From an uncultured Coriobacteriaceae bacterium (GTDB lineage: Bacteria > Actinomycetota > Coriobacteriia > Coriobacteriales > Atopobiaceae), in the NCBI GenBank assembly GCA_902791035.1, contig CADAUA010000003.1, forward strand, positions 1 to 64,000: a stretch of 64,000 bases of DNA, written 5' to 3'. How positions within the stretch are numbered: the stretch's first letter is position 1; each line of letters starts with the position of its first letter. The position numbers and the translations under genes are program-made. The notes under the pieces were generated by a model that had not been told where the DNA came from, did not search any database, and saw only the letters and a program-made list of their open reading frames with translations. Below are positions 1 through 64,000 of the stretch, piece by piece.

Positions 1-1
1 C

Positions 2-31
2 GTGGAGAGGCGCGGCCTCAAGAAGGGGTAG
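2..31 (+). CDS. 3' end of an unidentified plus-strand gene (partial)
   Basis: The frame starting at base 2 reads VERRGLKKG and then stops with TAG. The basic ending is compatible with the tail of a protein encoded to the left of the window, pointing toward proS. Nine residues are too few to identify anything, and the reading could be chance. The rest of the first 215 bases holds no gene. Confidence 0.25.
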   Translation: MERRGLKKG

Positions 32-127
32 CATCAGGCTGACGCGGGTGCGGGCGATCCCACCTTGCCCTTCTTACACCACGCATATGGACACGATCGG
101 CCAAGTGTCCGCTTGGTCCCGTTATCG

Positions 128-162
128 GAAAGAAGGGACGCCTAGCGACCGCTAAGCGTCCC
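128..162 (-). terminator. Hairpin terminator downstream of proS
   Basis: The 7-base arms GGGACGC (135-141) and GCGTCCC (156-162) enclose a second TAGC/GCTA pairing. Read on the minus strand the hairpin is followed by TTCTTTCC. It lies about 55 bases past the proS stop and could also stop the convergent plus-strand gene whose end is at base 31. Confidence 0.5.
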
Positions 163-215
163 CACCTTCCCGGCAGATCCTTGGGCTGCGAGCTGACACA
201 GCGACCAACAAACCC

Positions 216-1928
216 TTACCGCTGCGCGATGACCTTCTCCGTAAGCACTGCCGCAACCTGGTCGAGGGCCACGTCCTGGCGCTCACCGGTCGCACGGTTC
301 TTGACCTCGGCCACGCCCTCTTTCACGCCACGTTTGCCGAGCACCACCTGGTAGGGCAGGCCGATCAGGTCCGCGTCGGCGAACTTGACGCCCGGGCGCT
401 CCTTGCGGTCGTCGACCACGACCTCCAGACCCGCGTCCACGAGGCTCTGAGCCAGCCTCTGCGCCTCCGGCCACACCATGTCGTCGCCTACGTTGAGCGG
501 CAGAACCTCGACCTCGAAGGGTGCCACAGAGACAGGCCAGGCGATGCCGTTCCCGTCGTTGTGCTGCTCGACCACCGCCGCGAGCGTACGGGACACGCCT
601 ATGCCGTAGCAGCCCATGAGGAAGGGCTTGTCGTGGCCGTCGACGTCCGCGAAGGTGGCTCCCATGGCGGCGGAGTACTTGGTGCCCAGCTGGAAGACCT
701 GGCCGCACTCGATGCCGCGGGCGCCCTTGAGGGGTTTGCCGCAGGTGGGGCAGAGGTCGCCCGGCTTGGCGGTGATCACGTCCACCCACTCGGGGATCTC
801 GAAGTCGCGACCCTGCTTGGCATGCATGAAGTGGAAGTCCTTCTCGTTGGCGCCCACGAGCCACCACTGCGAATCGCGCAGGCTCTGGTCGGCACATACG
901 CGGATGCCCTCGGGCAGGCCCACGGGCCCTATGAAGCCCTTTACGAGCCCCGCCAGCTGGAGCTCCTCGTCGGTCATCATGTGGTAGTTGCCAAAGGCGT
1001 GCTCCGCCTTCACGTCGTTCATGTCGTGGTCGCCGGGGACGAACACGACCACGTTGTTGCCCTCGCCATCAACGAGCGCAAGTGCCTTGCGGGTGCCGTT
1101 CTCCGGCACCTCCAGCAGGCGCGCGACGTCAGCGATGGTTCCGGCCCCGGGGGTGGCAACCTTCTCAAGGTCGCCGGCCTCGCCCTCGGAGAGGACGGGC
1201 CTGGCGGTTGCCGCCTCTGTGTCCGCGGCAAAGCCGCACTTGTCGCAATAGACAAGCTCAGCCTCGCCGGCGTCAGCCACGGCCATGAACTCCACGGAGG
1301 TGTTGCCGCCTATCTGGCCGGAGTCGGCCGCCACCGGCAGGGCGTAGATGCCGCAGCGCTTGAAGATCTTGGCGTAGGCCGCTGCCTCCTCGTCGTAGCA
1401 CTGCTGGAGGCTCTCCTGGTCGGCCGAGAAGGAGTAGCCGTCCTTCATGATGAACTCGCGGCTGCGCATGAGGCCGAAGCGGGGGCGCAGCTCGTCACGG
1501 AACTTGTCTTGGATCTGGTAGAGGGTCACGGGCAGCTGCTTGTAGGACCTGAGCTCGTTTCGAACCAAGTCCGTGAAGGCCTCCTCATGCGTGGGGCCGA
1601 GGGCGAACTCGCGCTCGTGGCGGTCGTTCAGGCGCATGAGCTCGGGGCCGTAGGCACCCCAACGGCCGGACTGGCGCCAGAGCTCCCCGTCCGTGAGGAT
1701 GGGGACCTGCATCTCCTGGGCGCCGATCTCCTCCATCTCCTCGCGGATGATCTGTTCGATCTTGCGTATGGAGCGCCAGGCAAGCGGCAGATAGCTGTAG
1801 AGCCCCGACGCGCCCTTGCGGATGAAGCCCGCACGGAGGAGCAGGCGGTGGCTCACGAGCTCCGCCTCTGCCGGGTCCTCCTTGAGAGTGGGGGCATAGA
1901 GCTGGGACATCTTGACGTAACGCTTCAC
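216..1928 (-). CDS. proS: Prolyl-tRNA synthetase, bacterial type with editing domain
   Basis: This cytoplasmic class II aminoacyl-tRNA synthetase charges tRNA-Pro. The 570 residues show the N-terminal SQLYAPTLKEDP start typical of bacterial ProRS, motif 2 around FRDELRPRFGLMRSREF (about 143-160), a long insertion (about 225-390) corresponding to the INS editing domain, and motif 3 GCYGIGVSR at 439-447, followed by the anticodon-binding domain. I chose the GTG at 1928 because GGAAGGAAG sits four bases before it. The ATG at 1910 would give 564 residues but lacks a Shine-Dalgarno sequence. It is the last gene of the pyrH-frr-uppS-cdsA-dxr-rseP-ispG run, separated from ispG by about 140 bases that hold REP-like palindromes. 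Confidence 0.97.
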   Translation of the reverse strand: MKRYVKMSQLYAPTLKEDPAEAELVSHRLLLRAGFIRKGASGLYSYLPLAWRSIRKIEQIIREEMEEIGAQEMQVPILTDGELWRQSGRWGAYGPELMRLNDRHEREFALGPTHEEAFTDLVRNELRSYKQLPVTLYQIQDKFRDELRPRFGLMRSREFIMKDGYSFSADQESLQQCYDEEAAAYAKIFKRCGIYALPVAADSGQIGGNTSVEFMAVADAGEAELVYCDKCGFAADTEAATARPVLSEGEAGDLEKVATPGAGTIADVARLLEVPENGTRKALALVDGEGNNVVVFVPGDHDMNDVKAEHAFGNYHMMTDEELQLAGLVKGFIGPVGLPEGIRVCADQSLRDSQWWLVGANEKDFHFMHAKQGRDFEIPEWVDVITAKPGDLCPTCGKPLKGARGIECGQVFQLGTKYSAAMGATFADVDGHDKPFLMGCYGIGVSRTLAAVVEQHNDGNGIAWPVSVAPFEVEVLPLNVGDDMVWPEAQRLAQSLVDAGLEVVVDDRKERPGVKFADADLIGLPYQVVLGKRGVKEGVAEVKNRATGERQDVALDQVAAVLTEKVIAQR

Positions 1929-1935
1929 GGTGCTT

Positions 1936-2055
1936 CCTTCCGCTTCATCGGTCCTGCGGTGACAAGGGGTCTGCGTGACAAGGGGTCAGACCCCGTGTCA
2001 CACACCTTCCGCTTCATCGGTCCTGCCGTGACAAGGGGTCAGACCCCGTGTCACA
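1936..2055. repeat. Two REP-like palindromic units in tandem
   Basis: A phrase beginning CCTTCCGCTTCATCGGTCCT occurs at 1936 and again at 2005. Each copy leads into GTGACAAGGGGTC. The full palindrome, GTGACA-AGGGGTC-AGACCCC-GTGTCAC, is present at 1975-2001 and 2028-2054; the first copy has an extra partial GTGACAAGGGGTC at 1959-1971. GGGGTCAGACCCC cores of this kind are typical of REP elements mobilised by RAYT-type transposases. No transposase gene is in the window. The block separates ispG from proS on the minus strand and could form stable hairpins in the transcript. Confidence 0.75.
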
Positions 2056-2068
2056 CATGCGTATGATT

Positions 2069-3160
2069 CTAGCCAAAGCGATGGTGTATCTCTGCGAAGA
2101 GCTCGTCGACCATCCGATCCTCCGAGACCTTGCGAATCTGCTCCCCACCGGCAAAGAGCATGCCCTGGCCCTCTCCGCAGGCGATGCCGATGTCCGCGCC
2201 GCGTGCCTCGCCCGGCCCGTTGACCACGCAACCCATCACGGCCACGGTGATCGGCAAGTCCAGGTCCTTGAGGCGCTCCTCGACCTCGTTGGCTATCTCG
2301 ATGAGGTTCACTCGCGTGCGTCCGCACGTGGGGCAGCTCACGAGCTCGGGTCCCCGCCTCCGCATGCCGAGGCAGCCCAGGAGCTCCCAGGCCACGCGGA
2401 CCTCCTCCACTGGGTCAGCCGTGAGCGAGAGGCGCATGGTGTCGCCGATGCCCTCCTCAAGGAGGATCCCCACGGCAGCGGAGTTCTTTACCGTCCCCTG
2501 CTGCAGGGTGCCGGCCTCCGTCACCCCCACGTGGAGCGGCACCTCCGGGAGCTCGCGTGAGAGGGCACGGTAGGTCTCTATCGTTGTCACGACGTCGTGT
2601 GCCTTTGCCGAGACCACCACGTCCTCGAAGCCACGGGTCGAGAAGTGCTCCACGAAGGCCTCCGCAGAGGCCACGAGCTTCTCCGCCAGGCTCAGACCAG
2701 GGCGCGCGGCCACCTCGGGGTCGAGCGACCCCGCGTTCACACCTATGCGGATCGGGATCCCGCACTCCCCAGCCGCGTCGATGACCTCGTCCACCTTGGA
2801 CCAGCTGCCGATGTTTCCGGGGTTCACGCGAAGGGCCGCAGCCCCGTGCCTCGCCGCCGCTACTGCCAGCCGATGGTCAAAGTGGATGTCTGCCACCACG
2901 GGCAGGGGTGACTCCTCGCAGATGCGCCCGAAGGGCTCGACCGCCGCCTGCGAGGGCACGGTCACGCGGATGATCTCGCAGCCTGCCGCAGCCAGCCCAC
3001 GGATCTGCGCGAGCGTGGCCTCCACGTCCGTGGTCCGCGTAGTGCACATGGACTGCACCGAAACAGGTGCACCGCCGCCCATAGGGACGCTTCCCACCAT
3101 GACCTGCCGCGTGCGCTCCCGTGCAGCCCGCGTCGTCCTTGTCTCCATACCTTGCGTCAC
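2069..3160 (-). CDS. ispG: 4-hydroxy-3-methylbut-2-en-1-yl diphosphate synthase
   Basis: IspG (GcpE) carries out the next-to-last step of the MEP isoprenoid pathway, converting ME-cPP to HMBPP with a [4Fe-4S] cluster. The 363-residue protein has the TIM-barrel N-terminal part (VSVQSMCTTRTTDVEAT, about 35-50) and the cluster cysteines C276 and C279 (SCPTCGR) and C311 (VMGCVVNGPGEA). The GTG start overlaps the rseP stop as GTGA (3157-3160), indicating translational coupling. An internal ATG at 3148 is an alternative start. With dxr in the same operon, two MEP-pathway steps are encoded together with uppS and cdsA. Confidence 0.97.
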   Translation of the reverse strand: MTQGMETRTTRAARERTRQVMVGSVPMGGGAPVSVQSMCTTRTTDVEATLAQIRGLAAAGCEIIRVTVPSQAAVEPFGRICEESPLPVVADIHFDHRLAVAAARHGAAALRVNPGNIGSWSKVDEVIDAAGECGIPIRIGVNAGSLDPEVAARPGLSLAEKLVASAEAFVEHFSTRGFEDVVVSAKAHDVVTTIETYRALSRELPEVPLHVGVTEAGTLQQGTVKNSAAVGILLEEGIGDTMRLSLTADPVEEVRVAWELLGCLGMRRRGPELVSCPTCGRTRVNLIEIANEVEERLKDLDLPITVAVMGCVVNGPGEARGADIGIACGEGQGMLFAGGEQIRKVSEDRMVDELFAEIHHRFG

Positions 3161-4533
3161 CCCATCACGATGTTGAGGATGTCGTTTCTCAGTGCCATTA
3201 CGAAGACGAAGAGGAAGAAGGCCAGGCCCGCATAGCTAATGTAGTTCTGGACCTTGAGGGAGACGGGCTTCCTTCTCGCGGCCTGCACGACCTCTATGAG
3301 TATCTTGCCGCCGTCGAGCGGAGGGATGGGCAGGAGGTTCATGAAGCCGAGCGACATGGAGACTGCTGCCAGGAGCTCCAGGTAGGTCTCCAGACCCGAC
3401 CTGGCCGCCTCGCTCGCCATGACCGATATGCCCACTACCGAGCTTGACTGTCCAAGCACCTCCATCGTGTGCGTTGGCACGATGAGCCGCACGGCAAACG
3501 AGAGGACCTGCCCCGCGTAGTCGAAGGCCACGAGGGATGCCTGACCAAACGTGAGGTACTGGGTACGCACCGGAGCGCTCACACCCAGGTACTGCACCGT
3601 CTGACCATCCGGTACGTCCACCATGGTGGTCATAGCCCGGCCGTCATGCTCGTAGACGATGTCGAAGTCCTGTCCCGTGGCCAGGGCATCGTCCACGGCA
3701 TCCCCCAGGGTCAGCCAGTCCGTGACCGGGACGCCGTCGATGGAGTCCACGACGTCACCTGCCGTGAGCCCTGCGGCCTCTGCGAGCGAGCCCGGCTCCA
3801 CGGAGCCGATCTGGTTCGTGTTTACCCCCACCTGCACGCCAAAGCCCATGAGCACGCCCACCAGCAGCGCCCACGCCAAGACGAGGTTCACTGTGGGCCC
3901 AGCCAGGAGACAGACCGCGCGCTGCCAGAAGCTGCCACCCAGATAGGTGCGCGACCGCTCCAGGGCAAGGAGGTCGTCCGCCCCCATGTCAAGCTGCCGT
4001 GGCTCCCCAATGGCGCTCACGCCCGTGGCGGAGAAGTCGTGGTCGCGGTCGTACTCGGTACGGAGCTCGGCATCACGCTCGAGGTCGTCGAAGGCGATGT
4101 GGTAGTCGTCCACTTCCGCGTCCCCGGTATAGGTCTGCCGTCGGCATGAGGCCCAGTCCTCGAGAACGAGCAGCATGCCGAGAGCGCGGTCGTGGTCGCA
4201 GCCCAGCGCCTGCGCGAGATCCTCGGCGCAGATGGACCCGCGGGTCACGAGCAGGTGGAGGGCCTGGCCCTGCAGCTCGTCGACCTCGCCTTCCATGCCG
4301 CAGATCCGGGTGTAGCCACCCAGGAGCACGGGGGTCACACCCACCTCGGTGCCGTACCTCTTGCTCTTGTGAGAGATTCGCAGCTTGCAGGGCATACCCA
4401 GGAAGAACTCCGTAACGCGCATGCCGAAGGCCCGTGCGGCGAGGTAGTGCCCGCCCTCGTGCACGAACACGAGGAGCGACAAGGTCACGAGCCCCCAGAA
4501 GACCGTCACCAGCACGTCCCAGAGGCCGCTCAC
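3157..4533 (-). CDS. rseP: RseP-like site-2 (M50) membrane metalloprotease with a large insertion
   Basis: This is an integral-membrane zinc protease of the RseP/RasP family, which cleaves transmembrane helices of regulators. It has a first TM helix with the zinc-binding HEGGH motif (residues 25-29), a second helix with GPTVN (about 212-216), a PDZ domain (about 230-300), and NLLPIPPLDGG (about 399-409) supplying the third zinc ligand. The 458 residues are longer than usual because about 100 residues lie between the GGYTR segment and SFWQRAVCLLAGP. This insert begins like a small winged helix (LHLLVTRGSICAEDLAQALG) and ends in an acidic stretch. The GTG start at 4533 gives a GTGA overlap with dxr; the ATG at 4551 would overlap dxr by 22 bases. 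Confidence 0.93.
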   Translation of the reverse strand: MSGLWDVLVTVFWGLVTLSLLVFVHEGGHYLAARAFGMRVTEFFLGMPCKLRISHKSKRYGTEVGVTPVLLGGYTRICGMEGEVDELQGQALHLLVTRGSICAEDLAQALGCDHDRALGMLLVLEDWASCRRQTYTGDAEVDDYHIAFDDLERDAELRTEYDRDHDFSATGVSAIGEPRQLDMGADDLLALERSRTYLGGSFWQRAVCLLAGPTVNLVLAWALLVGVLMGFGVQVGVNTNQIGSVEPGSLAEAAGLTAGDVVDSIDGVPVTDWLTLGDAVDDALATGQDFDIVYEHDGRAMTTMVDVPDGQTVQYLGVSAPVRTQYLTFGQASLVAFDYAGQVLSFAVRLIVPTHTMEVLGQSSSVVGISVMASEAARSGLETYLELLAAVSMSLGFMNLLPIPPLDGGKILIEVVQAARRKPVSLKVQNYISYAGLAFFLFVFVMALRNDILNIVMG

Positions 4534-5726
4534 GCACCCACCCCCAGGCACTCCCGCGCCAGGGCGCGCGACCGCGCGTCAACCTCCGAGAGCTGTGCCA
4601 GGTCCTCCACACGTTCGGCGGTCGTCAGGCCCATTACCTCGCGCACACAGTGCTCGATGTCCATGAAGCCGCAGGCACCCGTACGAAAGGCGGCGTTTGC
4701 CACCTCGTTCGCCGCGTTCATGGCGCAGGGCATGGTGCCACCCGCTCGCCCTGCCTCCTTGGCCAGTGCCAGGCACCCGAAGGTCTCCTCGTCGGGTCGT
4801 GCGAAGGTGAGCGGCGGCTCGTCGCACCAGTCCACCCGCGGGGTGGGAGACTCCCACCTCTCCGGGTAGCTCAGGGCGTACTGGATGGGGGCGCGCATGT
4901 CGGAGGGGCCGAGCTGCGCCTTTACCACCCCGTCGCAGAACTCCACCATGGAGTGGATCCTACTCTGGCGGTGCACTAGCACCTGGACCTTGTCTATCGG
5001 AACCTCGAAGAGCTGCCTTGCCTCCAGGACCTCCAGGCCCTTGTTCATGAGGGTGGCGGAGTCGATGGTGATCTTCGCCCCCATGGACCAGGTGGGGTGT
5101 GCCAGGGCCTGGGCGGCCGTGACGCCAGCAAGCTCCTCGCGCGTACGCCCGAAGAAGGGACCGCCAGAGCAGGTGAGCCAGATGCGATGTACCCGCTCGG
5201 GGGCCTCGCCCACGATGCACTGGTAGATGGCGCTGTGCTCCGAGTCCACGGGGACCAACCTGCCCGGTTCCACCAGGGGCATGAGGAGGTCGCCGCCCAC
5301 GACGATGGACTCCTTGTTTGCATAGGCCAGGATTTTTCCCGCCTTGAGGGCCTCGTAGCCGGCGCGGATCCCTGCGACCCCTTCCACGGCGTTGACCACA
5401 CAGTCCACGTCGTCGAGGGCTGCCAGCTCGGCCACCGCATCGGGGCCGGATCCCAGGGCGCATCCTGCGGGCAGCCCGTCTAGCACCCCGTCACGTGCAT
5501 GGCAGGAATCCGCCACCGCCACGTGCCCCGCACCAAACTCCCGCGCTGCGTCCACGAGCTTGTTCGTCGAGGAACGCACGGCAAGTGCGGTCACCTGCAG
5601 GCGGTCAGGGTGCTGGCGACAGACATCCAGCGTCTGGCTTCCGATGGATCCGGAGCAACCAAGGACCGCGACGCGAAGCACGTGCGGCCTGGCCGCATGC
5701 TGCCCGTCGCGCTCGAATATGCTCAT
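4530..5726 (-). CDS. dxr: 1-deoxy-D-xylulose 5-phosphate reductoisomerase
   Basis: Dxr converts DXP to MEP with NADPH, the first committed step of the MEP pathway. The 398 residues begin MSIFERDGQ and show the NADPH-binding GCSGSIGSQT (about 22-31), the YANKES motif, the catalytic-site segment VDSEHSAIYQ, the flexible-loop region TCSGGPFF, and the metal- and substrate-binding AMNAANEVANAAF. The same open frame continues upstream to 6425, but that part is a shadow of cdsA. The start at 5726 forms an ATGA overlap with the cdsA stop. Confidence 0.97.
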   Translation of the reverse strand: MSIFERDGQHAARPHVLRVAVLGCSGSIGSQTLDVCRQHPDRLQVTALAVRSSTNKLVDAAREFGAGHVAVADSCHARDGVLDGLPAGCALGSGPDAVAELAALDDVDCVVNAVEGVAGIRAGYEALKAGKILAYANKESIVVGGDLLMPLVEPGRLVPVDSEHSAIYQCIVGEAPERVHRIWLTCSGGPFFGRTREELAGVTAAQALAHPTWSMGAKITIDSATLMNKGLEVLEARQLFEVPIDKVQVLVHRQSRIHSMVEFCDGVVKAQLGPSDMRAPIQYALSYPERWESPTPRVDWCDEPPLTFARPDEETFGCLALAKEAGRAGGTMPCAMNAANEVANAAFRTGACGFMDIEHCVREVMGLTTAERVEDLAQLSEVDARSRALARECLGVGA

Positions 5727-6730
5727 ATGATTCCCCCAAAGAGGAGCAGGATGTAGGCAGTGGTGCAGCCAAAGAGCAGGGAGTCGGACCGGTCCAGGAG
5801 CCCGCCATGGCCAGGCATTATGTTTCCCGAGTCCTTGACTCCCACGCCGCGCTTGATGCGCGACTCGAAGAGGTCGCCGATGTCCCCCACCGTGCCCACC
5901 ACGAGCCCCATGAAGATGGCATACAGGACTGGGAGGGAGTCGCCTCCCGCCCACAGGCGGGAGAGAAGCACGAAGACGAGGATGGAGCCGCACATGCCAC
6001 CCGCGAAGCCCTCCCAGCTCTTGTGCGGGCTTATGCGCGGGGCCATCTTGTGCGCCCCAAAGCGGGAGCCCACGAAGTAAGCGAAGGCGTCGTTCACCCA
6101 TACGGAGGCCATGCTGCCGAAGGCAAGGAGCGCCCCATCGATTCCGGGATCGGTCATGCGCAGGAAGACCACCGCACAGAAGGCAACGGAGGTGTAGATG
6201 GGACCGAAGACCGTTGCTGACACGTCCGCAAGGCTCGCCCGCGGCGTGAAAACGTACCAACAGGCGGTGGCGATGAGGAGCAGGAGCACGAGCAGGACTA
6301 TGCCGGGAAGGCCCCAGATGTAGCTTGCCACCGGGAAGGCCACTGCGGCGGTGAGCCCCACCAGTTCCATTGGCATCCGGCCCGCCATGCGGCAGATGCG
6401 GTAGAGCTCGGAACAGCATAACCAAGCCATGGCAGACACTAGGAGTACGGTGGCGAAGGGGTGCACGAAGATGCAGGCCACCACGAGAATCGCGTAGATG
6501 GCCCCGGAGGTCGTCCGCGTAAGCAGCTTCTCGGTACCGGCGCGCATGCGCTGGCCCCTGAGGATTCCCTGCGCCCTGTCCTCCGCCTTGGCAGCGCGGC
6601 GGACCTCCAGACGGTCGATCTGCCGGTCCAGACCCTTGGCCATGGATACGGGATTGCGATGGGCATGCGTTCGATCTCCCCCACTGTGCATGCCCGTGGA
6701 GGCTTCCTGCCTCTCCTCTCCCTCGCTCAC
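5723..6730 (-). CDS. cdsA: Phosphatidate cytidylyltransferase
   Basis: CdsA makes CDP-diacylglycerol from phosphatidate and CTP for phospholipid synthesis at the membrane. The protein is 335 residues. A charged N-terminal section of about 80 residues precedes several hydrophobic helices. The C-terminal family signature is present: SPHKSWEGFAGG followed by GDIGDLFESRIKRGVGVKDS and PGHGGLLDRSDS. I chose the GTG at 6730, which forms a GTGA overlap with the uppS stop; the reading frame stays open to 6859 but that would lie inside uppS. Confidence 0.95.
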   Translation of the reverse strand: MSEGEERQEASTGMHSGGDRTHAHRNPVSMAKGLDRQIDRLEVRRAAKAEDRAQGILRGQRMRAGTEKLLTRTTSGAIYAILVVACIFVHPFATVLLVSAMAWLCCSELYRICRMAGRMPMELVGLTAAVAFPVASYIWGLPGIVLLVLLLLIATACWYVFTPRASLADVSATVFGPIYTSVAFCAVVFLRMTDPGIDGALLAFGSMASVWVNDAFAYFVGSRFGAHKMAPRISPHKSWEGFAGGMCGSILVFVLLSRLWAGGDSLPVLYAIFMGLVVGTVGDIGDLFESRIKRGVGVKDSGNIMPGHGGLLDRSDSLLFGCTTAYILLLFGGII

Positions 6731-7512
6731 GCGCTCACCACTCCTCCGAAGCGCCGATGGCGGCCCTGGAAGGACCTGATGGCACGCAGCATGTCCCATC
6801 TTGAGAAGTCCGGCCACATGACGGGCGTCACGTAGAACTCCGTGTATGCCAGCTGCCACAGGAGGTAGTTCGAGAGGCGCTGCTCCCCGGACGTGCGGAT
6901 GAGAAGCTCCGGGTCGGGAAGCCCCGCCGTGTAGAGATGGCTCTCCACGAGGGCCTGGTCGACGTCTTGCGGTTGCACTATGCCGGCTGCCACGTCCTGC
7001 GCGATCAGCCGGGCCGCCCGGGTAAGCTCTGCGCGGGCCCCGTAGTTGACCGCCAGCGCAAAGGTCATGCCGGTATGGTCGGCCGTCTCGTCGAGGCCCT
7101 CCTCAAAGACGTTGCGGGTCTGCGCCGGCAGGGCCTCTATGTCCCCGAAGAAGCGCAGCCGCACGTTCTCCTGATGGAAGAGGGGCAGCTCCTTGAGCAG
7201 CGTGGTGGCAAAGAGGTGCATGAGCATGTCCACCTCGCGCTGGGGGCGTTTCCAGTTCTCCGTGGAGAAGGCATACACCGAGAGCACGTCCAGACCCAGT
7301 CGGACGCTCGTAGTGACTGCCTCCCGCAGCGAGTCCACGCCTGCCACGTGGCCCTTCGTGCGATCGAGCCCGCGCGCCTGCGCCCAGCGCCCGTTCCCAT
7401 CCATGATGATGGACACGTGCCGTGGGATGCGAGTCAGGTCGACGTCATCCAGGGAGATGTCGTCTGGCGCGCCCGAGTAATATTCGGCCAGCTTCTTCTC
7501 GTCTATCTGCAC
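6727..7512 (-). CDS. uppS: Isoprenyl transferase (undecaprenyl diphosphate synthase family)
   Basis: This cis-prenyltransferase extends farnesyl diphosphate with isopentenyl diphosphate to make the polyprenyl carrier used for cell-wall precursors. The 261 residues contain the catalytic IMDGNGRWAQARG box (about 36-48), FSTENWKRP (about 83-91) and the C-terminal RTSGEQRLSNYLLWQ and TPVMWPDF segments. The start is GTG at 7512, directly next to the frr stop with no gap, and the stop overlaps the cdsA start. Confidence 0.97.
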   Translation of the reverse strand: MQIDEKKLAEYYSGAPDDISLDDVDLTRIPRHVSIIMDGNGRWAQARGLDRTKGHVAGVDSLREAVTTSVRLGLDVLSVYAFSTENWKRPQREVDMLMHLFATTLLKELPLFHQENVRLRFFGDIEALPAQTRNVFEEGLDETADHTGMTFALAVNYGARAELTRAARLIAQDVAAGIVQPQDVDQALVESHLYTAGLPDPELLIRTSGEQRLSNYLLWQLAYTEFYVTPVMWPDFSRWDMLRAIRSFQGRHRRFGGVVSA

Positions 7513-8058
7513 CTAGATCTCCATGACCTCGGCGGTCTTGTTCTTCAGAAGCTCGTCGACCTTCTTGGTGTAGGAGTCAGTGACCTTCTGCACGGCCTTC
7601 TTCTCGCGGGTCTCGACGTCCTCGGTTACCTCCTCGTCGCGCTCGATCTTCCCGTTGACGTCGCGACGTACGTTGCGGATGGAGACCTTGGCCTCCTCGG
7701 CGAGCTTGGCGCATTCCTTGGCAAGCTCCTTGCGGCGCTCCTCCGTAGGACGGGGGAAGGGCAGACGGATGGAGATGCCGTCGTTGGACGGGGTGATCCC
7801 CAGGTCGGACTGTTCGATGGCCTTCTCGATGCTGCGGAGGGAAGACTTGTCCCACGGCTCGATGACCAGCATGGCGGCCTCGGGCACCTTGACGCCCGCG
7901 AGCTGCGTGATGGGCGTGGGCACGCCGTAGTAGTCGACCTTTATGTCATCTAGGATATGCGGGTTCGCACGGCCGGTGCGGACCTTGCTGAAGTTGTCCT
8001 TGAGGACCTGGACGCACTTTGCCATGCTCTTGTCGGCCATGTCGCTGTACTTGGTCAT
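7513..8058 (-). CDS. frr: Ribosome recycling factor
   Basis: Frr acts with EF-G to split the post-termination ribosome. The length of 181 residues is typical, with the helical N-terminal domain (DMADKSMAKCVQVLKDNFSKVRTGRANPHIL), the central beta domain (GVPTPITQLAGVKVPEAAMLVI) and the PFPRPTEERRKELAKECAKLAEEAKVSIRNVRRD-type C-terminal helix. It begins two bases after the pyrH stop and runs straight into uppS. Confidence 0.98.
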   Translation of the reverse strand: MTKYSDMADKSMAKCVQVLKDNFSKVRTGRANPHILDDIKVDYYGVPTPITQLAGVKVPEAAMLVIEPWDKSSLRSIEKAIEQSDLGITPSNDGISIRLPFPRPTEERRKELAKECAKLAEEAKVSIRNVRRDVNGKIERDEEVTEDVETREKKAVQKVTDSYTKKVDELLKNKTAEVMEI

Positions 8059-8060
8059 GC

Positions 8061-8798
8061 TTACCTCTCCTCCTCCACCACGGTCGTGCCCACAGGCTCG
8101 CCGTGAATTGCCTTCTGGAACACCCCATCCTGCCCCATGTCGAAGACCATCATGGGCATGTGGTTGTCGTGGCAGAGCGCCGTTGCGGTGGCATCCATGA
8201 CCTTGAGCTCGCGCTCCAGAACCTCGTGATAGGTTATGGTGTCGAACTTCTTGGCCTCTGGGTGCTTCATGGGATCGGCGTCGTAGATGCCATCGACCTT
8301 GGTCGCCTTCATCAGAATCTCCGCACCGATCTCGCAGGCGCGCAGGGCCGCCGCCGTGTCGGTGGTGAAGTAGGGGTTGCCGGTGCCGGCGGCGAATATG
8401 GCGATGCGGCCCTTCTCGAGGTGACGGATGGCACGCCTGCGGATGTAGGTCTCGCAGACCTGGTGCATCTCGATGGCGCTCATCACACGGCTGTCCATCC
8501 CGTTACGCTCGAAGCAGTCCTGGAGGGCCAGGCAGTTGATGACGGTGGCCAGCATGCCCATGTTGTCGCCCTGGGCGCGGTCCATGCCCGCAGCGGCACC
8601 CTGGATCCCGCGGAAGATGTTTCCCCCGCCCACGACCACGGCTATCTCCACGCCGTCCTGCCAGACCGGCTTGATCTCGTCTGCCAGGTGCTGGAGCACC
8701 GCGGCATCGATGCCGAATTCCTGAGAGCCCATGAGGGCCTCGCCCGAGAGCTTGAGAAGCACGCGACCGTACTTGTAGTCTGCCAAACCATCCTCCAC
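8061..8798 (-). CDS. pyrH: Uridylate kinase
   Basis: PyrH phosphorylates UMP to UDP. The 245 residues show the amino-acid-kinase fold signatures: KLSGEALMG (about 16-24), [11 protein letters not shown] (about 54-64), the ASAIEMHQ-like [26 protein letters not shown] stretch, and [19 protein letters not shown]. The start is GTG at 8798, with GGATGAGTGGAG context. It is the first gene after the tsf terminator and has its own candidate promoter. Confidence 0.97.
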
Positions 8799-8837
8799 TC
8801 ATCCAGGCGAGCGACGCCCGCCGATGTCATCCACCGC

Positions 8838-8868
8838 ATTCTACCAGAGCGGCATTCAGCTAAGCTAA
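8838..8868 (-). promoter_or_regulatory. Candidate promoter for the pyrH operon
   Basis: On the minus strand an extended -10, TGG-TAGAAT (-10 hexamer 8838-8843), lies 40 bases before the pyrH start. A weak -35 TTAGCT at 8863-8868 is 19 bases upstream. This is a prediction from the sequence pattern only. Confidence 0.45.
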
Positions 8869-8896
8869 CGGCTCCGCCTGCGGTCACGCACGCCAC

Positions 8897-8930
8897 ACGA
8901 AGGGGCCCGGCGCTTGCGCACCGGGCCCCC
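8897..8930 (-). terminator. Terminator after tsf
   Basis: A perfect 9-base stem, GGGGCCCGG (8902-8910) with CCGGGCCCC (8921-8929), lies just past the tsf stop. The T-tract on the minus strand is weak (TTCGT). Confidence 0.6.
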
Positions 8931-8947
8931 ATTCCAAGTGAAGCTGT

Positions 8948-9823
8948 CTACTCGCCGAAGACGAAGCGGACGAAGCCGGCGATCTTGATCTCGTCGCCGA
9001 CCTTCTTGGAGACCTGCTTGGTCAGCTCGTTGATGGTAAGCGAGGAATCCTTGATGAACTCCTGCTCGGTGAGCACGTTCTCCTTGTAGAACTTCTCGAG
9101 CTTGCCGATGGCGATGCGCTCCTGGATGGCCTCGGGCTTGCCGGAGTCGGCGGCCTGCTTCATGTAGATGGCCTTCTCGTGCTCCACCATGTCGGCCGGG
9201 ACGTCCTCGCGACGGGCGGAGACGGGCTTGGGGCTGGCCCCCACGACCTGAAGGGCCACGTCGTGCGCATAGGACTTGAAGTCCTCGGACTCGGCCGTCT
9301 CGGGCTTGGCGAACTCGTAGGCCACGATGTCGGCCTGCTTGCCGCCAAGGTGGATGTAGGCCGCCAGGGCGCCCTGCTCCACGGCGATGCGCTGGAAGCG
9401 GGCGATCTTCATGTTCTCGCCGATGACGTGAATCTCCTCGGTGAGCTCGGAGTCGACGGTGTTGCCGTTCATCGGGCAGGCCTTGAGGGCGTCAAGGTCG
9501 GCAGGGTCGTTCTCGGCGACGACCTGGGCCAGCTTGGCAGCGAAGCCGGTGAACTTGGGGTTGGTGCCCACGAAGTCGGTCTCGCAGGTGAGCTCCAGGA
9601 TGGCGCCGGTCTTGCCGTCGTCGGAGATGTAGGTGGCGACGGTGCCCTCGTTGGTCTCGCGACCGGCGCGCTTCACGGCCTTGGCCACGCCCATCTCGCG
9701 GAGGATGTCGACGGCCTTGTCGATGTCGCCGTCTGCCTTAACGAGGGCCTTCTTGCACTCCATCATCGGGGAGTCGGTCATCTCGCGGAGCTGCTTTACG
9801 AGGGCTGCGGTAATCTGAGCCAT
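8948..9823 (-). CDS. tsf: Translation elongation factor Ts
   Basis: EF-Ts is the nucleotide exchange factor for EF-Tu. The 291 residues start with the UBA-like helix bundle and the MTDSPMMECKKALVKADGDIDKAVDILRE box (about 15-43), followed by the core dimerisation domains including ELTCETDFVGTNPKF. It follows rpsB by 50 bases, with AAGGAGGGGCACC before the ATG, and forms the usual rpsB-tsf pair. Confidence 0.98.
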   Translation of the reverse strand: MAQITAALVKQLREMTDSPMMECKKALVKADGDIDKAVDILREMGVAKAVKRAGRETNEGTVATYISDDGKTGAILELTCETDFVGTNPKFTGFAAKLAQVVAENDPADLDALKACPMNGNTVDSELTEEIHVIGENMKIARFQRIAVEQGALAAYIHLGGKQADIVAYEFAKPETAESEDFKSYAHDVALQVVGASPKPVSARREDVPADMVEHEKAIYMKQAADSGKPEAIQERIAIGKLEKFYKENVLTEQEFIKDSSLTINELTKQVSKKVGDEIKIAGFVRFVFGE

Positions 9824-9873
9824 GGTGCCCCTCCTTTGGGGTCTAGGGTGTGCGGGTTAAGAGTGGGCTGGTG

Positions 9874-10644
9874 CTACTCGGCAGCAGGGGCCTCGGCCTC
9901 GACAGGGGCCGACTCCTCGGGAGCGGCCTCGCCGGCCATCTCCTCGGCGCTGATCTGCTCCTTGCCAGAGCCGGCAAGCACGGCGTCGGCCGCGAGCTCG
10001 CACATGAGGGCGACGGAACGGATGGCGTCGTCGTTGGCGGGGATGCCGTAGTCCACGACATCGGGGTCGGAGTTGGTGTCGAGCAGGGCGACCACGGGGA
10101 TGTGCAGGCGGTTGGCCTCACGGATGGCGATCTCCTCGCGCTTGGAGTCGATCACGAAGAGGGCCTGGGGCAGGGCCACCATGTCGCGCACGCCGCCGAG
10201 GTTGGCCTGGAGCTTGGTCAGCTCCTTCTCCAGCAGGGCCTGCTCCTTCTTGGTGAGGGCAGCCATGCGGCCGTCCTCCTTCATGGTCTCGAGCTCCTCC
10301 ATACGGGCCACGCGGGAGCGCATGGTCACGAAGTTGGTGAGCATGCCGCCGAGCCAGCGCTCGTTGACATAGGGCATGTTGCAGCGCTGGGCCTGCGTGG
10401 TAACGGCCTCCTGGGCCTGCTTCTTGGTGCCGACGAAGAGGACCTTGCCACCCTTGGAGGCAGTCTCCTTGAGGAAGGTGTAGGCCGCGTCGGCGCCGAG
10501 CATGGTCTGCTTGAGGTCGAGGATGTAGATGCCGTTGCGCTCACCGAAGATGTAGGACTTCATCTTGGGGTTCCAGCGGCGGGTCTGGTGACCGTAGTGG
10601 CACCCGGCATCGAGAAGGGTCTGGATAGTGATCTTGGCAGCCAT
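9874..10644 (-). CDS. rpsB: 30S ribosomal protein S2
   Basis: S2 is part of the small ribosomal subunit. The 256 residues begin MAAKITIQTLLDAGCHYGHQ, the conserved N-terminus, with ACAGGAGGTCACA directly upstream; the longer open frame to 10695 is not needed. The VPVVALLDTNSDPDVVDYGIPANDDA signature is present, and the protein ends in an acidic, Ala/Glu/Pro-rich tail of about 25 residues. Its promoter lies about 150 bases upstream, leaving a long leader. Confidence 0.98.
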   Translation of the reverse strand: MAAKITIQTLLDAGCHYGHQTRRWNPKMKSYIFGERNGIYILDLKQTMLGADAAYTFLKETASKGGKVLFVGTKKQAQEAVTTQAQRCNMPYVNERWLGGMLTNFVTMRSRVARMEELETMKEDGRMAALTKKEQALLEKELTKLQANLGGVRDMVALPQALFVIDSKREEIAIREANRLHIPVVALLDTNSDPDVVDYGIPANDDAIRSVALMCELAADAVLAGSGKEQISAEEMAGEAAPEESAPVEAEAPAAE

Positions 10645-10801
10645 TGTGACCTCCTGTGGTTGGTCCTCCGCGCGAGGTCGACCCCAGCTCGCCACCCGGA
10701 GCCTGGCTTTGGAGCCCCGAGCACCACGGCGGCTGGGTAGTCGCGCGTGCGAATTGGTGCTGCCCGCAGGCAGCAGCCATGCGAATGCACAGCGAGAGAG
10801 G

Positions 10802-10831
10802 ATTATAACAGCTCGAGGACTTCTGTGTGAA
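10802..10831 (-). promoter_or_regulatory. Promoter of rpsB-tsf
   Basis: On the minus strand TTCACA (10826-10831) and a perfect TATAAT (10802-10807) are separated by 18 bases. The predicted start near 10795 leaves about 150 bases of leader before rpsB. The stretch between this promoter and the xerC stop at 10901 holds no other gene. Confidence 0.75.
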
Positions 10832-10900
10832 GTATGTGACGCTTAGGTCCTGCCTTCACGACTCCCACACGCCACAGGGTTCTTCTATGGAACCGTCCCC

Positions 10901-11878
10901 CTATTCCGCCCTTGGATGGGCAAGGCGTTCCGCGTCCTTGAGCCGCTCGATCGAGAGATGCGTATAGACCTGCGTGGTGGAGAGGCTCTCGTGGCCCAGG
11001 AGCTCCTGGACGCTCCGCATGTCCGCCCCGCCACCTAGGAGCTCGGTCGCATAGGTGTGCCGCATGGCGTGCGGCGTGAGAGTGGGGTCAAGCCCGGCAG
11101 AGCTCACTTGACGCTCGAAGACCGTCCGCAGAGCCGCCGCGGACATCCTCCTTCCCCGCGTGGACACGAAGAGCGCGCTGGTGGGCACCTTGGCACGCAC
11201 CAAGAGCTCGGGCCTCCCCTCCTCGAGGTAGCGCTGCAGCCAGTCCAACGCCACCTCGTAGACGGGCACTATGCGCTCCTTGGAGCCCTTGCCAAAGAGC
11301 CTGGCCTGACGAGCCCGGAAGTCCACGTCACGGACATCGAGCGCAGAGACCTCGGCTATGCGGGCTCCCGTGGCATAGAGCATCTCCAGGAAGGCCCGGT
11401 CGCGCAGCCCCTCGGCACAGGAGGTGTCGCAGGTGGCAAGAAGCGCGCGAACCTCATCGTCCGTCATCGTGTGCGGGAGCTTGCGGGCTTGCTTGGGACT
11501 CGCAAGGGCCGCCGCCGGGTCGCTTGTGGCCATACCCTCCGCGCACATCCACCCGTAGACCCCTCGGATGGCCGAGAGGTGACGGTTCTCGGTCCGCGGC
11601 GAATATCCCGCGCGCGAGAGCTCGCCCAGATACGACCTCAGATCCTGATGCGTCGCCTCCAGGGGATCCACCCCCTGGCGCGAGCACCAACCGCAGAAGG
11701 CCTCGAGGTCACCTCGATAGGCCTTGATGGTGTTTGCGGCACGACCACGCACGTCCCCCTCGAAGCCTAGGAAGCCCTCGACGTAGGTACGAAAGAGGCT
11801 CATGTCCGACTCCCGCACCTTGGCCTGCTCCGTGAGTTCGACGTCGCCGCCCTTGTCCGCAAGGCTAGCCACACGCAC
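10901..11878 (-). CDS. xerC: Tyrosine recombinase XerC/XerD type
   Basis: This site-specific recombinase probably resolves chromosome dimers. Its 325 residues carry an N-terminal SAM-like core-binding domain (about 28-115) and a catalytic domain with the full tyrosine-recombinase set: Arg in GARIAEV, Lys in GKGSKER, HAMRHTYATELL, LGHESLSTTQVYTHL with the nucleophilic Tyr. It is the last gene of yraN-comM-dprA-trmFO-xerC, the place where xerC (codV) occurs in Gram-positive bacteria, hence the symbol. The ATG at 11878 overlaps trmFO by 14 bases; starting at the in-frame Met26 (MSLFRTYVEG) is possible. Confidence 0.9.
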   Translation of the reverse strand: MRVASLADKGGDVELTEQAKVRESDMSLFRTYVEGFLGFEGDVRGRAANTIKAYRGDLEAFCGWCSRQGVDPLEATHQDLRSYLGELSRAGYSPRTENRHLSAIRGVYGWMCAEGMATSDPAAALASPKQARKLPHTMTDDEVRALLATCDTSCAEGLRDRAFLEMLYATGARIAEVSALDVRDVDFRARQARLFGKGSKERIVPVYEVALDWLQRYLEEGRPELLVRAKVPTSALFVSTRGRRMSAAALRTVFERQVSSAGLDPTLTPHAMRHTYATELLGGGADMRSVQELLGHESLSTTQVYTHLSIERLKDAERLAHPRAE

Positions 11879-13196
11879 CCCCGAACACGTCTGGCCGTGA
11901 TGCCAGATAGGCGTCGAAGTCCCGCCGCGCGCGCTCTGCCATCGCGTGCCGGCGGTCGTCCTTGCGACGCGGTGCGTCCTCCAGTGGCGGCATGAGTCCC
12001 ATGTTCACATGCATGGGTTGGTAGTCCTTGGTCTGGGGGTCCGTCGCATAGGCCACGAGCGCACCCAGGGCACCTGTCCGAGGCAGGCGCACCCTTGGCA
12101 CTCCCGTCAGGTCGCACCAGGTGTTGAGCGCCGCGAGGAGGCCCGAGGCTATGGCCTCCACGTAGCCCTCGGTTCCCGTGATCTGCCCCGCAAGGCGGAT
12201 CCGGGATCCGGGGATGGCGAAGCTCCCGTCTAGCGCGCGGGGGGAGTCCACGAAGGAGTTGCGGTGCATGACGCCATAGCGGAGGAACTCCGCGCTCTCC
12301 AGCCCGGGGATCATATGGAAGACCCTCGCCTGCTCGCCCCACTTGAGGTTGGTCTGGAACCCGACCAGGTTGTACGCAGTGCGGTCTGCGTTCTCGGCAC
12401 GCAGCTGTACGGCTGCCCAGGGACGTCGGCCGGTCCTGGGGTCGGTGAGCCCAACGGGCTTGAGGGCACCGAAGCGGATCGAGTCCCTGCCAGTACGTGC
12501 CACCTCCTCCACCGGCTGGCAGGCACAGAAGAGGTCCCGCTGCTCGAAGTCCCGCGACAGCACCCTCTCAGCCCTAAGCAGTTCGTCTATGAAGGCCTCG
12601 TACTCCTCGCGGCTCATGGGGCAATTGAGGTAGTCTCCGGTACCCTCCTCCCCATAGCGGGACTGCTCGAACACGACGCTCCGGTCCAACGACTCGCTGG
12701 CCACGATGGGCGCCGCAGCATCGAAGAAGCTCATTCTCTCCCCACCTACGCGCGCCGCGAGGGCGGAGAAGAGAGCGTCCGTGCAGAGCGGGCCCGCCGC
12801 GACGACGCACGGCCCCGCCGGGAGGCTCGTTGCCTCCTCACGCACGAGCTCTATGAGCGGATCCTGGGCGATGCGCTGCGTCACTGCCTCGGAGAAGAGC
12901 GTCCTGTCCACCGCCAGCGCACCACCTGCGGGTACCTTCGTCTCCTCGGCGGCATCCAAGACAAAGGACCCCATCTCATGCAGCTCGCGCTTGAGGAGGC
13001 CTGCCGCGCTGTCCGGCTTCATGGACTTGAGGGAGTTGGAGCATACGAGCTCGGCGCAGAGCCCTGTATGGTGTGCGGGCGACTGGCGCACGGGGCGCTG
13101 CTCCACGAGCCGCACCCGCACCCCTCGACTCGCCAGCTGCAGCGCGCACTCGCTCCCCGCAAGGCCCGCCCCTATCACCGTTACCGTGTCCGTCAC
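11865..13196 (-). CDS. trmFO: Methylenetetrahydrofolate-tRNA-(uracil-5-)-methyltransferase
   Basis: TrmFO (Gid) makes the 5-methyluridine at position 54 of tRNA using methylene-THF and FAD. The 443 residues begin with an FAD-binding Rossmann motif, TVIGAGLAGSECALQLASRG (about 6-25), and contain SNSLKSMKPDSAAGLLKRELHEMGS and the C-terminal HVNMGLMPPL typical of the family. The GTG start overlaps the dprA stop as GTGA. Confidence 0.96.
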   Translation of the reverse strand: MTDTVTVIGAGLAGSECALQLASRGVRVRLVEQRPVRQSPAHHTGLCAELVCSNSLKSMKPDSAAGLLKRELHEMGSFVLDAAEETKVPAGGALAVDRTLFSEAVTQRIAQDPLIELVREEATSLPAGPCVVAAGPLCTDALFSALAARVGGERMSFFDAAAPIVASESLDRSVVFEQSRYGEEGTGDYLNCPMSREEYEAFIDELLRAERVLSRDFEQRDLFCACQPVEEVARTGRDSIRFGALKPVGLTDPRTGRRPWAAVQLRAENADRTAYNLVGFQTNLKWGEQARVFHMIPGLESAEFLRYGVMHRNSFVDSPRALDGSFAIPGSRIRLAGQITGTEGYVEAIASGLLAALNTWCDLTGVPRVRLPRTGALGALVAYATDPQTKDYQPMHVNMGLMPPLEDAPRRKDDRRHAMAERARRDFDAYLASRPDVFGGACG

Positions 13197-14137
13197 TTGC
13201 CGCTCCCCTCAAGAGTTGGCTTCCTCTCCCTATTCTCCCCCAGGAAGAAGCGCTCGGAAGGCGAGTATCTCCCATCCGGCAGCCGCACCACAAGACCCAT
13301 GCCCTCGTACTCCGCGAGCGTGCGCAGGGTGGTGATCACGTCCTCCCCCAGCCGCGCCGAGAGCTCATCCGGTCGTAAGGGTGTGGACACCAGGGCGGAC
13401 ATAACCCGCCCGATCTCCTGCTGTCCTTCCCCCTTGCTCTCCTGGAAGCGCAGGCAGCCGTAGTCCAGCGAAATGGACATCTCCAGGTCGCGCTCGTCCG
13501 CGATCACGTGGGCCCCCTCCGCAATCAGGTGGTTGGTTCCCTGGGACCCCGGCGAGAAGATCGACCCGGGGACGGCATAGAGGGTGCGGTCGAGCTCCAG
13601 GGCCGCGTTTGCCGTGCTCATGGTCCCAGACCTCTGCCCGGCCTCTGCCACAAGCAGGCACTTGGATAGGGCAGCAATCACCACGTTGCGCTTGGGGAAC
13701 GAGAACTTCGTGGCACCCTGCCCCCACCTCTCCATGGAGAGGACGCAGCCCTCGCCGGCAGCCGCCCGCTCGAAGACCTCCCGGGAGGAGGCGGGATAGA
13801 CCACGTCCGCCCCACAGCCCGACACCACCACCGTCCTGCCCCCGGCATCGAGCGCCGCCTTGGCAGCCGCGCAGTCGCAACCCATGGCTCCGCCCGACAC
13901 CACCGTGATCCCACACTCCGCCGCGACCCGTCCGGCCATCTCGGCGACCGCCAGCCCATAGGGCGTGGCCCGCCGCGCGCCGATAACCGAGAGGCAGGGG
14001 GAGGAGAGCGCGTCCTTGTTGCCCATGCCGTAGAGAACGGCCGGAGGCGATGAGAGGTCCTCCACAGCCCTCGGATAGTCCTCACACCCGCGCTCCAGCT
14101 CCCACATCTGTCCCGTCAGCCTCCCACCCATGCTCAT
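13193..14137 (-). CDS. dprA: DNA-processing protein DprA
   Basis: DprA loads RecA onto incoming single-stranded DNA during natural transformation. Its 314 residues show the Rossmann-like core: SVIGARRATPYG, TVVSGGAMGCDCAAAKAAL, VVVSGCGADVVYPASS, SFPKRNVVIAALSKCLLVAEAGQRSGT. A winged-helix-like C-terminal part (about 245-300) follows. It is coupled by ATGA to comM and by GTGA to trmFO. Together with comM this suggests a competence function, although dprA is also widespread in bacteria not known to be transformable. Confidence 0.95.
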   Translation of the reverse strand: MSMGGRLTGQMWELERGCEDYPRAVEDLSSPPAVLYGMGNKDALSSPCLSVIGARRATPYGLAVAEMAGRVAAECGITVVSGGAMGCDCAAAKAALDAGGRTVVVSGCGADVVYPASSREVFERAAAGEGCVLSMERWGQGATKFSFPKRNVVIAALSKCLLVAEAGQRSGTMSTANAALELDRTLYAVPGSIFSPGSQGTNHLIAEGAHVIADERDLEMSISLDYGCLRFQESKGEGQQEIGRVMSALVSTPLRPDELSARLGEDVITTLRTLAEYEGMGLVVRLPDGRYSPSERFFLGENRERKPTLEGSGK

Positions 14138-15636
14138 GACACGCTCCTCGACCTGAAGGCCATCGCCTCTCCTACATCGTCCACGCCCACCGACTCCGAT
14201 TCCCTCAGGTCGGCTATGGTCCTTGCGACCCTTGCAACGCGCACGATTCCACGCCCACCCAGGGCCAGGGACTCCGCGAAGCGCTCGAGCGCCGCCCGAG
14301 CTCGTGGGTCCAGCCCCAACTGCTCGACCTTGGTCGCGTTGGCATCTGGCGCCCTGCCATGCGCGACCCTCCAGTGGCGGAACTCCCGCGCCATCTGCAC
14401 CTGGTCTGCCATCTGGGCCGAGGAGGTGCCCTCACCTCCATGGATCACCTTGCCCGCGGCGGGACGCGCCACGTCGCACACGACGTCGATCCGGTCCATG
14501 AGGGGGCCTCCCATCTTGGCCTGGTAGGACTGGATGCGAGCTGGGGAGCAGGTGCAGGGCTGCTTTGGGTCCCCGTAGTGGCCGCAGGGGCAGGGGTTGG
14601 CCGCAGCCACAAGCTGGAAGGCGCAGGGGAAGGTATAGACCCCGTCCACGCGCACGAGCCTGACCTCGCCGTCCTCCATAGGCTGACGCAGGCTCTGGAG
14701 TGCGTTCGTTGCGAACTCTGGCAGCTCGTCGAGGAAGAGGACGCCTCCGTGCGCCAGGGACACCTCACCCGGCATCACGGGCTTGCCACCACCAACGAGG
14801 CCACCGGGGCTTATCGAATGGTGGGGTGCTCGAAAGGGTCGTACGCCGCGCACCAGGTCGTCGATGGGCTCGCCTGCAACCGAGTGGATCAGTATGGCTT
14901 CGGATGCCTCTGGTTCCTCTAGTGGCGGCAGGATGGTAGGCAGACGCCGTGCCAGCATGGTCTTGCCCGCTCCCGGAGGGCCGATCATGAGCATGCCGTG
15001 CCTTCCGGCAGCCGCAATCGTCATGGCTCTCTTTGGCGCCTCCTGGTCGAGCACGTCGGAGAAGTCCAGGTGCGTGCTCAGTACGTCCACCGACGCCACC
15101 GTCTGTTCGAAGCGGCCGTCGAGGACGTTGAGCCCCTCGACTCCCGCTTTGAGTTGGGAGAGACGCGACAGGCCCAGGCTGGCCTCCCCCTGGCTGCCGC
15201 GCAGGGCCGATTCCGAGGAAGTCACAAGCTGCAAGCCCTCGGCTGCGGCCAGCATGGCATAGGCGACCTCACCCCGCACCGGATGCACCATACCCTCGAG
15301 GTCCAGTTCCCCCACGAAGAGCTTCCCCTCGACGGCTGCCGGCGGAAGCTGCCCCGAAGCCACAAGGATTGCGACCGCAATGGGAAGGTCGAAGCCCGTT
15401 CCGCTCTTGTGCATGCCTCCGGGTGCAAGGTTTATGGTGATGTGGGCACGCGGTATGTCGAACCCACATGCACGGATGGCGCAGCGCACACGCGTCCTCG
15501 CCTCCAGTATCGCGTGGTCAGGCATGCCTACGATGTCGATTGCCGGAATTCCCCCGTGGCAGCTCGCCTCTACGGACACGGCAAGCGCCTCCACGCCACG
15601 CAGCGTTCCGGTGGGGACCATGGTACTTCCGATCAT
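14134..15636 (-). CDS. comM: ComM-like AAA+ ATPase (YifB/Mg-chelatase-like)
   Basis: Members of this family are hexameric helicases that aid branch migration of incoming DNA in transformation. The 500 residues have an N-terminal Lon-protease-like fold (to about 185), Walker A MIGPPGAGKTMLARRLP (about 217-233), Walker B GGVLFLDELPEF (about 300-311) and a zinc-binding-like cluster NPCPCGHYGDPKQPCTCSP (about 350-368), then the C-terminal Mg-chelatase domain. ATGA overlaps link it to yraN upstream and dprA downstream. Confidence 0.93.
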   Translation of the reverse strand: MIGSTMVPTGTLRGVEALAVSVEASCHGGIPAIDIVGMPDHAILEARTRVRCAIRACGFDIPRAHITINLAPGGMHKSGTGFDLPIAVAILVASGQLPPAAVEGKLFVGELDLEGMVHPVRGEVAYAMLAAAEGLQLVTSSESALRGSQGEASLGLSRLSQLKAGVEGLNVLDGRFEQTVASVDVLSTHLDFSDVLDQEAPKRAMTIAAAGRHGMLMIGPPGAGKTMLARRLPTILPPLEEPEASEAILIHSVAGEPIDDLVRGVRPFRAPHHSISPGGLVGGGKPVMPGEVSLAHGGVLFLDELPEFATNALQSLRQPMEDGEVRLVRVDGVYTFPCAFQLVAAANPCPCGHYGDPKQPCTCSPARIQSYQAKMGGPLMDRIDVVCDVARPAAGKVIHGGEGTSSAQMADQVQMAREFRHWRVAHGRAPDANATKVEQLGLDPRARAALERFAESLALGGRGIVRVARVARTIADLRESESVGVDDVGEAMAFRSRSVS

Positions 15637-16175
15637 ATCTGGTCACCCTCGAAGGCGCCGATGATGTGATGCAGGTGCGCCTCGTCCCTGGCCATGAGGT
15701 TCACGGCGATCACGTCGAAGCGCATGCTCATCTCGCGCATCACATCGGCCTGGTAGTAGGCCGCGATTTGCATATAGCGGTTCCGTTTGGCCTTGTCTAC
15801 GGCCAGCTCCGGCATGGACGCCTCATCCTCGGCTCCCACGCGGGTCTTGACCTCTATGAGGACTACGTCCTCACCATCTCGGGCGATGATGTCCGCCTCG
15901 CCCTTGGGGCAGGTGAAGTTGAGCCTCTCGATCTCGTAGCCCCGGTCTTGCAGGTAGGAGGCGGCCAGCCTCTCGCCCGCACGGCCTATCTCACGCGTGC
16001 TCCAGCTGGCAAAGGGCCTCCTTCCAGCCTGGCGGGCCTCTCGGTCCGCCTTCCGCCAGGCTGCTATGCGGCGGCGCCACTCCTCGTCGTCCAGCCGCGA
16101 CCATTCCTCGCAGCCGTCGTCGAAGTCCTCGCCACCCCTACCGACCCCGCCGAATAGCCAACGTTCCTCCCGCAT
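15633..16175 (-). CDS. yraN: UPF0102 / YraN-family endonuclease-like protein
   Basis: YraN proteins have a restriction-endonuclease-like fold; their exact role is not known. The conserved core (about 60-180) is clear: GRAGERLAASYLQDRGYEIERLNFTCPKGEADIIARDGEDVVLIEVKTR, with the Asp and E-x-K residues expected at a nuclease active site. The first 60 residues are an extra Trp- and Arg-rich extension not usual for the family (about 120 residues). It is the first gene of the comM-dprA-trmFO-xerC group. The 177 bases between it and the rnhB stop contain only a small hairpin (16185-16203) next to the Shine-Dalgarno sequence. Confidence 0.88.
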   Translation of the reverse strand: MREERWLFGGVGRGGEDFDDGCEEWSRLDDEEWRRRIAAWRKADREARQAGRRPFASWSTREIGRAGERLAASYLQDRGYEIERLNFTCPKGEADIIARDGEDVVLIEVKTRVGAEDEASMPELAVDKAKRNRYMQIAAYYQADVMREMSMRFDVIAVNLMARDEAHLHHIIGAFEGDQI

Positions 16176-16352
16176 GTGACCTCCCCTGACGTGATGTGTC
16201 AGGTAATGGTCGCAAGCGCTCCTTACACCAATCTCCCCCGGAAGTTACAGCTGTCTTGCACCCAGCTTCCGCCAATCTTCCCGTCCTATGTCCACCCCAG
16301 CTCAGCGCCAGCGCCCACGGCAGCGGTGGCCAAGACGATCCTCGTGGCCCTC

Positions 16353-17141
16353 CTAGAAGAGGCGCGGCGCCTCCAAGAAGTTTCCACAGAAGCTGGCTCG
16401 GTGGATGGGTGTGAGACCCCGTTCGCGGATGGCCGCGATGTGCTCGGCAGAGGCGTAGCCCTTGCACTCAGCCAGGTGGTAGCCGGGGTACTCCTCGTCA
16501 CAGGAGACCATGAGGGCATCACGCGTAACCTTCGCCATAATAGAGGCCGCCGCGATGGCGGCGATTCGTGCGTCGCCCTTCACCAGCGTGCGCTCGCGCG
16601 GGTGCACGTGCACGGGGTTCCCGTCGATGAGGACGCAGTCCGGCTCCACTCCGACCTTCTCTATGGCACCTGCCATTGCCCTCCGCAGCGCCACCGCCAT
16701 GCCGACCTTGTCTATCTCCTCCGGCGGGACGTGGAAGATCCCTATGGCAAGGGCCACCTCGGCCACGCGCGCGGCGACCTCCTCGCGCTGTGCCGGCGTA
16801 AGCTGCTTGGAGTCGTTGAGACCCCAGACCATGGGTTCCTGCGGCAGCACCACGGCACCCACCGTGAGCGGCCCCGCTATGGCGCCGCGACCGACCTCGT
16901 CGACCCCTACCACAATTCCGGTGCCTCCGAGCTCACGCTGCAGGGCGTACATGGCCCGCACGCGCTCCCGCTCGGCCCGCTCCCTCTCCAGACGGCGCGA
17001 GGCCACCTCCACGGCATGGCGCACCTGCTTTCGCTGGTCAGCCGCGTAGCGCGCCACAAGCTCCTCGGCATCCTCGTATGAAGCATTGCCAAGAAGCGCA
17101 CAGACCTCCCGCGCCGTGAGGCTCCTCCCGCCGCCATCCAT
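16353..17141 (-). CDS. rnhB: Ribonuclease HII
   Basis: RNase HII removes ribonucleotides from DNA and RNA:DNA hybrids. The catalytic core is present: VGVDEVGRGAIAGPLTVGAVVLP (about 77-99), NDSKQL, the DGN and KGDARIAAIAAASIMAKVTRD segment (about 185-205), and YPGYHLAECKGYASAEH. The 262 residues include an N-terminal extension of about 70 residues, a charged helix RLERERAERERVRAMYALQRELG preceding the core, as in the longer Gram-positive versions. Confidence 0.96.
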   Translation of the reverse strand: MDGGGRSLTAREVCALLGNASYEDAEELVARYAADQRKQVRHAVEVASRRLERERAERERVRAMYALQRELGGTGIVVGVDEVGRGAIAGPLTVGAVVLPQEPMVWGLNDSKQLTPAQREEVAARVAEVALAIGIFHVPPEEIDKVGMAVALRRAMAGAIEKVGVEPDCVLIDGNPVHVHPRERTLVKGDARIAAIAAASIMAKVTRDALMVSCDEEYPGYHLAECKGYASAEHIAAIRERGLTPIHRASFCGNFLEAPRLF

Positions 17142-17229
17142 CGTTCTTCTCCCTCCTAGCTCAACGCCCGCAGCAATGCGCGCGCCCGTTCTGACGCAGC
17201 TCCCCTCAACCAGCCCACGGGTTCAAACG

Positions 17230-17257
17230 AAAAGGGCCGCCCCTCGCGGGACGGCCC
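17230..17257 (-). terminator. Intrinsic terminator of rplS
   Basis: Ten-base arms GGGCCGCCCC (17234-17243) and GGGACGGCCC (17248-17257) pair with one G-U. On the minus strand the stem is followed by TTTTCG. It lies 20 bases after the rplS stop. Confidence 0.85.
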
Positions 17258-17276
17258 CTCTTCTTGCAGGCGGAAA

Positions 17277-17618
17277 CTAGCGCTTCTCGCGGATGCGAGC
17301 AGCCTTGCCCACGCGGTCGCGCAGGTAGTAGAGCTTGGCACGACGCACGTCGCCGTGACGCACGACCTCGAGCTTCGCGATCTTGGGGCTGTACAGGGGG
17401 AAGGTGCGCTCCACGCCCACGCCGAAGCTGATCTTGCGGACGGTGAAGGTCTCGCGCGCGCCCTCGCCGCTCATGCGGATGACGTCGCCCTGGAAGACCT
17501 GCTCACGGGTGCGGTTGCCCTCGACGATGAGGTAGTGCACCTTCACGTTGTCGCCAACAAGAACCGTGGGGATGTCCTCGCGGATCTGCTGGCGCTCGAT
17601 GGCGCGAATGTAGTCCAT
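17277..17618 (-). CDS. rplS: 50S ribosomal protein L19
   Basis: L19 sits at the interface of the ribosomal subunits. The 113 residues begin [17 protein letters not shown] and contain the family core [39 protein letters not shown] and [18 protein letters not shown]. The frame stays open for 35 codons upstream, but that part contains the promoter. It stands alone here, about 10 kb from trmD, to which it is often linked in other bacteria. Confidence 0.98.
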
Positions 17619-17687
17619 GCTGTTCCTCGCTTCTCTAGAGGTGCCGACGCGCTTGCGAACGGCACATAGGTTTACACACAAGAGCGA

Positions 17688-17716
17688 AGTATAGGACAGC
17701 CAGCCGCCCTCGACAA
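17688..17716 (-). promoter_or_regulatory. Promoter of rplS
   Basis: TTGTCG (17711-17716) and TATACT (17688-17693) on the minus strand are separated by exactly 17 bases. The expected transcript starts near 17681, about 60 bases before rplS. Confidence 0.75.
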
Positions 17717-17769
17717 GAACCACATACTCCCCACCCCGAAACGGAAGCCTCAGGCACCTTCGTGCCGTC

Positions 17770-18777
17770 CTAGAGGCAGAAGCCGATGCAGACGCCGGCC
17801 TTTGAGTCGGCCACGCCCACCGATGCTGGGTAGCCCGTCGTGCTCACCTGATAGAAGCAGTCCGCGTTCTGGCCGGTGTAGTCCATGGGATAGGGGCTTC
17901 GCAACCACCAGGGCCTCGATGCGTCCCTCCATGTGAGCGCCAGGAGCCCTGCGGGGCCGCCCTCCTGGGTGACTCCCTGCTCGAGGAACCACTCGTACTG
18001 AGTGCCCTCCGAGTTGACGACCGCATCGTAGCTTGCCGCCCCGAAGTTGCCGCCGTACTCCGTGGTAAACCAGGCCACGTCCCCGCACACCTCATGTGCC
18101 GAGAGGAGCCACAGCGCATCCTGCGTCTGCGTCACGTCAGCCGTTTCGCTCGTGCGACCCGCGTTGTTCGTGAGCTTGCTCACTGGGACCAGCAGGCTCG
18201 AGAGGTCCTCCGGCAGGAGCGCCATCCCCTCGTCCGCCAGCCAGGACCGCATCCGGCTCCCCTCCCAGCCGCCCTCGTAGCTAGGCGTCTCGTTCATGGG
18301 CTCCTCCGCGATCAGATAGGCCATCAGGGTGAGGCCCCGCACGCCCGAGCCGTCCGCCGCGGAGTCCGCGCGCACCCCGATGACCCGCACATGGGCGAAG
18401 GTGTTGTCCGTGAGCACGAGCTCGTGCTCGGCGTCCACCAGCCTTCCGTCCGCATCCAGGATTCCGAACTCCTGCGCTATGGCACGGCCCTCCTCGTCGG
18501 TTGGCGCGGCTGCGATTCGCGAACTTATCTCCGAGAGTTCCGCCCAGGTGTACTGGCCAAAGGGCTTGGGCTCCAGCTCGGCGGGCGTGTCTTCCGTGTT
18601 GCCGTCCCCCTGCGTACCCGCAGCCGGCACTTCCACCACGTAGGTCGGTCCCTTTCCGATCTTTCCAGTGAACACGAGGAAGGCGAACATCCCAGCCAAG
18701 GCCACGAAGACAAGGGCCACCACCAGCCCGATCCCACCGTGCGAGCCCGCCTGCCCTTCACGTGAGTGCTTGGCCAT
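17770..18777 (-). CDS. Membrane-anchored DUF6273-like protein
   Basis: The function is not known. The 335 residues start with a short basic cytoplasmic tail and one TM segment (about 17-39, [20 protein letters not shown]), so the rest is probably outside the membrane. The C-terminal domain (about 150-335) resembles DUF6273 as I remember it: [24 protein letters not shown] and [12 protein letters not shown] are typical landmarks, ending with a short Gly/Cys-containing tail. It lies downstream of dgt on the same strand with 28 bases between them. The domain assignment is by recognition, not by search. Confidence 0.65.
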
Positions 18778-18805
18778 ATCCCGTTGCCCCCATCCTCGCT
18801 CTGGT

Positions 18806-19867
18806 CTACCTTCGCACCGCCTTTGGAGCTCGCCATGCCCTGGGAACGTTCAGCTCCTCGAACAGGCGGATGGCATAGCGGTCCGTCATCCCGCTCACGT
18901 AGTCCGCCACCTCCACGTCCGGTTTGTCCGTGTCGTGGCGCCGGTACTCCTCGGGGACCTCGTCCATGTGGTCCACGAAGTACCCGAAAAGCCACTCTAT
19001 CATGCCAGCGGCCTTGGGCTCCTCGTACTTTGCGTCGCCCCTCATGTACAGGGTGTCGAAGAGGTAGGCGCGCATCTCCATCATGGCATCCCAGACACCT
19101 GGGCTCATGCGGATCTCGCCCGTGTCCTCGCTGGCCTCCACGATGTCGCGAACCATGCGGTCGATGCGCTCCGACGAAGTCCCACCCAGGAGGTCCCGCG
19201 GGCCTTTCGGCAGCATGTCCTCGCTCAGAAGCCCTGCCCGCTCGGCATCGTCGATGTCGTGGCACACGTAGGCAATGCGGTCGGCACGTGCCACGACCCG
19301 ACCCTCCAGAGTCGACGCCATGAGGTTCCCGCGATGGCAGCGGATGCCGTCCACAACCTCCCAGCTGAGGTTGAGCCCTCGTCCGTCCTTCTCGAGGAGG
19401 GAGACCAGGCGCACGCTCTGCTCGTTGTGGGCAAAGAGTGAGCGTCCCTCAGGCGATTCGGGGTCCACGCCCCTGTACTCCGCCATCGCATGGGAGAGTG
19501 CCCGCTCGCCGCAGTGCCCGAAGGGCGTGTGACCTAGGTCATGGCCCAGCGCGATCGCCTCGGTAAGGTCCTCGTTCAGGGCCAAGGCCCTGCTTACCGT
19601 CCGAGCGATCTGGGCCACCTCGAGCGTGTGGGTGAGGCGTGTGCGATAGTGGTCCCCCTCTGGTGCCAAGAAGACCTGCGTCTTGTTTGCCAGGCGACGG
19701 AAGCTCTTGCAGTGGAGAATCCGGTCGCGGTCTCGCTGGTAGCAGGGCCGCAGGAAGTCCTCCTCCTCGGGAACCGCACGGCCGCGCGTACGGGCGCTCA
19801 GAGCCGCATGGGGCGAGAGCAGCTCGCGCTCGCGCCGTTCCTGGTCCTCTCTAGTCAGACGTGCCAT
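18806..19867 (-). CDS. dgt: dNTP triphosphohydrolase (Dgt-like HD protein)
   Basis: Proteins of this HD family cleave dNTPs to nucleosides and triphosphate and help limit dNTP pools. The 353 residues contain HCKSFRRLANKTQVF, RTRLTHTLEVAQIART (first metal His, about 79-94) and AIALGHDLGHTPFGHCGE (HD motif, about 108-125), and C-terminal helices with DRIAYVCHDIDDA. The length and the C-terminal layout fit the deoxyguanosinetriphosphate triphosphohydrolase-like group. A hairpin (19882-19910) lies immediately upstream. Confidence 0.92.
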   Translation of the reverse strand: MARLTREDQERRERELLSPHAALSARTRGRAVPEEEDFLRPCYQRDRDRILHCKSFRRLANKTQVFLAPEGDHYRTRLTHTLEVAQIARTVSRALALNEDLTEAIALGHDLGHTPFGHCGERALSHAMAEYRGVDPESPEGRSLFAHNEQSVRLVSLLEKDGRGLNLSWEVVDGIRCHRGNLMASTLEGRVVARADRIAYVCHDIDDAERAGLLSEDMLPKGPRDLLGGTSSERIDRMVRDIVEASEDTGEIRMSPGVWDAMMEMRAYLFDTLYMRGDAKYEEPKAAGMIEWLFGYFVDHMDEVPEEYRRHDTDKPDVEVADYVSGMTDRYAIRLFEELNVPRAWRAPKAVRR

Positions 19868-19910
19868 CGCACCCCCCTATCGTGCCAAGAGTGTCAGAAA
19901 CCTTTGGCAC

Positions 19911-19949
19911 GCCCAAAGCAAGGGAGGGGCCGCACAGGCGACCCCTCCC
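19911..19949 (-). terminator. Intrinsic terminator of ppdK
   Basis: GGGAGGGG (19922-19929) pairs with CCCCTCCC (19942-19949). The minus-strand continuation is TTGCTTTGGG. It lies 28 bases beyond the ppdK stop. Confidence 0.7.
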
Positions 19950-19977
19950 CCAGGAACACGTCACTCACAGAACGAGC

Positions 19978-22718
19978 TTACGCGACCTTCTTGGCGCCGC
20001 CGTTCTGCTCGATCTTGGCCTGCGCGGCCGCCAGGCGTGCGATGGGCACGCGGTAGGGCGAGCAGGACACGTAGTCCAGGCCGAGCTTGTAGTACTCGTG
20101 GATGGAATCGGGATCGCCGCCGGTCTCGCCGCAGACACCGCACATGATGTCGGGGTTGCCCTTGTGGCCGCCCTGGACGCCCATCTCTACGAGCTTCGCG
20201 ACGCCCGGGTCGAGCGTGGCGAACGGGTTGACCTTGACGATCTTCTTGTCGATGTAGAGCGGCATGAAGGCGGACTCCACGTCGTCACGAGAGAAGCCGA
20301 GGCAGGTCTGGGTGAGGTCGTTGGTGCCGAAGGAGAAGAAGTCGGCGTGCTTGGCGATGTCCTCGCTCATGAGGGCAGCGCGCGGCAGCCCACGGGGATC
20401 TCGAGCTCGATGCCCTCGGCGGCCATGACGTCCTTGGCGGTCTTGACGACCAGCTCGCGGACCTGCTTGATCTCCTCCTCGAAGCCCACCAGCGGGATCA
20501 TGATCTCCGGCTTGGGGTCGAGGCCTTGCTTCTTGAGCTCGCAGGCGGCAGACACGATGGCCGTGACCTGCATGACGTTGAGCTCGGGGTAGACGATACC
20601 CAAGCGGCAGCCACGAAGGCCGAGCATGGGGTTGGCCTCCTGGAAGGAGTCGATCTTCTCGAGGAGGGCCTTCTTGGCGGCGACGTCCTTGCCGGCGTCC
20701 TCGTCATGAGCCATCTCGACCTCGAGGGCACGCGGGGAGTCAAGGAACTCGTGCAGAGGGGGATCCAGCAGACGGACGATCACGGTCTTGCCGTCCATGG
20801 CCTTGAACATGCCGAGGAAGTCGCCCTTCTGGGCATCGCCCAGCTGCTTGAGGACGGACTGCTTGACGTCGTCGGACTCAGCGAGGATGAAGTTCTGGAT
20901 GAGCTGCTTGCGCTCGCCCAGGAACATGTGCTCGGTACGGTCCAGACCGATGCCCTCGGCGCCGTTGTCGGCGGAGAGCTGCGCGTCGGCGGGGTTGTCG
21001 GCGTTGGCGCGGACGCCCATCACGCGACCGCGCTCGGGGTCCTTGCGGACCTCGTCGGCCCAGTCGAGGATGGTCTCGAGGTCGCCGCCCAGCTGCGGAC
21101 GAACGAGCTTGACCTCACCCAGGATGATGTCGCCGGTGGTGCCGTCGATGGAGATCACGTCGCCCTCGTGCAGGACCACGTCGGTACCGGCGATCTTGCA
21201 CTCCTTCTTGACGGCATCGATAGCCAGGGCCTCGGCGCCGCACACGCAGGGGGCGCCCATGCCACGGGCGATAACGGCCGCGTGGGAGGTCTTGCCACCG
21301 TGGCTGGTCAGGATGCCCTCGGCGGCGACCATGCCGTGGAGGTCGTCAGGGGTGGTCTCCCAGCGAACCAGAATGCAGGGCTTTCCGTCCTTGGCATAGG
21401 CCTCGGCGTCAGCGGACGAGAAGACCACGGCGCCCACGGCGGCACCGGGGGACGCGTTCATGCCCTTGGCGATGACGTCGTACTTGGCGGCGGGGTCGAA
21501 CTGCGGGTGCAGGAGCTGGTCGAGCTGCTCCGGCGCCACGCGCATGACCGCCTCCTCCTTGGAGATACGGCCCTCGTTGTACATCTGGATGGCGACCTTG
21601 AGGGCAGAGAGCGCGGTACGCTTGCCCACGCGGGTCTGGAGCATCCAGAGCTTGCCCTGCTCGATGGTGAACTCGAGGTCCATCATGTCGGCGTAGTGGT
21701 CCTCGAGGATCTCGAAGACGTGGTAGAGCTCCTTGCCAGCCTCCTCGAGGCCCGGGGTCTTGGGCAGGTCGGAGATGGGCTGGGTGTTGCGGATGCCGGC
21801 CACGACGTCCTCGCCCTGGGCGTTGACCAGGAAGTCGCCGTAGCGCTCGTTGGTGCCGTCGGCGGGGTTGCGCGTGAAGGCGACGCCGGTGGCGGAGGTG
21901 TTGCCCTTGTTGCCGAAGACCATGGTCTGGACGTTCACGGCGGTGCCGAGGTCATCGGGGATCTTGTTCTGCTTGCGGTAGAGGATGGCGCGGTCGTTCA
22001 TCCAGCTGCCGAACACGGCCTGCTCGGCGAGGCGCAGCTGCAGGTAGGGGTCATCGGGGAAGTGGACCTTGCCGTCGACGACGACCTCGGGGTACTTCTC
22101 GGGATCGACGTTCTCCTCGAAGATCTTCTTGAACTCGGGGACGATGGCCTTGAGGTCGTCCGCATCGAGCTCGGTGTCGAGCTTGACGCCCTTGGCGGCC
22201 TTGACCTCGTTCAGCTTGTCCTCGAAGAGCTGCTTGTCGACGCCCATGACGACGTCGGAGAACATGGAGACGAAGCGGCGGTAGGAGTCATAGGCGAAAC
22301 GGGGGTTGCCCGTCTGCTTGATGAGGCCCTGGACCGACACGTCGTTGAGGCCGAGGTTGAGGACGGTGTCCATCATGCCGGGCATGGAGAAGGGAGCACC
22401 GGAGCGCACAGAAACCAGCAGGGGGTCTTCGGGATCGCCGAGCTTCTTGCCCATGCGCTTCTCGAGGTCGGCGCGATACTCGTCGATCTCGTCCAGCACG
22501 CCGTCAGGCCACACGTTGTTGGCGGAGTACGCCACGCAGGTCTGGCAGGAGATGCTGAATCCGGGAGGGACGGGAAGGCCGATGTTGGCCATCTCGGCGA
22601 GGTTTGCACCCTTGCCGCCCGTGATCCACTTTGCCTCGTTTACAGACGGTCCGGCAACCTCGGTGACGTTGTTGCCGTTCTCGTCCTTTCCGAAGCGGTA
22701 CACGTGCTTTTCAGCCAT
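19978..22718 (-). pseudogene. ppdK: Pyruvate, phosphate dikinase, frameshifted in the PEP-binding domain
   Basis: PPDK interconverts pyruvate plus ATP plus phosphate with PEP, AMP and PPi. The first part (22718 down to 20367, 783 residues, start MAEKHVYRF, GGGGTAACT upstream) covers the nucleotide-binding domain (GGKGANLAEM), the swivelling phosphohistidine domain (ILTSHGGKTSHAAVIARGMG) and most of the C-terminal barrel. It runs out of frame after LEIPVG into CRALPS-stop. A second frame (from 20385) continues PRAALMSEDIAKHADFFSFGTNDLTQ to the end, including the catalytic-cysteine segment IMCGVCGETGGDP. Between the two, the conserved TMIEV that should join G to PRAAL is missing: five codons minus two retained bases, that is 13 bases. 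The missing Glu corresponds to the metal-binding Glu745 of the Clostridium symbiosum enzyme. The gene is otherwise well preserved, so the damage is recent or an assembly error. Confidence 0.88.
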
Positions 22719-22892
22719 AGTTACCCCTTGCTTCTCGCGTTCCAGGCACGCACCCTTTGCGTGCACACACGACTGGCTAATGGCGTTCTCACGCCACCAA
22801 ACATAGTAACAAGGTTCCACCCCAAGTCTGGCGAGAAACCCCCGTTCCCAAAGTCCCTCCGGTTTCACCAAAACCACATGCCGCAAGAACGC

Positions 22893-22936
22893 AAAAAGAC
22901 AAAAGCAGGGAGAAGACCCGAGGGCCTCTCCCTGCT
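22893..22936 (-). terminator. Intrinsic terminator between the PPDK regulator-like gene and ppdK
   Basis: Perfect 10-base arms AGCAGGGAGA (22904-22913) and TCTCCCTGCT (22927-22936) enclose an inner CCC/GGG pairing. The minus strand continues TTTTGTCTTTTTG. It is 38 bases past the stop of the upstream gene, so that gene ends deliberately here. Confidence 0.88.
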
Positions 22937-22974
22937 AACCTGCTACCCCAGTGTTGCGCCAGAGCTGGCTGTGA

Positions 22975-23367
22975 TTACTTGTGCTCCCGGTAGACGGCAC
23001 CGATCGCGTGGCTCGGCTCCTCGCCCGTGAGCGTCGAGATGACCGTGACGGCAGGCCCCAGAAGGTCGATGGAGGGGATGCCCCTGCGGTCGAGCTCGCG
23101 ACGGATCTCGCGGCGCAGGTTGCCGTTGGCGAAGGTGTGGAAGACCGCGCACGGCCGGCTGCTGTCGAAGTGCTCGTCCAGGTACTCGCGGACGTCCTCG
23201 ACCGCCGAGACGTTGGGGATGCGGACGATGTCCACAGAGCCATCCCCGAACTGCGCCGCCGCAGCCATGACAACGCTCGTGGCGGTGTCGCCGCGGGAAT
23301 CGGACAAAACATAGATCACAGGCACGCTCTGCTCGAAGATGTCGTCCACTACATCGAGGTCTGCCAT
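22975..23367 (-). CDS. PPDK/PEP-synthase regulatory protein family (DUF299), N-terminal domain only
   Basis: Full-length DUF299 proteins (about 270 residues) phosphorylate and dephosphorylate a Thr beside the catalytic His of PPDK. This 130-residue protein matches only their first 110 or so residues: VIYVLSDSRGDTATSVVMAAAAQF, IVRIPNVSAVEDV, LLGPAVTVISTLTGEEPSH. It stops where the kinase domain should begin; no P-loop of the GVSRTSKTP type follows in any frame, and an intrinsic terminator comes 38 bases later. The start has an excellent AGGAGGG Shine-Dalgarno sequence seven bases before ATG. It sits directly upstream of the damaged ppdK. It may be a remnant or a separate small protein using the same fold. 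Confidence 0.78.
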   Translation of the reverse strand: MADLDVVDDIFEQSVPVIYVLSDSRGDTATSVVMAAAAQFGDGSVDIVRIPNVSAVEDVREYLDEHFDSSRPCAVFHTFANGNLRREIRRELDRRGIPSIDLLGPAVTVISTLTGEEPSHAIGAVYREHK

Positions 23368-23433
23368 TGTCTAGCCCTCCTAGCTCCGAGGTTCCGAAGG
23401 AACTCGAGAAAACGCAACCATTCGTAGACTAGC

Positions 23434-25530
23434 CTACTTCTTGCGAGAAAGCACCCCGATATCCGCGACATCAACGAATACGTCGGTGAAGCGGTTGAGA
23501 AGCCGCAGACGGTTGTCGCGCAGCCGCTCGTCCTTGTCCATCACGAGCACGTCCTCGAAGAACCGGTCGATGGGCTCCCGCAGGCTCGCAAGGGCGGCGG
23601 TGGCTGCGTCGAAGTCCTTGCTCGCCAGGGCGCCCTTTACCGCGCGCTCGCCCTGCTCGCACGCGGCGAGGAGGGCACGCTCGGAGTCGCCCAGGATGGA
23701 CTCGTCGACCTCCGTACCCAGCTTGGCGTCGGCCAGATGCGCGGCACGGGCATAGGCCGTGGCCAGGTCGTCGAAGAGCTCGGGCTGCTCGGCACGGGCC
23801 CGGTCCAGCGCCGCGGCACGGTCCAGGAACTCCTGGGGGTCGATGACGCCCACGGAGGACACGGCCTCGATGGCGTCCACGCTCACGCCCTCATCGCGGG
23901 CGATGGCCTTGAGGCGGCCCTGGAAGAAGGCACGCACGGCCTGCGCCACCGCAGCCTGGTCGAACTCCAGCCCCTGTGCCGCGTATTGGTCGAGGGAGCA
24001 GCGGATAAGGGCATCTAGGGAGACGCTGGGCATGGTGCGCAGCATGGCGATGATGCCGATGGCCGAGCGGCGGACGGCGTAGGGGTCCGAGGAGCCGGTG
24101 GGCGGCTCGTTGATGGCAAAGATGCCGCACACCGTGTCGAGCTTGTCGGCGATGGCGACGCAGCGACCCACGACGCCGGAGGGGAGCTCGTCGCCCGCGA
24201 AGCGCGGACGGTAGTGGTCGCGGATGGCGGAGGCGACCTGCGGGTCCTCCCCTGCCGCGGTCGCGTAGTAGCCGCCCATGACGCCCTGCTGGTTGGTGAA
24301 CTCCACCACAGCCTGGCTCACGAGGTCCGCCTTGGCAAGGTGAGCGGCCCGCTCCGCAAGTCCCTGCGTGCGCTCGTCCTCCCCAGCCTCCGAGGCCGCC
24401 TCGCGCGCGATGACCTCCATGCGGTGGGTCTTCTGGAGCACGGTGCCCAACTTCTCCTGGAAGGTAACGACCCCAAGGCGCTCGACGAACGTCTCCATGG
24501 GGACCTTTAGGTCCTCGTCGTAGAAGAACTTGGCGTCGTCCAGGCGGGCGCGCACCACGCGCTCGTTGCCGTCCACGACGGTGCCGCTCACCGCGGGATC
24601 GGCGTTGGACACGACGACGAACTCCCGGGTGAGGCTGCCCTGCGCGTCGTAGATGGGGAAGTAGCGCTGGTTGGAGAGCATGGACTCGCAGATGATCTCG
24701 TGCGGGACGTCCAGGAACTCCTCGTCGAAGGTGCCCACCAGAACGGTGGGCCACTCGCAGAGGTTCACGACCTCGTCGAAGGTCCGCTTGGGAGTGTCCA
24801 CGTGGGCCCCGCCACGCTCGGCCTCCACCTTGGCGATGCCCTCGCGGATGGCCCGGGCACGCCGCTCGGCGGAGAGGACGCCAGCCTGCTCCAGCACGGA
24901 CTCGTAGTCGGCCGGTGTGGCCACGTAGTGCTCACCGGGACCCAGCACGCGATGGCCACGGGTGGCGTGGCCGCTCGTGACGTCCGCATAGCTCACCGGC
25001 ACGACCTCGTCGCCGAGAAGCGCGCAGATCCAGCGGATCGGGCGCACGAAGGACTGGTGCTCTGAGCCCCAGCGCTGGCTGCGGTAGTTGGGCCACTCGA
25101 GGCCGGCGATGGTGCGTTCGCTTATCTGCGTGAGCATGGGCATTGCCGGCGCCGAGGGGATGGACTTCTCGGCCCACACGTACTCGCGGCCGTCGGTGTC
25201 CGCGCGACGGCTGAGCTGCGTGGCGTCCACGCCGAACTTGCGGGCGAAGCCCATGGCGGCCTTGGTGGGGTTGCCCTCGGCGTCGAAGGCGATCTTCGCC
25301 GCAGGTCCACGCTTGACCTCGTGGACCTCGTCTGTGGCCACAGGCACGTTCGTGGCTATGACGGCCAGGCGGCGGGGCGAGCTTATCACACCCACGGAGC
25401 CGTAGCTCAGGCCAGCCTCCTTGAGGCCCTTCTCCACCAGGTCCGCCACTTGCTTGCTGGCGTGCGTGAGCGGCGCCGACGGCATCTCCTCGGTGCCGAT
25501 CTCCAGCAGGAAGTCCTTGCACTCCGCCAT
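23434..25530 (-). CDS. glyS: Glycyl-tRNA synthetase beta subunit
   Basis: GlyS binds and helps charge tRNA-Gly as part of an alpha2-beta2 enzyme. The 698 residues begin with DFLLEIGTEEMPSAPL, the family N-terminus, include the HD-like GGAHVDTPKRTFDEVVNLCEWPTVLVGTFDEEFL stretch and the C-terminal anticodon-binding domain (about 580-690). Its start directly abuts the glyQ stop, with no base between them. Confidence 0.97.
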   Translation of the reverse strand: MAECKDFLLEIGTEEMPSAPLTHASKQVADLVEKGLKEAGLSYGSVGVISSPRRLAVIATNVPVATDEVHEVKRGPAAKIAFDAEGNPTKAAMGFARKFGVDATQLSRRADTDGREYVWAEKSIPSAPAMPMLTQISERTIAGLEWPNYRSQRWGSEHQSFVRPIRWICALLGDEVVPVSYADVTSGHATRGHRVLGPGEHYVATPADYESVLEQAGVLSAERRARAIREGIAKVEAERGGAHVDTPKRTFDEVVNLCEWPTVLVGTFDEEFLDVPHEIICESMLSNQRYFPIYDAQGSLTREFVVVSNADPAVSGTVVDGNERVVRARLDDAKFFYDEDLKVPMETFVERLGVVTFQEKLGTVLQKTHRMEVIAREAASEAGEDERTQGLAERAAHLAKADLVSQAVVEFTNQQGVMGGYYATAAGEDPQVASAIRDHYRPRFAGDELPSGVVGRCVAIADKLDTVCGIFAINEPPTGSSDPYAVRRSAIGIIAMLRTMPSVSLDALIRCSLDQYAAQGLEFDQAAVAQAVRAFFQGRLKAIARDEGVSVDAIEAVSSVGVIDPQEFLDRAAALDRARAEQPELFDDLATAYARAAHLADAKLGTEVDESILGDSERALLAACEQGERAVKGALASKDFDAATAALASLREPIDRFFEDVLVMDKDERLRDNRLRLLNRFTDVFVDVADIGVLSRKK

Positions 25531-26439
25531 CTAGGCCACCTCCCCTTCCTTGGCTGCGCCATCGGTCCTTCCGGCGACCTCCGCCAGGTAGGCCTCGCAG
25601 CAGGCCTTGGCCACCGCACGCACGCGCAGAATGTAGTTGGCGCGCTCCGTTGCAGAGATGGCGCCGCGGGCATCCAGCAGGTTGAAGGCGTGGCTGCACT
25701 TCATCACGCAATCGTAAGCCGGCAGCGGCAGCTTGCGCGAGAGGCAGGAGTGGCACTCCGCCTCGTACTCGTCGAACTTGCGGCGCATCATGTCCACGTC
25801 CGCCACCTCGAAGTTGTAGGCCGAGAACTCGCGCTCGTTCTCCAGGAAGACGTCACCGTAGGTCATGGGCGTGCCGTCGGGCAGGTAGGACCAGATGATG
25901 TCGTACACGGAGTTGACCCCCTGGGCGTACATGGCGATGCGCTCCAGGCCGTAGGTGATCTCCACCGGCACAGGATCCACCTCGATGCCGCCTACCTGCT
26001 GGAAGTAGGTGTACTGGGTGACCTCCATGCCATCCATCCACACCTCCCAGCCAAGGCCCCAGGCACCTAGGGTCGGGCTCTCCCAGTCGTCCTCCACGAA
26101 GCGCACGTCGTGCTTGGCGGGATCCAGGCCGATGGCCGCAAGCGAGCCGAGGTAGAGGTCCTGGGAGTCCTGGGGCGAGGGCTTGAGCAGCACCTGGAAC
26201 TGGTAGTAGTGCTGCATGCGGTTGGGGTTCTCGCCGTAGCGGCCGTCGGCGGGGCGGCGGCAGGGCTGCGGATAGCAGGTGCGCCAGGCGGCGGGGCCCA
26301 GCGAGCGCAGGGCCGTGGCCGTGTGGAACGTGCCGGCACCCACCTCGGAGTCATACGGCTGCATGACGGTGCAGCCCTTCTCGGCCCAGTACCGCTCGAG
26401 CTCGAGGATCATGTCCTGAAACGTCAAAGGTTGGCTCAT
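25531..26439 (-). CDS. glyQ: Glycyl-tRNA synthetase alpha subunit
   Basis: GlyQ is the catalytic subunit that activates glycine. The 302 residues begin [23 protein letters not shown] and carry the class II landmarks [17 protein letters not shown], [19 protein letters not shown] (here [19 protein letters not shown]) and [16 protein letters not shown] chose ATG 26439 because AGGAACC-like purines precede it and the residues further upstream are not conserved. Confidence 0.97.
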
Positions 26440-26467
26440 TGGTTCCTTCTCCTCAGATCTGCGCCCG

Positions 26468-27043
26468 CTAAAGCCCGCGGGCATCCGATGGTGGCCAGAA
26501 GATGAAGACTGCCCGCGACGACACGGCATCCACGGACACGGGGCCGAAGTAGCGTGAGTCGAGGGAGTTCGTGCGGTTGTCGCCCATCACGAACACCATA
26601 CCGTGGGGCACGATATAGGGATACGCGATTCCCGCGCTCCCAGTGTAGTCGCTCAGGCTGTAGGTGGGCTTGCCAAGGGTGTAGGGCTCCTCCTGCGCCA
26701 CGCCGTCCACGTAGAGAACCCCGTCGTCCGTCAAGTCCACGGTCTGGCCGCCCACGGCCACCACGCGCTTTATCAGGGTGGTGGTCCCATCCTCGGGACT
26801 CAGGAAGGTCACGACGTCCCCCACCTGCGGGGTTGAGCTTCGATAGGTGATCTTCTCGCCCACCAGGTGGTCCCCCAGCTGGATGGTCTCCAGCATGGAG
26901 CCAGTGGGCACGGAGTACACCTCGAAGACGAAGGCGCGGATGACAAGGGCTATGCCCACGCCGACCGCCACCGTGGCTATGGTGCTCAGCACCGCATGCA
27001 GGCGGGTCTCCGCCCTGTGCGTGCCGCCCTGCTGGCTGCTCAC
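26468..27043 (-). CDS. lepB: Signal peptidase I
   Basis: LepB removes signal peptides from exported proteins at the outer face of the membrane. The 191 residues have one N-terminal TM segment (about 18-38), the catalytic Ser in [12 protein letters not shown] (about 43-54), the catalytic Lys in [11 protein letters not shown] (about 90-100) and the [18 protein letters not shown] box. The GTG start overlaps the trmD stop as GTGA, as expected in an rpsP-rimM-trmD-lepB operon. Confidence 0.95.
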
Positions 27044-27825
27044 TCCCCGCCTCCTTGGGTCCCCGCCACGCCCGAAGCCGCCCGTGTGGGCCGACTGCTC
27101 TCCGCCATGATATCCGCGGCGAGCGAGCGCTCCTGCGGGCTAAGGTCTGCCGAGGCTATGAGGTCCGGGCGCCAGCGTGCCGTGCGCTCGATGGCGTCCA
27201 CGCGCCGCCAACGGTCGACCGCCGCATGGTCGCCGGAGAGGAGGACCTCCGGCACCGTCATCCCCTCGAAGTCGGCCGGCCTCGTGTACTGGGAGTACTC
27301 GAGCAAGCCAGCGGTAAAGGACTCGTCCCGCGCGCTCATCTCGTCCCCCAGGGCGCCGGGCAGCAGCCGTACGACCGAGTCGATGACCACCAGGGCGGCC
27401 AGCTCCCCTCCCGTGAGGACGTAGTCCCCCAGGGAGATGACCTCGTCCGCCAGGGCATAGGCCCGCTCGTCCATACCCTCGTAGCGGCCGCATACCAGAA
27501 GGACGCGGTCCATATGGCTCAGCTCCTGGGCACAGGCCTCGTCGTAGGGATGCCCGCATGGGGAGAAGAAGACCACGTGCGGCGGCACGTCTCCCCGCGA
27601 GGCGATGTCGCGCACGGCCTCGAAGATGGGAGCAGGCTTCATGAGCATACCCTGGCCTCCCCCAAAGGGCGCGTCGTCCACGGTCCGGTGCCGGTCATGC
27701 GTCCAGTCGCGCAGGTCGTATGCCTCGAAGTCGAGGATTCCCTTGCGCTGGGCCCGACCCATGATCGAGGCGTCGAGGTAGGGTGCGAAGACCTCGGGAA
27801 AGACGGAGAGCGTCTCGAACCTCAC
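27040..27825 (-). CDS. trmD: tRNA (guanine-N1)-methyltransferase
   Basis: TrmD methylates G37 of tRNAs reading CNN and other codons, preventing frameshifts. The 261 residues begin VRFETLSVFPEVFAPY. The knot that binds S-adenosylmethionine is seen in LLVCGRYEGMDER and SLGDYVLTGGELAALVVIDSVVRLLPG. I chose GTG 27825, which forms a GTGA overlap with rimM; the frame is open to 27954 but that part shadows rimM. The C-terminus has about 15 extra residues. Confidence 0.97.
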   Translation of the reverse strand: MRFETLSVFPEVFAPYLDASIMGRAQRKGILDFEAYDLRDWTHDRHRTVDDAPFGGGQGMLMKPAPIFEAVRDIASRGDVPPHVVFFSPCGHPYDEACAQELSHMDRVLLVCGRYEGMDERAYALADEVISLGDYVLTGGELAALVVIDSVVRLLPGALGDEMSARDESFTAGLLEYSQYTRPADFEGMTVPEVLLSGDHAAVDRWRRVDAIERTARWRPDLIASADLSPQERSLAADIMAESSRPTRAASGVAGTQGGGE

Positions 27826-28349
27826 TCCTGCCCACCCCCGTCCAGCATGCCCCCGGGAACCCTCACCGTGATGGGCCCCTCCTCCGGAACATCGCTTACG
27901 ACGGACTCCACGACAGGGAGGAGCACCTCGCCTAGAGGGCCCTCGACCACCCATACGTCGTTTGCCGGCCCCATCATGACCTCCGTTATGGTGCCAAGGC
28001 GACCCAGGGACTCGTCCTCGACCTCGCGCCCCTGCAGGGCCTCGGCGTCGTGCAGGGCCAAGTCGTCCGGGAGGTCGGCAGACCGGGCCAGCAGCATGCG
28101 CCCCACCAGGCCCTCCGCGGCATCCAGCCCGCTCACGCCATCAAACGCGACCAGCTGGCCCCAGCGCCCGTCCGACTCCACTGCCGTCACGCGAAGCGAC
28201 CTGGGGCCCTTGAGGTGCGGGGGCACCACGAAGACCACGAGCCCCTCGCGCACAAGAAGGGGAAGGCCGTGAACGGGAACCGTCACGACCTCCCCTTTTC
28301 TCCCGTGCGTCTTCTCCACACGGGCTATGGCTCTGTAGCGCTCGTGCAC
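27822..28349 (-). CDS. rimM: 16S rRNA processing protein RimM
   Basis: RimM helps assemble the 30S head around S19. The 175 residues have the N-terminal barrel (IARVEKTHGRKGEVVTVPVHGLPLLVREGL) and a C-terminal PRC-barrel (about 95-165) with LQGREVEDESLGRLGTITEVMMGPANDVWVVEG and LLPVVESVVSDVPEEGPITVRVPGGML. It lies four bases after khpA and is coupled by GTGA to trmD. Confidence 0.93.
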   Translation of the reverse strand: MHERYRAIARVEKTHGRKGEVVTVPVHGLPLLVREGLVVFVVPPHLKGPRSLRVTAVESDGRWGQLVAFDGVSGLDAAEGLVGRMLLARSADLPDDLALHDAEALQGREVEDESLGRLGTITEVMMGPANDVWVVEGPLGEVLLPVVESVVSDVPEEGPITVRVPGGMLDGGGQE

Positions 28350-28353
28350 CGGG

Positions 28354-28638
28354 CTAGCCCACGACCTCGACCTCTACGGACGTGCCCACCCGCTGCCCGA
28401 GGGCGCGAGCCAGGGTCCTGATGGCCTTGATCGTGCGACCCTTGCGGCCGATGACGCGACCGGCGTCGCTCTCCGAGCAGGTGACCTCTATGAGGGACCC
28501 CTCGGCACCGTCCGTCACGTCGAGCGAGACCGCATCCTCGTCGTCAACGAGCCCGCACACGATGTACTCGACGAGGTCAGCCACCTTGTCGGATGGCATC
28601 TCCTCGTCCTGGGGCGCGATGTCGTTGGTGGTCTCCAT
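28354..28638 (-). CDS. khpA: KH-domain RNA-binding protein (KhpA-like)
   Basis: KhpA is a small RNA-binding protein that works with KhpB in several Gram-positive bacteria. The 94 residues contain one KH domain with ESDAGRVIGRKGRTIKAIRTLARALGQRVG, the GxxG loop being GRKG. Start at ATG 28638 (METTNDIAPQ); a second Met at residue 14 (MPSDKVADLVEYIV) better matches the usual family length of about 80. It lies between rpsP and rimM, its standard place. Confidence 0.92.
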   Translation of the reverse strand: METTNDIAPQDEEMPSDKVADLVEYIVCGLVDDEDAVSLDVTDGAEGSLIEVTCSESDAGRVIGRKGRTIKAIRTLARALGQRVGTSVEVEVVG

Positions 28639-28651
28639 GACAGGCGCCGCT

Positions 28652-28969
28652 CTACTCCGCGCTGTTGGCAGCGGCGGCCTTGGCCTGGGCCTTCTTGGAA
28701 GGCTTGGTCTTCTTCTCGACCACGGGCTGGCCGTTGCGCACGACGTCGATGAGGTGGGCGACGGCGTTGGTGGGCTGGGCACCCTTGGCCAACCACTCGT
28801 CGACCTTCTCGAGGTCGATGTCGATGGTCTTGGGGTTGGTCAGCGGGTTGTAGCGGCCGATCTGCTCGATGTAGCGGCCGTCACGCGGCATGCGGCCGTC
28901 GGCGACGACGACGCGGTAGTACGGACGCTTCTTGGCACCGTGACGGGCCAGACGAATCTTGACTGCCAA
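28652..28969 (-). CDS. rpsP: 30S ribosomal protein S16
   Basis: S16 is a small-subunit protein. The 105 residues read (M)[45 protein letters not shown] and end in an Ala/Lys-rich tail. The start is TTG at 28969, six bases after GGAGGAG. An ATG five codons upstream (28984) overlaps this Shine-Dalgarno sequence and is unlikely to be used. It is the first gene of rpsP-khpA-rimM-trmD-lepB. Confidence 0.97.
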
Positions 28970-29053
28970 TGAAAACTCCTCCATACGTTGCGGTGCGCGT
29001 GGACTGTGGGATGGCTGCACCGCTAAGCCACAAAGCGAAACCATATAATACGA

Positions 29054-29083
29054 CTATGCAGGGGTGGTCGGGAATGCAGATTT
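29054..29083 (-). promoter_or_regulatory. Candidate promoter of rpsP
   Basis: The minus strand shows TATTATATGG about 80 bases before rpsP, giving a -10 of TATTAT, and a poor -35 (TTCCCG) 18 bases upstream. The 255-base divergent gap between rpsP and the response regulator must hold promoters for both directions; I could not place the plus-strand one. Confidence 0.35.
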
Positions 29084-29224
29084 TGTGAACGCTCATGGTC
29101 AACCTATGGCCGTCCACAAGGTACCACCAACGGATTCTGCCACAGTAACGGTAGGATTGTGGTGTCAGCTGTCCCTGCGTTGGCCCTGTGCTCGTGGGGA
29201 CACACTTCGGGGGAAGGTTACGCC

Positions 29225-29902
29225 ATGAATGTTCTCGTTGTGGAAGACGAGAGGAACCTAGCCGATGCGATCGTGCGCATCCTGTCGGACGGTGGCTTCA
29301 ACGCCGACGCGGTGTACGACGGCAACGCGGGTCTCTCCAGCGCAAGAAGCGGCCTCTATGACGTGATCGTCCTGGACGTTATGCTTCCCGGCATCGACGG
29401 CTTCGAGGTGGTGCACCAGCTCCGGCGCGATGGGGATTCCACGCCAGTGCTCATGCTCACCGCCCGAACCTCCACGACCGACAAGGTCGAGGGCCTGGAC
29501 TCCGGTGCCGACGACTACATGACCAAGCCCTTCGAGGCGCCCGAGCTCCTCGCCCGCGTGCGTGCCCTCTCCCGCCGCCACGGCGAGGTGGTCCTGGACG
29601 AGATGACCTTCGCGGACATTCGCCTGGACCTTACCACCCACGACCTCTCCTGCGACGACCGCACCGTCCACCTCTCGGGCAAGGAGTTCGACGTCATGAG
29701 CATGCTCATGAGCTCCAGCTCCCGTGTGGTCTCCAAGCAGGACCTGCTCACGCGCGTGTGGGGGGCAGATGCCGACGCCTCCGAGAACTCCGTGGAGGCC
29801 TACATCTCCTTCCTGCGCAAGAAGCTAGCCCACATAGAGTCCAAGGTCCAGATAACCACGCTCCGCATGCTGGGATACCGCCTGGAGTACTTCGGCGACT
29901 AG
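29225..29902 (+). CDS. Two-component response regulator, OmpR/PhoB type
   Basis: This is a DNA-binding transcription regulator activated by phosphorylation. The 225 residues have a receiver domain (1-115) with the acidic pocket VVEDE (D8), phosphoacceptor D51 in VLDVMLPG, and K101 in YMTKPF, and a winged-helix effector domain (about 125-222) with GKEFDVMSMLM, SKQDLLTRVWG and VEAYISFLRKKL. The start at 29225 has GGGGGAAGG nine bases before it. The sensor kinase follows 27 bases later. Confidence 0.95.
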   Translation: MNVLVVEDERNLADAIVRILSDGGFNADAVYDGNAGLSSARSGLYDVIVLDVMLPGIDGFEVVHQLRRDGDSTPVLMLTARTSTTDKVEGLDSGADDYMTKPFEAPELLARVRALSRRHGEVVLDEMTFADIRLDLTTHDLSCDDRTVHLSGKEFDVMSMLMSSSSRVVSKQDLLTRVWGADADASENSVEAYISFLRKKLAHIESKVQITTLRMLGYRLEYFGD

Positions 29903-29929
29903 CCTCGGGGCCACGCGAAGGGAAGGTTC

Positions 29930-31135
29930 GTGCTCACTCGGCTCCGCAGGCAGTTCGTAGCCGCAGCAATGCTCCTCGTAGGCGTCGTCCTTGCCTTGTC
30001 GCTTGGCTCCACCCTCTGGTCCATGTGGTCCAACCAGGAGTCGATGACCCGCGACCAGCTGGAGAGGACCCTCGAGCAGGGCTTGGACCACGGGCCTCGC
30101 TTTGGTGGGCTCACGACCATCCTCGTGGAGACCACGGAGGACGGGTTGGTGCTCGCGCGCTCCGACTCGTCCTCCAGCGTGATGGACGTGGACGTCCTCT
30201 CAGACGTGATCACGCGCATCCTCGAGGATTCGGCAAGCTCCGGCGTGATCGACGAGTATCATCTCACCTGGATGCGTGAGGCAGTCACGAACGGCTGGCG
30301 CATAGCCCTTGCCGACACGTCCCAGCGCGACGCCTCCTTCGCAAGCCAGCTCACGGCGGACCTGCTCATCTTCGTGGCTGCCATGGCGGCGGTCTTCGGC
30401 GTGTCGGAGCTCCTCTCCTCCATCGCCCTGCGGCCCGTGCGCGATGCCTGGGAGAGACAGCAACGCTTCGTCTCCGATGCCTCGCACGAGCTCAAGACAC
30501 CTCTCTCCGTGATCATCGCCAACACCCAGATCCTGGAGAAGGACCAGTCCCTCGCGGAGGACACCCGCCGTTGGGTTGATTCCACCGCCGACGAGGCCAC
30601 CCACATGAAGTCCCTCGTGGAGGACCTGCTTACCCTCGCGCGGACGGACGAGGCCGTCTCCGGCTCTGCCACGAGCGCCCTGGTGCGGACCGACCTGGAC
30701 CTCTCCTCTCTCGTGGACGGCTGCGCCCTCGAGTTCGACGCCCTTGCCTTCGAGCGAGGTTGCGGCCTGGAGTCAGAGGTCGAGCCTGGAATCACCTACT
30801 CTGGCGACAAGACCCAGCTCTCCCGGGCAATCCGTACCCTCATAGACAACGCGACCAAGTACGCCGAGAAGGGCACCACGGTCAAGGTGGCCCTCGCGCG
30901 CCATGGCCACCGGGCGGTACTCACGGTGAACAACCAAGGCAGCCCCATACCATCTGACGAGCTCGAGCACCTCTTCGACCGCTTCTACCGCTCGGACCGT
31001 GCACGGACCCGGGAGACCACTGGAGGCTTTGGCCTGGGCCTTGCCATCGCAAAGGGCATCTTCGACGCCCATGGCGCCAAGATCTCCGTCACGAGCACCG
31101 AAGGGTCCGGCACGACCTTCCGGGTGGAGTTCTGA
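29930..31135 (+). CDS. Sensor histidine kinase
   Basis: This membrane kinase is the partner of the regulator just upstream. The 401 residues have TM1 (about 9-30), an extracytoplasmic sensor of about 110 residues, TM2 (about 143-165), then directly a HisKA domain with the phosphoacceptor H186 in SDASHELKTPL, and a HATPase domain with TLIDNATKYAEKG (N box), LFDRFYRSDRART (F box) and GGFGLGLAIAKG (G2). There is no obvious HAMP domain. The start is GTG at 29930 behind AAGGGAAGG. The signal sensed is unknown. Confidence 0.94.
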   Translation: MLTRLRRQFVAAAMLLVGVVLALSLGSTLWSMWSNQESMTRDQLERTLEQGLDHGPRFGGLTTILVETTEDGLVLARSDSSSSVMDVDVLSDVITRILEDSASSGVIDEYHLTWMREAVTNGWRIALADTSQRDASFASQLTADLLIFVAAMAAVFGVSELLSSIALRPVRDAWERQQRFVSDASHELKTPLSVIIANTQILEKDQSLAEDTRRWVDSTADEATHMKSLVEDLLTLARTDEAVSGSATSALVRTDLDLSSLVDGCALEFDALAFERGCGLESEVEPGITYSGDKTQLSRAIRTLIDNATKYAEKGTTVKVALARHGHRAVLTVNNQGSPIPSDELEHLFDRFYRSDRARTRETTGGFGLGLAIAKGIFDAHGAKISVTSTEGSGTTFRVEF

Positions 31136-31137
31136 GC

Positions 31138-32385
31138 ATGGGAGGGGAAACTCCCCTGCCCTTCCCCCAGTGGGAGGGTCCAGCCATTGGCCTCTTGGAC
31201 CTGGACGCCTTCTTTGCCTCCGTGGAGCAGCTGGATCACCCCGAATGGCGGGGCAAACCGGTCATCGTGGGTGGCGACGAGGAGTCCCGAGGAGTCGTGT
31301 CCACGGCTTCCTACGAGGCCCGCGTCTACGGCGTCCACTCCGCCATGCCCGCAGGACAGGCCCGCAGGCTCTGCCCACAGGCCATCTGGACCCACGGCCA
31401 CTACCGACGCTACCGGGAGCTGAGCGACCGCGTGATGGCCCTCCTGGGCGCCGAGACCCCTCGCGTGGAGCAGGTCTCCATAGACGAGGCCTTCTTTGAC
31501 GTCACGCCTGGCCGCTGGTCCAGGGAGAGTCCCATCGCCATCTGCCGTCGGGTCCAGCGGGAGGTAGCCGCGCTCGGCGTGACCTGCTCGATCGGCCTTG
31601 GGACAAACAAGACCGTGGCCAAGATCGCGAGCGAGCGCGACAAGCCCCGCGGGCTCACCGTGGTCCTCCCCGGCACGGAGCGTGCCTTCCTCGCACCCCT
31701 CCCCGTGGCTACCATGAGCGGCATCGGCGGATCCACCCAGCGCCGCCTCGAGACCATGGGCATCCGAACCTTGGGTGAGCTCTCGCGCGCGGATGTGCAG
31801 GACATGCGACGCTCCTTCGGCGTCATGGGCCCCAGGATGGTGGAGCGTGCCGCCGGCCTGGAGCGCAGCGTGGTGGCGCCACAGGCCCAGGAGGACGACG
31901 CCAAGTCCGTCTCGAACGAGAGGACCTTCGCCGATGACCTCACCACCCGCGACCAGGTGGAGGCCGCCATCATGCATGTGGCCGCACTCACCGGCCGCAG
32001 GCTCCGGAAGAAGGGCCTCAAGGGCAGTACGGTGACCCTCAAGGTGCGCCTCTCCGACTTCTCGACCCACACGGCCCAATGTCGACTGGAGGAGCCCAGC
32101 GATGACGAGCAGCGCTTCGGGCGGGTCGCCCTCGCCCTCCTGCCCGAGCTTTGGAAGCCCGGTGACGCCGTGAGGCTCGTGGGCGTGGGCCTGAGTGGCT
32201 TCCACACGGAGGCGGGTATGCAGGCCAGGCTCTTCTCAGACGATGGCCAGCCCACGCACTCTGAGGGCGCCGGACGGCCAAGCGTCTCCATAGTCACAGA
32301 CGAGCTCCGCCAGCGCTTTGGCGACTCGGCCGTGAGCTTTGGTCGCGACCTTCGTTTCGACGAGAGCAAGAAGCGCCGCGACTAG
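31138..32385 (+). CDS. dinB: DNA polymerase IV (Y-family)
   Basis: DinB is an error-prone translesion polymerase. The 415 residues have the catalytic acidic residues in LLDLDAFFASVEQ (D21, D23) and SIDEAFFDVTPG (about 114-125), YEARxxGVxSxMPxxxA as YEARVYGVHSAMPAGQA, the GLGTNKTVAKIAS stretch, and the little-finger domain with SVSNERTFADDL. The ATG comes two bases after the kinase stop, and the Shine-Dalgarno GGAG is inside the kinase gene, so the three genes are probably one operon. Confidence 0.96.
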   Translation: MGGETPLPFPQWEGPAIGLLDLDAFFASVEQLDHPEWRGKPVIVGGDEESRGVVSTASYEARVYGVHSAMPAGQARRLCPQAIWTHGHYRRYRELSDRVMALLGAETPRVEQVSIDEAFFDVTPGRWSRESPIAICRRVQREVAALGVTCSIGLGTNKTVAKIASERDKPRGLTVVLPGTERAFLAPLPVATMSGIGGSTQRRLETMGIRTLGELSRADVQDMRRSFGVMGPRMVERAAGLERSVVAPQAQEDDAKSVSNERTFADDLTTRDQVEAAIMHVAALTGRRLRKKGLKGSTVTLKVRLSDFSTHTAQCRLEEPSDDEQRFGRVALALLPELWKPGDAVRLVGVGLSGFHTEAGMQARLFSDDGQPTHSEGAGRPSVSIVTDELRQRFGDSAVSFGRDLRFDESKKRRD

Positions 32386-32407
32386 ATTCTCAAGGAGCCA
32401 GGGCGAG

Positions 32408-32821
32408 CTACTCCGCGCCGCCTGCCATCTGGACAGCCACGTCCGGCTCCTCCATGGGTGCCTCGCCCTCGAGCCCCAGCTCGACCCTCGGCGCGTCCGA
32501 CCAAAGGCGCTCCAGACGATAGAAGTCGCGCGCCTCCTGTTGGAACACGTGCACCACCACGGCCCCGAAGTCGATCAGAACCCATCTGAGCCCATCACGT
32601 CCCTCGGTGCTTATGGGGCTCTCCCCGCAGTTCGTACGGACCTTGTCGCGCACCTCGTCCACGATGGCATCCACCAGACGGGCGTTGGCACCGGTGCAGA
32701 TCAGGAAGTAGTCGCACACGTCCGTCATGGGCGTGAGGTCCAAAAGGACGATGTCCTCCGCCTTCTTGGAGTCTGCCGCCAGCGCGGCCACCTTGGCCAG
32801 CTCGAGTGATGTAACCGTCAT
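32408..32821 (-). CDS. rsfS: Ribosomal silencing factor RsfS
   Basis: RsfS binds L14 and keeps ribosomal subunits apart when nutrients are short. The 137 residues match the Iojap family: DSKKAEDIVLLDLTPMTDVCDYFLICTGANARLVDAIVDEVRD and GRDGLRWVLIDFGAVVVHVFQQEARDFYRLERLWSDAPR. Its start overlaps the yqeK stop as ATGA, in the usual nadD-yqeK-rsfS order. It converges with dinB. Confidence 0.96.
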   Translation of the reverse strand: MTVTSLELAKVAALAADSKKAEDIVLLDLTPMTDVCDYFLICTGANARLVDAIVDEVRDKVRTNCGESPISTEGRDGLRWVLIDFGAVVVHVFQQEARDFYRLERLWSDAPRVELGLEGEAPMEEPDVAVQMAGGAE

Positions 32822-33492
32822 GCATGCTCCTTGTCTTTGGATACCATCTCGCCGCGCCGCAACGCGGCAAGCTCATTGTACGTCGCAAGCGCCCCCGGGT
32901 AGAGGTAACGGCCGCCCTGCAGGACGTACACCAGACCGCTCACGAAGGCGTCCCAGTACACATCCGCCAGGGGGCAGCCCTGCGCCACCAGCGCGCGAGA
33001 CCTCTCGATGCCCTCGGTGCAAGGCCTCAGCGGTTCCACGCCATCGGCCACGAAGAGCACCATGTCCAGGTCGCTCATGTGGGCCCCGCCCGTGGTGTGC
33101 ACGCTTATGGCCTGCCACACCTCCGCCGGCAGCTCCGGATAGCGTGCGGACAGCTCCCGGGCCGCCACGATGCCGTGCAAGAGAGGCCTCACGAGCGCCA
33201 GGTCGACCCCCAGGTCGACCCCGAGGTCACGTGCCTTGCCCATGAGCTCGTCGTCGCCAAGCGCCTTCTCCCAGTCGTGCAGGATCCCGGCCGCGCCCGC
33301 AAGGAAGGGGTCCACGCCATAGAGCACGGCAAGCCCCTCCGCAGTCCGGGCCACCGAGCGCGAGTGCGCCAGGCGCTTCGGCTTCTTGGCCAGCTGGACG
33401 GCCAGGTCCGCGTCCAGGCGCTCGAGTTCCTCCAGCTCTGCCGGGGCCAGCTTCGCCTCCGGCAGCCCCAGCCCCTTCGTGCCCTTGCTCAT
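32818..33492 (-). CDS. yqeK: HD-domain protein YqeK-like
   Basis: YqeK proteins hydrolyse diadenosine tetraphosphate symmetrically. The 224 residues show HSRSVARTAEGLAVLYGVDPFLAGAAGILHDWEKAL (first His and the HD pair, about 43-78), LLHGIVAAREL and a late ISVHTTGGAHMSDLDMVLFVADGVEP. An extra N-terminal helix of about 35 residues precedes the core. It lies between nadD and rsfS, with ATGA overlaps on both sides. Confidence 0.88.
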   Translation of the reverse strand: MSKGTKGLGLPEAKLAPAELEELERLDADLAVQLAKKPKRLAHSRSVARTAEGLAVLYGVDPFLAGAAGILHDWEKALGDDELMGKARDLGVDLGVDLALVRPLLHGIVAARELSARYPELPAEVWQAISVHTTGGAHMSDLDMVLFVADGVEPLRPCTEGIERSRALVAQGCPLADVYWDAFVSGLVYVLQGGRYLYPGALATYNELAALRRGEMVSKDKEHA

Positions 33493-34196
33493 CTCTCAAT
33501 GTCCCCCATCTGCCCGTAGTGCCCACGCGAAGCCCCATAGAGCTGATGCTTGTGCAGGTAGCCGGTCACCGGATCCGGCGTGAGGTACCGCAGGCTCTGC
33601 CCGTTGTGCACCCGCTCGCGCAGGTAGCTCGAAGAGATGGCCAGGGCAGGCACAGCAAGGTAGGTCACGTCGAAGTCGTAGGGCGAGGAGTCGATCACGT
33701 CCATGGCACGGTCCAGGTCGTAGCCCGGGCGCGTTGCCGCCACCAGATGCGCCAGACGTGCGATATCGCCCGCGTCGCGCCAGCGCACGATGTCCGTGAT
33801 GGCGTCCGCACCGGTGATAAAGTAGAACTCGACGTTTGCCGGATAGACCTCGCGCAGGAGTCGGAGCGTCTCCGCCGTGTATGTGATCCCGTTGCGGTCG
33901 ACCTCGAACCGCGAGGCCACGAAGTGGGGGTTGTCCGACGTGGCCAGGAGCGTCATCGCATAGCGGTCCTCGCCAGACGTGACGTGGCGGTCCTGCTTGA
34001 ATGCGGGACGTCCCGCGGGCATGAAGACCACCACGTCCAGCCGCAGGTCGTCGTAGGCCTGCTCGGCGGCCACCAGGTGACCGTTGTGGATGGGGTCGAA
34101 CGTCCCACCCATGATGCCCAGACGGTAGGTGCGATTGGGGTCTCCCCCAAGCTTCGGCAGGTCGTTCTGCCGCACGATCGCCTCGTTCTCCCCCAT
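33489..34196 (-). CDS. nadD: Nicotinate-nucleotide adenylyltransferase
   Basis: NadD makes deamido-NAD from nicotinate mononucleotide and ATP. It has the nucleotidyltransferase motif GIMGGTFDPIHNGHLVAAEQA (about 28-48) and the C-terminal ISSSYLRERVHNGQSLRYLTPDPVTGYL. I chose ATG 34196 (235 residues, GGGGGA upstream); a TTG at 34208 is possible. The first 25 residues before the motif are not conserved. It lies 12 bases after proB. Confidence 0.94.
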   Translation of the reverse strand: MGENEAIVRQNDLPKLGGDPNRTYRLGIMGGTFDPIHNGHLVAAEQAYDDLRLDVVVFMPAGRPAFKQDRHVTSGEDRYAMTLLATSDNPHFVASRFEVDRNGITYTAETLRLLREVYPANVEFYFITGADAITDIVRWRDAGDIARLAHLVAATRPGYDLDRAMDVIDSSPYDFDVTYLAVPALAISSSYLRERVHNGQSLRYLTPDPVTGYLHKHQLYGASRGHYGQMGDIER

Positions 34197-34208
34197 GGCC
34201 TCCCCCAA

Positions 34209-36732
<2,524 letters not shown>

Positions 36733-36754
36733 CTACATGGTACGGCATCAATGA

Positions 36755-36780
36755 CCCCCGGCACGATGTGGCACCGGGGG
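36755..36780 (-). terminator. Hairpin after the ECF transporter operon
   Basis: CCCCCGG (36755-36761) pairs with CCGGGGG (36774-36780), with an inner CAC/GTG. It lies 43 bases past the ecfT stop on the minus strand and just before obgE. There is no T-tract, so it may be a weak or factor-dependent terminator. Confidence 0.4.
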
Positions 36781-36822
36781 CTGCCCAAACCCACACAGGT
36801 ATTCGTAGTTGGTCCGCCAGCC

Positions 36823-37569
36823 CTAGAAGAGGACTCCCAGCACCACCAGGGCCACCCCCACGCCCATTATGGCCAGATCGAGCGCACGCATGGGGTAGCG
36901 CTTGTAGGACGACTCCCGCGTGCGCAGGTAGAAGCCCCTCTCTTCCGCGGCTAGGGCGGTGTCATCCGCCTTCGAGACCGAGCTGATGAGCAGGGGCACC
37001 ATGAGCGGCATCATGAGACGGAACCGATGGAAGATGTTCCCACTGTCGTACTCCACGCCGCGCGCGGTCTGCGCCTCAACTATCTGGTCCATCTCCTCCG
37101 AGAAGATGGGCACGAAGCGCAGGGCCGTCGTGATGGTGAACGCGTACTTGTAGGGCACGTGCAGCACCTCCACGAAGGCGTTGGCCAGGTCTGTGGGACG
37201 TGTCACCCAAAGCATCACCATGAGTGGCAGGGCGAAGGTCAGCAGCCTGATCCCCGCATGGGCAGCCACACTGGCCCCATGGTCGGTGACCCAGAGGAAC
37301 ACGATCTGCCCCTGGCGCGATATGGCCGTCTGAATCAGGAACATGACCGCGCTCACCGCCAGTAGGCCTGCCAGCAGCTTGAGCGTCCGCCGTCCCACGC
37401 CGCCCAGGAAGCTCATGCCCACCGTGAAGGCCAGGAGGCCCAAGAGCATGGGGTAGCCCTGGGCCAGGAAGGTGCTCACGCAGATGCAGATGGCCAGGAA
37501 GACCTTGGATACGGGGTTGGCCCTGTGCAGGGGCGACGTGCCCTCGCTGTACTCGACTGCGTTGCTCAT
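36823..37569 (-). CDS. ecfT: ECF transporter transmembrane component EcfT
   Basis: EcfT couples ATP hydrolysis to the toppling of the substrate-binding S component. The 248 residues have about five hydrophobic segments in the first half and the coupling helices with the conserved short motif twice: EAQTARGVEYD (about 165-175) and LAAEERGFYLRT (about 208-219). The start overlaps the ecfA stop as ATGA. It is the third gene of a complete S-A-T operon, so this looks like a dedicated (group I) ECF transporter. Confidence 0.92.
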   Translation of the reverse strand: MSNAVEYSEGTSPLHRANPVSKVFLAICICVSTFLAQGYPMLLGLLAFTVGMSFLGGVGRRTLKLLAGLLAVSAVMFLIQTAISRQGQIVFLWVTDHGASVAAHAGIRLLTFALPLMVMLWVTRPTDLANAFVEVLHVPYKYAFTITTALRFVPIFSEEMDQIVEAQTARGVEYDSGNIFHRFRLMMPLMVPLLISSVSKADDTALAAEERGFYLRTRESSYKRYPMRALDLAIMGVGVALVVLGVLF

Positions 37570-39326
37570 TGGCGTGCCAGCCCCCTCGTTACCTCAACGA
37601 TGTCGTGGACCTCGGTGATACCGCCAAAGGCCGGGCTCACCTCATCCGCCAGCCTCTTGGAAAGCTGCGCCACCTGCGGTGCAGACACATAGGCCCGTGC
37701 CAGGAGCTCCTCGTCTCCAAAGACGTCCGCCGGGGCCCCGTCCGCCAGAATCCGGCCGTTCGCCATCACGATAAGCCGCGAGGCGAAGTCGGACACGACC
37801 TCCATGTCGTGGCAGACCATCACGACGCCACAACCCTTGCGGCGCATCTCGTCGACAGCCGCCATGACCTCCATGCACTCCCTGTAGTCGAGGCCACTCG
37901 TGGGCTCGTCCAGCACCAGGACGTCCGGCTCCGTGACCACCACGGAGGCCAGGGCCACGATCTGCCGCTGGCCGCGCGAGAGCGAGAAGGGCGCCGCATC
38001 CTCGGGAAGGGCAAAGCGCGAGACCACGGAACGGGCACGCTCCGTCGCGACGTCATCGGCGACGCCCAGTAGCTGCAGGCTGAAGGCCACCTCCTCGAGC
38101 ACCGTGTTCTTGCAGAGCTGGCGGTCCGGGTCCTGGAAGAGGGTCGACACGTGACGCGCTATCTGGCTGGTACGCTGGCTGGTGGTCTTCTCGCCGCAAA
38201 CCTCTACCGTGCCCCTCGAGGGCCGCAGGAGACCATTGATGAGCTTGGTCGTGGTGGTCTTGCCGGCACCGTTCTGGCCGATAACCCCCACGAGCTCGCC
38301 ATGGCGCACCTGGAAGGTGAGGTCCTCCACCGAGGCCCCTCCCATCCCGTAGGAGAAGCCCACATGGTCGAAGTTCAGGACCGGACGTCCCACCGGCGGC
38401 TCCTCGCTCACGGTCCTGCGGGCCACCTCGAAGCCCGCTCCTCGGTCTCCCACGACACGGGCGACCGTCTCCACGGCCTCCTCCACATTGAGGCAGACCT
38501 CGTTCGTGGGCGTGAGGCCGTAGCGGGCCAGCTGGTTGGACACGCGCGTGACTCGCGGGGAATCGACGCCCAGCGCCCGCAGCTCCTCGCCATGAGCGAA
38601 GACCTCGCGTGGGGTCCCATGGAAGCGCAGGCTCCCCTCGGCAAGCACGGCCATATGGCGGCAGTACTCCGAGAGAAGGGCGACCTTCTGCTCTATGACC
38701 ACGACCGTGATGCCCTCCTCCTCGTTGAGGAGGCGCAGCGTCTCGAAGACCGAGCGCGAGGATGCCGGATCCAGGGCTGCGGTCGGCTCGTCGAGCACCA
38801 TTACGCGGGGACGGATGGCCAGGATGGCCGCGATGGCGACCTTCTGCTTCTGGCCACCGGAGAGCGTGGAGACCTCGCGATGGAGGAGATCCTGGATCCC
38901 CACCGTGCGCAGGGCCCACTCCAGACGGTCAGGAATCTCCGCATGAGGCACGCCGAAGTTCTCCAGACCATAGAGCATCTCGTCCTCGACGTTGGAGGAG
39001 ATCATCTGGGCATCGATGTCCTGCAGGACCGAACCCACCGCACGGCTCACGTCGGTGAGCTCCACCTCCACGGTGTCCATGCCGCAGACCATGGCCACTC
39101 CCTGGAAGGTCCCTCGATAGTGGTGGGGGATGGCACCCGAGAGCACGGCGGCCAGGGTGGTCTTGCCAGCGCCGGAGGGCCCTATGATGCCGAGGAAGTC
39201 TCCTTGAGGTACCTGCAGGTCAAAGTGGCTCAGGGCCGGCTTCTCCCCCTCCAGGTAGGTGAACGACACGTCCCTGAGGCTCAGCACCGGCTCGTCGCCC
39301 CCCGCGGACGTTGCCGCAGCTGGCAT
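37566..39326 (-). CDS. ecfA: ECF transporter ATPase with two fused ABC domains
   Basis: This protein powers the ECF importer; most ECF systems use two separate ATPases, EcfA and EcfA'. The 586 residues contain two ABC domains. The first has Walker A GPSGAGKTT (about 49-57), signature LSGGQKQK and Walker B VMVLDEPTAALDP; the second has GQNGAGKTT, the altered signature SLSRGQRQ and VLVLDEPTSGLDY. I chose ATG 39326, nine bases after GGGAGAAG; the frame is open 15 codons further. A strong hairpin (39376-39404) separates it from the S component. Confidence 0.93.
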   Translation of the reverse strand: MPAAATSAGGDEPVLSLRDVSFTYLEGEKPALSHFDLQVPQGDFLGIIGPSGAGKTTLAAVLSGAIPHHYRGTFQGVAMVCGMDTVEVELTDVSRAVGSVLQDIDAQMISSNVEDEMLYGLENFGVPHAEIPDRLEWALRTVGIQDLLHREVSTLSGGQKQKVAIAAILAIRPRVMVLDEPTAALDPASSRSVFETLRLLNEEEGITVVVIEQKVALLSEYCRHMAVLAEGSLRFHGTPREVFAHGEELRALGVDSPRVTRVSNQLARYGLTPTNEVCLNVEEAVETVARVVGDRGAGFEVARRTVSEEPPVGRPVLNFDHVGFSYGMGGASVEDLTFQVRHGELVGVIGQNGAGKTTTTKLINGLLRPSRGTVEVCGEKTTSQRTSQIARHVSTLFQDPDRQLCKNTVLEEVAFSLQLLGVADDVATERARSVVSRFALPEDAAPFSLSRGQRQIVALASVVVTEPDVLVLDEPTSGLDYRECMEVMAAVDEMRRKGCGVVMVCHDMEVVSDFASRLIVMANGRILADGAPADVFGDEELLARAYVSAPQVAQLSKRLADEVSPAFGGITEVHDIVEVTRGLARQ

Positions 39327-39375
39327 GTGGTCTTCTCCCTGCACCTGCTCCCCTAACCCGCCAGGTAGCACGAAT

Positions 39376-39404
39376 GCCGCGGCCCGCCTGGCACGGGTCG
39401 CGGC
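39376..39404 (-). promoter_or_regulatory. Strong intercistronic hairpin between the S-component gene and ecfA
   Basis: Arms of 11 bases, GCCGCGGCCCG (39376-39386) and CGGGTCGCGGC (39394-39404), pair with a single mismatch across a 7-base loop. There is no T-tract. It could protect the S-component message from decay or reduce read-through, giving more S component than ATPase. Confidence 0.55.
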
Positions 39405-39422
39405 AGAGCCTGCCCTACTATC

Positions 39423-39971
39423 CTACTTGCGGTTGGCTGCCTTTGCGATGGGACCGGCAAGAAGGCCGACCACGATCGTGTTGAAGGCGGCCGTGCCGAT
39501 GACCACGGGCAGCTTGACCAGGAGCATGCTGGCCTCGAAGCCCGCCATGGCGTTGCCCACAGCCGCGAAGAGCATTCCGGAGACGATGGTCGTTACGAAC
39601 GCGGCCACATAGGGCATGGCCTTGGACTTCTTGAAGGCGCTGTTCACGAAGAGGCCCATCACCAGGCTGCCGCAGGCCTCGGTGAGGAAGTTGAGGCCCG
39701 GGATGGAGGTGTTGAGCTGGGCCACCACGGCGCAGATGAGGCCCAGCACGACGCACTGGCCCACCTTGGGCCTGATGGCGATGATCGCCAGGCAGTAGGC
39801 GGCGATCACGAACTGCGGGTGGATGCCGGTGGTTGCCAGGGCCTGTCCGACGGTGATGTTGAGGATGAAGCCGGCGGCTGCGAGCAGCGCCGTCAGGACG
39901 AGCGCGGACACGTCGAGCTTGCCGTTGGACTGGGTTCCGGACTGGACGGTGCGGGTGGCCTTGTCTGCCAT
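39423..39971 (-). CDS. trpP: TrpP-like ECF S component, predicted tryptophan transporter
   Basis: The 182-residue membrane protein has about six hydrophobic segments and resembles Bacillus TrpP (YhaG), in which I recall closely matching stretches: LTALLAAAGFILNITV near the N-terminus, RPKVGQCVVLGLICAVVAQL with NTSIPG, and PVVIGTAAFNTIVVGLLAGPI at the end. TrpP proteins have the S-component fold. Here the gene is followed by a fused EcfA ATPase and EcfT. The upstream leader peptide with three Trp codons and an attenuator hairpin supports tryptophan as the substrate. The start ATG at 39971 has AGAAGGG upstream. Confidence 0.75.
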   Translation of the reverse strand: MADKATRTVQSGTQSNGKLDVSALVLTALLAAAGFILNITVGQALATTGIHPQFVIAAYCLAIIAIRPKVGQCVVLGLICAVVAQLNTSIPGLNFLTEACGSLVMGLFVNSAFKKSKAMPYVAAFVTTIVSGMLFAAVGNAMAGFEASMLLVKLPVVIGTAAFNTIVVGLLAGPIAKAANRK

Positions 39972-40046
39972 GGTTGGTTCCCTTCTCTGGTGTTTCCTTC
40001 GCTCTTGTCTCTTGGTCTTCCACCTTCAGTTGCTCCTGCAAGCCAC

Positions 40047-40076
40047 AAAAAAAGGCTCCCGGTCTTCCCGGGAGCC
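40047..40076 (-). terminator. Attenuator terminator in the leader of the ECF operon
   Basis: A perfect 9-base stem, GGCTCCCGG with CCGGGAGCC, with a 5-base loop, followed on the minus strand by TTTTTTT. It ends about 75 bases before the TrpP-like gene and begins 33 bases after the stop codon of the Trp-rich leader peptide, so a read-through decision is required for the operon to be expressed. Confidence 0.92.
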
Positions 40077-40122
40077 CTGTTCGCGACATGCAGGCGGAAG
40101 CGAACGACTCACAGTCGACCGG
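40059..40122 (-). promoter_or_regulatory. Candidate antiterminator pairing of the trp attenuator
   Basis: CCGGTC (40117-40122), inside leader codons 16-18, is fully complementary to GACCGG (40059-40064), which covers the end of the terminator loop and the start of its 3' arm. Allowing one bulged G adds two pairs. A ribosome stalled at the Trp codons (40139-40147) would leave CCGGTC free; a ribosome at the stop codon would cover it. Confidence 0.5.
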
Positions 40123-40168
40123 AGAGGAGAAGCTTATGCCACCACCAGTTGTTGCGACGCTGCGTCAT
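40109..40168 (-). CDS. Tryptophan leader peptide (attenuator)
   Basis: The 19-residue peptide MTQRRNNWWWHKLLLSGRL has three consecutive UGG codons at residues 8-10 (40139-40147). The strong Shine-Dalgarno sequence AAGGAGGAG lies seven bases before the ATG. A stable terminator follows 33 bases after its stop. This is the arrangement of a ribosome-mediated attenuator, as in trp biosynthesis operons of actinobacteria and enterobacteria, but here it precedes a transporter operon. Confidence 0.88.
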   Translation of the reverse strand: MTQRRNNWWWHKLLLSGRL

Positions 40169-40287
40169 GGCCCGCTCCTCCTTCCCTCTTCTCTGCTTCC
40201 GATGAGTGCACTGTACGTTGCGAGATCCGCTGGGTCGGGCCCGAACGTCGATACGCAACAAGCTCTTAACACAGGGTACCCTTGCAT

Positions 40288-40316
40288 ACAAAAGGACCCC
40301 GCGTGAGCGGGGTCCT
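40288..40316 (-). terminator. Intrinsic terminator of rplU-rpmA
   Basis: Perfect 10-base arms AGGACCCCGC (40293-40302) and GCGGGGTCCT (40307-40316) with a TGAG loop; the minus strand continues TTTGTATG. It separates rpmA from the ECF operon, so that operon must have its own promoter in 40170-40287. I see no convincing -10/-35 there. Confidence 0.88.
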
Positions 40317-40336
40317 GGCAAGACATCCTGACGTGA

Positions 40337-40603
40337 CTACTCGGCGTCGGTCGTCTGGGGGACGCGCACGTGCACGTAGTGCTTGCGGCCCTTAACGAAC
40401 TCCACGGTGCCGTCCTTGAGGGCGAACAGGGTGTCGTCCTTGCCACGGCCCACGTTCTCGCCGGGATAGATGTGCGTGCCACGCTGACGGACGATGATCT
40501 GACCGGTCTTGATGGCCTGACCGCCATAGATCTTGGTGCCGAGGCGCTGCGCCTGCGAGTCGCGGCCGTTGCGCGAGGAGCCAAGGCCCTTCTTGTGTGC
40601 CAT
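40337..40603 (-). CDS. rpmA: 50S ribosomal protein L27
   Basis: L27 reaches into the peptidyl-transferase centre. The 88 residues read [62 protein letters not shown], the canonical family sequence. There is no Firmicutes-type N-terminal cleavage extension. It lies 30 bases after rplU. Confidence 0.98.
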
Positions 40604-40633
40604 GTTGGTACCTGCCTTCTTGAGAGATGAGCC

Positions 40634-40942
40634 CTACTCGGGGAGCTCGACGACCTGGAGCTTGGTGAGGTTCTGACGGTGACCACGGGTGCGGTGGTAG
40701 CGCTTGCGCTTGTGCAGCTTGAAGACGAGGACCTTCTCGCCCTTGTGCTGGTCGACGACCTCGCAGGTGACCTTCTTGTCCTGGAGCTCGGCAGGGTCAA
40801 CGACCGTCTTCTCGCCGTCATTGAGCATCAGGACGTCGAGCGAGACCTTGTCGCCAGGCTGCGCGTCGAGCTTCTCGACGTCAATGACGTCGCCCTTGGC
40901 AACCTTATACTGCTTGCCACCAGTTTTAACGATTGCGTACAT
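40634..40942 (-). CDS. rplU: 50S ribosomal protein L21
   Basis: L21 is a large-subunit protein. The 102 residues begin MYAIVKTGGKQYKVAKGDVIDVEKL and end with HKRKRYHRTRGHRQNLTKLQVVELPE. I chose ATG 40942, with GAAGGG seven bases upstream; an ATG five codons earlier overlaps that Shine-Dalgarno sequence. Confidence 0.98.
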   Translation of the reverse strand: MYAIVKTGGKQYKVAKGDVIDVEKLDAQPGDKVSLDVLMLNDGEKTVVDPAELQDKKVTCEVVDQHKGEKVLVFKLHKRKRYHRTRGHRQNLTKLQVVELPE

Positions 40943-40983
40943 GTGTGTGCCCTTCATTGCTGGTGTGAGTGCAACAAATCCTT

Positions 40984-41012
40984 ATCCTACAAGCCACAAT
41001 CCAACACGTCAA
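40984..41012 (-). promoter_or_regulatory. Promoter of rplU-rpmA
   Basis: TTGACG (41007-41012) and TAGGAT (40984-40989) on the minus strand are spaced by 17 bases, about 45 bases before the rplU start. The remaining 110 bases up to the next gene hold nothing recognisable. Confidence 0.75.
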
Positions 41013-41125
41013 CGGGATTTCTCCCTTGCCCTCGCAGCCGAAAGGGAAAGAACGGCTCCAATGGCAGGCGTGTTGAACAGAAACCTTACAAATAGTAGCC
41101 ATGCGGGGCATTTGCTGCCGCGATC

Positions 41126-41824
41126 TCACAGCGGCTCCACAAGACTCCCATCTGTTTCCTCGTGGGACTGCCAGACCCTGCGGACCCTAAGGGTGTCCAT
41201 GATGCCCGCCTCGGCACCCAGGAGCTCACGCGCGGCCTCCACGAGGACCCCCGGTCGCAGGGACCCTTCGGGAGTGTTGCGGGTCTCCAGGGCAAGGCGC
41301 AGGCCCTCCTCCGAGGGCGAGAAGTCCGCACTCACCAGGGTCGAGGCCAACTGGACGGTCTTCTCCTTGTCTCCCCTGAGGTAGCGCAGGCTTCCCTTGG
41401 CACGTACAGCCGCTGTCGCACGGGTCCAGGCCACGGGAGCGAGCCCCTGCCCGACCAGCACGCAGTCCCAGGTAGCCCGCGTGAGCCAGGCCTCCAGGGC
41501 ATCCTGGTGCGGGTCCACGTATGCCGCCCGTACTGGCGCGAGCCCCGGGGGTGTGGCGGCCGCAAGGAGCTCCAGGGCCTCATCCGGATCAATCCGGTCC
41601 TCCAGGTACACGTCGTAGTACTCGCATGCGGAGGAGGCACCCACGGGCAATGCCTGGCTGAACTGGATCCGCATGCGGCGTGCGAAGCCGTTGCCTATCG
41701 AGAAGGGCAGGCCGGCACGGCGGACGCTCCTCTGCACGGTACCTATGACCTCAAGGTGCCCAAGGTAGGCCAGCCGGTCGTCCTTGCCATACTCCACCCT
41801 CAGCCTATGGAGCGAGTCCATCAT
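41126..41824 (-). CDS. TIGR03936-family (DUF2344) protein, partner of a radical SAM protein
   Basis: Proteins of this family are always found beside or fused to a TIGR03960 radical SAM protein; their substrate is unknown. The 232 residues open with LHRLRVEYGKDDRLAYLGHLEVIGTVQRSVRRAGLPFSIGNGF and contain FSQALPVGASSACEYYDVYL, both landmarks of the family. It overlaps the radical SAM gene by four bases (ATGA). Confidence 0.88.
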   Translation of the reverse strand: MMDSLHRLRVEYGKDDRLAYLGHLEVIGTVQRSVRRAGLPFSIGNGFARRMRIQFSQALPVGASSACEYYDVYLEDRIDPDEALELLAAATPPGLAPVRAAYVDPHQDALEAWLTRATWDCVLVGQGLAPVAWTRATAAVRAKGSLRYLRGDKEKTVQLASTLVSADFSPSEEGLRLALETRNTPEGSLRPGVLVEAARELLGAEAGIMDTLRVRRVWQSHEETDGSLVEPL

Positions 41825-43692
41825 GAGCGCTCACCCCAGACCACGTTGTCCACGCCCAGGCTGGGGCACACGCCACAGCCCTGGCAGCTGTCCCTCGTGC
41901 AGTCCGGCGTCGTGACTCCCTGCATGGCCCGCCGCCACTCCCTCTGGAGGAAGCCCTTGGAGACCCCCGGCGAGGTGTGGTCCCATGGCAGGACGGCATC
42001 CAGTTCGAACTGCTCGCAGGCCACGTCCGCCAGGTCCAGGCCCACGTCTGCCGCTGCCTGGCGCCAGAGGTCGAGCCTGAACTCGCTCGTCCACGCGTCG
42101 AAGAGGCACCCCAGCTCCCAGGCGCGATACACGAGGTCGAACCCCCGCCGCCCCAGCTTGGACACCGCACCCTCCACGAGTGACGTCCCGGCATCGTGGT
42201 AGGTCACGCGTATGGCTCGGTCGTGGTTGGAGCCCACGAGAATCCTCTGCCGACGTTCCACCTCCTCGGGCCATAGCTGGCCACACCACTGGAAGGGCGT
42301 ATGTGCCTTGGGGACGAAGACGGCCACGCTGATGGAGACGGCAACCCCCTTGTGTGGTCCGACGATCCTGCGGCCCAGCTGCATAACCCGCTCGGCCGAC
42401 GCGGGGATGGCGACCACGTCCTCGTCCGTCTCCGTTGGCAGCCCCATCATGTAGTAGAGCTTCATGCGGCGCCAGCCGTGCTCGAAGGCGTTCGTGGCAG
42501 CCGTCTCCAGGTCCTGCTCGCTCACGTTCTTGTTTATGACGTCGCGCAGGCGCTGCGTGCCTGCCTCGGGGGCGAAGGTGAGCCCACTCCGCTTGGCACC
42601 CGCCACCTCCCCCGCCATCTCCACGCCGAAGGAGTCCAGCCGCTGCGAGGGTATGGACACGCGCACCCCCTTGCCCGCCGTCGCAGCGTTGAGCTCGTGG
42701 AGTATCTGGGCGCACTGGGAGTGATCGGTCGTGGAGAGCGAGGTAAGCGAGACCTCGTCATAGCCGGTTCGCGCCAGGCCCTCCTCCGCCGCGGTCACCA
42801 CCTGCTCCGCTGGGCGCTCGCGAACCGGCCTGTAGGTCATGCCCGCCTGGCAGAAACGGCACCCGCGCGCACAGCCGCGCAGGACCTCCACCGCCAATCG
42901 GTCCTGCACGATGCCCAGGTAGGGCACGATGTCCTGAGCCAGCGGATCGGTGCCCGCGAAGTCCCCCATGCAGCGCTTGCGCACCACGGCAGGGGCTCCC
43001 GTGCCCTCGCGTGGCACTGCCTTGCCCCAGCGCGTGGTCGTCTCGTCCACCACGACGTCGTAGAGGGACGGCACATACACACCGGGGACCTGGGCCAAGC
43101 GCAGCAGTATCTCCTGGCGCGGCATGCCCACGTCCCTGCAGTCGCGAATGGCGGCGCAGATGTCCACGAGCCCCTCCTCGCCATCCCCCAGAAGGACCGC
43201 GTCGAAGACAGGGGCCAGGGGCTCGCAGTTCCACACGCTGGGCCCTCCGGCGACCACGAGGGGGTCGTCCTCTGCGCGCTCCGCGGACGTGAGGGGGATG
43301 CCCGCCAGGTCGAGGGTCTCGAGCACGTTCGTGGCCACGAGCTCGTGCGCGAGCGTGAACCCCACCACGTCGAAAGAGGCGAGCGGGGCCGCGCACTCCA
43401 GCGAGAGCAGCGGGACGCCTCGCTCCCGCATGAGGGAGATCATGTCCGTCCAGGGCAGGTAAGCGCGCTCGCAGCTCATGCCCTCGACCGCGTTTATGCA
43501 CTTGTAGAGAATCGCCAGCCCCAGGTTGGGCTGGCCCACCTCATACACGTCCGCGTACACCAGACACACGTGGAAGGGCCCGTCCTGCTCCTCACAGGCG
43601 CCCCATTCGTGGTCCAGGTACCGCGAGGGACGCTCCACCTTGGAGAGCAGAGGTTCGATGAGAGGAAAGAGGTCCTCGCGCTTGGCCCTCAT
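41821..43692 (-). CDS. TIGR03960-family B12-binding-like/radical SAM protein
   Basis: This is a predicted radical SAM enzyme of unknown substrate. In 623 residues it has an N-terminal B12-binding-like domain (to about 200) and a radical SAM core with the cluster motif CARGCRFCQAGMTYRPVRERP (about 277-297), FAPEAGTQRLRDVINKNVS and GLPTETDED. Toward the C-terminus a short cysteine group CTRDSCQGCGVCPSLG suggests a second cluster. Its ATG overlaps the upstream stop as TGATG. Its partner (DUF2344) follows, and rplU-rpmA come next, a typical setting. Confidence 0.92.
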   Translation of the reverse strand: MRAKREDLFPLIEPLLSKVERPSRYLDHEWGACEEQDGPFHVCLVYADVYEVGQPNLGLAILYKCINAVEGMSCERAYLPWTDMISLMRERGVPLLSLECAAPLASFDVVGFTLAHELVATNVLETLDLAGIPLTSAERAEDDPLVVAGGPSVWNCEPLAPVFDAVLLGDGEEGLVDICAAIRDCRDVGMPRQEILLRLAQVPGVYVPSLYDVVVDETTTRWGKAVPREGTGAPAVVRKRCMGDFAGTDPLAQDIVPYLGIVQDRLAVEVLRGCARGCRFCQAGMTYRPVRERPAEQVVTAAEEGLARTGYDEVSLTSLSTTDHSQCAQILHELNAATAGKGVRVSIPSQRLDSFGVEMAGEVAGAKRSGLTFAPEAGTQRLRDVINKNVSEQDLETAATNAFEHGWRRMKLYYMMGLPTETDEDVVAIPASAERVMQLGRRIVGPHKGVAVSISVAVFVPKAHTPFQWCGQLWPEEVERRQRILVGSNHDRAIRVTYHDAGTSLVEGAVSKLGRRGFDLVYRAWELGCLFDAWTSEFRLDLWRQAAADVGLDLADVACEQFELDAVLPWDHTSPGVSKGFLQREWRRAMQGVTTPDCTRDSCQGCGVCPSLGVDNVVWGERS

Positions 43693-44711
43693 CAGGCCTC
43701 CCTAACGGATGGGGCGGGAATGACTATGTAGCCAGCATCAGCGGTGAAGTCATCGGCGGTGCTGGCATGCGCCCCCGCACCTCCGACGTCCGCCACCTTG
43801 CCCGGCAGGCCCGACACCAGCCCCTCTCCCCTCGCCCGAGCCCTAGCCATGGTTGCCTCCAGGTCCGCCATGCGCTCCCGGCCCTTGCCCTCTGCCGCGT
43901 CAAAGCGAAGCTGCAGCGCACGGCCCGTGGCAACCGTGCCCACATAGCCCATGGCACCCTTGGTCAGCCATCCCATGCCCGGCAGTGCCGCCGAGAGGAC
44001 CCGTGCCACCCAACGGTAGGCCAGACCCGCCCCCACGACGCCAGCGACCTCCACAGCCCGCATGGCATCTAGGCCATTGCCGTACGCAGCCGCCACGTCG
44101 AGAGCCAGCTTGGCTTGGTTCGCCGTCATGATGGGCATGTCCGCGCCCTTTACGAGCGAAAGGCTCCCGACCGCCGCGTTCGAAATGGCGCAGCTCGTCA
44201 CAAGGCTTCTCACCTCCGCCTCGCGGCAGAAGGGGAAGTTCGCCGCGCAGGCGATGCCCTTGTCCGTAGCACCCACCAGCCACTTGGCCAGGCGCTCCAT
44301 GGCATGCGCCGGCTCCGAGGCGGCAACGACCTCCACGAGCGCGGCGTGCTCTTCGTCTAGGCTGGCGTCCGGTGCCTCCACGGCCGATTCGACCACCAGC
44401 GCGACCGGTGTCCCCCGGTGCGTGAAGGCCCTGACCGCCTCCACGGCCTCCTCACGGCATGCCCCAGGCACCACCACGGCGGCGTCCGTAGGCCCCTCGC
44501 GCTCCACGAAGCCCGCACGGAGGCTCCGGACCTCCACGAGACCCGTTGCCTGCTCCGGCAGCAGCGCATCCCGCAGTGCCTCCAGGAGGGCTCGCGGGGA
44601 TTCCGGGTCCACCCACACGGCAACGGAGAAGGGCTCGCCCTGGCCCTTCTGTGCCTCACGCCCCGCACCCAGGACCTGCATGACCTTGTCTACCGGGAAC
44701 TTCCCAGCCAT
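43692..44711 (-). CDS. DUF697-domain membrane-associated protein
   Basis: The function is unknown. The C-terminal half of the 339 residues matches DUF697: ISNAAVGSLSLVKGADMPIMTANQAKLALDVAAAYGNGLDAMRAVEVAGVVGAGLAYRWVARVLSAALPGMGWLTKGAMGYVGTVATGRA, with two hydrophobic helices. The N-terminal 150 residues look like a small Rossmann-type domain (AVWVDPESPRALLEAL, TDAAVVVPGA, PVALVVES) without a visible GTPase P-loop. It lies between rodA and the radical SAM gene, sharing TGATG with the latter. Confidence 0.7.
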   Translation of the reverse strand: MAGKFPVDKVMQVLGAGREAQKGQGEPFSVAVWVDPESPRALLEALRDALLPEQATGLVEVRSLRAGFVEREGPTDAAVVVPGACREEAVEAVRAFTHRGTPVALVVESAVEAPDASLDEEHAALVEVVAASEPAHAMERLAKWLVGATDKGIACAANFPFCREAEVRSLVTSCAISNAAVGSLSLVKGADMPIMTANQAKLALDVAAAYGNGLDAMRAVEVAGVVGAGLAYRWVARVLSAALPGMGWLTKGAMGYVGTVATGRALQLRFDAAEGKGRERMADLEATMARARARGEGLVSGLPGKVADVGGAGAHASTADDFTADAGYIVIPAPSVREA

Positions 44712-44731
44712 CCGATCTCCTTACCCACCAG

Positions 44732-45958
44732 TTATGCCGCCTTCTTGCGGTGCCTCCACACGGACTGCACTATACCAACGGCCGTGAGCTGCGTGAGCAT
44801 CGACGAGCCGCCATAGCTTATGAACGGCAGGGGGATGCCCGTGATGGGCATGATGCCGATGCACATGCCCACGTTCTCCAGGAGCTGGAAGCCCCACATG
44901 GCCACGCAGCCCACCAAGAGCAGCTTGGGGAACATGCCCTCCACGCGAAGCGCCAGGAGAATCGTGGAGAACATCGTGAGGGCAAAGAGGAGGAGGAGCA
45001 CGACGTCTCCCAGGAAGCCGAACTCCTCGCTGAGAAGCGCGAACACGAAGTCTGTGTGCGCCTCGGGCAAAAAGCCGCTCCCCGACTGGGTGGCATTGGC
45101 TATCCCCTTGCCCAGGAAGCCTCCGGAACCCACGGCGATCTTTGCCTGCTGGAGGTTGTATCCGTCCCCTGTTGGGTCCACAGACGAGTCCACGAAGACG
45201 AGTAGGCGCTTGAGCTGGTATTCCTTGAGTATGTGGGGTAGGCCGTCGATGGTCGACGTGATCACCACGATGGCGGCACCCACCACGATGAGCCCCACCG
45301 TGGCGAGCACCCAGCTGCGCCTGGCACCAGCGCAGATGATGATCGTGGCACCGATGACCAGGATGATGAGGCCGGTCCCCAGGTCGGGCACGAGCATGAT
45401 GAGGCCAAAGGGAACGCAGAGCGCCCCGCACACCTTGACGTAGTCACGGAAGCTGTCGATCTTGCCATTGAACTGCGAGCACACGGAGGCCATCAGGAAG
45501 ATCGTGACGATCTTGGCGAACTCCGAGGGCTGGAAGCGGAAGTGCACGAAGGGAACCTGAACCCAGCCGGTCATGCCCTTAGCCGAGTAGCCCAGTCCAG
45601 GCACCTTGGGAAGGATCATGAGCACGGCATCGAGCACCAGAAGGAAGGTGGTCATGTTCTCCAGGCGTCGGTAGTCATAGCGCCACATGATGGAGCCGCA
45701 CACCGCCCCCGCCGCGATTCCCAGGAGGTGACGAGGGAAGCTCGCGTCGGCGATGTTGAGCGAGGCCGACCAGATGACGAGCACGCCATAGAGCACCAGG
45801 AGCAGTGCGGGGATCAGCTGCGACACGTACACGTCGCCCAAGCGGCCTCCCCTGCCGCCCACCCGCGCATGCCGCCCGCCATTGCCACCGGCCACGCGCG
45901 CAGCGAGTGACGACAGGAAACCGTTGCCCTGGGAGACCCCAGGCGTCTCAAGTGGCAT
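44732..45958 (-). CDS. rodA: Rod-shape SEDS glycosyltransferase RodA
   Basis: RodA polymerises peptidoglycan strands together with PBP2 in the rod complex. The 408 residues have about ten membrane segments after a cytoplasmic N-terminus of 45 residues and show VQVPFVHFRFQPSEFAKI, LVPDLGTGLIILVIG, GSGFLPEAHTDFVFALLSEEFGFLGD and the end GIPLPFISYGGSSMLTQLTAVGIVQSV. The gene sits directly after the PBP2 gene (8 bases), which separates it from FtsW. Confidence 0.95.
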   Translation of the reverse strand: MPLETPGVSQGNGFLSSLAARVAGGNGGRHARVGGRGGRLGDVYVSQLIPALLLVLYGVLVIWSASLNIADASFPRHLLGIAAGAVCGSIMWRYDYRRLENMTTFLLVLDAVLMILPKVPGLGYSAKGMTGWVQVPFVHFRFQPSEFAKIVTIFLMASVCSQFNGKIDSFRDYVKVCGALCVPFGLIMLVPDLGTGLIILVIGATIIICAGARRSWVLATVGLIVVGAAIVVITSTIDGLPHILKEYQLKRLLVFVDSSVDPTGDGYNLQQAKIAVGSGGFLGKGIANATQSGSGFLPEAHTDFVFALLSEEFGFLGDVVLLLLFALTMFSTILLALRVEGMFPKLLLVGCVAMWGFQLLENVGMCIGIMPITGIPLPFISYGGSSMLTQLTAVGIVQSVWRHRKKAA

Positions 45959-45966
45959 GTGTCCCC

Positions 45967-48009
45967 CTAGTCCGCTATCGATGTCGACGCCGTCGAGTCG
46001 TCCGGCTGCGAGTAGATGGCCCCCAGGACGTCTCGCACCACGAGCATTGCCGAGTCCGCGCCCGAGAGCACACGGTCCATGTTCGCACCCACCACGTACC
46101 TAGGGTTGTCCGCAGGCGCAATGCCTATGAACCAGCCCACGGGGTCTCCCCCGGGCTGCTCGGCCGTACCCGTCTTGCCCATGACCGTCACGTCCAGGTT
46201 GGTCCAGTGCGCCGTCTGTCGCTCCGACTCCTGGTAGACCACGCCATGCAGGCCCTGCTCCACGATGGCCCGATAGTCGTCGTCCTCCTCCACGCTGAAG
46301 ATGACCTCGGGCTTGTAGTCGATGACCGACCCCTCGCCGGTGCGAGACTTCACGCTCTTGAGCACGTGCGGTCTCCATACGTCGCCGTGGTTGGCGATGC
46401 TGCAGTAGGCGTCCACCATCTGCATGCAGGTAACGAGCACGTCGCCCTGACCTATGGCCAGGTTGCAGTTGTCACCGCCCTGCCAGGCACGCGCGTCGTC
46501 GGGCGAGCTCGAGAAGTAGTTCCACTTCCACTCGGCGTCGGGGACCCTGCCCGCCTCCTCGCTCGGCAGGTCGATGCCCGTCTTGCTTCCCAGACCGTAC
46601 CTGCGCAGGGTCTCCTGCATGCCCTCCGGGTTGTCGGAGTAGAAGAAGCCCTTGCCTATCTCGTAGAACACCACATCGCAGGAGTAGGTGATGCCCGTGG
46701 TCAGGTTCATCCAACCATGGCCGGCCTTCTGCCAGCAGTGCATGCCATAGGCCTCACCAAAGCCCGTCCACCAGCCCGTACAGTTCCACGAGCTGCCGGC
46801 GTTGGCGATGCCGTAATCAAGTGCCGCAAAGGTCGTGAGGGCCTTCATGGTGGATCCGGATGGGTACTGGCCTCCCACGGCACGGTTCATGAGCGGGTAG
46901 TGGGCGTCCTCGGAGGAGAGGGCGTCCCAGTCGCTGTTCGCGATGCCGCCCACGAAGATGCTTGGTGAGAAGGTCGGGTAGGAGGCCATGGCTATGACCT
47001 CTCCGTTCGTGCAGTCCACTGCCACCACGCAGCCGCCCGTCGCTGCATAGCCAGAGTCCTGGGCAAGCTTGCTCACCCTCACCAAGGACTCCTCCGCCGC
47101 CTTCTGCACATCCAGGTCAAGCGTGAGCAGCACGTCAGACCCGCTCTGGGGCTCTATGTTCGTCGAGTAGTCGAGCACGTTGCCGTTTGCGTCCACATAC
47201 ACGGTCTGCTCGCCGGCCACGCCCTGCAGAACGCTCTCGTACTGTGCCTCCACGCCCGTCTGTCCCACGACGTCGCCGGAGGAGTAGGTGATCCCGCCGC
47301 CGTCGGATTCCTCTTCATCGGAGGAGGAGTCGCTCTGTGCCAGCTGATCGGCCGTCACGGTACCTGTATAGCCCACCACGTGGGCCGCGAGCGAGCCATA
47401 CGGATAGGAGCGCTCGGTCCTGGCCTCCACCGAGACTCCCTCGAAGAGGGCGGGATGCTCACCAATGTAGGCGACCACGCGCCGCGACACGTCGACCGCC
47501 ACCGTGCGCTTGCTCTGGGCCCCGGCGCTCGTGTCCTGGATCTTGCGCCGTACGGCCTGGTAGGGCATGCCTATGAGATTGGCAAGCAGCTGGACCTCCA
47601 CCTCGTCGTCCACCACGTCGGCATCCGCAAGGACCGTCAGGCTCGGCCGGTTGGTGACTATCTCCCTGCCGTTGCGGTCCAGTATGCGGCCCCGTGGGGC
47701 CGCCGTCCGCACCACACGGGTGCGGTTGGCGTCAGCCTCGGCCGCGTAGTCCTCGGAGGACACCAGCTGCATGGACCAGAGCTTTGCCAGGAGCACCGCG
47801 AAGACACCCGCAATGGTCGCTGCCAGCCCCGTGAGCCTACCCGTTACCGTGGAATCCGCCGAGCTGTCGTTGCCGCCCTGGGCCTGCGGTGTCTGGCCGC
47901 CTATGTCGAAGGTGTAGTTGGCCTCGCTCCTGCCGTAGCGCAGGAAGACGACGATGAGGACCCCTGCCACCGCGATGCAGAGGACCACTATGAGCGCGGT
48001 AAGGTCCAT
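45967..48009 (-). CDS. mrdA: Penicillin-binding protein 2 (MrdA-like transpeptidase)
   Basis: This class B PBP cross-links peptidoglycan in the elongation complex. The 680 residues contain a pedestal domain (about 100-290) and a transpeptidase domain with the active Ser in QYPSGSTMKALTTF (SxxK), the SCD motif (TYSCDVVFYEIGKG) and KTGTAEQPG. Two hydrophobic helices precede it, at about 4-24 and 58-82, where one is usual; the 33 residues between are Gly/Ser/Asp-rich. A Ser/Asp/Glu-rich insertion (SDSSSDEEESDGGG) interrupts the pedestal. Confidence 0.94.
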   Translation of the reverse strand: MDLTALIVVLCIAVAGVLIVVFLRYGRSEANYTFDIGGQTPQAQGGNDSSADSTVTGRLTGLAATIAGVFAVLLAKLWSMQLVSSEDYAAEADANRTRVVRTAAPRGRILDRNGREIVTNRPSLTVLADADVVDDEVEVQLLANLIGMPYQAVRRKIQDTSAGAQSKRTVAVDVSRRVVAYIGEHPALFEGVSVEARTERSYPYGSLAAHVVGYTGTVTADQLAQSDSSSDEEESDGGGITYSSGDVVGQTGVEAQYESVLQGVAGEQTVYVDANGNVLDYSTNIEPQSGSDVLLTLDLDVQKAAEESLVRVSKLAQDSGYAATGGCVVAVDCTNGEVIAMASYPTFSPSIFVGGIANSDWDALSSEDAHYPLMNRAVGGQYPSGSTMKALTTFAALDYGIANAGSSWNCTGWWTGFGEAYGMHCWQKAGHGWMNLTTGITYSCDVVFYEIGKGFFYSDNPEGMQETLRRYGLGSKTGIDLPSEEAGRVPDAEWKWNYFSSSPDDARAWQGGDNCNLAIGQGDVLVTCMQMVDAYCSIANHGDVWRPHVLKSVKSRTGEGSVIDYKPEVIFSVEEDDDYRAIVEQGLHGVVYQESERQTAHWTNLDVTVMGKTGTAEQPGGDPVGWFIGIAPADNPRYVVGANMDRVLSGADSAMLVVRDVLGAIYSQPDDSTASTSIAD

Positions 48010-48018
48010 ACGAGCCCC

Positions 48019-48594
48019 CTACCGCTTGCGTCCGACGTACATCTCTCCCCGAGCGGCCCCCCGGCGCCCGTGCTGGCCGCCGGAAACCATGCCGGCACCC
48101 GTCACATGCGTACGGGAGTAGTGGTACGCAAAGGGAAGGAACCCCACGACGGTGAGGAGGGTGGTCGGAAGCGTGCGAAACACCAGTACGTCGATTATGC
48201 CGTCAGCCTGGCCCAGGAGCAGCATGGAGAAGTGGTACCCGAGCGACACGAAGAAGGCTGCCACCGCAAAGGACATGACGGCCGCACCGAAATCCCCCGA
48301 CAGCCGGTTCCTCTCCTCGCCCCCGAGCACGAAGGAGCTGACAGTCAGACAGAAGGCCATGACGCCGATGGCACCTGTCGTGCAGAGGTCGAAGAAGAGC
48401 CCGGAGAGAAACCCGCAGATGACCCCGCGCCTTCCACCCACCAGCATCGCGATGAGTGCGGAGAAGACCATGGCGAAGTTCGCCCGACCGTTGCCAAGGG
48501 CCACGTAGGGGGCCACGGCAAGTTGGAGGACGCCGCACAGCACGGCTAGCCCTACGAGCCCGCCCTTGTCTCGGTTCTTGTCGTTGAATGCCAT
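48019..48594 (-). CDS. mreD: Rod shape-determining protein MreD
   Basis: MreD is a small membrane protein of the elongasome. The 191 residues have five or six hydrophobic helices (LVGLAVLCGVLQLAVAPYVAL, FAMVFSALIAMLVGG, GFLSGLFFDLCTTGAIGVMAFCLTV and others) and the family LSGLFFDL motif. The Arg/Gly-rich basic tail (about 170-191) is probably cytoplasmic. It lies 12 bases after mreC and 9 bases before PBP2. Confidence 0.88.
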   Translation of the reverse strand: MAFNDKNRDKGGLVGLAVLCGVLQLAVAPYVALGNGRANFAMVFSALIAMLVGGRRGVICGFLSGLFFDLCTTGAIGVMAFCLTVSSFVLGGEERNRLSGDFGAAVMSFAVAAFFVSLGYHFSMLLLGQADGIIDVLVFRTLPTTLLTVVGFLPFAYHYSRTHVTGAGMVSGGQHGRRGAARGEMYVGRKR

Positions 48595-48606
48595 GCCGCA
48601 CCTCCC

Positions 48607-49656
48607 CTACTCGCCTGCAGTGGTACTAACCGTGCCGGTTGAAGCATCTCCGGACTGCTTGTCCGAGTCCGAATCGTCGGCCGTGCCCTTCTCGTCTGAG
48701 GAGCCTTCCCCTCCCTGCGAGTCCGTCGTGCCCTCGGTCGTGGTCGACGCCGTCTCCTGCGCGTCTGCCGCCGCTATGTCCTCGCTCGTGGCCAGCTGCT
48801 CGTCCGTGAGCGAGGTCACAACCACGACCTCCTCGTAGCTCTCCGTATGCACCAGGGGCTCCACCACTATGTTCAGGTACATCGAGCCGGGGTTGTTCTC
48901 CACGCTCGTCACCTTGCCCAGAGGGAGTCCCTTGGGAAAGACGCCACCCAGTCCGCTCGTCACGATGGTGTCCCCAACGTTGACCGTCTGGTCAGACCGG
49001 ATCAACTTGAGCGTCACCTGGCCAGTCGCAGACCCCGTGAGCATGCCCTGCGCCCTCGTTGACTGCACCATGGCCGAGACCGAGGAGTTCTCGTCCGTAA
49101 CCAGTCGCACGACCGACGTCGTGGGCCCGCACTCGACTATCTGGCCGATGGCCCCCTGTGCCTCGCACACCGGCATTCCCACGGCAAGGCCGGATGTGGA
49201 GCCCTTGTCGATGGTCACCGTCGACGACCAGGAGTCCGTGGGTCCCGAGATGATGCGGGCGGCCGTAGACTGCAGCTGGTAGGTATCCTGGAGATCCAGG
49301 AGCTGCTGGAGCCGGCTCGCCGTCTTCTCGGCCTCCTCCAGCTCGGCATTGCGGGCCGTCAGGGCCTCGTTCTCGGCACGGAGCTCCGAGAGGGTCTCCT
49401 GGTCGGTCGTGAGGTTGACGAATATGTTCCCCAGTCCCTGGAATGGCATGGCTACCGTCGCCCCCAGGTAGCGCACCGGAGACGTCACGGTCTGGAAGCC
49501 CCCACGAACCGCGCCGAAGAAACCGCCCTCCCCCGCACGTGCGCTGGCCGTGAAAAGCACCACCGAGATGACCGCGCAGATGAGGGCCTCTCGCCCGCCG
49601 CTTCCATGGTTGTTGTTCCCAAGGCTGGGAGCGGAGATCTTCCCAGAGCTGGCCAC
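48607..49656 (-). CDS. mreC: Rod shape-determining protein MreC
   Basis: MreC links the cytoskeleton to PBP2 outside the membrane. The 349 residues have a TM helix (about 22-40), a coiled coil (LRAENEALTARNAELEEAEKTASRLQQLLDL, about 90-120) and the MreC core with ARIISGPTDSWSSTVTIDKGSTSGLAVGMPV and TSGLGGVFPKGLPLGKV. A long Ser/Thr/Asp/Glu-rich tail (about 285-349) is unlike most MreC. I chose GTG 49656, just after the mreB stop; the frame is open to 49725 within mreB. Confidence 0.92.
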   Translation of the reverse strand: MASSGKISAPSLGNNNHGSGGREALICAVISVVLFTASARAGEGGFFGAVRGGFQTVTSPVRYLGATVAMPFQGLGNIFVNLTTDQETLSELRAENEALTARNAELEEAEKTASRLQQLLDLQDTYQLQSTAARIISGPTDSWSSTVTIDKGSTSGLAVGMPVCEAQGAIGQIVECGPTTSVVRLVTDENSSVSAMVQSTRAQGMLTGSATGQVTLKLIRSDQTVNVGDTIVTSGLGGVFPKGLPLGKVTSVENNPGSMYLNIVVEPLVHTESYEEVVVVTSLTDEQLATSEDIAAADAQETASTTTEGTTDSQGGEGSSDEKGTADDSDSDKQSGDASTGTVSTTAGE

Positions 49657-49661
49657 GGTGC

Positions 49662-50705
49662 CTACTGCCCGGAGCTCTGTACGAAGCCGCCGTTGAGGGC
49701 GTTGGCCTCGAGCACCTTGGCGCACCCCGTCACGACGTTCTCGAGGGCCGTGGGGCTCACGTTGACGGGCACACCGGTCTCCTCGCGCAGGCGCTGGTCC
49801 AGGCCGCGGAGCAGCCCGCCACCACCAGTGAGGAGGATGCCGTAGTACATGAGGTCGGAGGCCAGGTCGGGAGGCGTCACGTCCAGTGCGTCCTTGACCG
49901 CCTTGGTCACCTCGTCGAGGGGACGATCGAGGGCGCGCCGGATCTCCTCGCTCTCGATACGAACCGTCTTGGGCAGGCCGCTCATCACGTCGCGGCCGTT
50001 CACCTCCACGTCGAGCTCCTCTGCGAGTGGCGCCGCCGAGCCGACCTTGATCTTGATGTCCTCCGCGGTGCGCTCGCCGATGGAGAGGTTATAGGCGTCG
50101 CGCACGTGCTCCAGGATGGTCTGGTCGAACTCGTCGCCCGCCGTGCGGATGGACTGGGAGACCACGATGCCGCCCATGGAGATGACGGCTACCTCCGTGG
50201 TTCCGCCACCGATGTCGACGACCATCGAGCCGGTGGGGTCCTCGATGGGAAGGTCCGCCCCGATGGCGGCCGCCATGGGCTCCTCGATGAGGTAGGCCTG
50301 CCGAGCGCCGGCGGATATCGTGGCCTCGAAGACCGCGCGCTTCTCGACCGAGGTGACGCCGGAGGGGACACACACGACCACTCTGGGCCTCGGCGACCAA
50401 GGATAGCGGCGCTCGCGGGCCTTCTCTATGAAGTAACGGAGCATGACCTCCGTCACGTCGAAGTCCGCGATGACACCGTCCTTGAGCGGGCGCTCGGCAA
50501 TGATCGAGCCCGGCGTACGGCCGATCATGCGCTTGGCGTCCGCGCCCACAGCCAGGACGCGGCTCTCGCTCTTGTCAATGGCGACCACCGAGGGCTCGTT
50601 TATCACGATGCCCTGGCCGCGCACGGCAACGAGCGTGTTTGCGGTTCCGAGGTCGATGGCCAGGTCGCCACCGTATTCCCCGAAGAGCGAATCGAAGATC
50701 GACAT
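49662..50705 (-). CDS. mreB: Rod shape-determining protein MreB
   Basis: MreB is the bacterial actin that directs lateral wall synthesis. The 347 residues show the actin-fold phosphate loops LAIDLGTANTLVAVRGQGIVINEPSVVAID, MVVDIGGGTTEVAVISMGGIV and LLTGGGGLLRGLDQRL. It heads the mreBCD-mrdA-rodA operon. AGGAG lies close to the ATG at 50705. Confidence 0.97.
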   Translation of the reverse strand: MSIFDSLFGEYGGDLAIDLGTANTLVAVRGQGIVINEPSVVAIDKSESRVLAVGADAKRMIGRTPGSIIAERPLKDGVIADFDVTEVMLRYFIEKARERRYPWSPRPRVVVCVPSGVTSVEKRAVFEATISAGARQAYLIEEPMAAAIGADLPIEDPTGSMVVDIGGGTTEVAVISMGGIVVSQSIRTAGDEFDQTILEHVRDAYNLSIGERTAEDIKIKVGSAAPLAEELDVEVNGRDVMSGLPKTVRIESEEIRRALDRPLDEVTKAVKDALDVTPPDLASDLMYYGILLTGGGGLLRGLDQRLREETGVPVNVSPTALENVVTGCAKVLEANALNGGFVQSSGQ

Positions 50706-50775
50706 GTCTCCTACCCAAGTAACGGCGCCCGATGGCGCATGTGCGTTTCCTTAGCCGAGCTCGGCGCCGTGGGCA

Positions 50776-52107
50776 CTAGTTGCCCGACGTGCTGCCCGAC
50801 GTGGAGCTGGTCGTGGTCGTCCCCGTGCTGCCCTGCGAGGCGTACGTGGTCTCCACGCTGCTCACCTTCCAGCCGATCCCGTCGCGGACGAGCTTGATGG
50901 TAAAGTCCTGCTCGCCGCCGGTGGCCAGGTTGGCCGTGAGGTAGACCGTCGAGTCGCTCATGCTGCGATCGATGCCCTTGACCTCGATGTTCGCCCCACT
51001 CGGGATTGCGTCGTTTATCTGCTGGAGGGTCGAGGAGGCTGCGGTGTCGGTCACGAACTGGGCAACATCGCTGCCGGACGTCTTGGCATCAAAGAGCGAC
51101 TGCACCACGCTCTCCTGCGTGGGGTAGCCATACCCACGGTAATATGCGAAGCCGCCCAGCCCACACGCGACAACCGCGATGATCAGAATCGCCAGGAAGA
51201 CCTTGAGGCCGGTGTGGTTGTGCTTGCGGCGGACCTTGCGGTTCTGCTTCTCCTGCTTGACGAGGTCCTCCTCGTTTATGGAGAAGAAGCCCGTGTCCTC
51301 CGCTGAGGGGATGAGCTCGCCGGACTCGCCGGTGGGATCGAGCGGGTCGATGCTGCCATACCCCGCTGCCTCCAGGAAGGCATCCGTCTCGCTCGGATGC
51401 TTTGCCTGGATCTGTGCCACGGCCTTGCGCGCGGCGTCATAGGAGGCCTGGGCCTCCGGCGACAGGCGATAAGTACCGTCGGAGGTGGCGTGCACGAAGG
51501 CATCGACGGCCTCGCTCATGCGGTTCGCAGCCACATAGGCCAGGCCGAGGTCGCACCAGATCTGGTTCTGGCTCTCGAGCGGGGTCGAGAAGTCCAGCGC
51601 GGTCCGATAGACCTCCACGGCATCCGCGGGGCGGCCAAGACGCATGAAGCAGGAGCCGAGTGAGCGCAGGGCGGCAGATGGGTTGGGGTTGCTCTGGTCC
51701 ATGGAGGCGTTGCGGTATGCCTGACCCGCGTTGCGCACGTCACCGATGCGCTCATAGGCCGTTCCAAGGGCCATGTAAGCCTTGTACGGGGTGGCATAGG
51801 TCGCGTCCTGCACAGCCGCGGAGAGGGCACGGACGGCCTCTTGGGGCCGACCCGCTGCTATGAGGGCACGGCCCAGGTTGCACGAGAGCGCCCCCTGCTT
51901 GCCGTAGGAGGTGTCGCGCAGGGCATCCTGATAGGCACTCACAGCGGACTCGTACTGCCCGAGCTTCATGTAGGAGTTGCCCAGGAGGTGGTCGATGCCA
52001 CCGCCTATCTCGCCCGGCTGCTTTGCCTGCGAGAGCTGCGCCACTGCCCTGAGCCAGTCGCCATGCTGGTAGGCCGACTTACCGGTTTCGTATGCCTGCT
52101 GGTTCAC
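50776..52107 (-). CDS. TPR-repeat membrane protein
   Basis: The function is unknown. The 443 residues start with six or so TPR-like helix pairs (about 5-235; for example LLGNSYMKLGQYESAVSAYQDAL, LGRALIAAGRPQEAVRALSAA, LGSCFMRLGRPADAVEVYRTAL), then a charged linker with KVRRKHNHTGLK, one TM segment (about 300-322, VFLAILIIAVVACGLGGFAYY) and a small outer domain of about 90 residues ending in a Thr/Ser/Gly-rich tail. The TPR part should be cytoplasmic by the positive-inside rule. The start is GTG with GGGAGG six bases upstream. It lies upstream of mreB on the same strand, 70 bases away. Confidence 0.85.
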   Translation of the reverse strand: MNQQAYETGKSAYQHGDWLRAVAQLSQAKQPGEIGGGIDHLLGNSYMKLGQYESAVSAYQDALRDTSYGKQGALSCNLGRALIAAGRPQEAVRALSAAVQDATYATPYKAYMALGTAYERIGDVRNAGQAYRNASMDQSNPNPSAALRSLGSCFMRLGRPADAVEVYRTALDFSTPLESQNQIWCDLGLAYVAANRMSEAVDAFVHATSDGTYRLSPEAQASYDAARKAVAQIQAKHPSETDAFLEAAGYGSIDPLDPTGESGELIPSAEDTGFFSINEEDLVKQEKQNRKVRRKHNHTGLKVFLAILIIAVVACGLGGFAYYRGYGYPTQESVVQSLFDAKTSGSDVAQFVTDTAASSTLQQINDAIPSGANIEVKGIDRSMSDSTVYLTANLATGGEQDFTIKLVRDGIGWKVSSVETTYASQGSTGTTTTSSTSGSTSGN

Positions 52108-52135
52108 GATGAACCTCCCCCTCGAATCGTCGTGA

Positions 52136-52630
52136 CTACTGGTTCACGTGCTCGATCGTCACGGACTCCATCACGTCGCCCTGGCGCAGCGCCCGGATGA
52201 CGTCCAGGCCCTCGACGGTCTGGCCGAAGACCGTGTACCCAGAATCCAGCATGTGCTGCGGGCCTAGGCAGAAGTAGAACTGCGAGCCTGCGCTGTTGGG
52301 ATCCTGCGCACGGGCCATCGCAAGGGCGCCGTCCTCATGCAAGTTGCGGGGGTTGGTGCTGAACTCCTCGTGGATGCAGTAGCCAGGGCCGCCAGTGCCG
52401 TTGCCCTTGGGATCCCCGCCCTGGATCACGAAGCCGGGAACGTACCTGTGGAACGTGAGCCCGTCGTAGAAGCCCTTGTTGGCAAGCTCACAGAAGTTCG
52501 CCACGTGGATTGGCGCGCCATCGCCGTCCAAGCGGACGCGAATTGTGCCCTTGCTCGTGGAAAACACAGCGACCTCGTCGCCCTTGACCTCGTACGTTGG
52601 TGTGTACAGCTTCCTCGAGAAGAACGACAT
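52136..52630 (-). CDS. Cyclophilin-type peptidyl-prolyl cis-trans isomerase
   Basis: This enzyme accelerates proline isomerisation in protein folding. The 164 residues contain FHRYVPGFVIQGGDPKGNGTGGPGY with the catalytic Arg (about 62-86), ALAMARAQDPNSAGSQFYFCLGP and YTVFGQTVEGLDVIRAL. There is no signal peptide, so it is probably cytoplasmic. I chose ATG 52630, preceded by GGAGGG; a TTG at 52648 is in frame but lacks a ribosome site. Confidence 0.94.
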   Translation of the reverse strand: MSFFSRKLYTPTYEVKGDEVAVFSTSKGTIRVRLDGDGAPIHVANFCELANKGFYDGLTFHRYVPGFVIQGGDPKGNGTGGPGYCIHEEFSTNPRNLHEDGALAMARAQDPNSAGSQFYFCLGPQHMLDSGYTVFGQTVEGLDVIRALRQGDVMESVTIEHVNQ

Positions 52631-52739
52631 GGGGCCCTCCGATGACAAAGGCGCCTACGCGCCCGGTGATCCTTCCTACTAGCCTATTGATTCTAGCAGG
52701 ATGCTCTCCCTTTCACACATTCGGCAGACGCCTATGCGC

Positions 52740-53744
52740 TCACTCGCCGCCGGGGGCCCAGGCCTCGTAGTTCTGGTCGAAGAGGGTCTTGTAGTCGTTG
52801 GTCCCCGATGGCACGTAGGACCGTATCGTCCGGGCATCGGCAGAGAGGTCGGTTGCCGATGCCGAGGCCTCCCAGCCCTTCGTGAGGGCGTCCACGCGGT
52901 TGCGCAGCCAGTTGCCCAGGGTCACCAGGTGCTCCTTGTCTTCCGCATAGATACCCGCCCCGTCGTCGAGGGACGAGACGTCCTCGATGAGGTTGGACAC
53001 GTCCAGCGCAATGGACTGCGCCTCCGCCCTTCCAGCGCGCCTCTCGCCGAGGGTTCCCGTGGTCGCCTTGGCCTGGAAGGTCGACCAGTTCTCGTCGATG
53101 CGATCGGCAAGGACCTTGAGTGACTCGTAGTCCGCCTGCAAACTCGTGAGAGTCGAGTCCTGCGAGTCGTCGCCTGCGACACCGGAGTCCTGGGCTGCGT
53201 CCTTGTCTTGTCCCGACAGGCTCTCCACGCTCCCGGGATAGCCCACCTTCGACAGGTCCGCATCCTGCGTGGGTGCCCCCATGTAGGCCGCAGGGTCCCA
53301 GGGATGGGTTATGACGAGCGACGCACCGCCGATGACTGCCACGGCGACCAGGGCTGCCACCAGGAAGACCTTGGCATGCGGGATGCGGTCGCGGGCGGCG
53401 CTCGGGGATGACGGGTTGGGCTCGGACGGTATGGCAGACTCTATGCGCGGGACCGTAACGGTGGTCGCGTCCGGGTCTGGCGCCGCCTCGACCTTGGGCT
53501 CGTCCTCGATCTTCGGGAGCTTGAGGTCTCGCACGGCGAGGTGCCTCGGCGGCTGGGCCGCCGAGGGCAGGGGCATGCCGCACTTGGGGCACTCCCTAGC
53601 TCCGGACGGCACCAATGCCCCGCAGTGAGGGCACCAGTCAGCACGCGTCACCGGTATGCGCTGTGTGAGCCCGAGCTCGAAGTTGCAACTCGGGCACACG
53701 AAGGCACCGTCCGGCACTTGTCTTCCGCAGTTCGGACACCTCAA
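52740..53744 (-). CDS. Zinc-ribbon membrane protein of unknown function
   Basis: The 334 residues begin with two zinc ribbons, CPNC-CPSC (3-20) and CPHC-CPKC (38-56), then a Pro-rich acidic linker, one TM segment (about 124-146, AKVFLVAALVAVAVIGGASLVI) and an outer helical domain of about 185 residues with predicted coiled-coil character. The ribbons should face the cytoplasm. The start is TTG at 53744, which gives the first Cys at residue 3. Its substrate or partner is unknown. Confidence 0.8.
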   Translation of the reverse strand: MRCPNCGRQVPDGAFVCPSCNFELGLTQRIPVTRADWCPHCGALVPSGARECPKCGMPLPSAAQPPRHLAVRDLKLPKIEDEPKVEAAPDPDATTVTVPRIESAIPSEPNPSSPSAARDRIPHAKVFLVAALVAVAVIGGASLVITHPWDPAAYMGAPTQDADLSKVGYPGSVESLSGQDKDAAQDSGVAGDDSQDSTLTSLQADYESLKVLADRIDENWSTFQAKATTGTLGERRAGRAEAQSIALDVSNLIEDVSSLDDGAGIYAEDKEHLVTLGNWLRNRVDALTKGWEASASATDLSADARTIRSYVPSGTNDYKTLFDQNYEAWAPGGE

Positions 53745-53787
53745 GTACGGCTCACTCCCAGCACATCAGTCCAAAGGGGAGAACAGC

Positions 53788-56463
53788 TTAGCGCTCCTTG
53801 GGCGCCAGCTCGTCGAGAACGTATGGAAGGATGCCCCCACTGCGCAGGAACCTTCCCTCCATGGGCGTGTCCACGCGGACCACACACTCGAAGGTGACCT
53901 GCGTGCCGTCGCTACGCTTGGCGGTTACGGTCGCCTTTGGCTCCTTGGGCAGGCCATCGCTCAGGTCCACGGGGCTCACGTCGAAGGTCTCCTTGCCGGT
54001 AAGGCCAAGCGACTGCGCGCTCACGCCCTCCGGCAGCTGAAGGGGCAGCACACCCATCTGCACCAGGTTGGAGCGGTGGATCCGCTCGAAGCTCTCGGCG
54101 ATCACGGCACGCACCCCAAGGAGCAGCGGCCCCTTGCCGGCCCAGTCTCGGCTGGAGCCCGACCCATAGAGCTTGCCGGCCACCACCACGAGCGGCACGC
54201 CATGCTCCCGGTAGTCCTCCGCGGCGTCGAAGACCGAGACGACCTCGCCCGTGAGCTGGTCACGGGTCCAGCCGCCCACTCGGCCGTCTGCCAGGGCGTT
54301 CCTGAGCTTTACGTTGGCAAAGGTGCCGCGCGCCATGACCTCATGGTTGCCGCGCCTGCTCCCGTAGGTGTTGAAGTCCTTGTCGTCCACGTCGTGCTCG
54401 CGCAGATAGCGCGCCGCCGGCGAGTCCGCAGCAATCGAGCCCGCGGGAGAGATGTGGTCGGTGGTCACGAAGTCCCCGAGGAGCGCAAGGCAGCGGGCAT
54501 CGCTCACCTCGACGACATCCTCGCGCCTGGCTATGTCGAAGTAGGGGGCACGCCTCACGTAGGTCGAGTCCGGGTCCCACGGGAAGGTCTCGGAGGGTTC
54601 CGCCTCGATCGCACGCCAAGCGGCCGAGCCCTCCAGCATGCCTTCCGCACCCTTGGCATAGACGTCCCCATCCACCACCGAGAGCGCCTCGCGCAGTTCC
54701 TCTGCCGTGGGCATCACGTCGGCGAGCATGACGGGCGCACCATCAGGCGAGAAGCCCAGGGGCTCCTGGGTGAGGTCCACGTCCACCGTGCCGGCGATAG
54801 CATACGCCACGACGAGGGCCGGCTGGCAGAGGTAGTTCTGGCTTACGTCGGGCGAGATGCGGCCGTCGAAGTTGCGGTTGCCCGAGAGCACGCTCGTGAG
54901 CTCCACCTTGCTGGCCAGCTCGTGCAGCTCGGGCTTGATGGCGCCCGAGTTCCCGATGCAGCTCATGCAGCCAAAGCCACAGGTAAAGAAGCCAAGCTCG
55001 CGCAGGGACTGGCTGAGGCCGGCACGCTGGAGCATGAGCTCCGTCGCATGGCTGCCGGGGGCGAGGATGGTCTTGACCCAGGGCTTTGCCTCGAGGCCGC
55101 GCTCGCGCGCCTTGCGGGCCAGTATGCCCGCCCCCAACATCATCGCAGGGTCGGTGGCGGTGGTGCAGCTGGTGATGGCTGCGATGCCGATCGAGCCGTG
55201 CTTGAGCTTTCCGTAGCGGCCCGCATCGAAGGTCTCGGAGAGGTCGGTGCGGCCGTTCTTGTGCGCGGACTCCTCGAAGCGACCCTTGAGGCCACCCACC
55301 GCCACGCGGTCGTGCGGACGCGAGGGGCCTGCCAGCGAGGTCTCCACGCTCGAGAGGTCGAGCTCCACGGTGCGGGCATAGGTGCGGCCCGTCGTCTCTC
55401 CATAGGTCCCCTGAGCCTCCAGGTAGGCCTTCGCGAAGGCCACCTCCCCCTCATCGCGACCCGTGAGCCGCAGGAAGTCTATGGTCACGTCGTCCACCGG
55501 GAAGAGCGTGGTCGTGGCGCCGTACTCGGGGGTCATGTTTGCCACGCAGGAGCGCTGGGTGGCTGTGAGGCTGGCCACGCCAGGGCCCGTGACCTCGACG
55601 AGGCAGCCCACGACGCCGGCGGCGCGCAGGACCTGCGCCACGGTGAGCGCCAGGTCCATGCCAGAGACACCAGGCTTGAGTGCCCCGGTAAGGTGCAGCT
55701 CCACCACCGGCGGAACCAGGAGAGAGATGGGCTGGCCCAGGGCCGCCGCCTCCGCCTCGATACCACCCACGCCCCAGCCCATCACGCCCAGGCCGCAGGC
55801 AGTGGTGGTGTGCGAGTCCGTGCCCACCAGCGTGTCGAAGCACGCGACTTCGTCTCCCTCGGTAAGGGCGTCTGTGCCCACCACGCTGCAGAAGCGCTCG
55901 ATGTTCAGCTGGTGGCAGATGCCGCTGCCGGGCGGGACAATCCGTACGTTGTCGAAGGACTGGCCCGCCCACTTGAGGAAGGCGAAGCGCTCGCGGTTCT
56001 GCTGGGCCTCGATCTCCTGGTTCTTCTCCACGGCGTCCGCCTCGCCGGCACAGTTGGCGATCACGGAGTGATCCACCACGAGCGTGCAGGGGATGTGGGG
56101 GTTCACCTCCGCCGGGTCGCCACCGCGCTCCACCATGGCATCGCGCATGGCAGCGAAGTCCACGAACACGGGCACGCCGGTAAAGTCCTGGAAGAGCACT
56201 CTGGAGGGCATGTACTCGATCTCCGCCCCCTGTTCGCCAGCCAAGCCGGCCTCCACGATGGTGGCCGCCTGCCGCACGGCATCCTCGTCGGAAGCCGACC
56301 TTCTCACCACGTTCTCCAGCAGCTCGACCAGGGCGCGGGGCAGACGGCCGGCCCCCGGGATGCCCGACACGTCATAGACCAGCCGCGATACTGCGCCAGC
56401 CTCGATGCGCCTAGGTGTGCGAGCTGCACGAACCGCCCTCTGGAACTCCTCGTCAGTCGCCAT
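53788..56463 (-). CDS. acnA: Aconitate hydratase
   Basis: Aconitase interconverts citrate and isocitrate through a [4Fe-4S] cluster. The 891 residues match AcnA in length. The cluster cysteines are seen in SCTTATDPAMMLGAG and FFTCGFGCMSCIGNSG (CxxC), and substrate-binding segments in VGTDSHTTTACGLGVMGWGVGGIEAEA and YGSRRGNHEVMARGTFANVKLRN and GSGSSRDWAGKGP. The start overlaps the P-type ATPase stop by 11 bases. No citrate synthase or isocitrate dehydrogenase is nearby, so it probably serves a partial citrate branch toward glutamate. Confidence 0.96.
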   Translation of the reverse strand: MATDEEFQRAVRAARTPRRIEAGAVSRLVYDVSGIPGAGRLPRALVELLENVVRRSASDEDAVRQAATIVEAGLAGEQGAEIEYMPSRVLFQDFTGVPVFVDFAAMRDAMVERGGDPAEVNPHIPCTLVVDHSVIANCAGEADAVEKNQEIEAQQNRERFAFLKWAGQSFDNVRIVPPGSGICHQLNIERFCSVVGTDALTEGDEVACFDTLVGTDSHTTTACGLGVMGWGVGGIEAEAAALGQPISLLVPPVVELHLTGALKPGVSGMDLALTVAQVLRAAGVVGCLVEVTGPGVASLTATQRSCVANMTPEYGATTTLFPVDDVTIDFLRLTGRDEGEVAFAKAYLEAQGTYGETTGRTYARTVELDLSSVETSLAGPSRPHDRVAVGGLKGRFEESAHKNGRTDLSETFDAGRYGKLKHGSIGIAAITSCTTATDPAMMLGAGILARKARERGLEAKPWVKTILAPGSHATELMLQRAGLSQSLRELGFFTCGFGCMSCIGNSGAIKPELHELASKVELTSVLSGNRNFDGRISPDVSQNYLCQPALVVAYAIAGTVDVDLTQEPLGFSPDGAPVMLADVMPTAEELREALSVVDGDVYAKGAEGMLEGSAAWRAIEAEPSETFPWDPDSTYVRRAPYFDIARREDVVEVSDARCLALLGDFVTTDHISPAGSIAADSPAARYLREHDVDDKDFNTYGSRRGNHEVMARGTFANVKLRNALADGRVGGWTRDQLTGEVVSVFDAAEDYREHGVPLVVVAGKLYGSGSSRDWAGKGPLLLGVRAVIAESFERIHRSNLVQMGVLPLQLPEGVSAQSLGLTGKETFDVSPVDLSDGLPKEPKATVTAKRSDGTQVTFECVVRVDTPMEGRFLRSGGILPYVLDELAPKER

Positions 56464-58858
56464 CGTGACCCTCCAGCCTCCTCAGGAACCCATTGAAGCG
56501 CTCGTTGTGCTCGTAGGCCGCAAGTGACCGCCCGAACAGTCCGTTGAAGAGGACGACGGCGGCAGTGCCGACCGTGCACACGAGCACAACCATCGTAGCG
56601 GTGGGTGGTGCCACTCGGTTGAAATCGCCAAATACCGTACATCCCACGGCAACATAGCCGACAACGAAGGCAAGAAGCGCCATACGCAGCGGCGTGAGCG
56701 GCTGGGAGATGCGCCAGATGAGGGCAAAGCCCACCGCACAGGTCACGAGCATGCATACCGTGGAGGTCTGCGCGAAGCTCAGCCCCAGGCCCCGGCAGGC
56801 AAGGAGCTCCACGAAGAGCGCCGCAGTGATCGCGACCGAGGCCGGCAGCGAACGCGCCATGACGTTGGCCAGGAAGTAGCCGCGAATCCGCTCGTGGTTG
56901 GGCTCGAGGGCAAGCACGAAGGACGGGATGCCTATGATCGCGGACGAGATGAGCGACATCTGGATGGGGATGAAGGGATAGGGAGGCATGACAATGCAGA
57001 TGAGGGTCAGAGCCGCCGTGTAGACCGTCTTTACCAAGAAGAGCGAGGCCGACCGCTGGAGGTTGTTTATGGACCTGCGGCCCTCAGCGACCACCTCCGG
57101 CATGTGGGCGAAGTCATTGTCGGCAAGGACGATCTCTGCGATGTTGCGCGCGGCCGCCGAGCCGGACGCCACAGAGACGGAGCAGTCCGCCTCTCGCAGG
57201 GCCAGCACGTCGTTCACGCCATCACCCGTCATGGCGACGGTATGCCCCTCGGCCTGGAGCATCCTCACGATCTCGCGCTTTTGCTCTGGCGTCACGCGCC
57301 CGAAGACGCGCTTCTCGCGCACGGCGGCGCGCAGGTCCTCGGGGTTCCTCAGCCGCGAAGCGTCCACCCAGCGGTCCGCGCCCTCGATGCCCACCTGCCC
57401 AGCGATCGCAGACGCGGTGCGGGGGTCGTCACCGGATATCACACGCACCTCGACGCCCTGCTCCCGGAAGTACTCGATGGTCTGGGCTGCAGTCGAGCGC
57501 ACCTGATCGCGGATGCCTAGCAGGCCTAGGAGCCGCACCGGCCCCTCGATGCCGCCCTCGGCATCGAAGCCTGCGACCTCGCCCACCACGAGCACGCGCT
57601 CCAACCGGTCGAACTGGCCGGCAAGCTCCTCGTAGCGTGCCAGGCCATCCTCCCCCAGGACGAACTGTGCGGCACCCATCACGAGCGCCCGACCCGAGGC
57701 GGTTACGCACCCCGAATACTTACGAGCCGACGAGAAGGGCACGGCGCGCACCGTGGCTTCAACGCTCGTCTGGCCAGCCTCTGCCATCTCCTCCGCCCGC
57801 GCCAGCACGGCCCTGGCCGTGTCGTTGGCGTCCTCGGCGTTGGCCTGGCACACGGTGGCTGCACCTGCGAGCACGTCCCTCTCACTCGCGCCCTCGCCCA
57901 CCACGCGGGAGACCTCCATGTCGCCTGTGGTGATCGTGCCCGTCTTGTCGAGGCAGAGCACGTCAACGCGAGCAAGCGTCTCCACGCAGTAGGTCTGCTG
58001 CACGAGCACCTTGCGCATGGCCAGTCGCGTCGTGGCTATGGCCAGGACGGAGGAGGTCAGCAGCACGAGCCCCTGGGGGATCATGCCCACGACGGCAGCC
58101 ACCGTCCCCAGGATGGCGTCGTTGAGCGTGGCTCCCTCCTGCAGGTAGGTGCGGAGGAAGAGCGCCAGGCCCAGAGGCACCAGACCATAGGTCCCTAGGC
58201 GAATGATCGCATCGAGGGTATGGCGTATCTCGGACCTCACAGGCTTGGCGTGCTTGGCCTCGGCACCCAGCCTTGCGGCATACCCCTCCATGCCCACCCG
58301 CGTCACGCGCGCATAGAGGCTCCCGGACTCGATGAAGCTCCCCGAGAGGAGCTCGTCGCCCGGGTCCTTCTCCACAGCGCGGCTCTCGCCCGTGAGCAGG
58401 CTCTCGTCGCAATAGGCGCTGCCCTTCACCACCACGCAGTCCGCCGGGACCTGATCGCCATGCGCCAGGCGTATCACATCGTCCAGCACCAGGTCCGACG
58501 GCGCGAGCTCCACCTCGGCACCACCGCGCACCGCCAGCACGCGCTTCTGGGTGAGGATGGTCAGGCGGTCCACGAGCCTCTTGGCCCGAAGCTCCTGCCA
58601 GATGCCAACCACTACGTTGCAGAGCACCACACCCATGAAGAGCATGTTGCGCCACTGGCCCGTTATGGCCACAAGCGCCGCCATGCAGACGTTCACGAGG
58701 TTGAAGAGTGTGCAGATGTTACTACGGAATATCTGCCCCACCGACTTGGTCTTGACGTCGGTGTTCGCATTCGTCTTGCCCTGCTCCACCCGCAGGGCCA
58801 CCTCGTCTGCGGTGAGGCCGGTCACGTGAGCTGTCTCTGGCATGCGACTGTCCGTCAA
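56453..58858 (-). CDS. P-type cation-transporting ATPase, CtpE-like
   Basis: This membrane ATPase has the P-type landmarks: actuator-domain CDESLLTGES, phosphorylation site LCLDKTGTITTGDM, and hinge VAMTGDGVNDVLALREADCSVSVASGSAA. About ten hydrophobic helices are visible, four before the catalytic loop's end and six after it. QELRAKRLVDRLTIL and LAPSDLVLDDVIRL match mycobacterial CtpE as I remember it, a calcium importer, so calcium is a possible cargo. I chose TTG 58858 because AGGAG lies five bases before it (801 residues); ATG at 58843 or 58873 is possible but without a ribosome site. Confidence 0.9.
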   Translation of the reverse strand: MTDSRMPETAHVTGLTADEVALRVEQGKTNANTDVKTKSVGQIFRSNICTLFNLVNVCMAALVAITGQWRNMLFMGVVLCNVVVGIWQELRAKRLVDRLTILTQKRVLAVRGGAEVELAPSDLVLDDVIRLAHGDQVPADCVVVKGSAYCDESLLTGESRAVEKDPGDELLSGSFIESGSLYARVTRVGMEGYAARLGAEAKHAKPVRSEIRHTLDAIIRLGTYGLVPLGLALFLRTYLQEGATLNDAILGTVAAVVGMIPQGLVLLTSSVLAIATTRLAMRKVLVQQTYCVETLARVDVLCLDKTGTITTGDMEVSRVVGEGASERDVLAGAATVCQANAEDANDTARAVLARAEEMAEAGQTSVEATVRAVPFSSARKYSGCVTASGRALVMGAAQFVLGEDGLARYEELAGQFDRLERVLVVGEVAGFDAEGGIEGPVRLLGLLGIRDQVRSTAAQTIEYFREQGVEVRVISGDDPRTASAIAGQVGIEGADRWVDASRLRNPEDLRAAVREKRVFGRVTPEQKREIVRMLQAEGHTVAMTGDGVNDVLALREADCSVSVASGSAAARNIAEIVLADNDFAHMPEVVAEGRRSINNLQRSASLFLVKTVYTAALTLICIVMPPYPFIPIQMSLISSAIIGIPSFVLALEPNHERIRGYFLANVMARSLPASVAITAALFVELLACRGLGLSFAQTSTVCMLVTCAVGFALIWRISQPLTPLRMALLAFVVGYVAVGCTVFGDFNRVAPPTATMVVLVCTVGTAAVVLFNGLFGRSLAAYEHNERFNGFLRRLEGHDGD

Positions 58859-58954
58859 GGAGGCTCCTGTCATGGGTTCTAAGGGTGCGGAGACTCTAAC
58901 AGAACGGTATGGAGAATCCTTTGGACCCAAGCCCAATTCGTACCCGCTGAATAG

Positions 58955-58988
58955 ACATAACGTCCCGAGGGCGCAGGCCCCCGGGACG
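58955..58988 (-). terminator. Terminator after tRNA-Arg
   Basis: CGTCCCGAGGGC (58961-58972) and GCCCCCGGGACG (58977-58988) pair over 12 bases with one G-U or mismatch, with a GCAG loop. The minus strand continues TTATGTCTATT. It lies 12 bases beyond the tRNA 3' end. Confidence 0.75.
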
Positions 58989-58999
58989 CCGAGTCAACA

Positions 59000-59076
59000 T
59001 GGTGACCCCGCTGGGGTTCGAACCCAGGACCTTCTGCTCCGGAGGCAGACGCTCTGATCCACTGAGCTACGGGGCC
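59000..59076 (-). tRNA. tRNA-Arg (anticodon CCG)
   Basis: The minus strand folds into a full cloverleaf: acceptor GGCCCCG with CGGGGTC, D arm GCTC/GAGC, anticodon stem TCTGC/GCAGA with loop CTCCGGA (anticodon CCG), T arm CTGGG-TTCGAAC-CCCAG. CCA is encoded (59000-59002). It reads CGG codons, frequent in this high-GC genome. Confidence 0.97.
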
Positions 59077-59087
59077 GTGCGGGAGAC

Positions 59088-59093
59088 AGTATA
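59088..59093 (-). promoter_or_regulatory. -10 element of tRNA-Arg
   Basis: TATACT on the minus strand lies 11 bases before the tRNA 5' end. No good -35 is visible at the expected spacing. Confidence 0.5.
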
Positions 59094-59185
59094 GCGGTTT
59101 TTCCCGAACGGGGGGCCGCACATCGCAAACCGACACGCACGCGCCTGGGCCGCGCGCCGACCGCCAGCGCGCCCGGCCACCGCGG

Positions 59186-59389
59186 CTAGGCACACTCTCT
59201 CGCATAGGTCAGGGCATGCCAGACGGTCAGCGAGAGAAGGACGGCCGGGACCAGGCGCGAGAAGGGCGCGGGAACCGGAATCCCGGCAACCACCCACTCG
59301 GCAGTTGCACCGCCCACCCAGAAGCACGTCCACCCGGCGATTACGCCGCCCTGCACGGAACCGCTGCCGTGCTGACGGGCGCCATGCAG
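59186..59389 (-). CDS. Possible small membrane protein (67 codons, non-ATG start)
   Basis: This frame encodes a very hydrophobic peptide, including GWTCFWVGGATAEWVV and FSRLVPAVLLSLTVWHAL, consistent with two membrane segments, and has strong GC preference at third positions. GGGAGGA lies seven bases before a CTG at 59389; a GTG at 59356 would give 56 residues without a ribosome site. An ATG just downstream of the same Shine-Dalgarno sequence is in another frame and stops after 14 codons, so the gene might be frameshifted. It is otherwise unsupported. Confidence 0.3.
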   Translation of the reverse strand: MHGARQHGSGSVQGGVIAGWTCFWVGGATAEWVVAGIPVPAPFSRLVPAVLLSLTVWHALTYARECA

Positions 59390-59438
59390 CTCGCGTCCTC
59401 CCTAGAGCCGCCAGAAGACGGTTGGAGTGCTGCAAGAA

Positions 59439-59454
59439 TTTGTTGCGCAACAAA
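59439..59454. promoter_or_regulatory. Perfect 16-base palindrome, operator-like
   Basis: TTTGTTGC-GCAACAAA is a perfect inverted repeat, AT-rich at its ends in a GC-rich setting, about 85 bases before the CAP-domain gene. This is the form of a binding site for a dimeric repressor. Apart from this site and the possible small ORF, the 460 bases between the tRNA and the CAP gene show nothing recognisable. Confidence 0.5.
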
Positions 59455-59537
59455 CTCCCGTTGGGCCGCCCTACCTTCTCTATTGAGGAAGCACGTCACG
59501 CAGGGTGCCAGTTCCGGATGGAGGGCGGAGCAAGAAG

Positions 59538-61013
59538 ATGGACAAGCACTCACCCAGGTACCTGTCCGCGCAATATGCTGCACCAGAGTTTTCGTCACAA
59601 TGCCCAGTCGCACGTACAGTCGGCCCCATGGCGTCCGCAATAGTGCCCGGCACTGCCATAGCCATACCCGCATCCGGCATCGAGGAAGCCGAGCCCAACG
59701 CCGGCGACACCCAAGAGTCGGCCGAAGCCGCCCAGGAGGCGCAGTGCGAGGATGCCTGCGCCCAGAAGGCCTTCAACGATGCCGCGCAGGCCGAACGGGA
59801 CGCCAGGGACGTATACGGCAAGATCTTGCCCCACGAGACCACCGGCCTCAATTACTCAGAGAGAATCGCGAGCGCTACCCAGGACAAGATCAAGGCGCAG
59901 AACGCTATGGATCTGTACTGGAACGAGCTTGCGGCCCAAGAGGAGGCGCTGAAGGCTGCGCGGGACAACTTGGCGAACGCCCAGGCGTTCCTCGCCGCCA
60001 CCCAGCCTCCTCACACCACAAAGGCCAACGCCTCGCAGGGCAGCCTTGGCTTCTTCGAGTGGCTCGCCTCCGTCGACGGCAACCAAGAAGCCGCCAAGCT
60101 CCTGAACGACCCCTCGCTGACCGGCACTGATAAGTACACGTCGCGCACTTTTCTCTCCTTCACGAGCATCGGGGCCGATGACGACGCGACGTCGCTCGAG
60201 AACGTTAGGAAGGCCATCGAGCACATAAAGGAGTGCAACGACCTCCGCGAGTCCGATCCGCAGTGCCCCGGCCTGCAGCCGCTGAGGCTCAACACATTCC
60301 TCATGGCGCTCGGCGAGGTCAACGCCAACTGGACGATGACGAGCGGCATCACCAGCGCCAACTACGCCCATGCCGTGTATGCCGGCGAGGCGAGTTATGC
60401 CAACGAGAACATCGCTGGCAGCTTCATGCTAAGCACCTACGACCCCTTCGACGGGTGGTACACGGCCGAGCGCCAGCACCACCTCAAGAAGGATGGTACA
60501 AACATAAAGCATTACCAGAATATCGTTAACGGCGAGTTCCAGACTACAGGCTTCGGCGTCAACACGGCGGAGAGTGGTGCCACCGGCAAATACCTCGACC
60601 ACCGTTATGCGCAGGAATTCGGACGCGAGACGACCCACGGCGTCGACTACACCTACGACGAGTTCAAGGCCCTCTTCGACGTCTACTGCGCCGTCGCCAT
60701 GAATAGGCCCGACGCTGCCGCTCAGAGCAGGCTCGCGGCGCTCTTCTCTAACAAGCTCACCAACGCTCAGCAGGAGTACGACGCCGCCAAGTCGGACCGC
60801 GACGCCGTCGGCAGGAAGATGGAGCTGGCACAAGAGTGCTACGACGTGGCCGATAAGACGCTGAGGGCCTTGGTCAACAAGAAGGACGCCACGCAGACCG
60901 TGGCCCAGTTCCTCAACGCGCGCATCAGCAAGGCCGAGCTGGACCAGTCGAGCCTCAAGTCCCGGCTTGGCCGCACCGCCGCGCTCCAGTCGGAGCTCTT
61001 CCAGGCGGCCTAG
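59538..61013 (+). CDS. CAP-domain (SCP-like) protein, probably exported
   Basis: CAP proteins are usually secreted; their bacterial roles are mostly unknown. The 491 residues have an Ala/Glu-rich helical region (about 40-160), then a CAP-like domain (about 240-350) with NTFLMALGEVNANWTMTSGITSANYAHAVYAGEASYANENIAGSF and DPFDGWYTAERQHHL...HYQNIVNGEFQTTGFGVNT, which I recognise from Coriobacteria surface proteins, and a C-terminal coiled-coil stretch (about 395-490). A hydrophobic segment MASAIVPGTAIAIPA at about 31-45 may be a signal peptide after an unusually long N-region. There is no LPxTG or C-terminal anchor. The ATG at 59538 was chosen for GGCGGAGCAAGAAG upstream. Confidence 0.72.
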   Translation: MDKHSPRYLSAQYAAPEFSSQCPVARTVGPMASAIVPGTAIAIPASGIEEAEPNAGDTQESAEAAQEAQCEDACAQKAFNDAAQAERDARDVYGKILPHETTGLNYSERIASATQDKIKAQNAMDLYWNELAAQEEALKAARDNLANAQAFLAATQPPHTTKANASQGSLGFFEWLASVDGNQEAAKLLNDPSLTGTDKYTSRTFLSFTSIGADDDATSLENVRKAIEHIKECNDLRESDPQCPGLQPLRLNTFLMALGEVNANWTMTSGITSANYAHAVYAGEASYANENIAGSFMLSTYDPFDGWYTAERQHHLKKDGTNIKHYQNIVNGEFQTTGFGVNTAESGATGKYLDHRYAQEFGRETTHGVDYTYDEFKALFDVYCAVAMNRPDAAAQSRLAALFSNKLTNAQQEYDAAKSDRDAVGRKMELAQECYDVADKTLRALVNKKDATQTVAQFLNARISKAELDQSSLKSRLGRTAALQSELFQAA

Positions 61014-61183
61014 GCAACGATCTATATGGCGACTGCAGATTCGGTCGACTTTAGTGACGGGATGCACTAGCGCCGCATCCAAACCCTTCATTACCCCTTC
61101 GCTACCAACTGCATCGCGCACGGCGTCAGCCGTGTCGTGCGTGCTACCATCGCATGACCGAATCGCAACGCGGAGGAGCCCTC

Positions 61184-62215
61184 ATGATCGCAGTAGTCAA
61201 GGAAACAGCCACTCAGGAGCAGCTGGACAGCTTCATCCAATGGATCGAGGGCCGCGGTTTCAAGACGAACGTATCGCAAGGCGACAACGAGACCATCGTC
61301 GGCATCATCGGCGACACGACGCAGATCGACCCCTTCCTGCTGGAGCAGATGGATATCATCGAGCGCGTCCAGCGCGTCTCCGAGCCCTTCAAGAAGGCTA
61401 ACCGCAAGTTCCACCCCGAGGACACCGTGGTCGACTGCGGCTACGGCGTGAGGATCGGCGGCGGCAACTTCCAGGTCATGGCCGGCCCCTGCTCGGTGGA
61501 GGGCCAGAACCTCCTGACCATCGCCCGCGCCGTCAAGGAAGCCGGCGCCACCATGCTCCGTGGCGGTGCCTACAAGCCCCGTACCAGCCCCTATTCCTAC
61601 CAAGGCATGGGTCCCAAGGGCCTCGACCTCCTTATGGAGGCCTCTGCAGAGCTCCACATGCCCGTCGTCACCGAGGTCATGGATCCCCGCGACGTCCAGC
61701 TCTTCCTCGACAAGGGCGTACACGTCATGCAGATCGGCGCCCGCAACGCCCAGAACTTCCCCCTGCTCAAGGAGGTCGGTCGCACGAGCACGCCCGTTCT
61801 TCTCAAGCGCGGCATGTCCATGACCATCGACGAGTTCCTCATGGCCGCCGAATACGTGATGAGCGAGGGCAACCCCAACGTGATCCTCTGCGAGCGCGGC
61901 ATCCGCACCTTCGAGACCCGCACGCGCAACACCTTTGACGTGAACGCCATCCCGGTGCTTCACCATCTCTCGCACCTGCCCGTGGTGGGCGACCCCAGCC
62001 ATGCCACCGGCTACACGCGCTACGTGCGTTCCGCGGCCTATGCGGCTACGGCAGCCGGCGCGGACGGCCTGGAGATAGAGGTGCACGACAAGCCCTCCGA
62101 GGCCTGGTCCGATGGCGCCCAGGCCCTCACGCCCAGCCAGTTCGCAGATGCCATGCGGCGTGTCGCGCTGATCCGCCAAGCCGTGACCGCCGACATCTCG
62201 GAGGAGGATCGCTGA
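61184..62215 (+). CDS. aroF: 3-deoxy-7-phosphoheptulonate (DAHP) synthase, KDO8P-synthase-like type
   Basis: This enzyme joins PEP and erythrose 4-phosphate, the entry to aromatic amino acid synthesis. The 343 residues have the N-terminal regulatory (ferredoxin-like) domain of about 70 residues (MIAVVKETATQEQLDSFIQWIEGRGF) and the barrel with VMAGPCSVEGQNLL, LRGGAYKPRTSPYSYQGMG, MQIGARNAQNFPLLKEVGR, ILCERGIRTFET and GDPSHATG. GGAGGAG lies before ATG 61184. The stop overlaps tyrA as TGATG. The 170 bases upstream hold a small CACGGC/GCCGTG hairpin but no Phe/Tyr-rich leader peptide. Confidence 0.95.
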   Translation: MIAVVKETATQEQLDSFIQWIEGRGFKTNVSQGDNETIVGIIGDTTQIDPFLLEQMDIIERVQRVSEPFKKANRKFHPEDTVVDCGYGVRIGGGNFQVMAGPCSVEGQNLLTIARAVKEAGATMLRGGAYKPRTSPYSYQGMGPKGLDLLMEASAELHMPVVTEVMDPRDVQLFLDKGVHVMQIGARNAQNFPLLKEVGRTSTPVLLKRGMSMTIDEFLMAAEYVMSEGNPNVILCERGIRTFETRTRNTFDVNAIPVLHHLSHLPVVGDPSHATGYTRYVRSAAYAATAAGADGLEIEVHDKPSEAWSDGAQALTPSQFADAMRRVALIRQAVTADISEEDR

Positions 62216-63174
62216 TGCCTTCCTCCCCAAGCGACAAGGACGTCCAGCTGACCCAGGTGCCCGAGGGCATCATGCCCGCAGTGCCACCCGAGCAGGCCGT
62301 CTCCGTACCCGAGGGCGCCACCTTCGTCCCCGGCCGTATCGGCATCGTGTGCCTTGGCCTCATGGGCGGCTCCTTCGCACGCGCCGAGCACCTGGGCGGC
62401 CACGAGGTCTATGCCTGGAACCGCACCAAGTCCACGCTCGACTTCGCCATGATCGACACGGTGGACGGCGAGCTCACCGACGAGACCATCCCCACCTGCG
62501 AGCTCCTGATCCTGTCCGGCTACCCCGCCATGACCGTCGAGTGGCTGCAGGAGAAGGCCGACCTCATCTCGCCGGGCGCCATCGTCATCGACACCGTAGG
62601 CGTCAAGCGGGCCATATGCGAGCAGTGCTTCCCAATCGCGGAGGGGCGCCCCTGGCATTTCGTGGGCTGCCACCCCATGGCGGGCACCCAGTATTCTGGC
62701 TACGCCCACTCCAGGGCAAACATGTTCCACAACGCCCCCATGGTGGTTGTTCCGCCGGACACCCTCCAGGGCCTCGAGCGCCTCGACGTGCTGGACCGCT
62801 TGGAGCGCCTCCTCTCCCCCTGCGGCTTCGGCACCTTCACCGTGACCACCGCTGCCAACCACGACGCTGTCATAGCCTTCACGTCGCAGCTGGCGCACGT
62901 GGTCTCAAATGCCTACGTCAAGAGCCCCCAGGCCACGACCCACAAGGGCTTCTCCGCAGGGTCCTACAAGGACCTCACCCGCGTAGCGCGCCTCAACGCC
63001 ACCATGTGGACCGAGCTCTTCCTGGACGACGCGGACTTCCTCTCCCAGGAGATCGGTACCCTCATAGATAACCTGCAGCAGTACAAGGATGCCATCGACC
63101 AGCGCGATGCCGAGCGCCTCCACGACCTCCTCGCCGAGGGTGACCGCCGCAAGAGGGAGGTCGAGGGCAAGTGA
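62215..63174 (+). CDS. tyrA: Prephenate dehydrogenase
   Basis: TyrA oxidatively decarboxylates prephenate to 4-hydroxyphenylpyruvate for tyrosine. The 319 residues have a 40-residue N-terminal lead, a Rossmann motif IGIVCLGLMGGSFARAEHLGGHEVYAWNRTKST, then VIDTVGVKRAICEQ, FVGCHPMAGTQYSGYAHSRANMFHNAPMVV (catalytic His) and VIAFTSQLAHVVSNAYV. No ACT domain follows. It is translationally coupled to the genes on both sides (TGATG upstream, GTGA downstream). Confidence 0.94.
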   Translation: MPSSPSDKDVQLTQVPEGIMPAVPPEQAVSVPEGATFVPGRIGIVCLGLMGGSFARAEHLGGHEVYAWNRTKSTLDFAMIDTVDGELTDETIPTCELLILSGYPAMTVEWLQEKADLISPGAIVIDTVGVKRAICEQCFPIAEGRPWHFVGCHPMAGTQYSGYAHSRANMFHNAPMVVVPPDTLQGLERLDVLDRLERLLSPCGFGTFTVTTAANHDAVIAFTSQLAHVVSNAYVKSPQATTHKGFSAGSYKDLTRVARLNATMWTELFLDDADFLSQEIGTLIDNLQQYKDAIDQRDAERLHDLLAEGDRRKREVEGK

Positions 63175-64000
63175 GCCAGAACGCAGAGAAGCTCGTGCAC
63201 GTGGATACCCCCTCGCGAGCCTACGACGTGCACGTGGGCGTGGGCATCCTCGCCGAGGTGGGCGCCATTACCCGCGAGGCCGCGGGTGGCGAGCGTGCCT
63301 GCATCATAGCGGACTCCAACGTCTGGCCTCTCTATGGCGAGAAGGTCGTGGCCTCCCTCACCGAGGCCGGCTATGACGTGTCGCATCTGACCTTCCCGGC
63401 CGGCGAGCGGTCCAAGAACCTGAGCACGCTGGGAGACCTCCTGGAGGGCCTGGCGGGCCTCCAGCTCACGCGGGACGACGTGGTCGTGGCCATGGGCGGC
63501 GGCGTCACGGGTGACATGGCAGGCTTCGCCGCCGCCAGCTACCTGCGAGGCTGCAAGGTCGTGCAGGTGCCCACCTCGCTCCTCGCCATGGTGGACTCCT
63601 CCGTGGGCGGCAAGGTGGCCGTGGACCTCAGGGCCGGCAAGAACCTAGCGGGGGCCTTCTTCCAGCCCCGCGCTGTGGTGGCAGACGTTGCCTGCCTCAA
63701 GACCATCTCCCATGACCTGCTCACCGACTCCTGTGGCGAGGTGATCAAGCATGCCGTGCTGGCAGATGGCGCGCTCCTGGACGAGCTTGCCATCAGTCCC
63801 CTCAACGGCCCCACGCGCTCGGACGAGGAGGTCGCGACCATAGTGGCCCAGAACGTCCGGATCAAGCGGAATGTCGTGAGCGCCGACGAGGGCGAGCGGG
63901 GCCTGCGCCAGACCCTCAACCTGGGGCACACCATCGGCCACGCCATCGAGGCGGCGAGCGACTTCAGTATGGGCCACGGCTCTTGCGTGGCGGCCGGCCT
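63171..64000 (+). CDS. aroB: 3-dehydroquinate synthase (3' end outside window)
   Basis: AroB cyclises DAHP to 3-dehydroquinate. The first 276 residues are visible: the NAD-binding region AMGGGVTGDMAGFAAASYLRG, VPTSLLAMVDSSVGGKVAVDLRAGKNLAGAFFQP, the metal- and substrate-binding SCGEVIKHAVL and NLGHTIGHAIEAAS with a zinc-binding His. The GTG start at 63171 overlaps the tyrA stop as GTGA. The gene runs off the end of the window, so more aro genes probably follow. Confidence 0.95.
   Translation, partial: MSQNAEKLVHVDTPSRAYDVHVGVGILAEVGAITREAAGGERACIIADSNVWPLYGEKVVASLTEAGYDVSHLTFPAGERSKNLSTLGDLLEGLAGLQLTRDDVVVAMGGGVTGDMAGFAAASYLRGCKVVQVPTSLLAMVDSSVGGKVAVDLRAGKNLAGAFFQPRAVVADVACLKTISHDLLTDSCGEVIKHAVLADGALLDELAISPLNGPTRSDEEVATIVAQNVRIKRNVVSADEGERGLRQTLNLGHTIGHAIEAASDFSMGHGSCVAAG

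Follow-up and report, generated by a model that had tools for sequence, protein, structure and literature searches.

How an uncultured Coriobacteriaceae bacterium adjusts expression of a probable tryptophan importer is very likely explained by a ribosome-mediated transcription attenuator responsive to charged tRNA-Trp. The element lies on the minus strand of the window, the whole 64,000-nucleotide stretch of DNA that was analyzed (Table 1). A leader open reading frame (ORF) of 19 codons, located between rpmA on one side and a TrpP-like gene on the other, runs from an ATG at 40168 to a TGA stop at 40111 to 40109. A preliminary description of this DNA had claimed a strong Shine-Dalgarno sequence and UGG UGG UGG at codons 8 to 10 for this ORF, and the sequence bears out both. 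The same description placed a perfect 9-bp hairpin with seven T's 33 bases after the stop. The hairpin and the T tract are present (GGCTCCCGG at 40076 to 40068, a GAAGA loop, and CCGGGAGCC at 40062 to 40054), but the stem begins 32 bases past the TGA, a trivial correction. With one A-U and one G-U pair added to the core, the stem is 11 bp, and the resulting intrinsic terminator stands between the leader ORF and the first gene. The separate terminator said to divide rpmA from the leader is real. The full layout (Shine-Dalgarno sequence, ORF with three adjacent Trp codons [WWW], stem of at least 8 bp, and T5) was present a single time in the window, and 60 dinucleotide shuffles of it produced no instance. 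The layout is not due to chance, as judged by the shuffles and by the loci selected through the downstream gene below. A sigma-70 scan of the leader region detected no promoter.

Table 1. Features of the attenuator and its operon in the window
Feature	Position	Strand	Evidence
Terminator 3' of rpmA, upstream of leader	40293..40316	-	
Shine-Dalgarno AGGAGG of leader ORF	40177..40182	-	8 nt 5' of ATG; sequence
Leader peptide ORF, MTQRRNNWWWHKLLLSGRL then stop	40109..40168	-	Sequence; WWW + 9 codons + stop in 94/106 unique leaders
UGG UGG UGG, codons 8-10, also core of region 1 (protector helix)	40139..40147	-	
Antiterminator 5' strand CCGGUCGACUGUGAGUCGUUCG, leader stop codon inside	40101..40122	-	Duplex; nucleotide conservation; z -3.9
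Protector (1:2) post-stop strand, pairs with Trp-codon region	40086..40102	-	Duplex -14.0 kcal/mol; z -4.6
Antiterminator 3' strand (terminator 5' arm, loop, start of 3' arm)	40058..40082	-	
Intrinsic terminator stem-loop AGGGCTCCCGG-GAAGA-CCGGGAGCCTT	40052..40078	-	Alignment covariation; own vs swapped z -12.9
T7 tract of terminator	40047..40053	-	Sequence
TrpP-like ECF substrate-binding (S) component, first regulated gene	39423..39971	-	Pfam PF17099 TrpP
Fused EcfA-EcfA' ATPase	37566..39326	-	TIGR04520 and TIGR04521, above cut-off
EcfT transmembrane component	36823..37569	-	Pfam CbiQ

Pfam and TIGR matches downstream confirm that the leader belongs to a TrpP-like/ecfA/ecfT operon, as had been proposed. 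The S component matched Pfam TrpP weakly, at 33 bits against a cut-off of 27.2, and the S components of 9 of 13 relatives matched TrpP as well. Tryptophan is the probable substrate. Judged by their inferred substrates, the target genes would serve the supply or metabolism of the amino acid that the leader codons specify. In many relatives (L005, L015 to L026, L028, L030, and others), one leader is followed by a tandem pair of S components. Both resemble the single S component of the window, and the second may have a different substrate or be a duplicate.

Competing helices and proposed mechanism

The preliminary description proposed an attenuator without identifying an antiterminator or a protector helix. 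Both were found, and the proposal is supported by them. The predicted antiterminator draws on the end of the leader ORF and the stop region, and it is mutually exclusive with the terminator by prediction and by coevolution. In duplex prediction, it reached -26.3 kcal/mol in the window and averaged -20.0 kcal/mol when leaders were paired with their own strands. A long antiterminator was predicted in almost every leader, and so was the protector, a 1:2 helix in which the regulatory codons pair with a strand farther downstream and which was weaker in a few leaders (-8.2 kcal/mol in L006). Pairing was kept despite sequence changes, as in UCAACUC/GAGUUGA of L004 versus UCGACUC/GGGUUGA of L111.

Coevolution was assessed by an alignment-free swap test in which each strand was exchanged between leaders less than 85% alike (n = 41), a design that removes kinship in part. 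The z scores were -12.9 for the terminator, -4.6 for the protector, and -3.9 for the antiterminator, and three control pairings in the same set gave no signal (z of -0.4 to +0.6). A stricter limit of less than 75% likeness, which left 13 leaders, gave weaker signals that were still present (-6.7, -1.9, and -2.8, respectively). The post-stop segment alone had also been considered as the partner of the terminator 5' arm, and the swap test gave that pairing (S3:S4, P:R3) no support. We conclude that the three predicted helices coevolve, as each pairs better within its own leader than between swapped leaders once kinship is partly removed.

How the helices would be switched can be proposed from their arrangement. 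When Trp-tRNA is scarce, the ribosome on the leader would halt at UGG UGG UGG, mask the Trp-codon strand (region 1), and leave free the antiterminator strand about 27 nt downstream. The free strand, GGUCGANNSUGAGUC with the leader stop inside, would pair with the 5' arm of the terminator, its loop, and the first bases of its 3' arm, and RNA polymerase would continue into the genes for the S component, EcfA, and EcfT. With Trp-tRNA in good supply, the leader would be translated as far as the stop, the footprint of the ribosome there would mask the antiterminator strand, and the terminator would form. After release of the ribosome, the Trp-codon region and the post-stop segment may pair and loop out the antiterminator strand, and termination would be favored. 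Ribosome stalling, termination, and the response to Trp-tRNA charging are what we infer from the anatomy and the helices.

The geometry is consistent with the proposal. With a Trp codon in the A site, the ribosome is expected to extend roughly 12 to 18 nt beyond the first base of the first UGG. The antiterminator strand begins near +27, counted from the same base; once at the stop codon, the ribosome would extend to about +48 and overlie the strand, whose position is consistent with that footprint. In an equilibrium folding model from which the ribosome-covered parts of the leader were removed, the probability that the terminator 5' arm paired upstream averaged 0.67 with the ribosome at WWW versus 0.27 with the ribosome at the stop, and it was higher at WWW in 40 of 42 leaders. 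The same model gave 0.61 with no ribosome at all; thus, the untranslated state is not clearly terminating, and the equilibrium calculation alone leaves basal termination to be accounted for by kinetics or by the protector helix.

Conservation of the leader in Coriobacteriia

Thirty loci were drawn from the class by the S protein alone with the leader ignored. In 28 of them, TGGTGGTGG precedes the S gene or, where two S genes stand in tandem, the first of the pair. A CUCCCGG-type terminator was nearly always present, and the two exceptions, L012 and L013, kept the terminator and had lost the Trp codons. The genomes of L012 and L013 have trpA; in the named set, L179 is Olsenella profusa. A covariance model built from 21 leaders was run over 398 genomes. 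Relatives carrying the operon with neither Trp codons nor hairpin had been named beforehand as grounds for doubting attenuation; instead, of the 125 genomes with an S gene in the window's family or in f3, its sister family, 119 keep the element, at E values up to about 1e-8. Named carriers of the S gene and leader include Olsenella, Lancefieldella rimae, Collinsella aerofaciens, Collinsella tanakaei, Enorma massiliensis, and Slackia piriformis. In a phylum-wide sample, scores above background came only from members of the same order. Weak R1 matches of about 30 bits (such as L072, L139, L140, and matches outside the class) resemble unrelated hairpins and were excluded from the counts.

The 106 unique leaders were gathered largely with a model that contained the Trp codons, and that set is therefore biased, such that the unbiased measures of conservation are the counts taken from the S-gene side (28/30 and 119/125). 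Within the set, exactly nine codons separated WWW from the stop (usually UGA) in 94 leaders, and AAC usually preceded the three Trp codons. A Shine-Dalgarno-like sequence was present in 105, a figure that is partly circular because the choice of start favored it. The N terminus of the peptide varied in length and sequence, and the last residue varied as well (L, S, R, Q, or W). Around the stop, GGUCGANNSUGAGUC was conserved at the nucleotide level. L027 and L029 have an early end of frame at GGU-UGA and retain the RNA motif, and several leaders of SNF-family transporters have their stop six codons past the beginning of WWW, with CGGU at about the same distance. As GGUCGA..UGAG is retained where the frame ends early, selection acts on the RNA.

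These patterns bear on whether translation of the ORF is sensed at all. The short ORF might lie by chance before a plain terminator, or it might encode a peptide that acts in trans, as proposed for peTrpL, and leader peptides that act in trans are known (PMC7298713). The coevolving, mutually exclusive helices weigh against either version, as do the constraint on the RNA where peptide ends vary and the conservation of the Trp codons while the rest of the peptide drifts. We consider an unsensed ORF quite unlikely.

The nascent peptide might instead resemble TnaC by sensing free tryptophan and arresting the ribosome, such that high rather than low tryptophan alters expression. The leader contains Trp and stands before a transport gene, much as tnaC precedes tnaAB. 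Arrest by TnaC is caused by free tryptophan (PMC3902921). In the present leaders, however, the three Trp codons adjoin one another and their distance from the antiterminator strand is fixed, the last residue is unconserved, and a GC-rich intrinsic terminator is conserved. Moreover, the early stops of L027, L029, and the SNF-family transporter leaders remove the end of the peptide and leave the RNA. The early frame ends in several leaders, with the RNA retained, led us to reject a conserved-peptide reading, and a TnaC-like mechanism is very unlikely.

T-boxes, TRAP, and further targets of the element

Charging of tRNA-Trp appears mostly to be read differently at the S gene in Eggerthellaceae. 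There, an Rfam T-box lay upstream of the S gene at 16 of 19 loci, all with scores below the Rfam gathering score of 93 and with E values of 3e-6 or less, and the three T-box-free loci (L155, L160, and L163) had TGGTGGTGG upstream of the S gene instead. In the window's genome itself, a T-box scoring 59.9 bits stands before a complete trpEGDCFBA operon. This T-box, the best in the genome, adjoins trpE (L081:4342-4597; G000:C1:253341-253596), and by our reading of its placement in the alignment, its specifier would be UGG followed by a purine. Thus, one cell appears to rely on a T-box for tryptophan synthesis and on a leader peptide for import. Like the attenuator, T-box leaders (RF00230) would in principle respond to charging of tRNA-Trp with read-through as the outcome, whether at Eggerthellaceae S genes or at trpEGDCFBA of this genome; unlike the attenuator, they bind the tRNA directly and have no leader peptide.

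Control of the importer operon by a T-box or a TRAP-like protein would have precedent, as T-boxes stand at Eggerthellaceae S genes and Bacillus trpP is under TRAP control. B. subtilis trpP (yhaG) is, like the S gene here, a TrpP-family gene, and its control responds to tryptophan, as that of the importer operon would. In B. subtilis, however, the TRAP protein is the regulator, whereas here the Trp codons of a translated leader would be read and the genome has no detected TRAP gene: PF02081 was not found in this assembly of 99% completeness, with B. subtilis as a positive control. An Rfam scan of the leader locus gave chance-level matches only and no T-box, the best T-box of the genome being the one before trpE. 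Control by either is extremely improbable.

The attenuator precedes genes other than the importer. An SNF-family transporter (Pfam SNF) follows it in genus g40, Eggerthellaceae; its best solved match is 4us3, the bacterial amino acid transporter MhsT. A TrpB-like enzyme follows it in some f3 genomes, Eggerthellaceae, and f4. Both targets fit a role in tryptophan supply. The TrpB-like enzyme (TIGR01415/NF009057) has AAAWWW or GAWWW leader peptides at L071, L073, L075, L133, and L136 to L138, and the WWW leaders at this gene suggest that indole salvage is part of the same regulon. We also note that Slackia piriformis (G072) has two attenuators in a row at L063, one before an SNF-family transporter and the other before an S-EcfA-EcfT operon.

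Taken over the class, the element may well represent an RNA family absent from Rfam that governs a tryptophan salvage regulon (ECF importer, SNF-family transporter, and TrpB-like enzyme) across Coriobacteriia, with a ruler-like antiterminator strand fitting the footprint of the stop-codon ribosome and with exchange for T-boxes at the same gene. We hold this broader reading to be somewhat favored. In Gardnerella (L201 to L217), the S-EcfA-EcfT order is found with a different WWW leader (ARMWWWQSSLW) and the terminator AAGACCTCCGGGG, and the GGUCGA..GAGUC core was absent from these leaders. Convergence or distant homology is possible for this look-alike; if the class-wide reading is true, it would mean convergence or transfer.

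Known attenuators and biological meaning

Attenuators of trp and trpS are known in other Actinobacteria (PMC1262725, Seliverstov 2005). Like the trp attenuators of Corynebacterium and Streptomyces (PMC1262725) and trpL of Escherichia coli, the element has a short ORF with two to three tandem UGG codons and an antiterminator that competes with a GC-rich terminator and U tract, and charged Trp-tRNA would be read by the ribosome. Those attenuators target trp biosynthesis genes or trpS, whereas the targets here are an ECF importer, an SNF-family transporter, and a TrpB-like enzyme. Moreover, the antiterminator strand here includes the leader stop codon and the end of the coding region, and the biosynthesis operon of the window's genome has a T-box. 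Candidate histidine leader-peptide attenuators have been proposed in Firmicutes for his operons and/or the hisZYX transporter (PMC9413887). They share with the present element amino acid supply genes, including transport, and alternation with T-boxes between lineages, and they differ in amino acid, phylum, and RNA. Given the histidine transport proposal (PMC9413887) and the actinobacterial trp and trpS attenuators (PMC1262725), the type of mechanism is already known. In the open literature that was searched, we found no description of a leader-peptide attenuator in Coriobacteriia. The mechanism is classical; the novelty, to judge from that literature, lies in the ECF importer as target, the wide occurrence in Coriobacteriia, and the alternation with T-boxes at one gene.

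Why the importer matters to these bacteria is suggested by what their genomes lack. A gene for the tryptophan synthase alpha subunit was undetected in 110 of 129 leader-bearing genomes, the others having 12 strong and 7 weak matches. As most leader-bearing genomes have no detectable alpha subunit, the switch probably governs the main tryptophan supply of these gut and oral bacteria, and tryptophan is a metabolite of host interest. The regulatory codons also provide an independent prediction of substrate, tryptophan, for an ECF family known mainly by weak similarity. Finally, the T-box and the leader peptide, two sensors of tRNA charging, make a clean case of exchange at one gene between related families, and in one genome they stand side by side, one for synthesis and the other for import.
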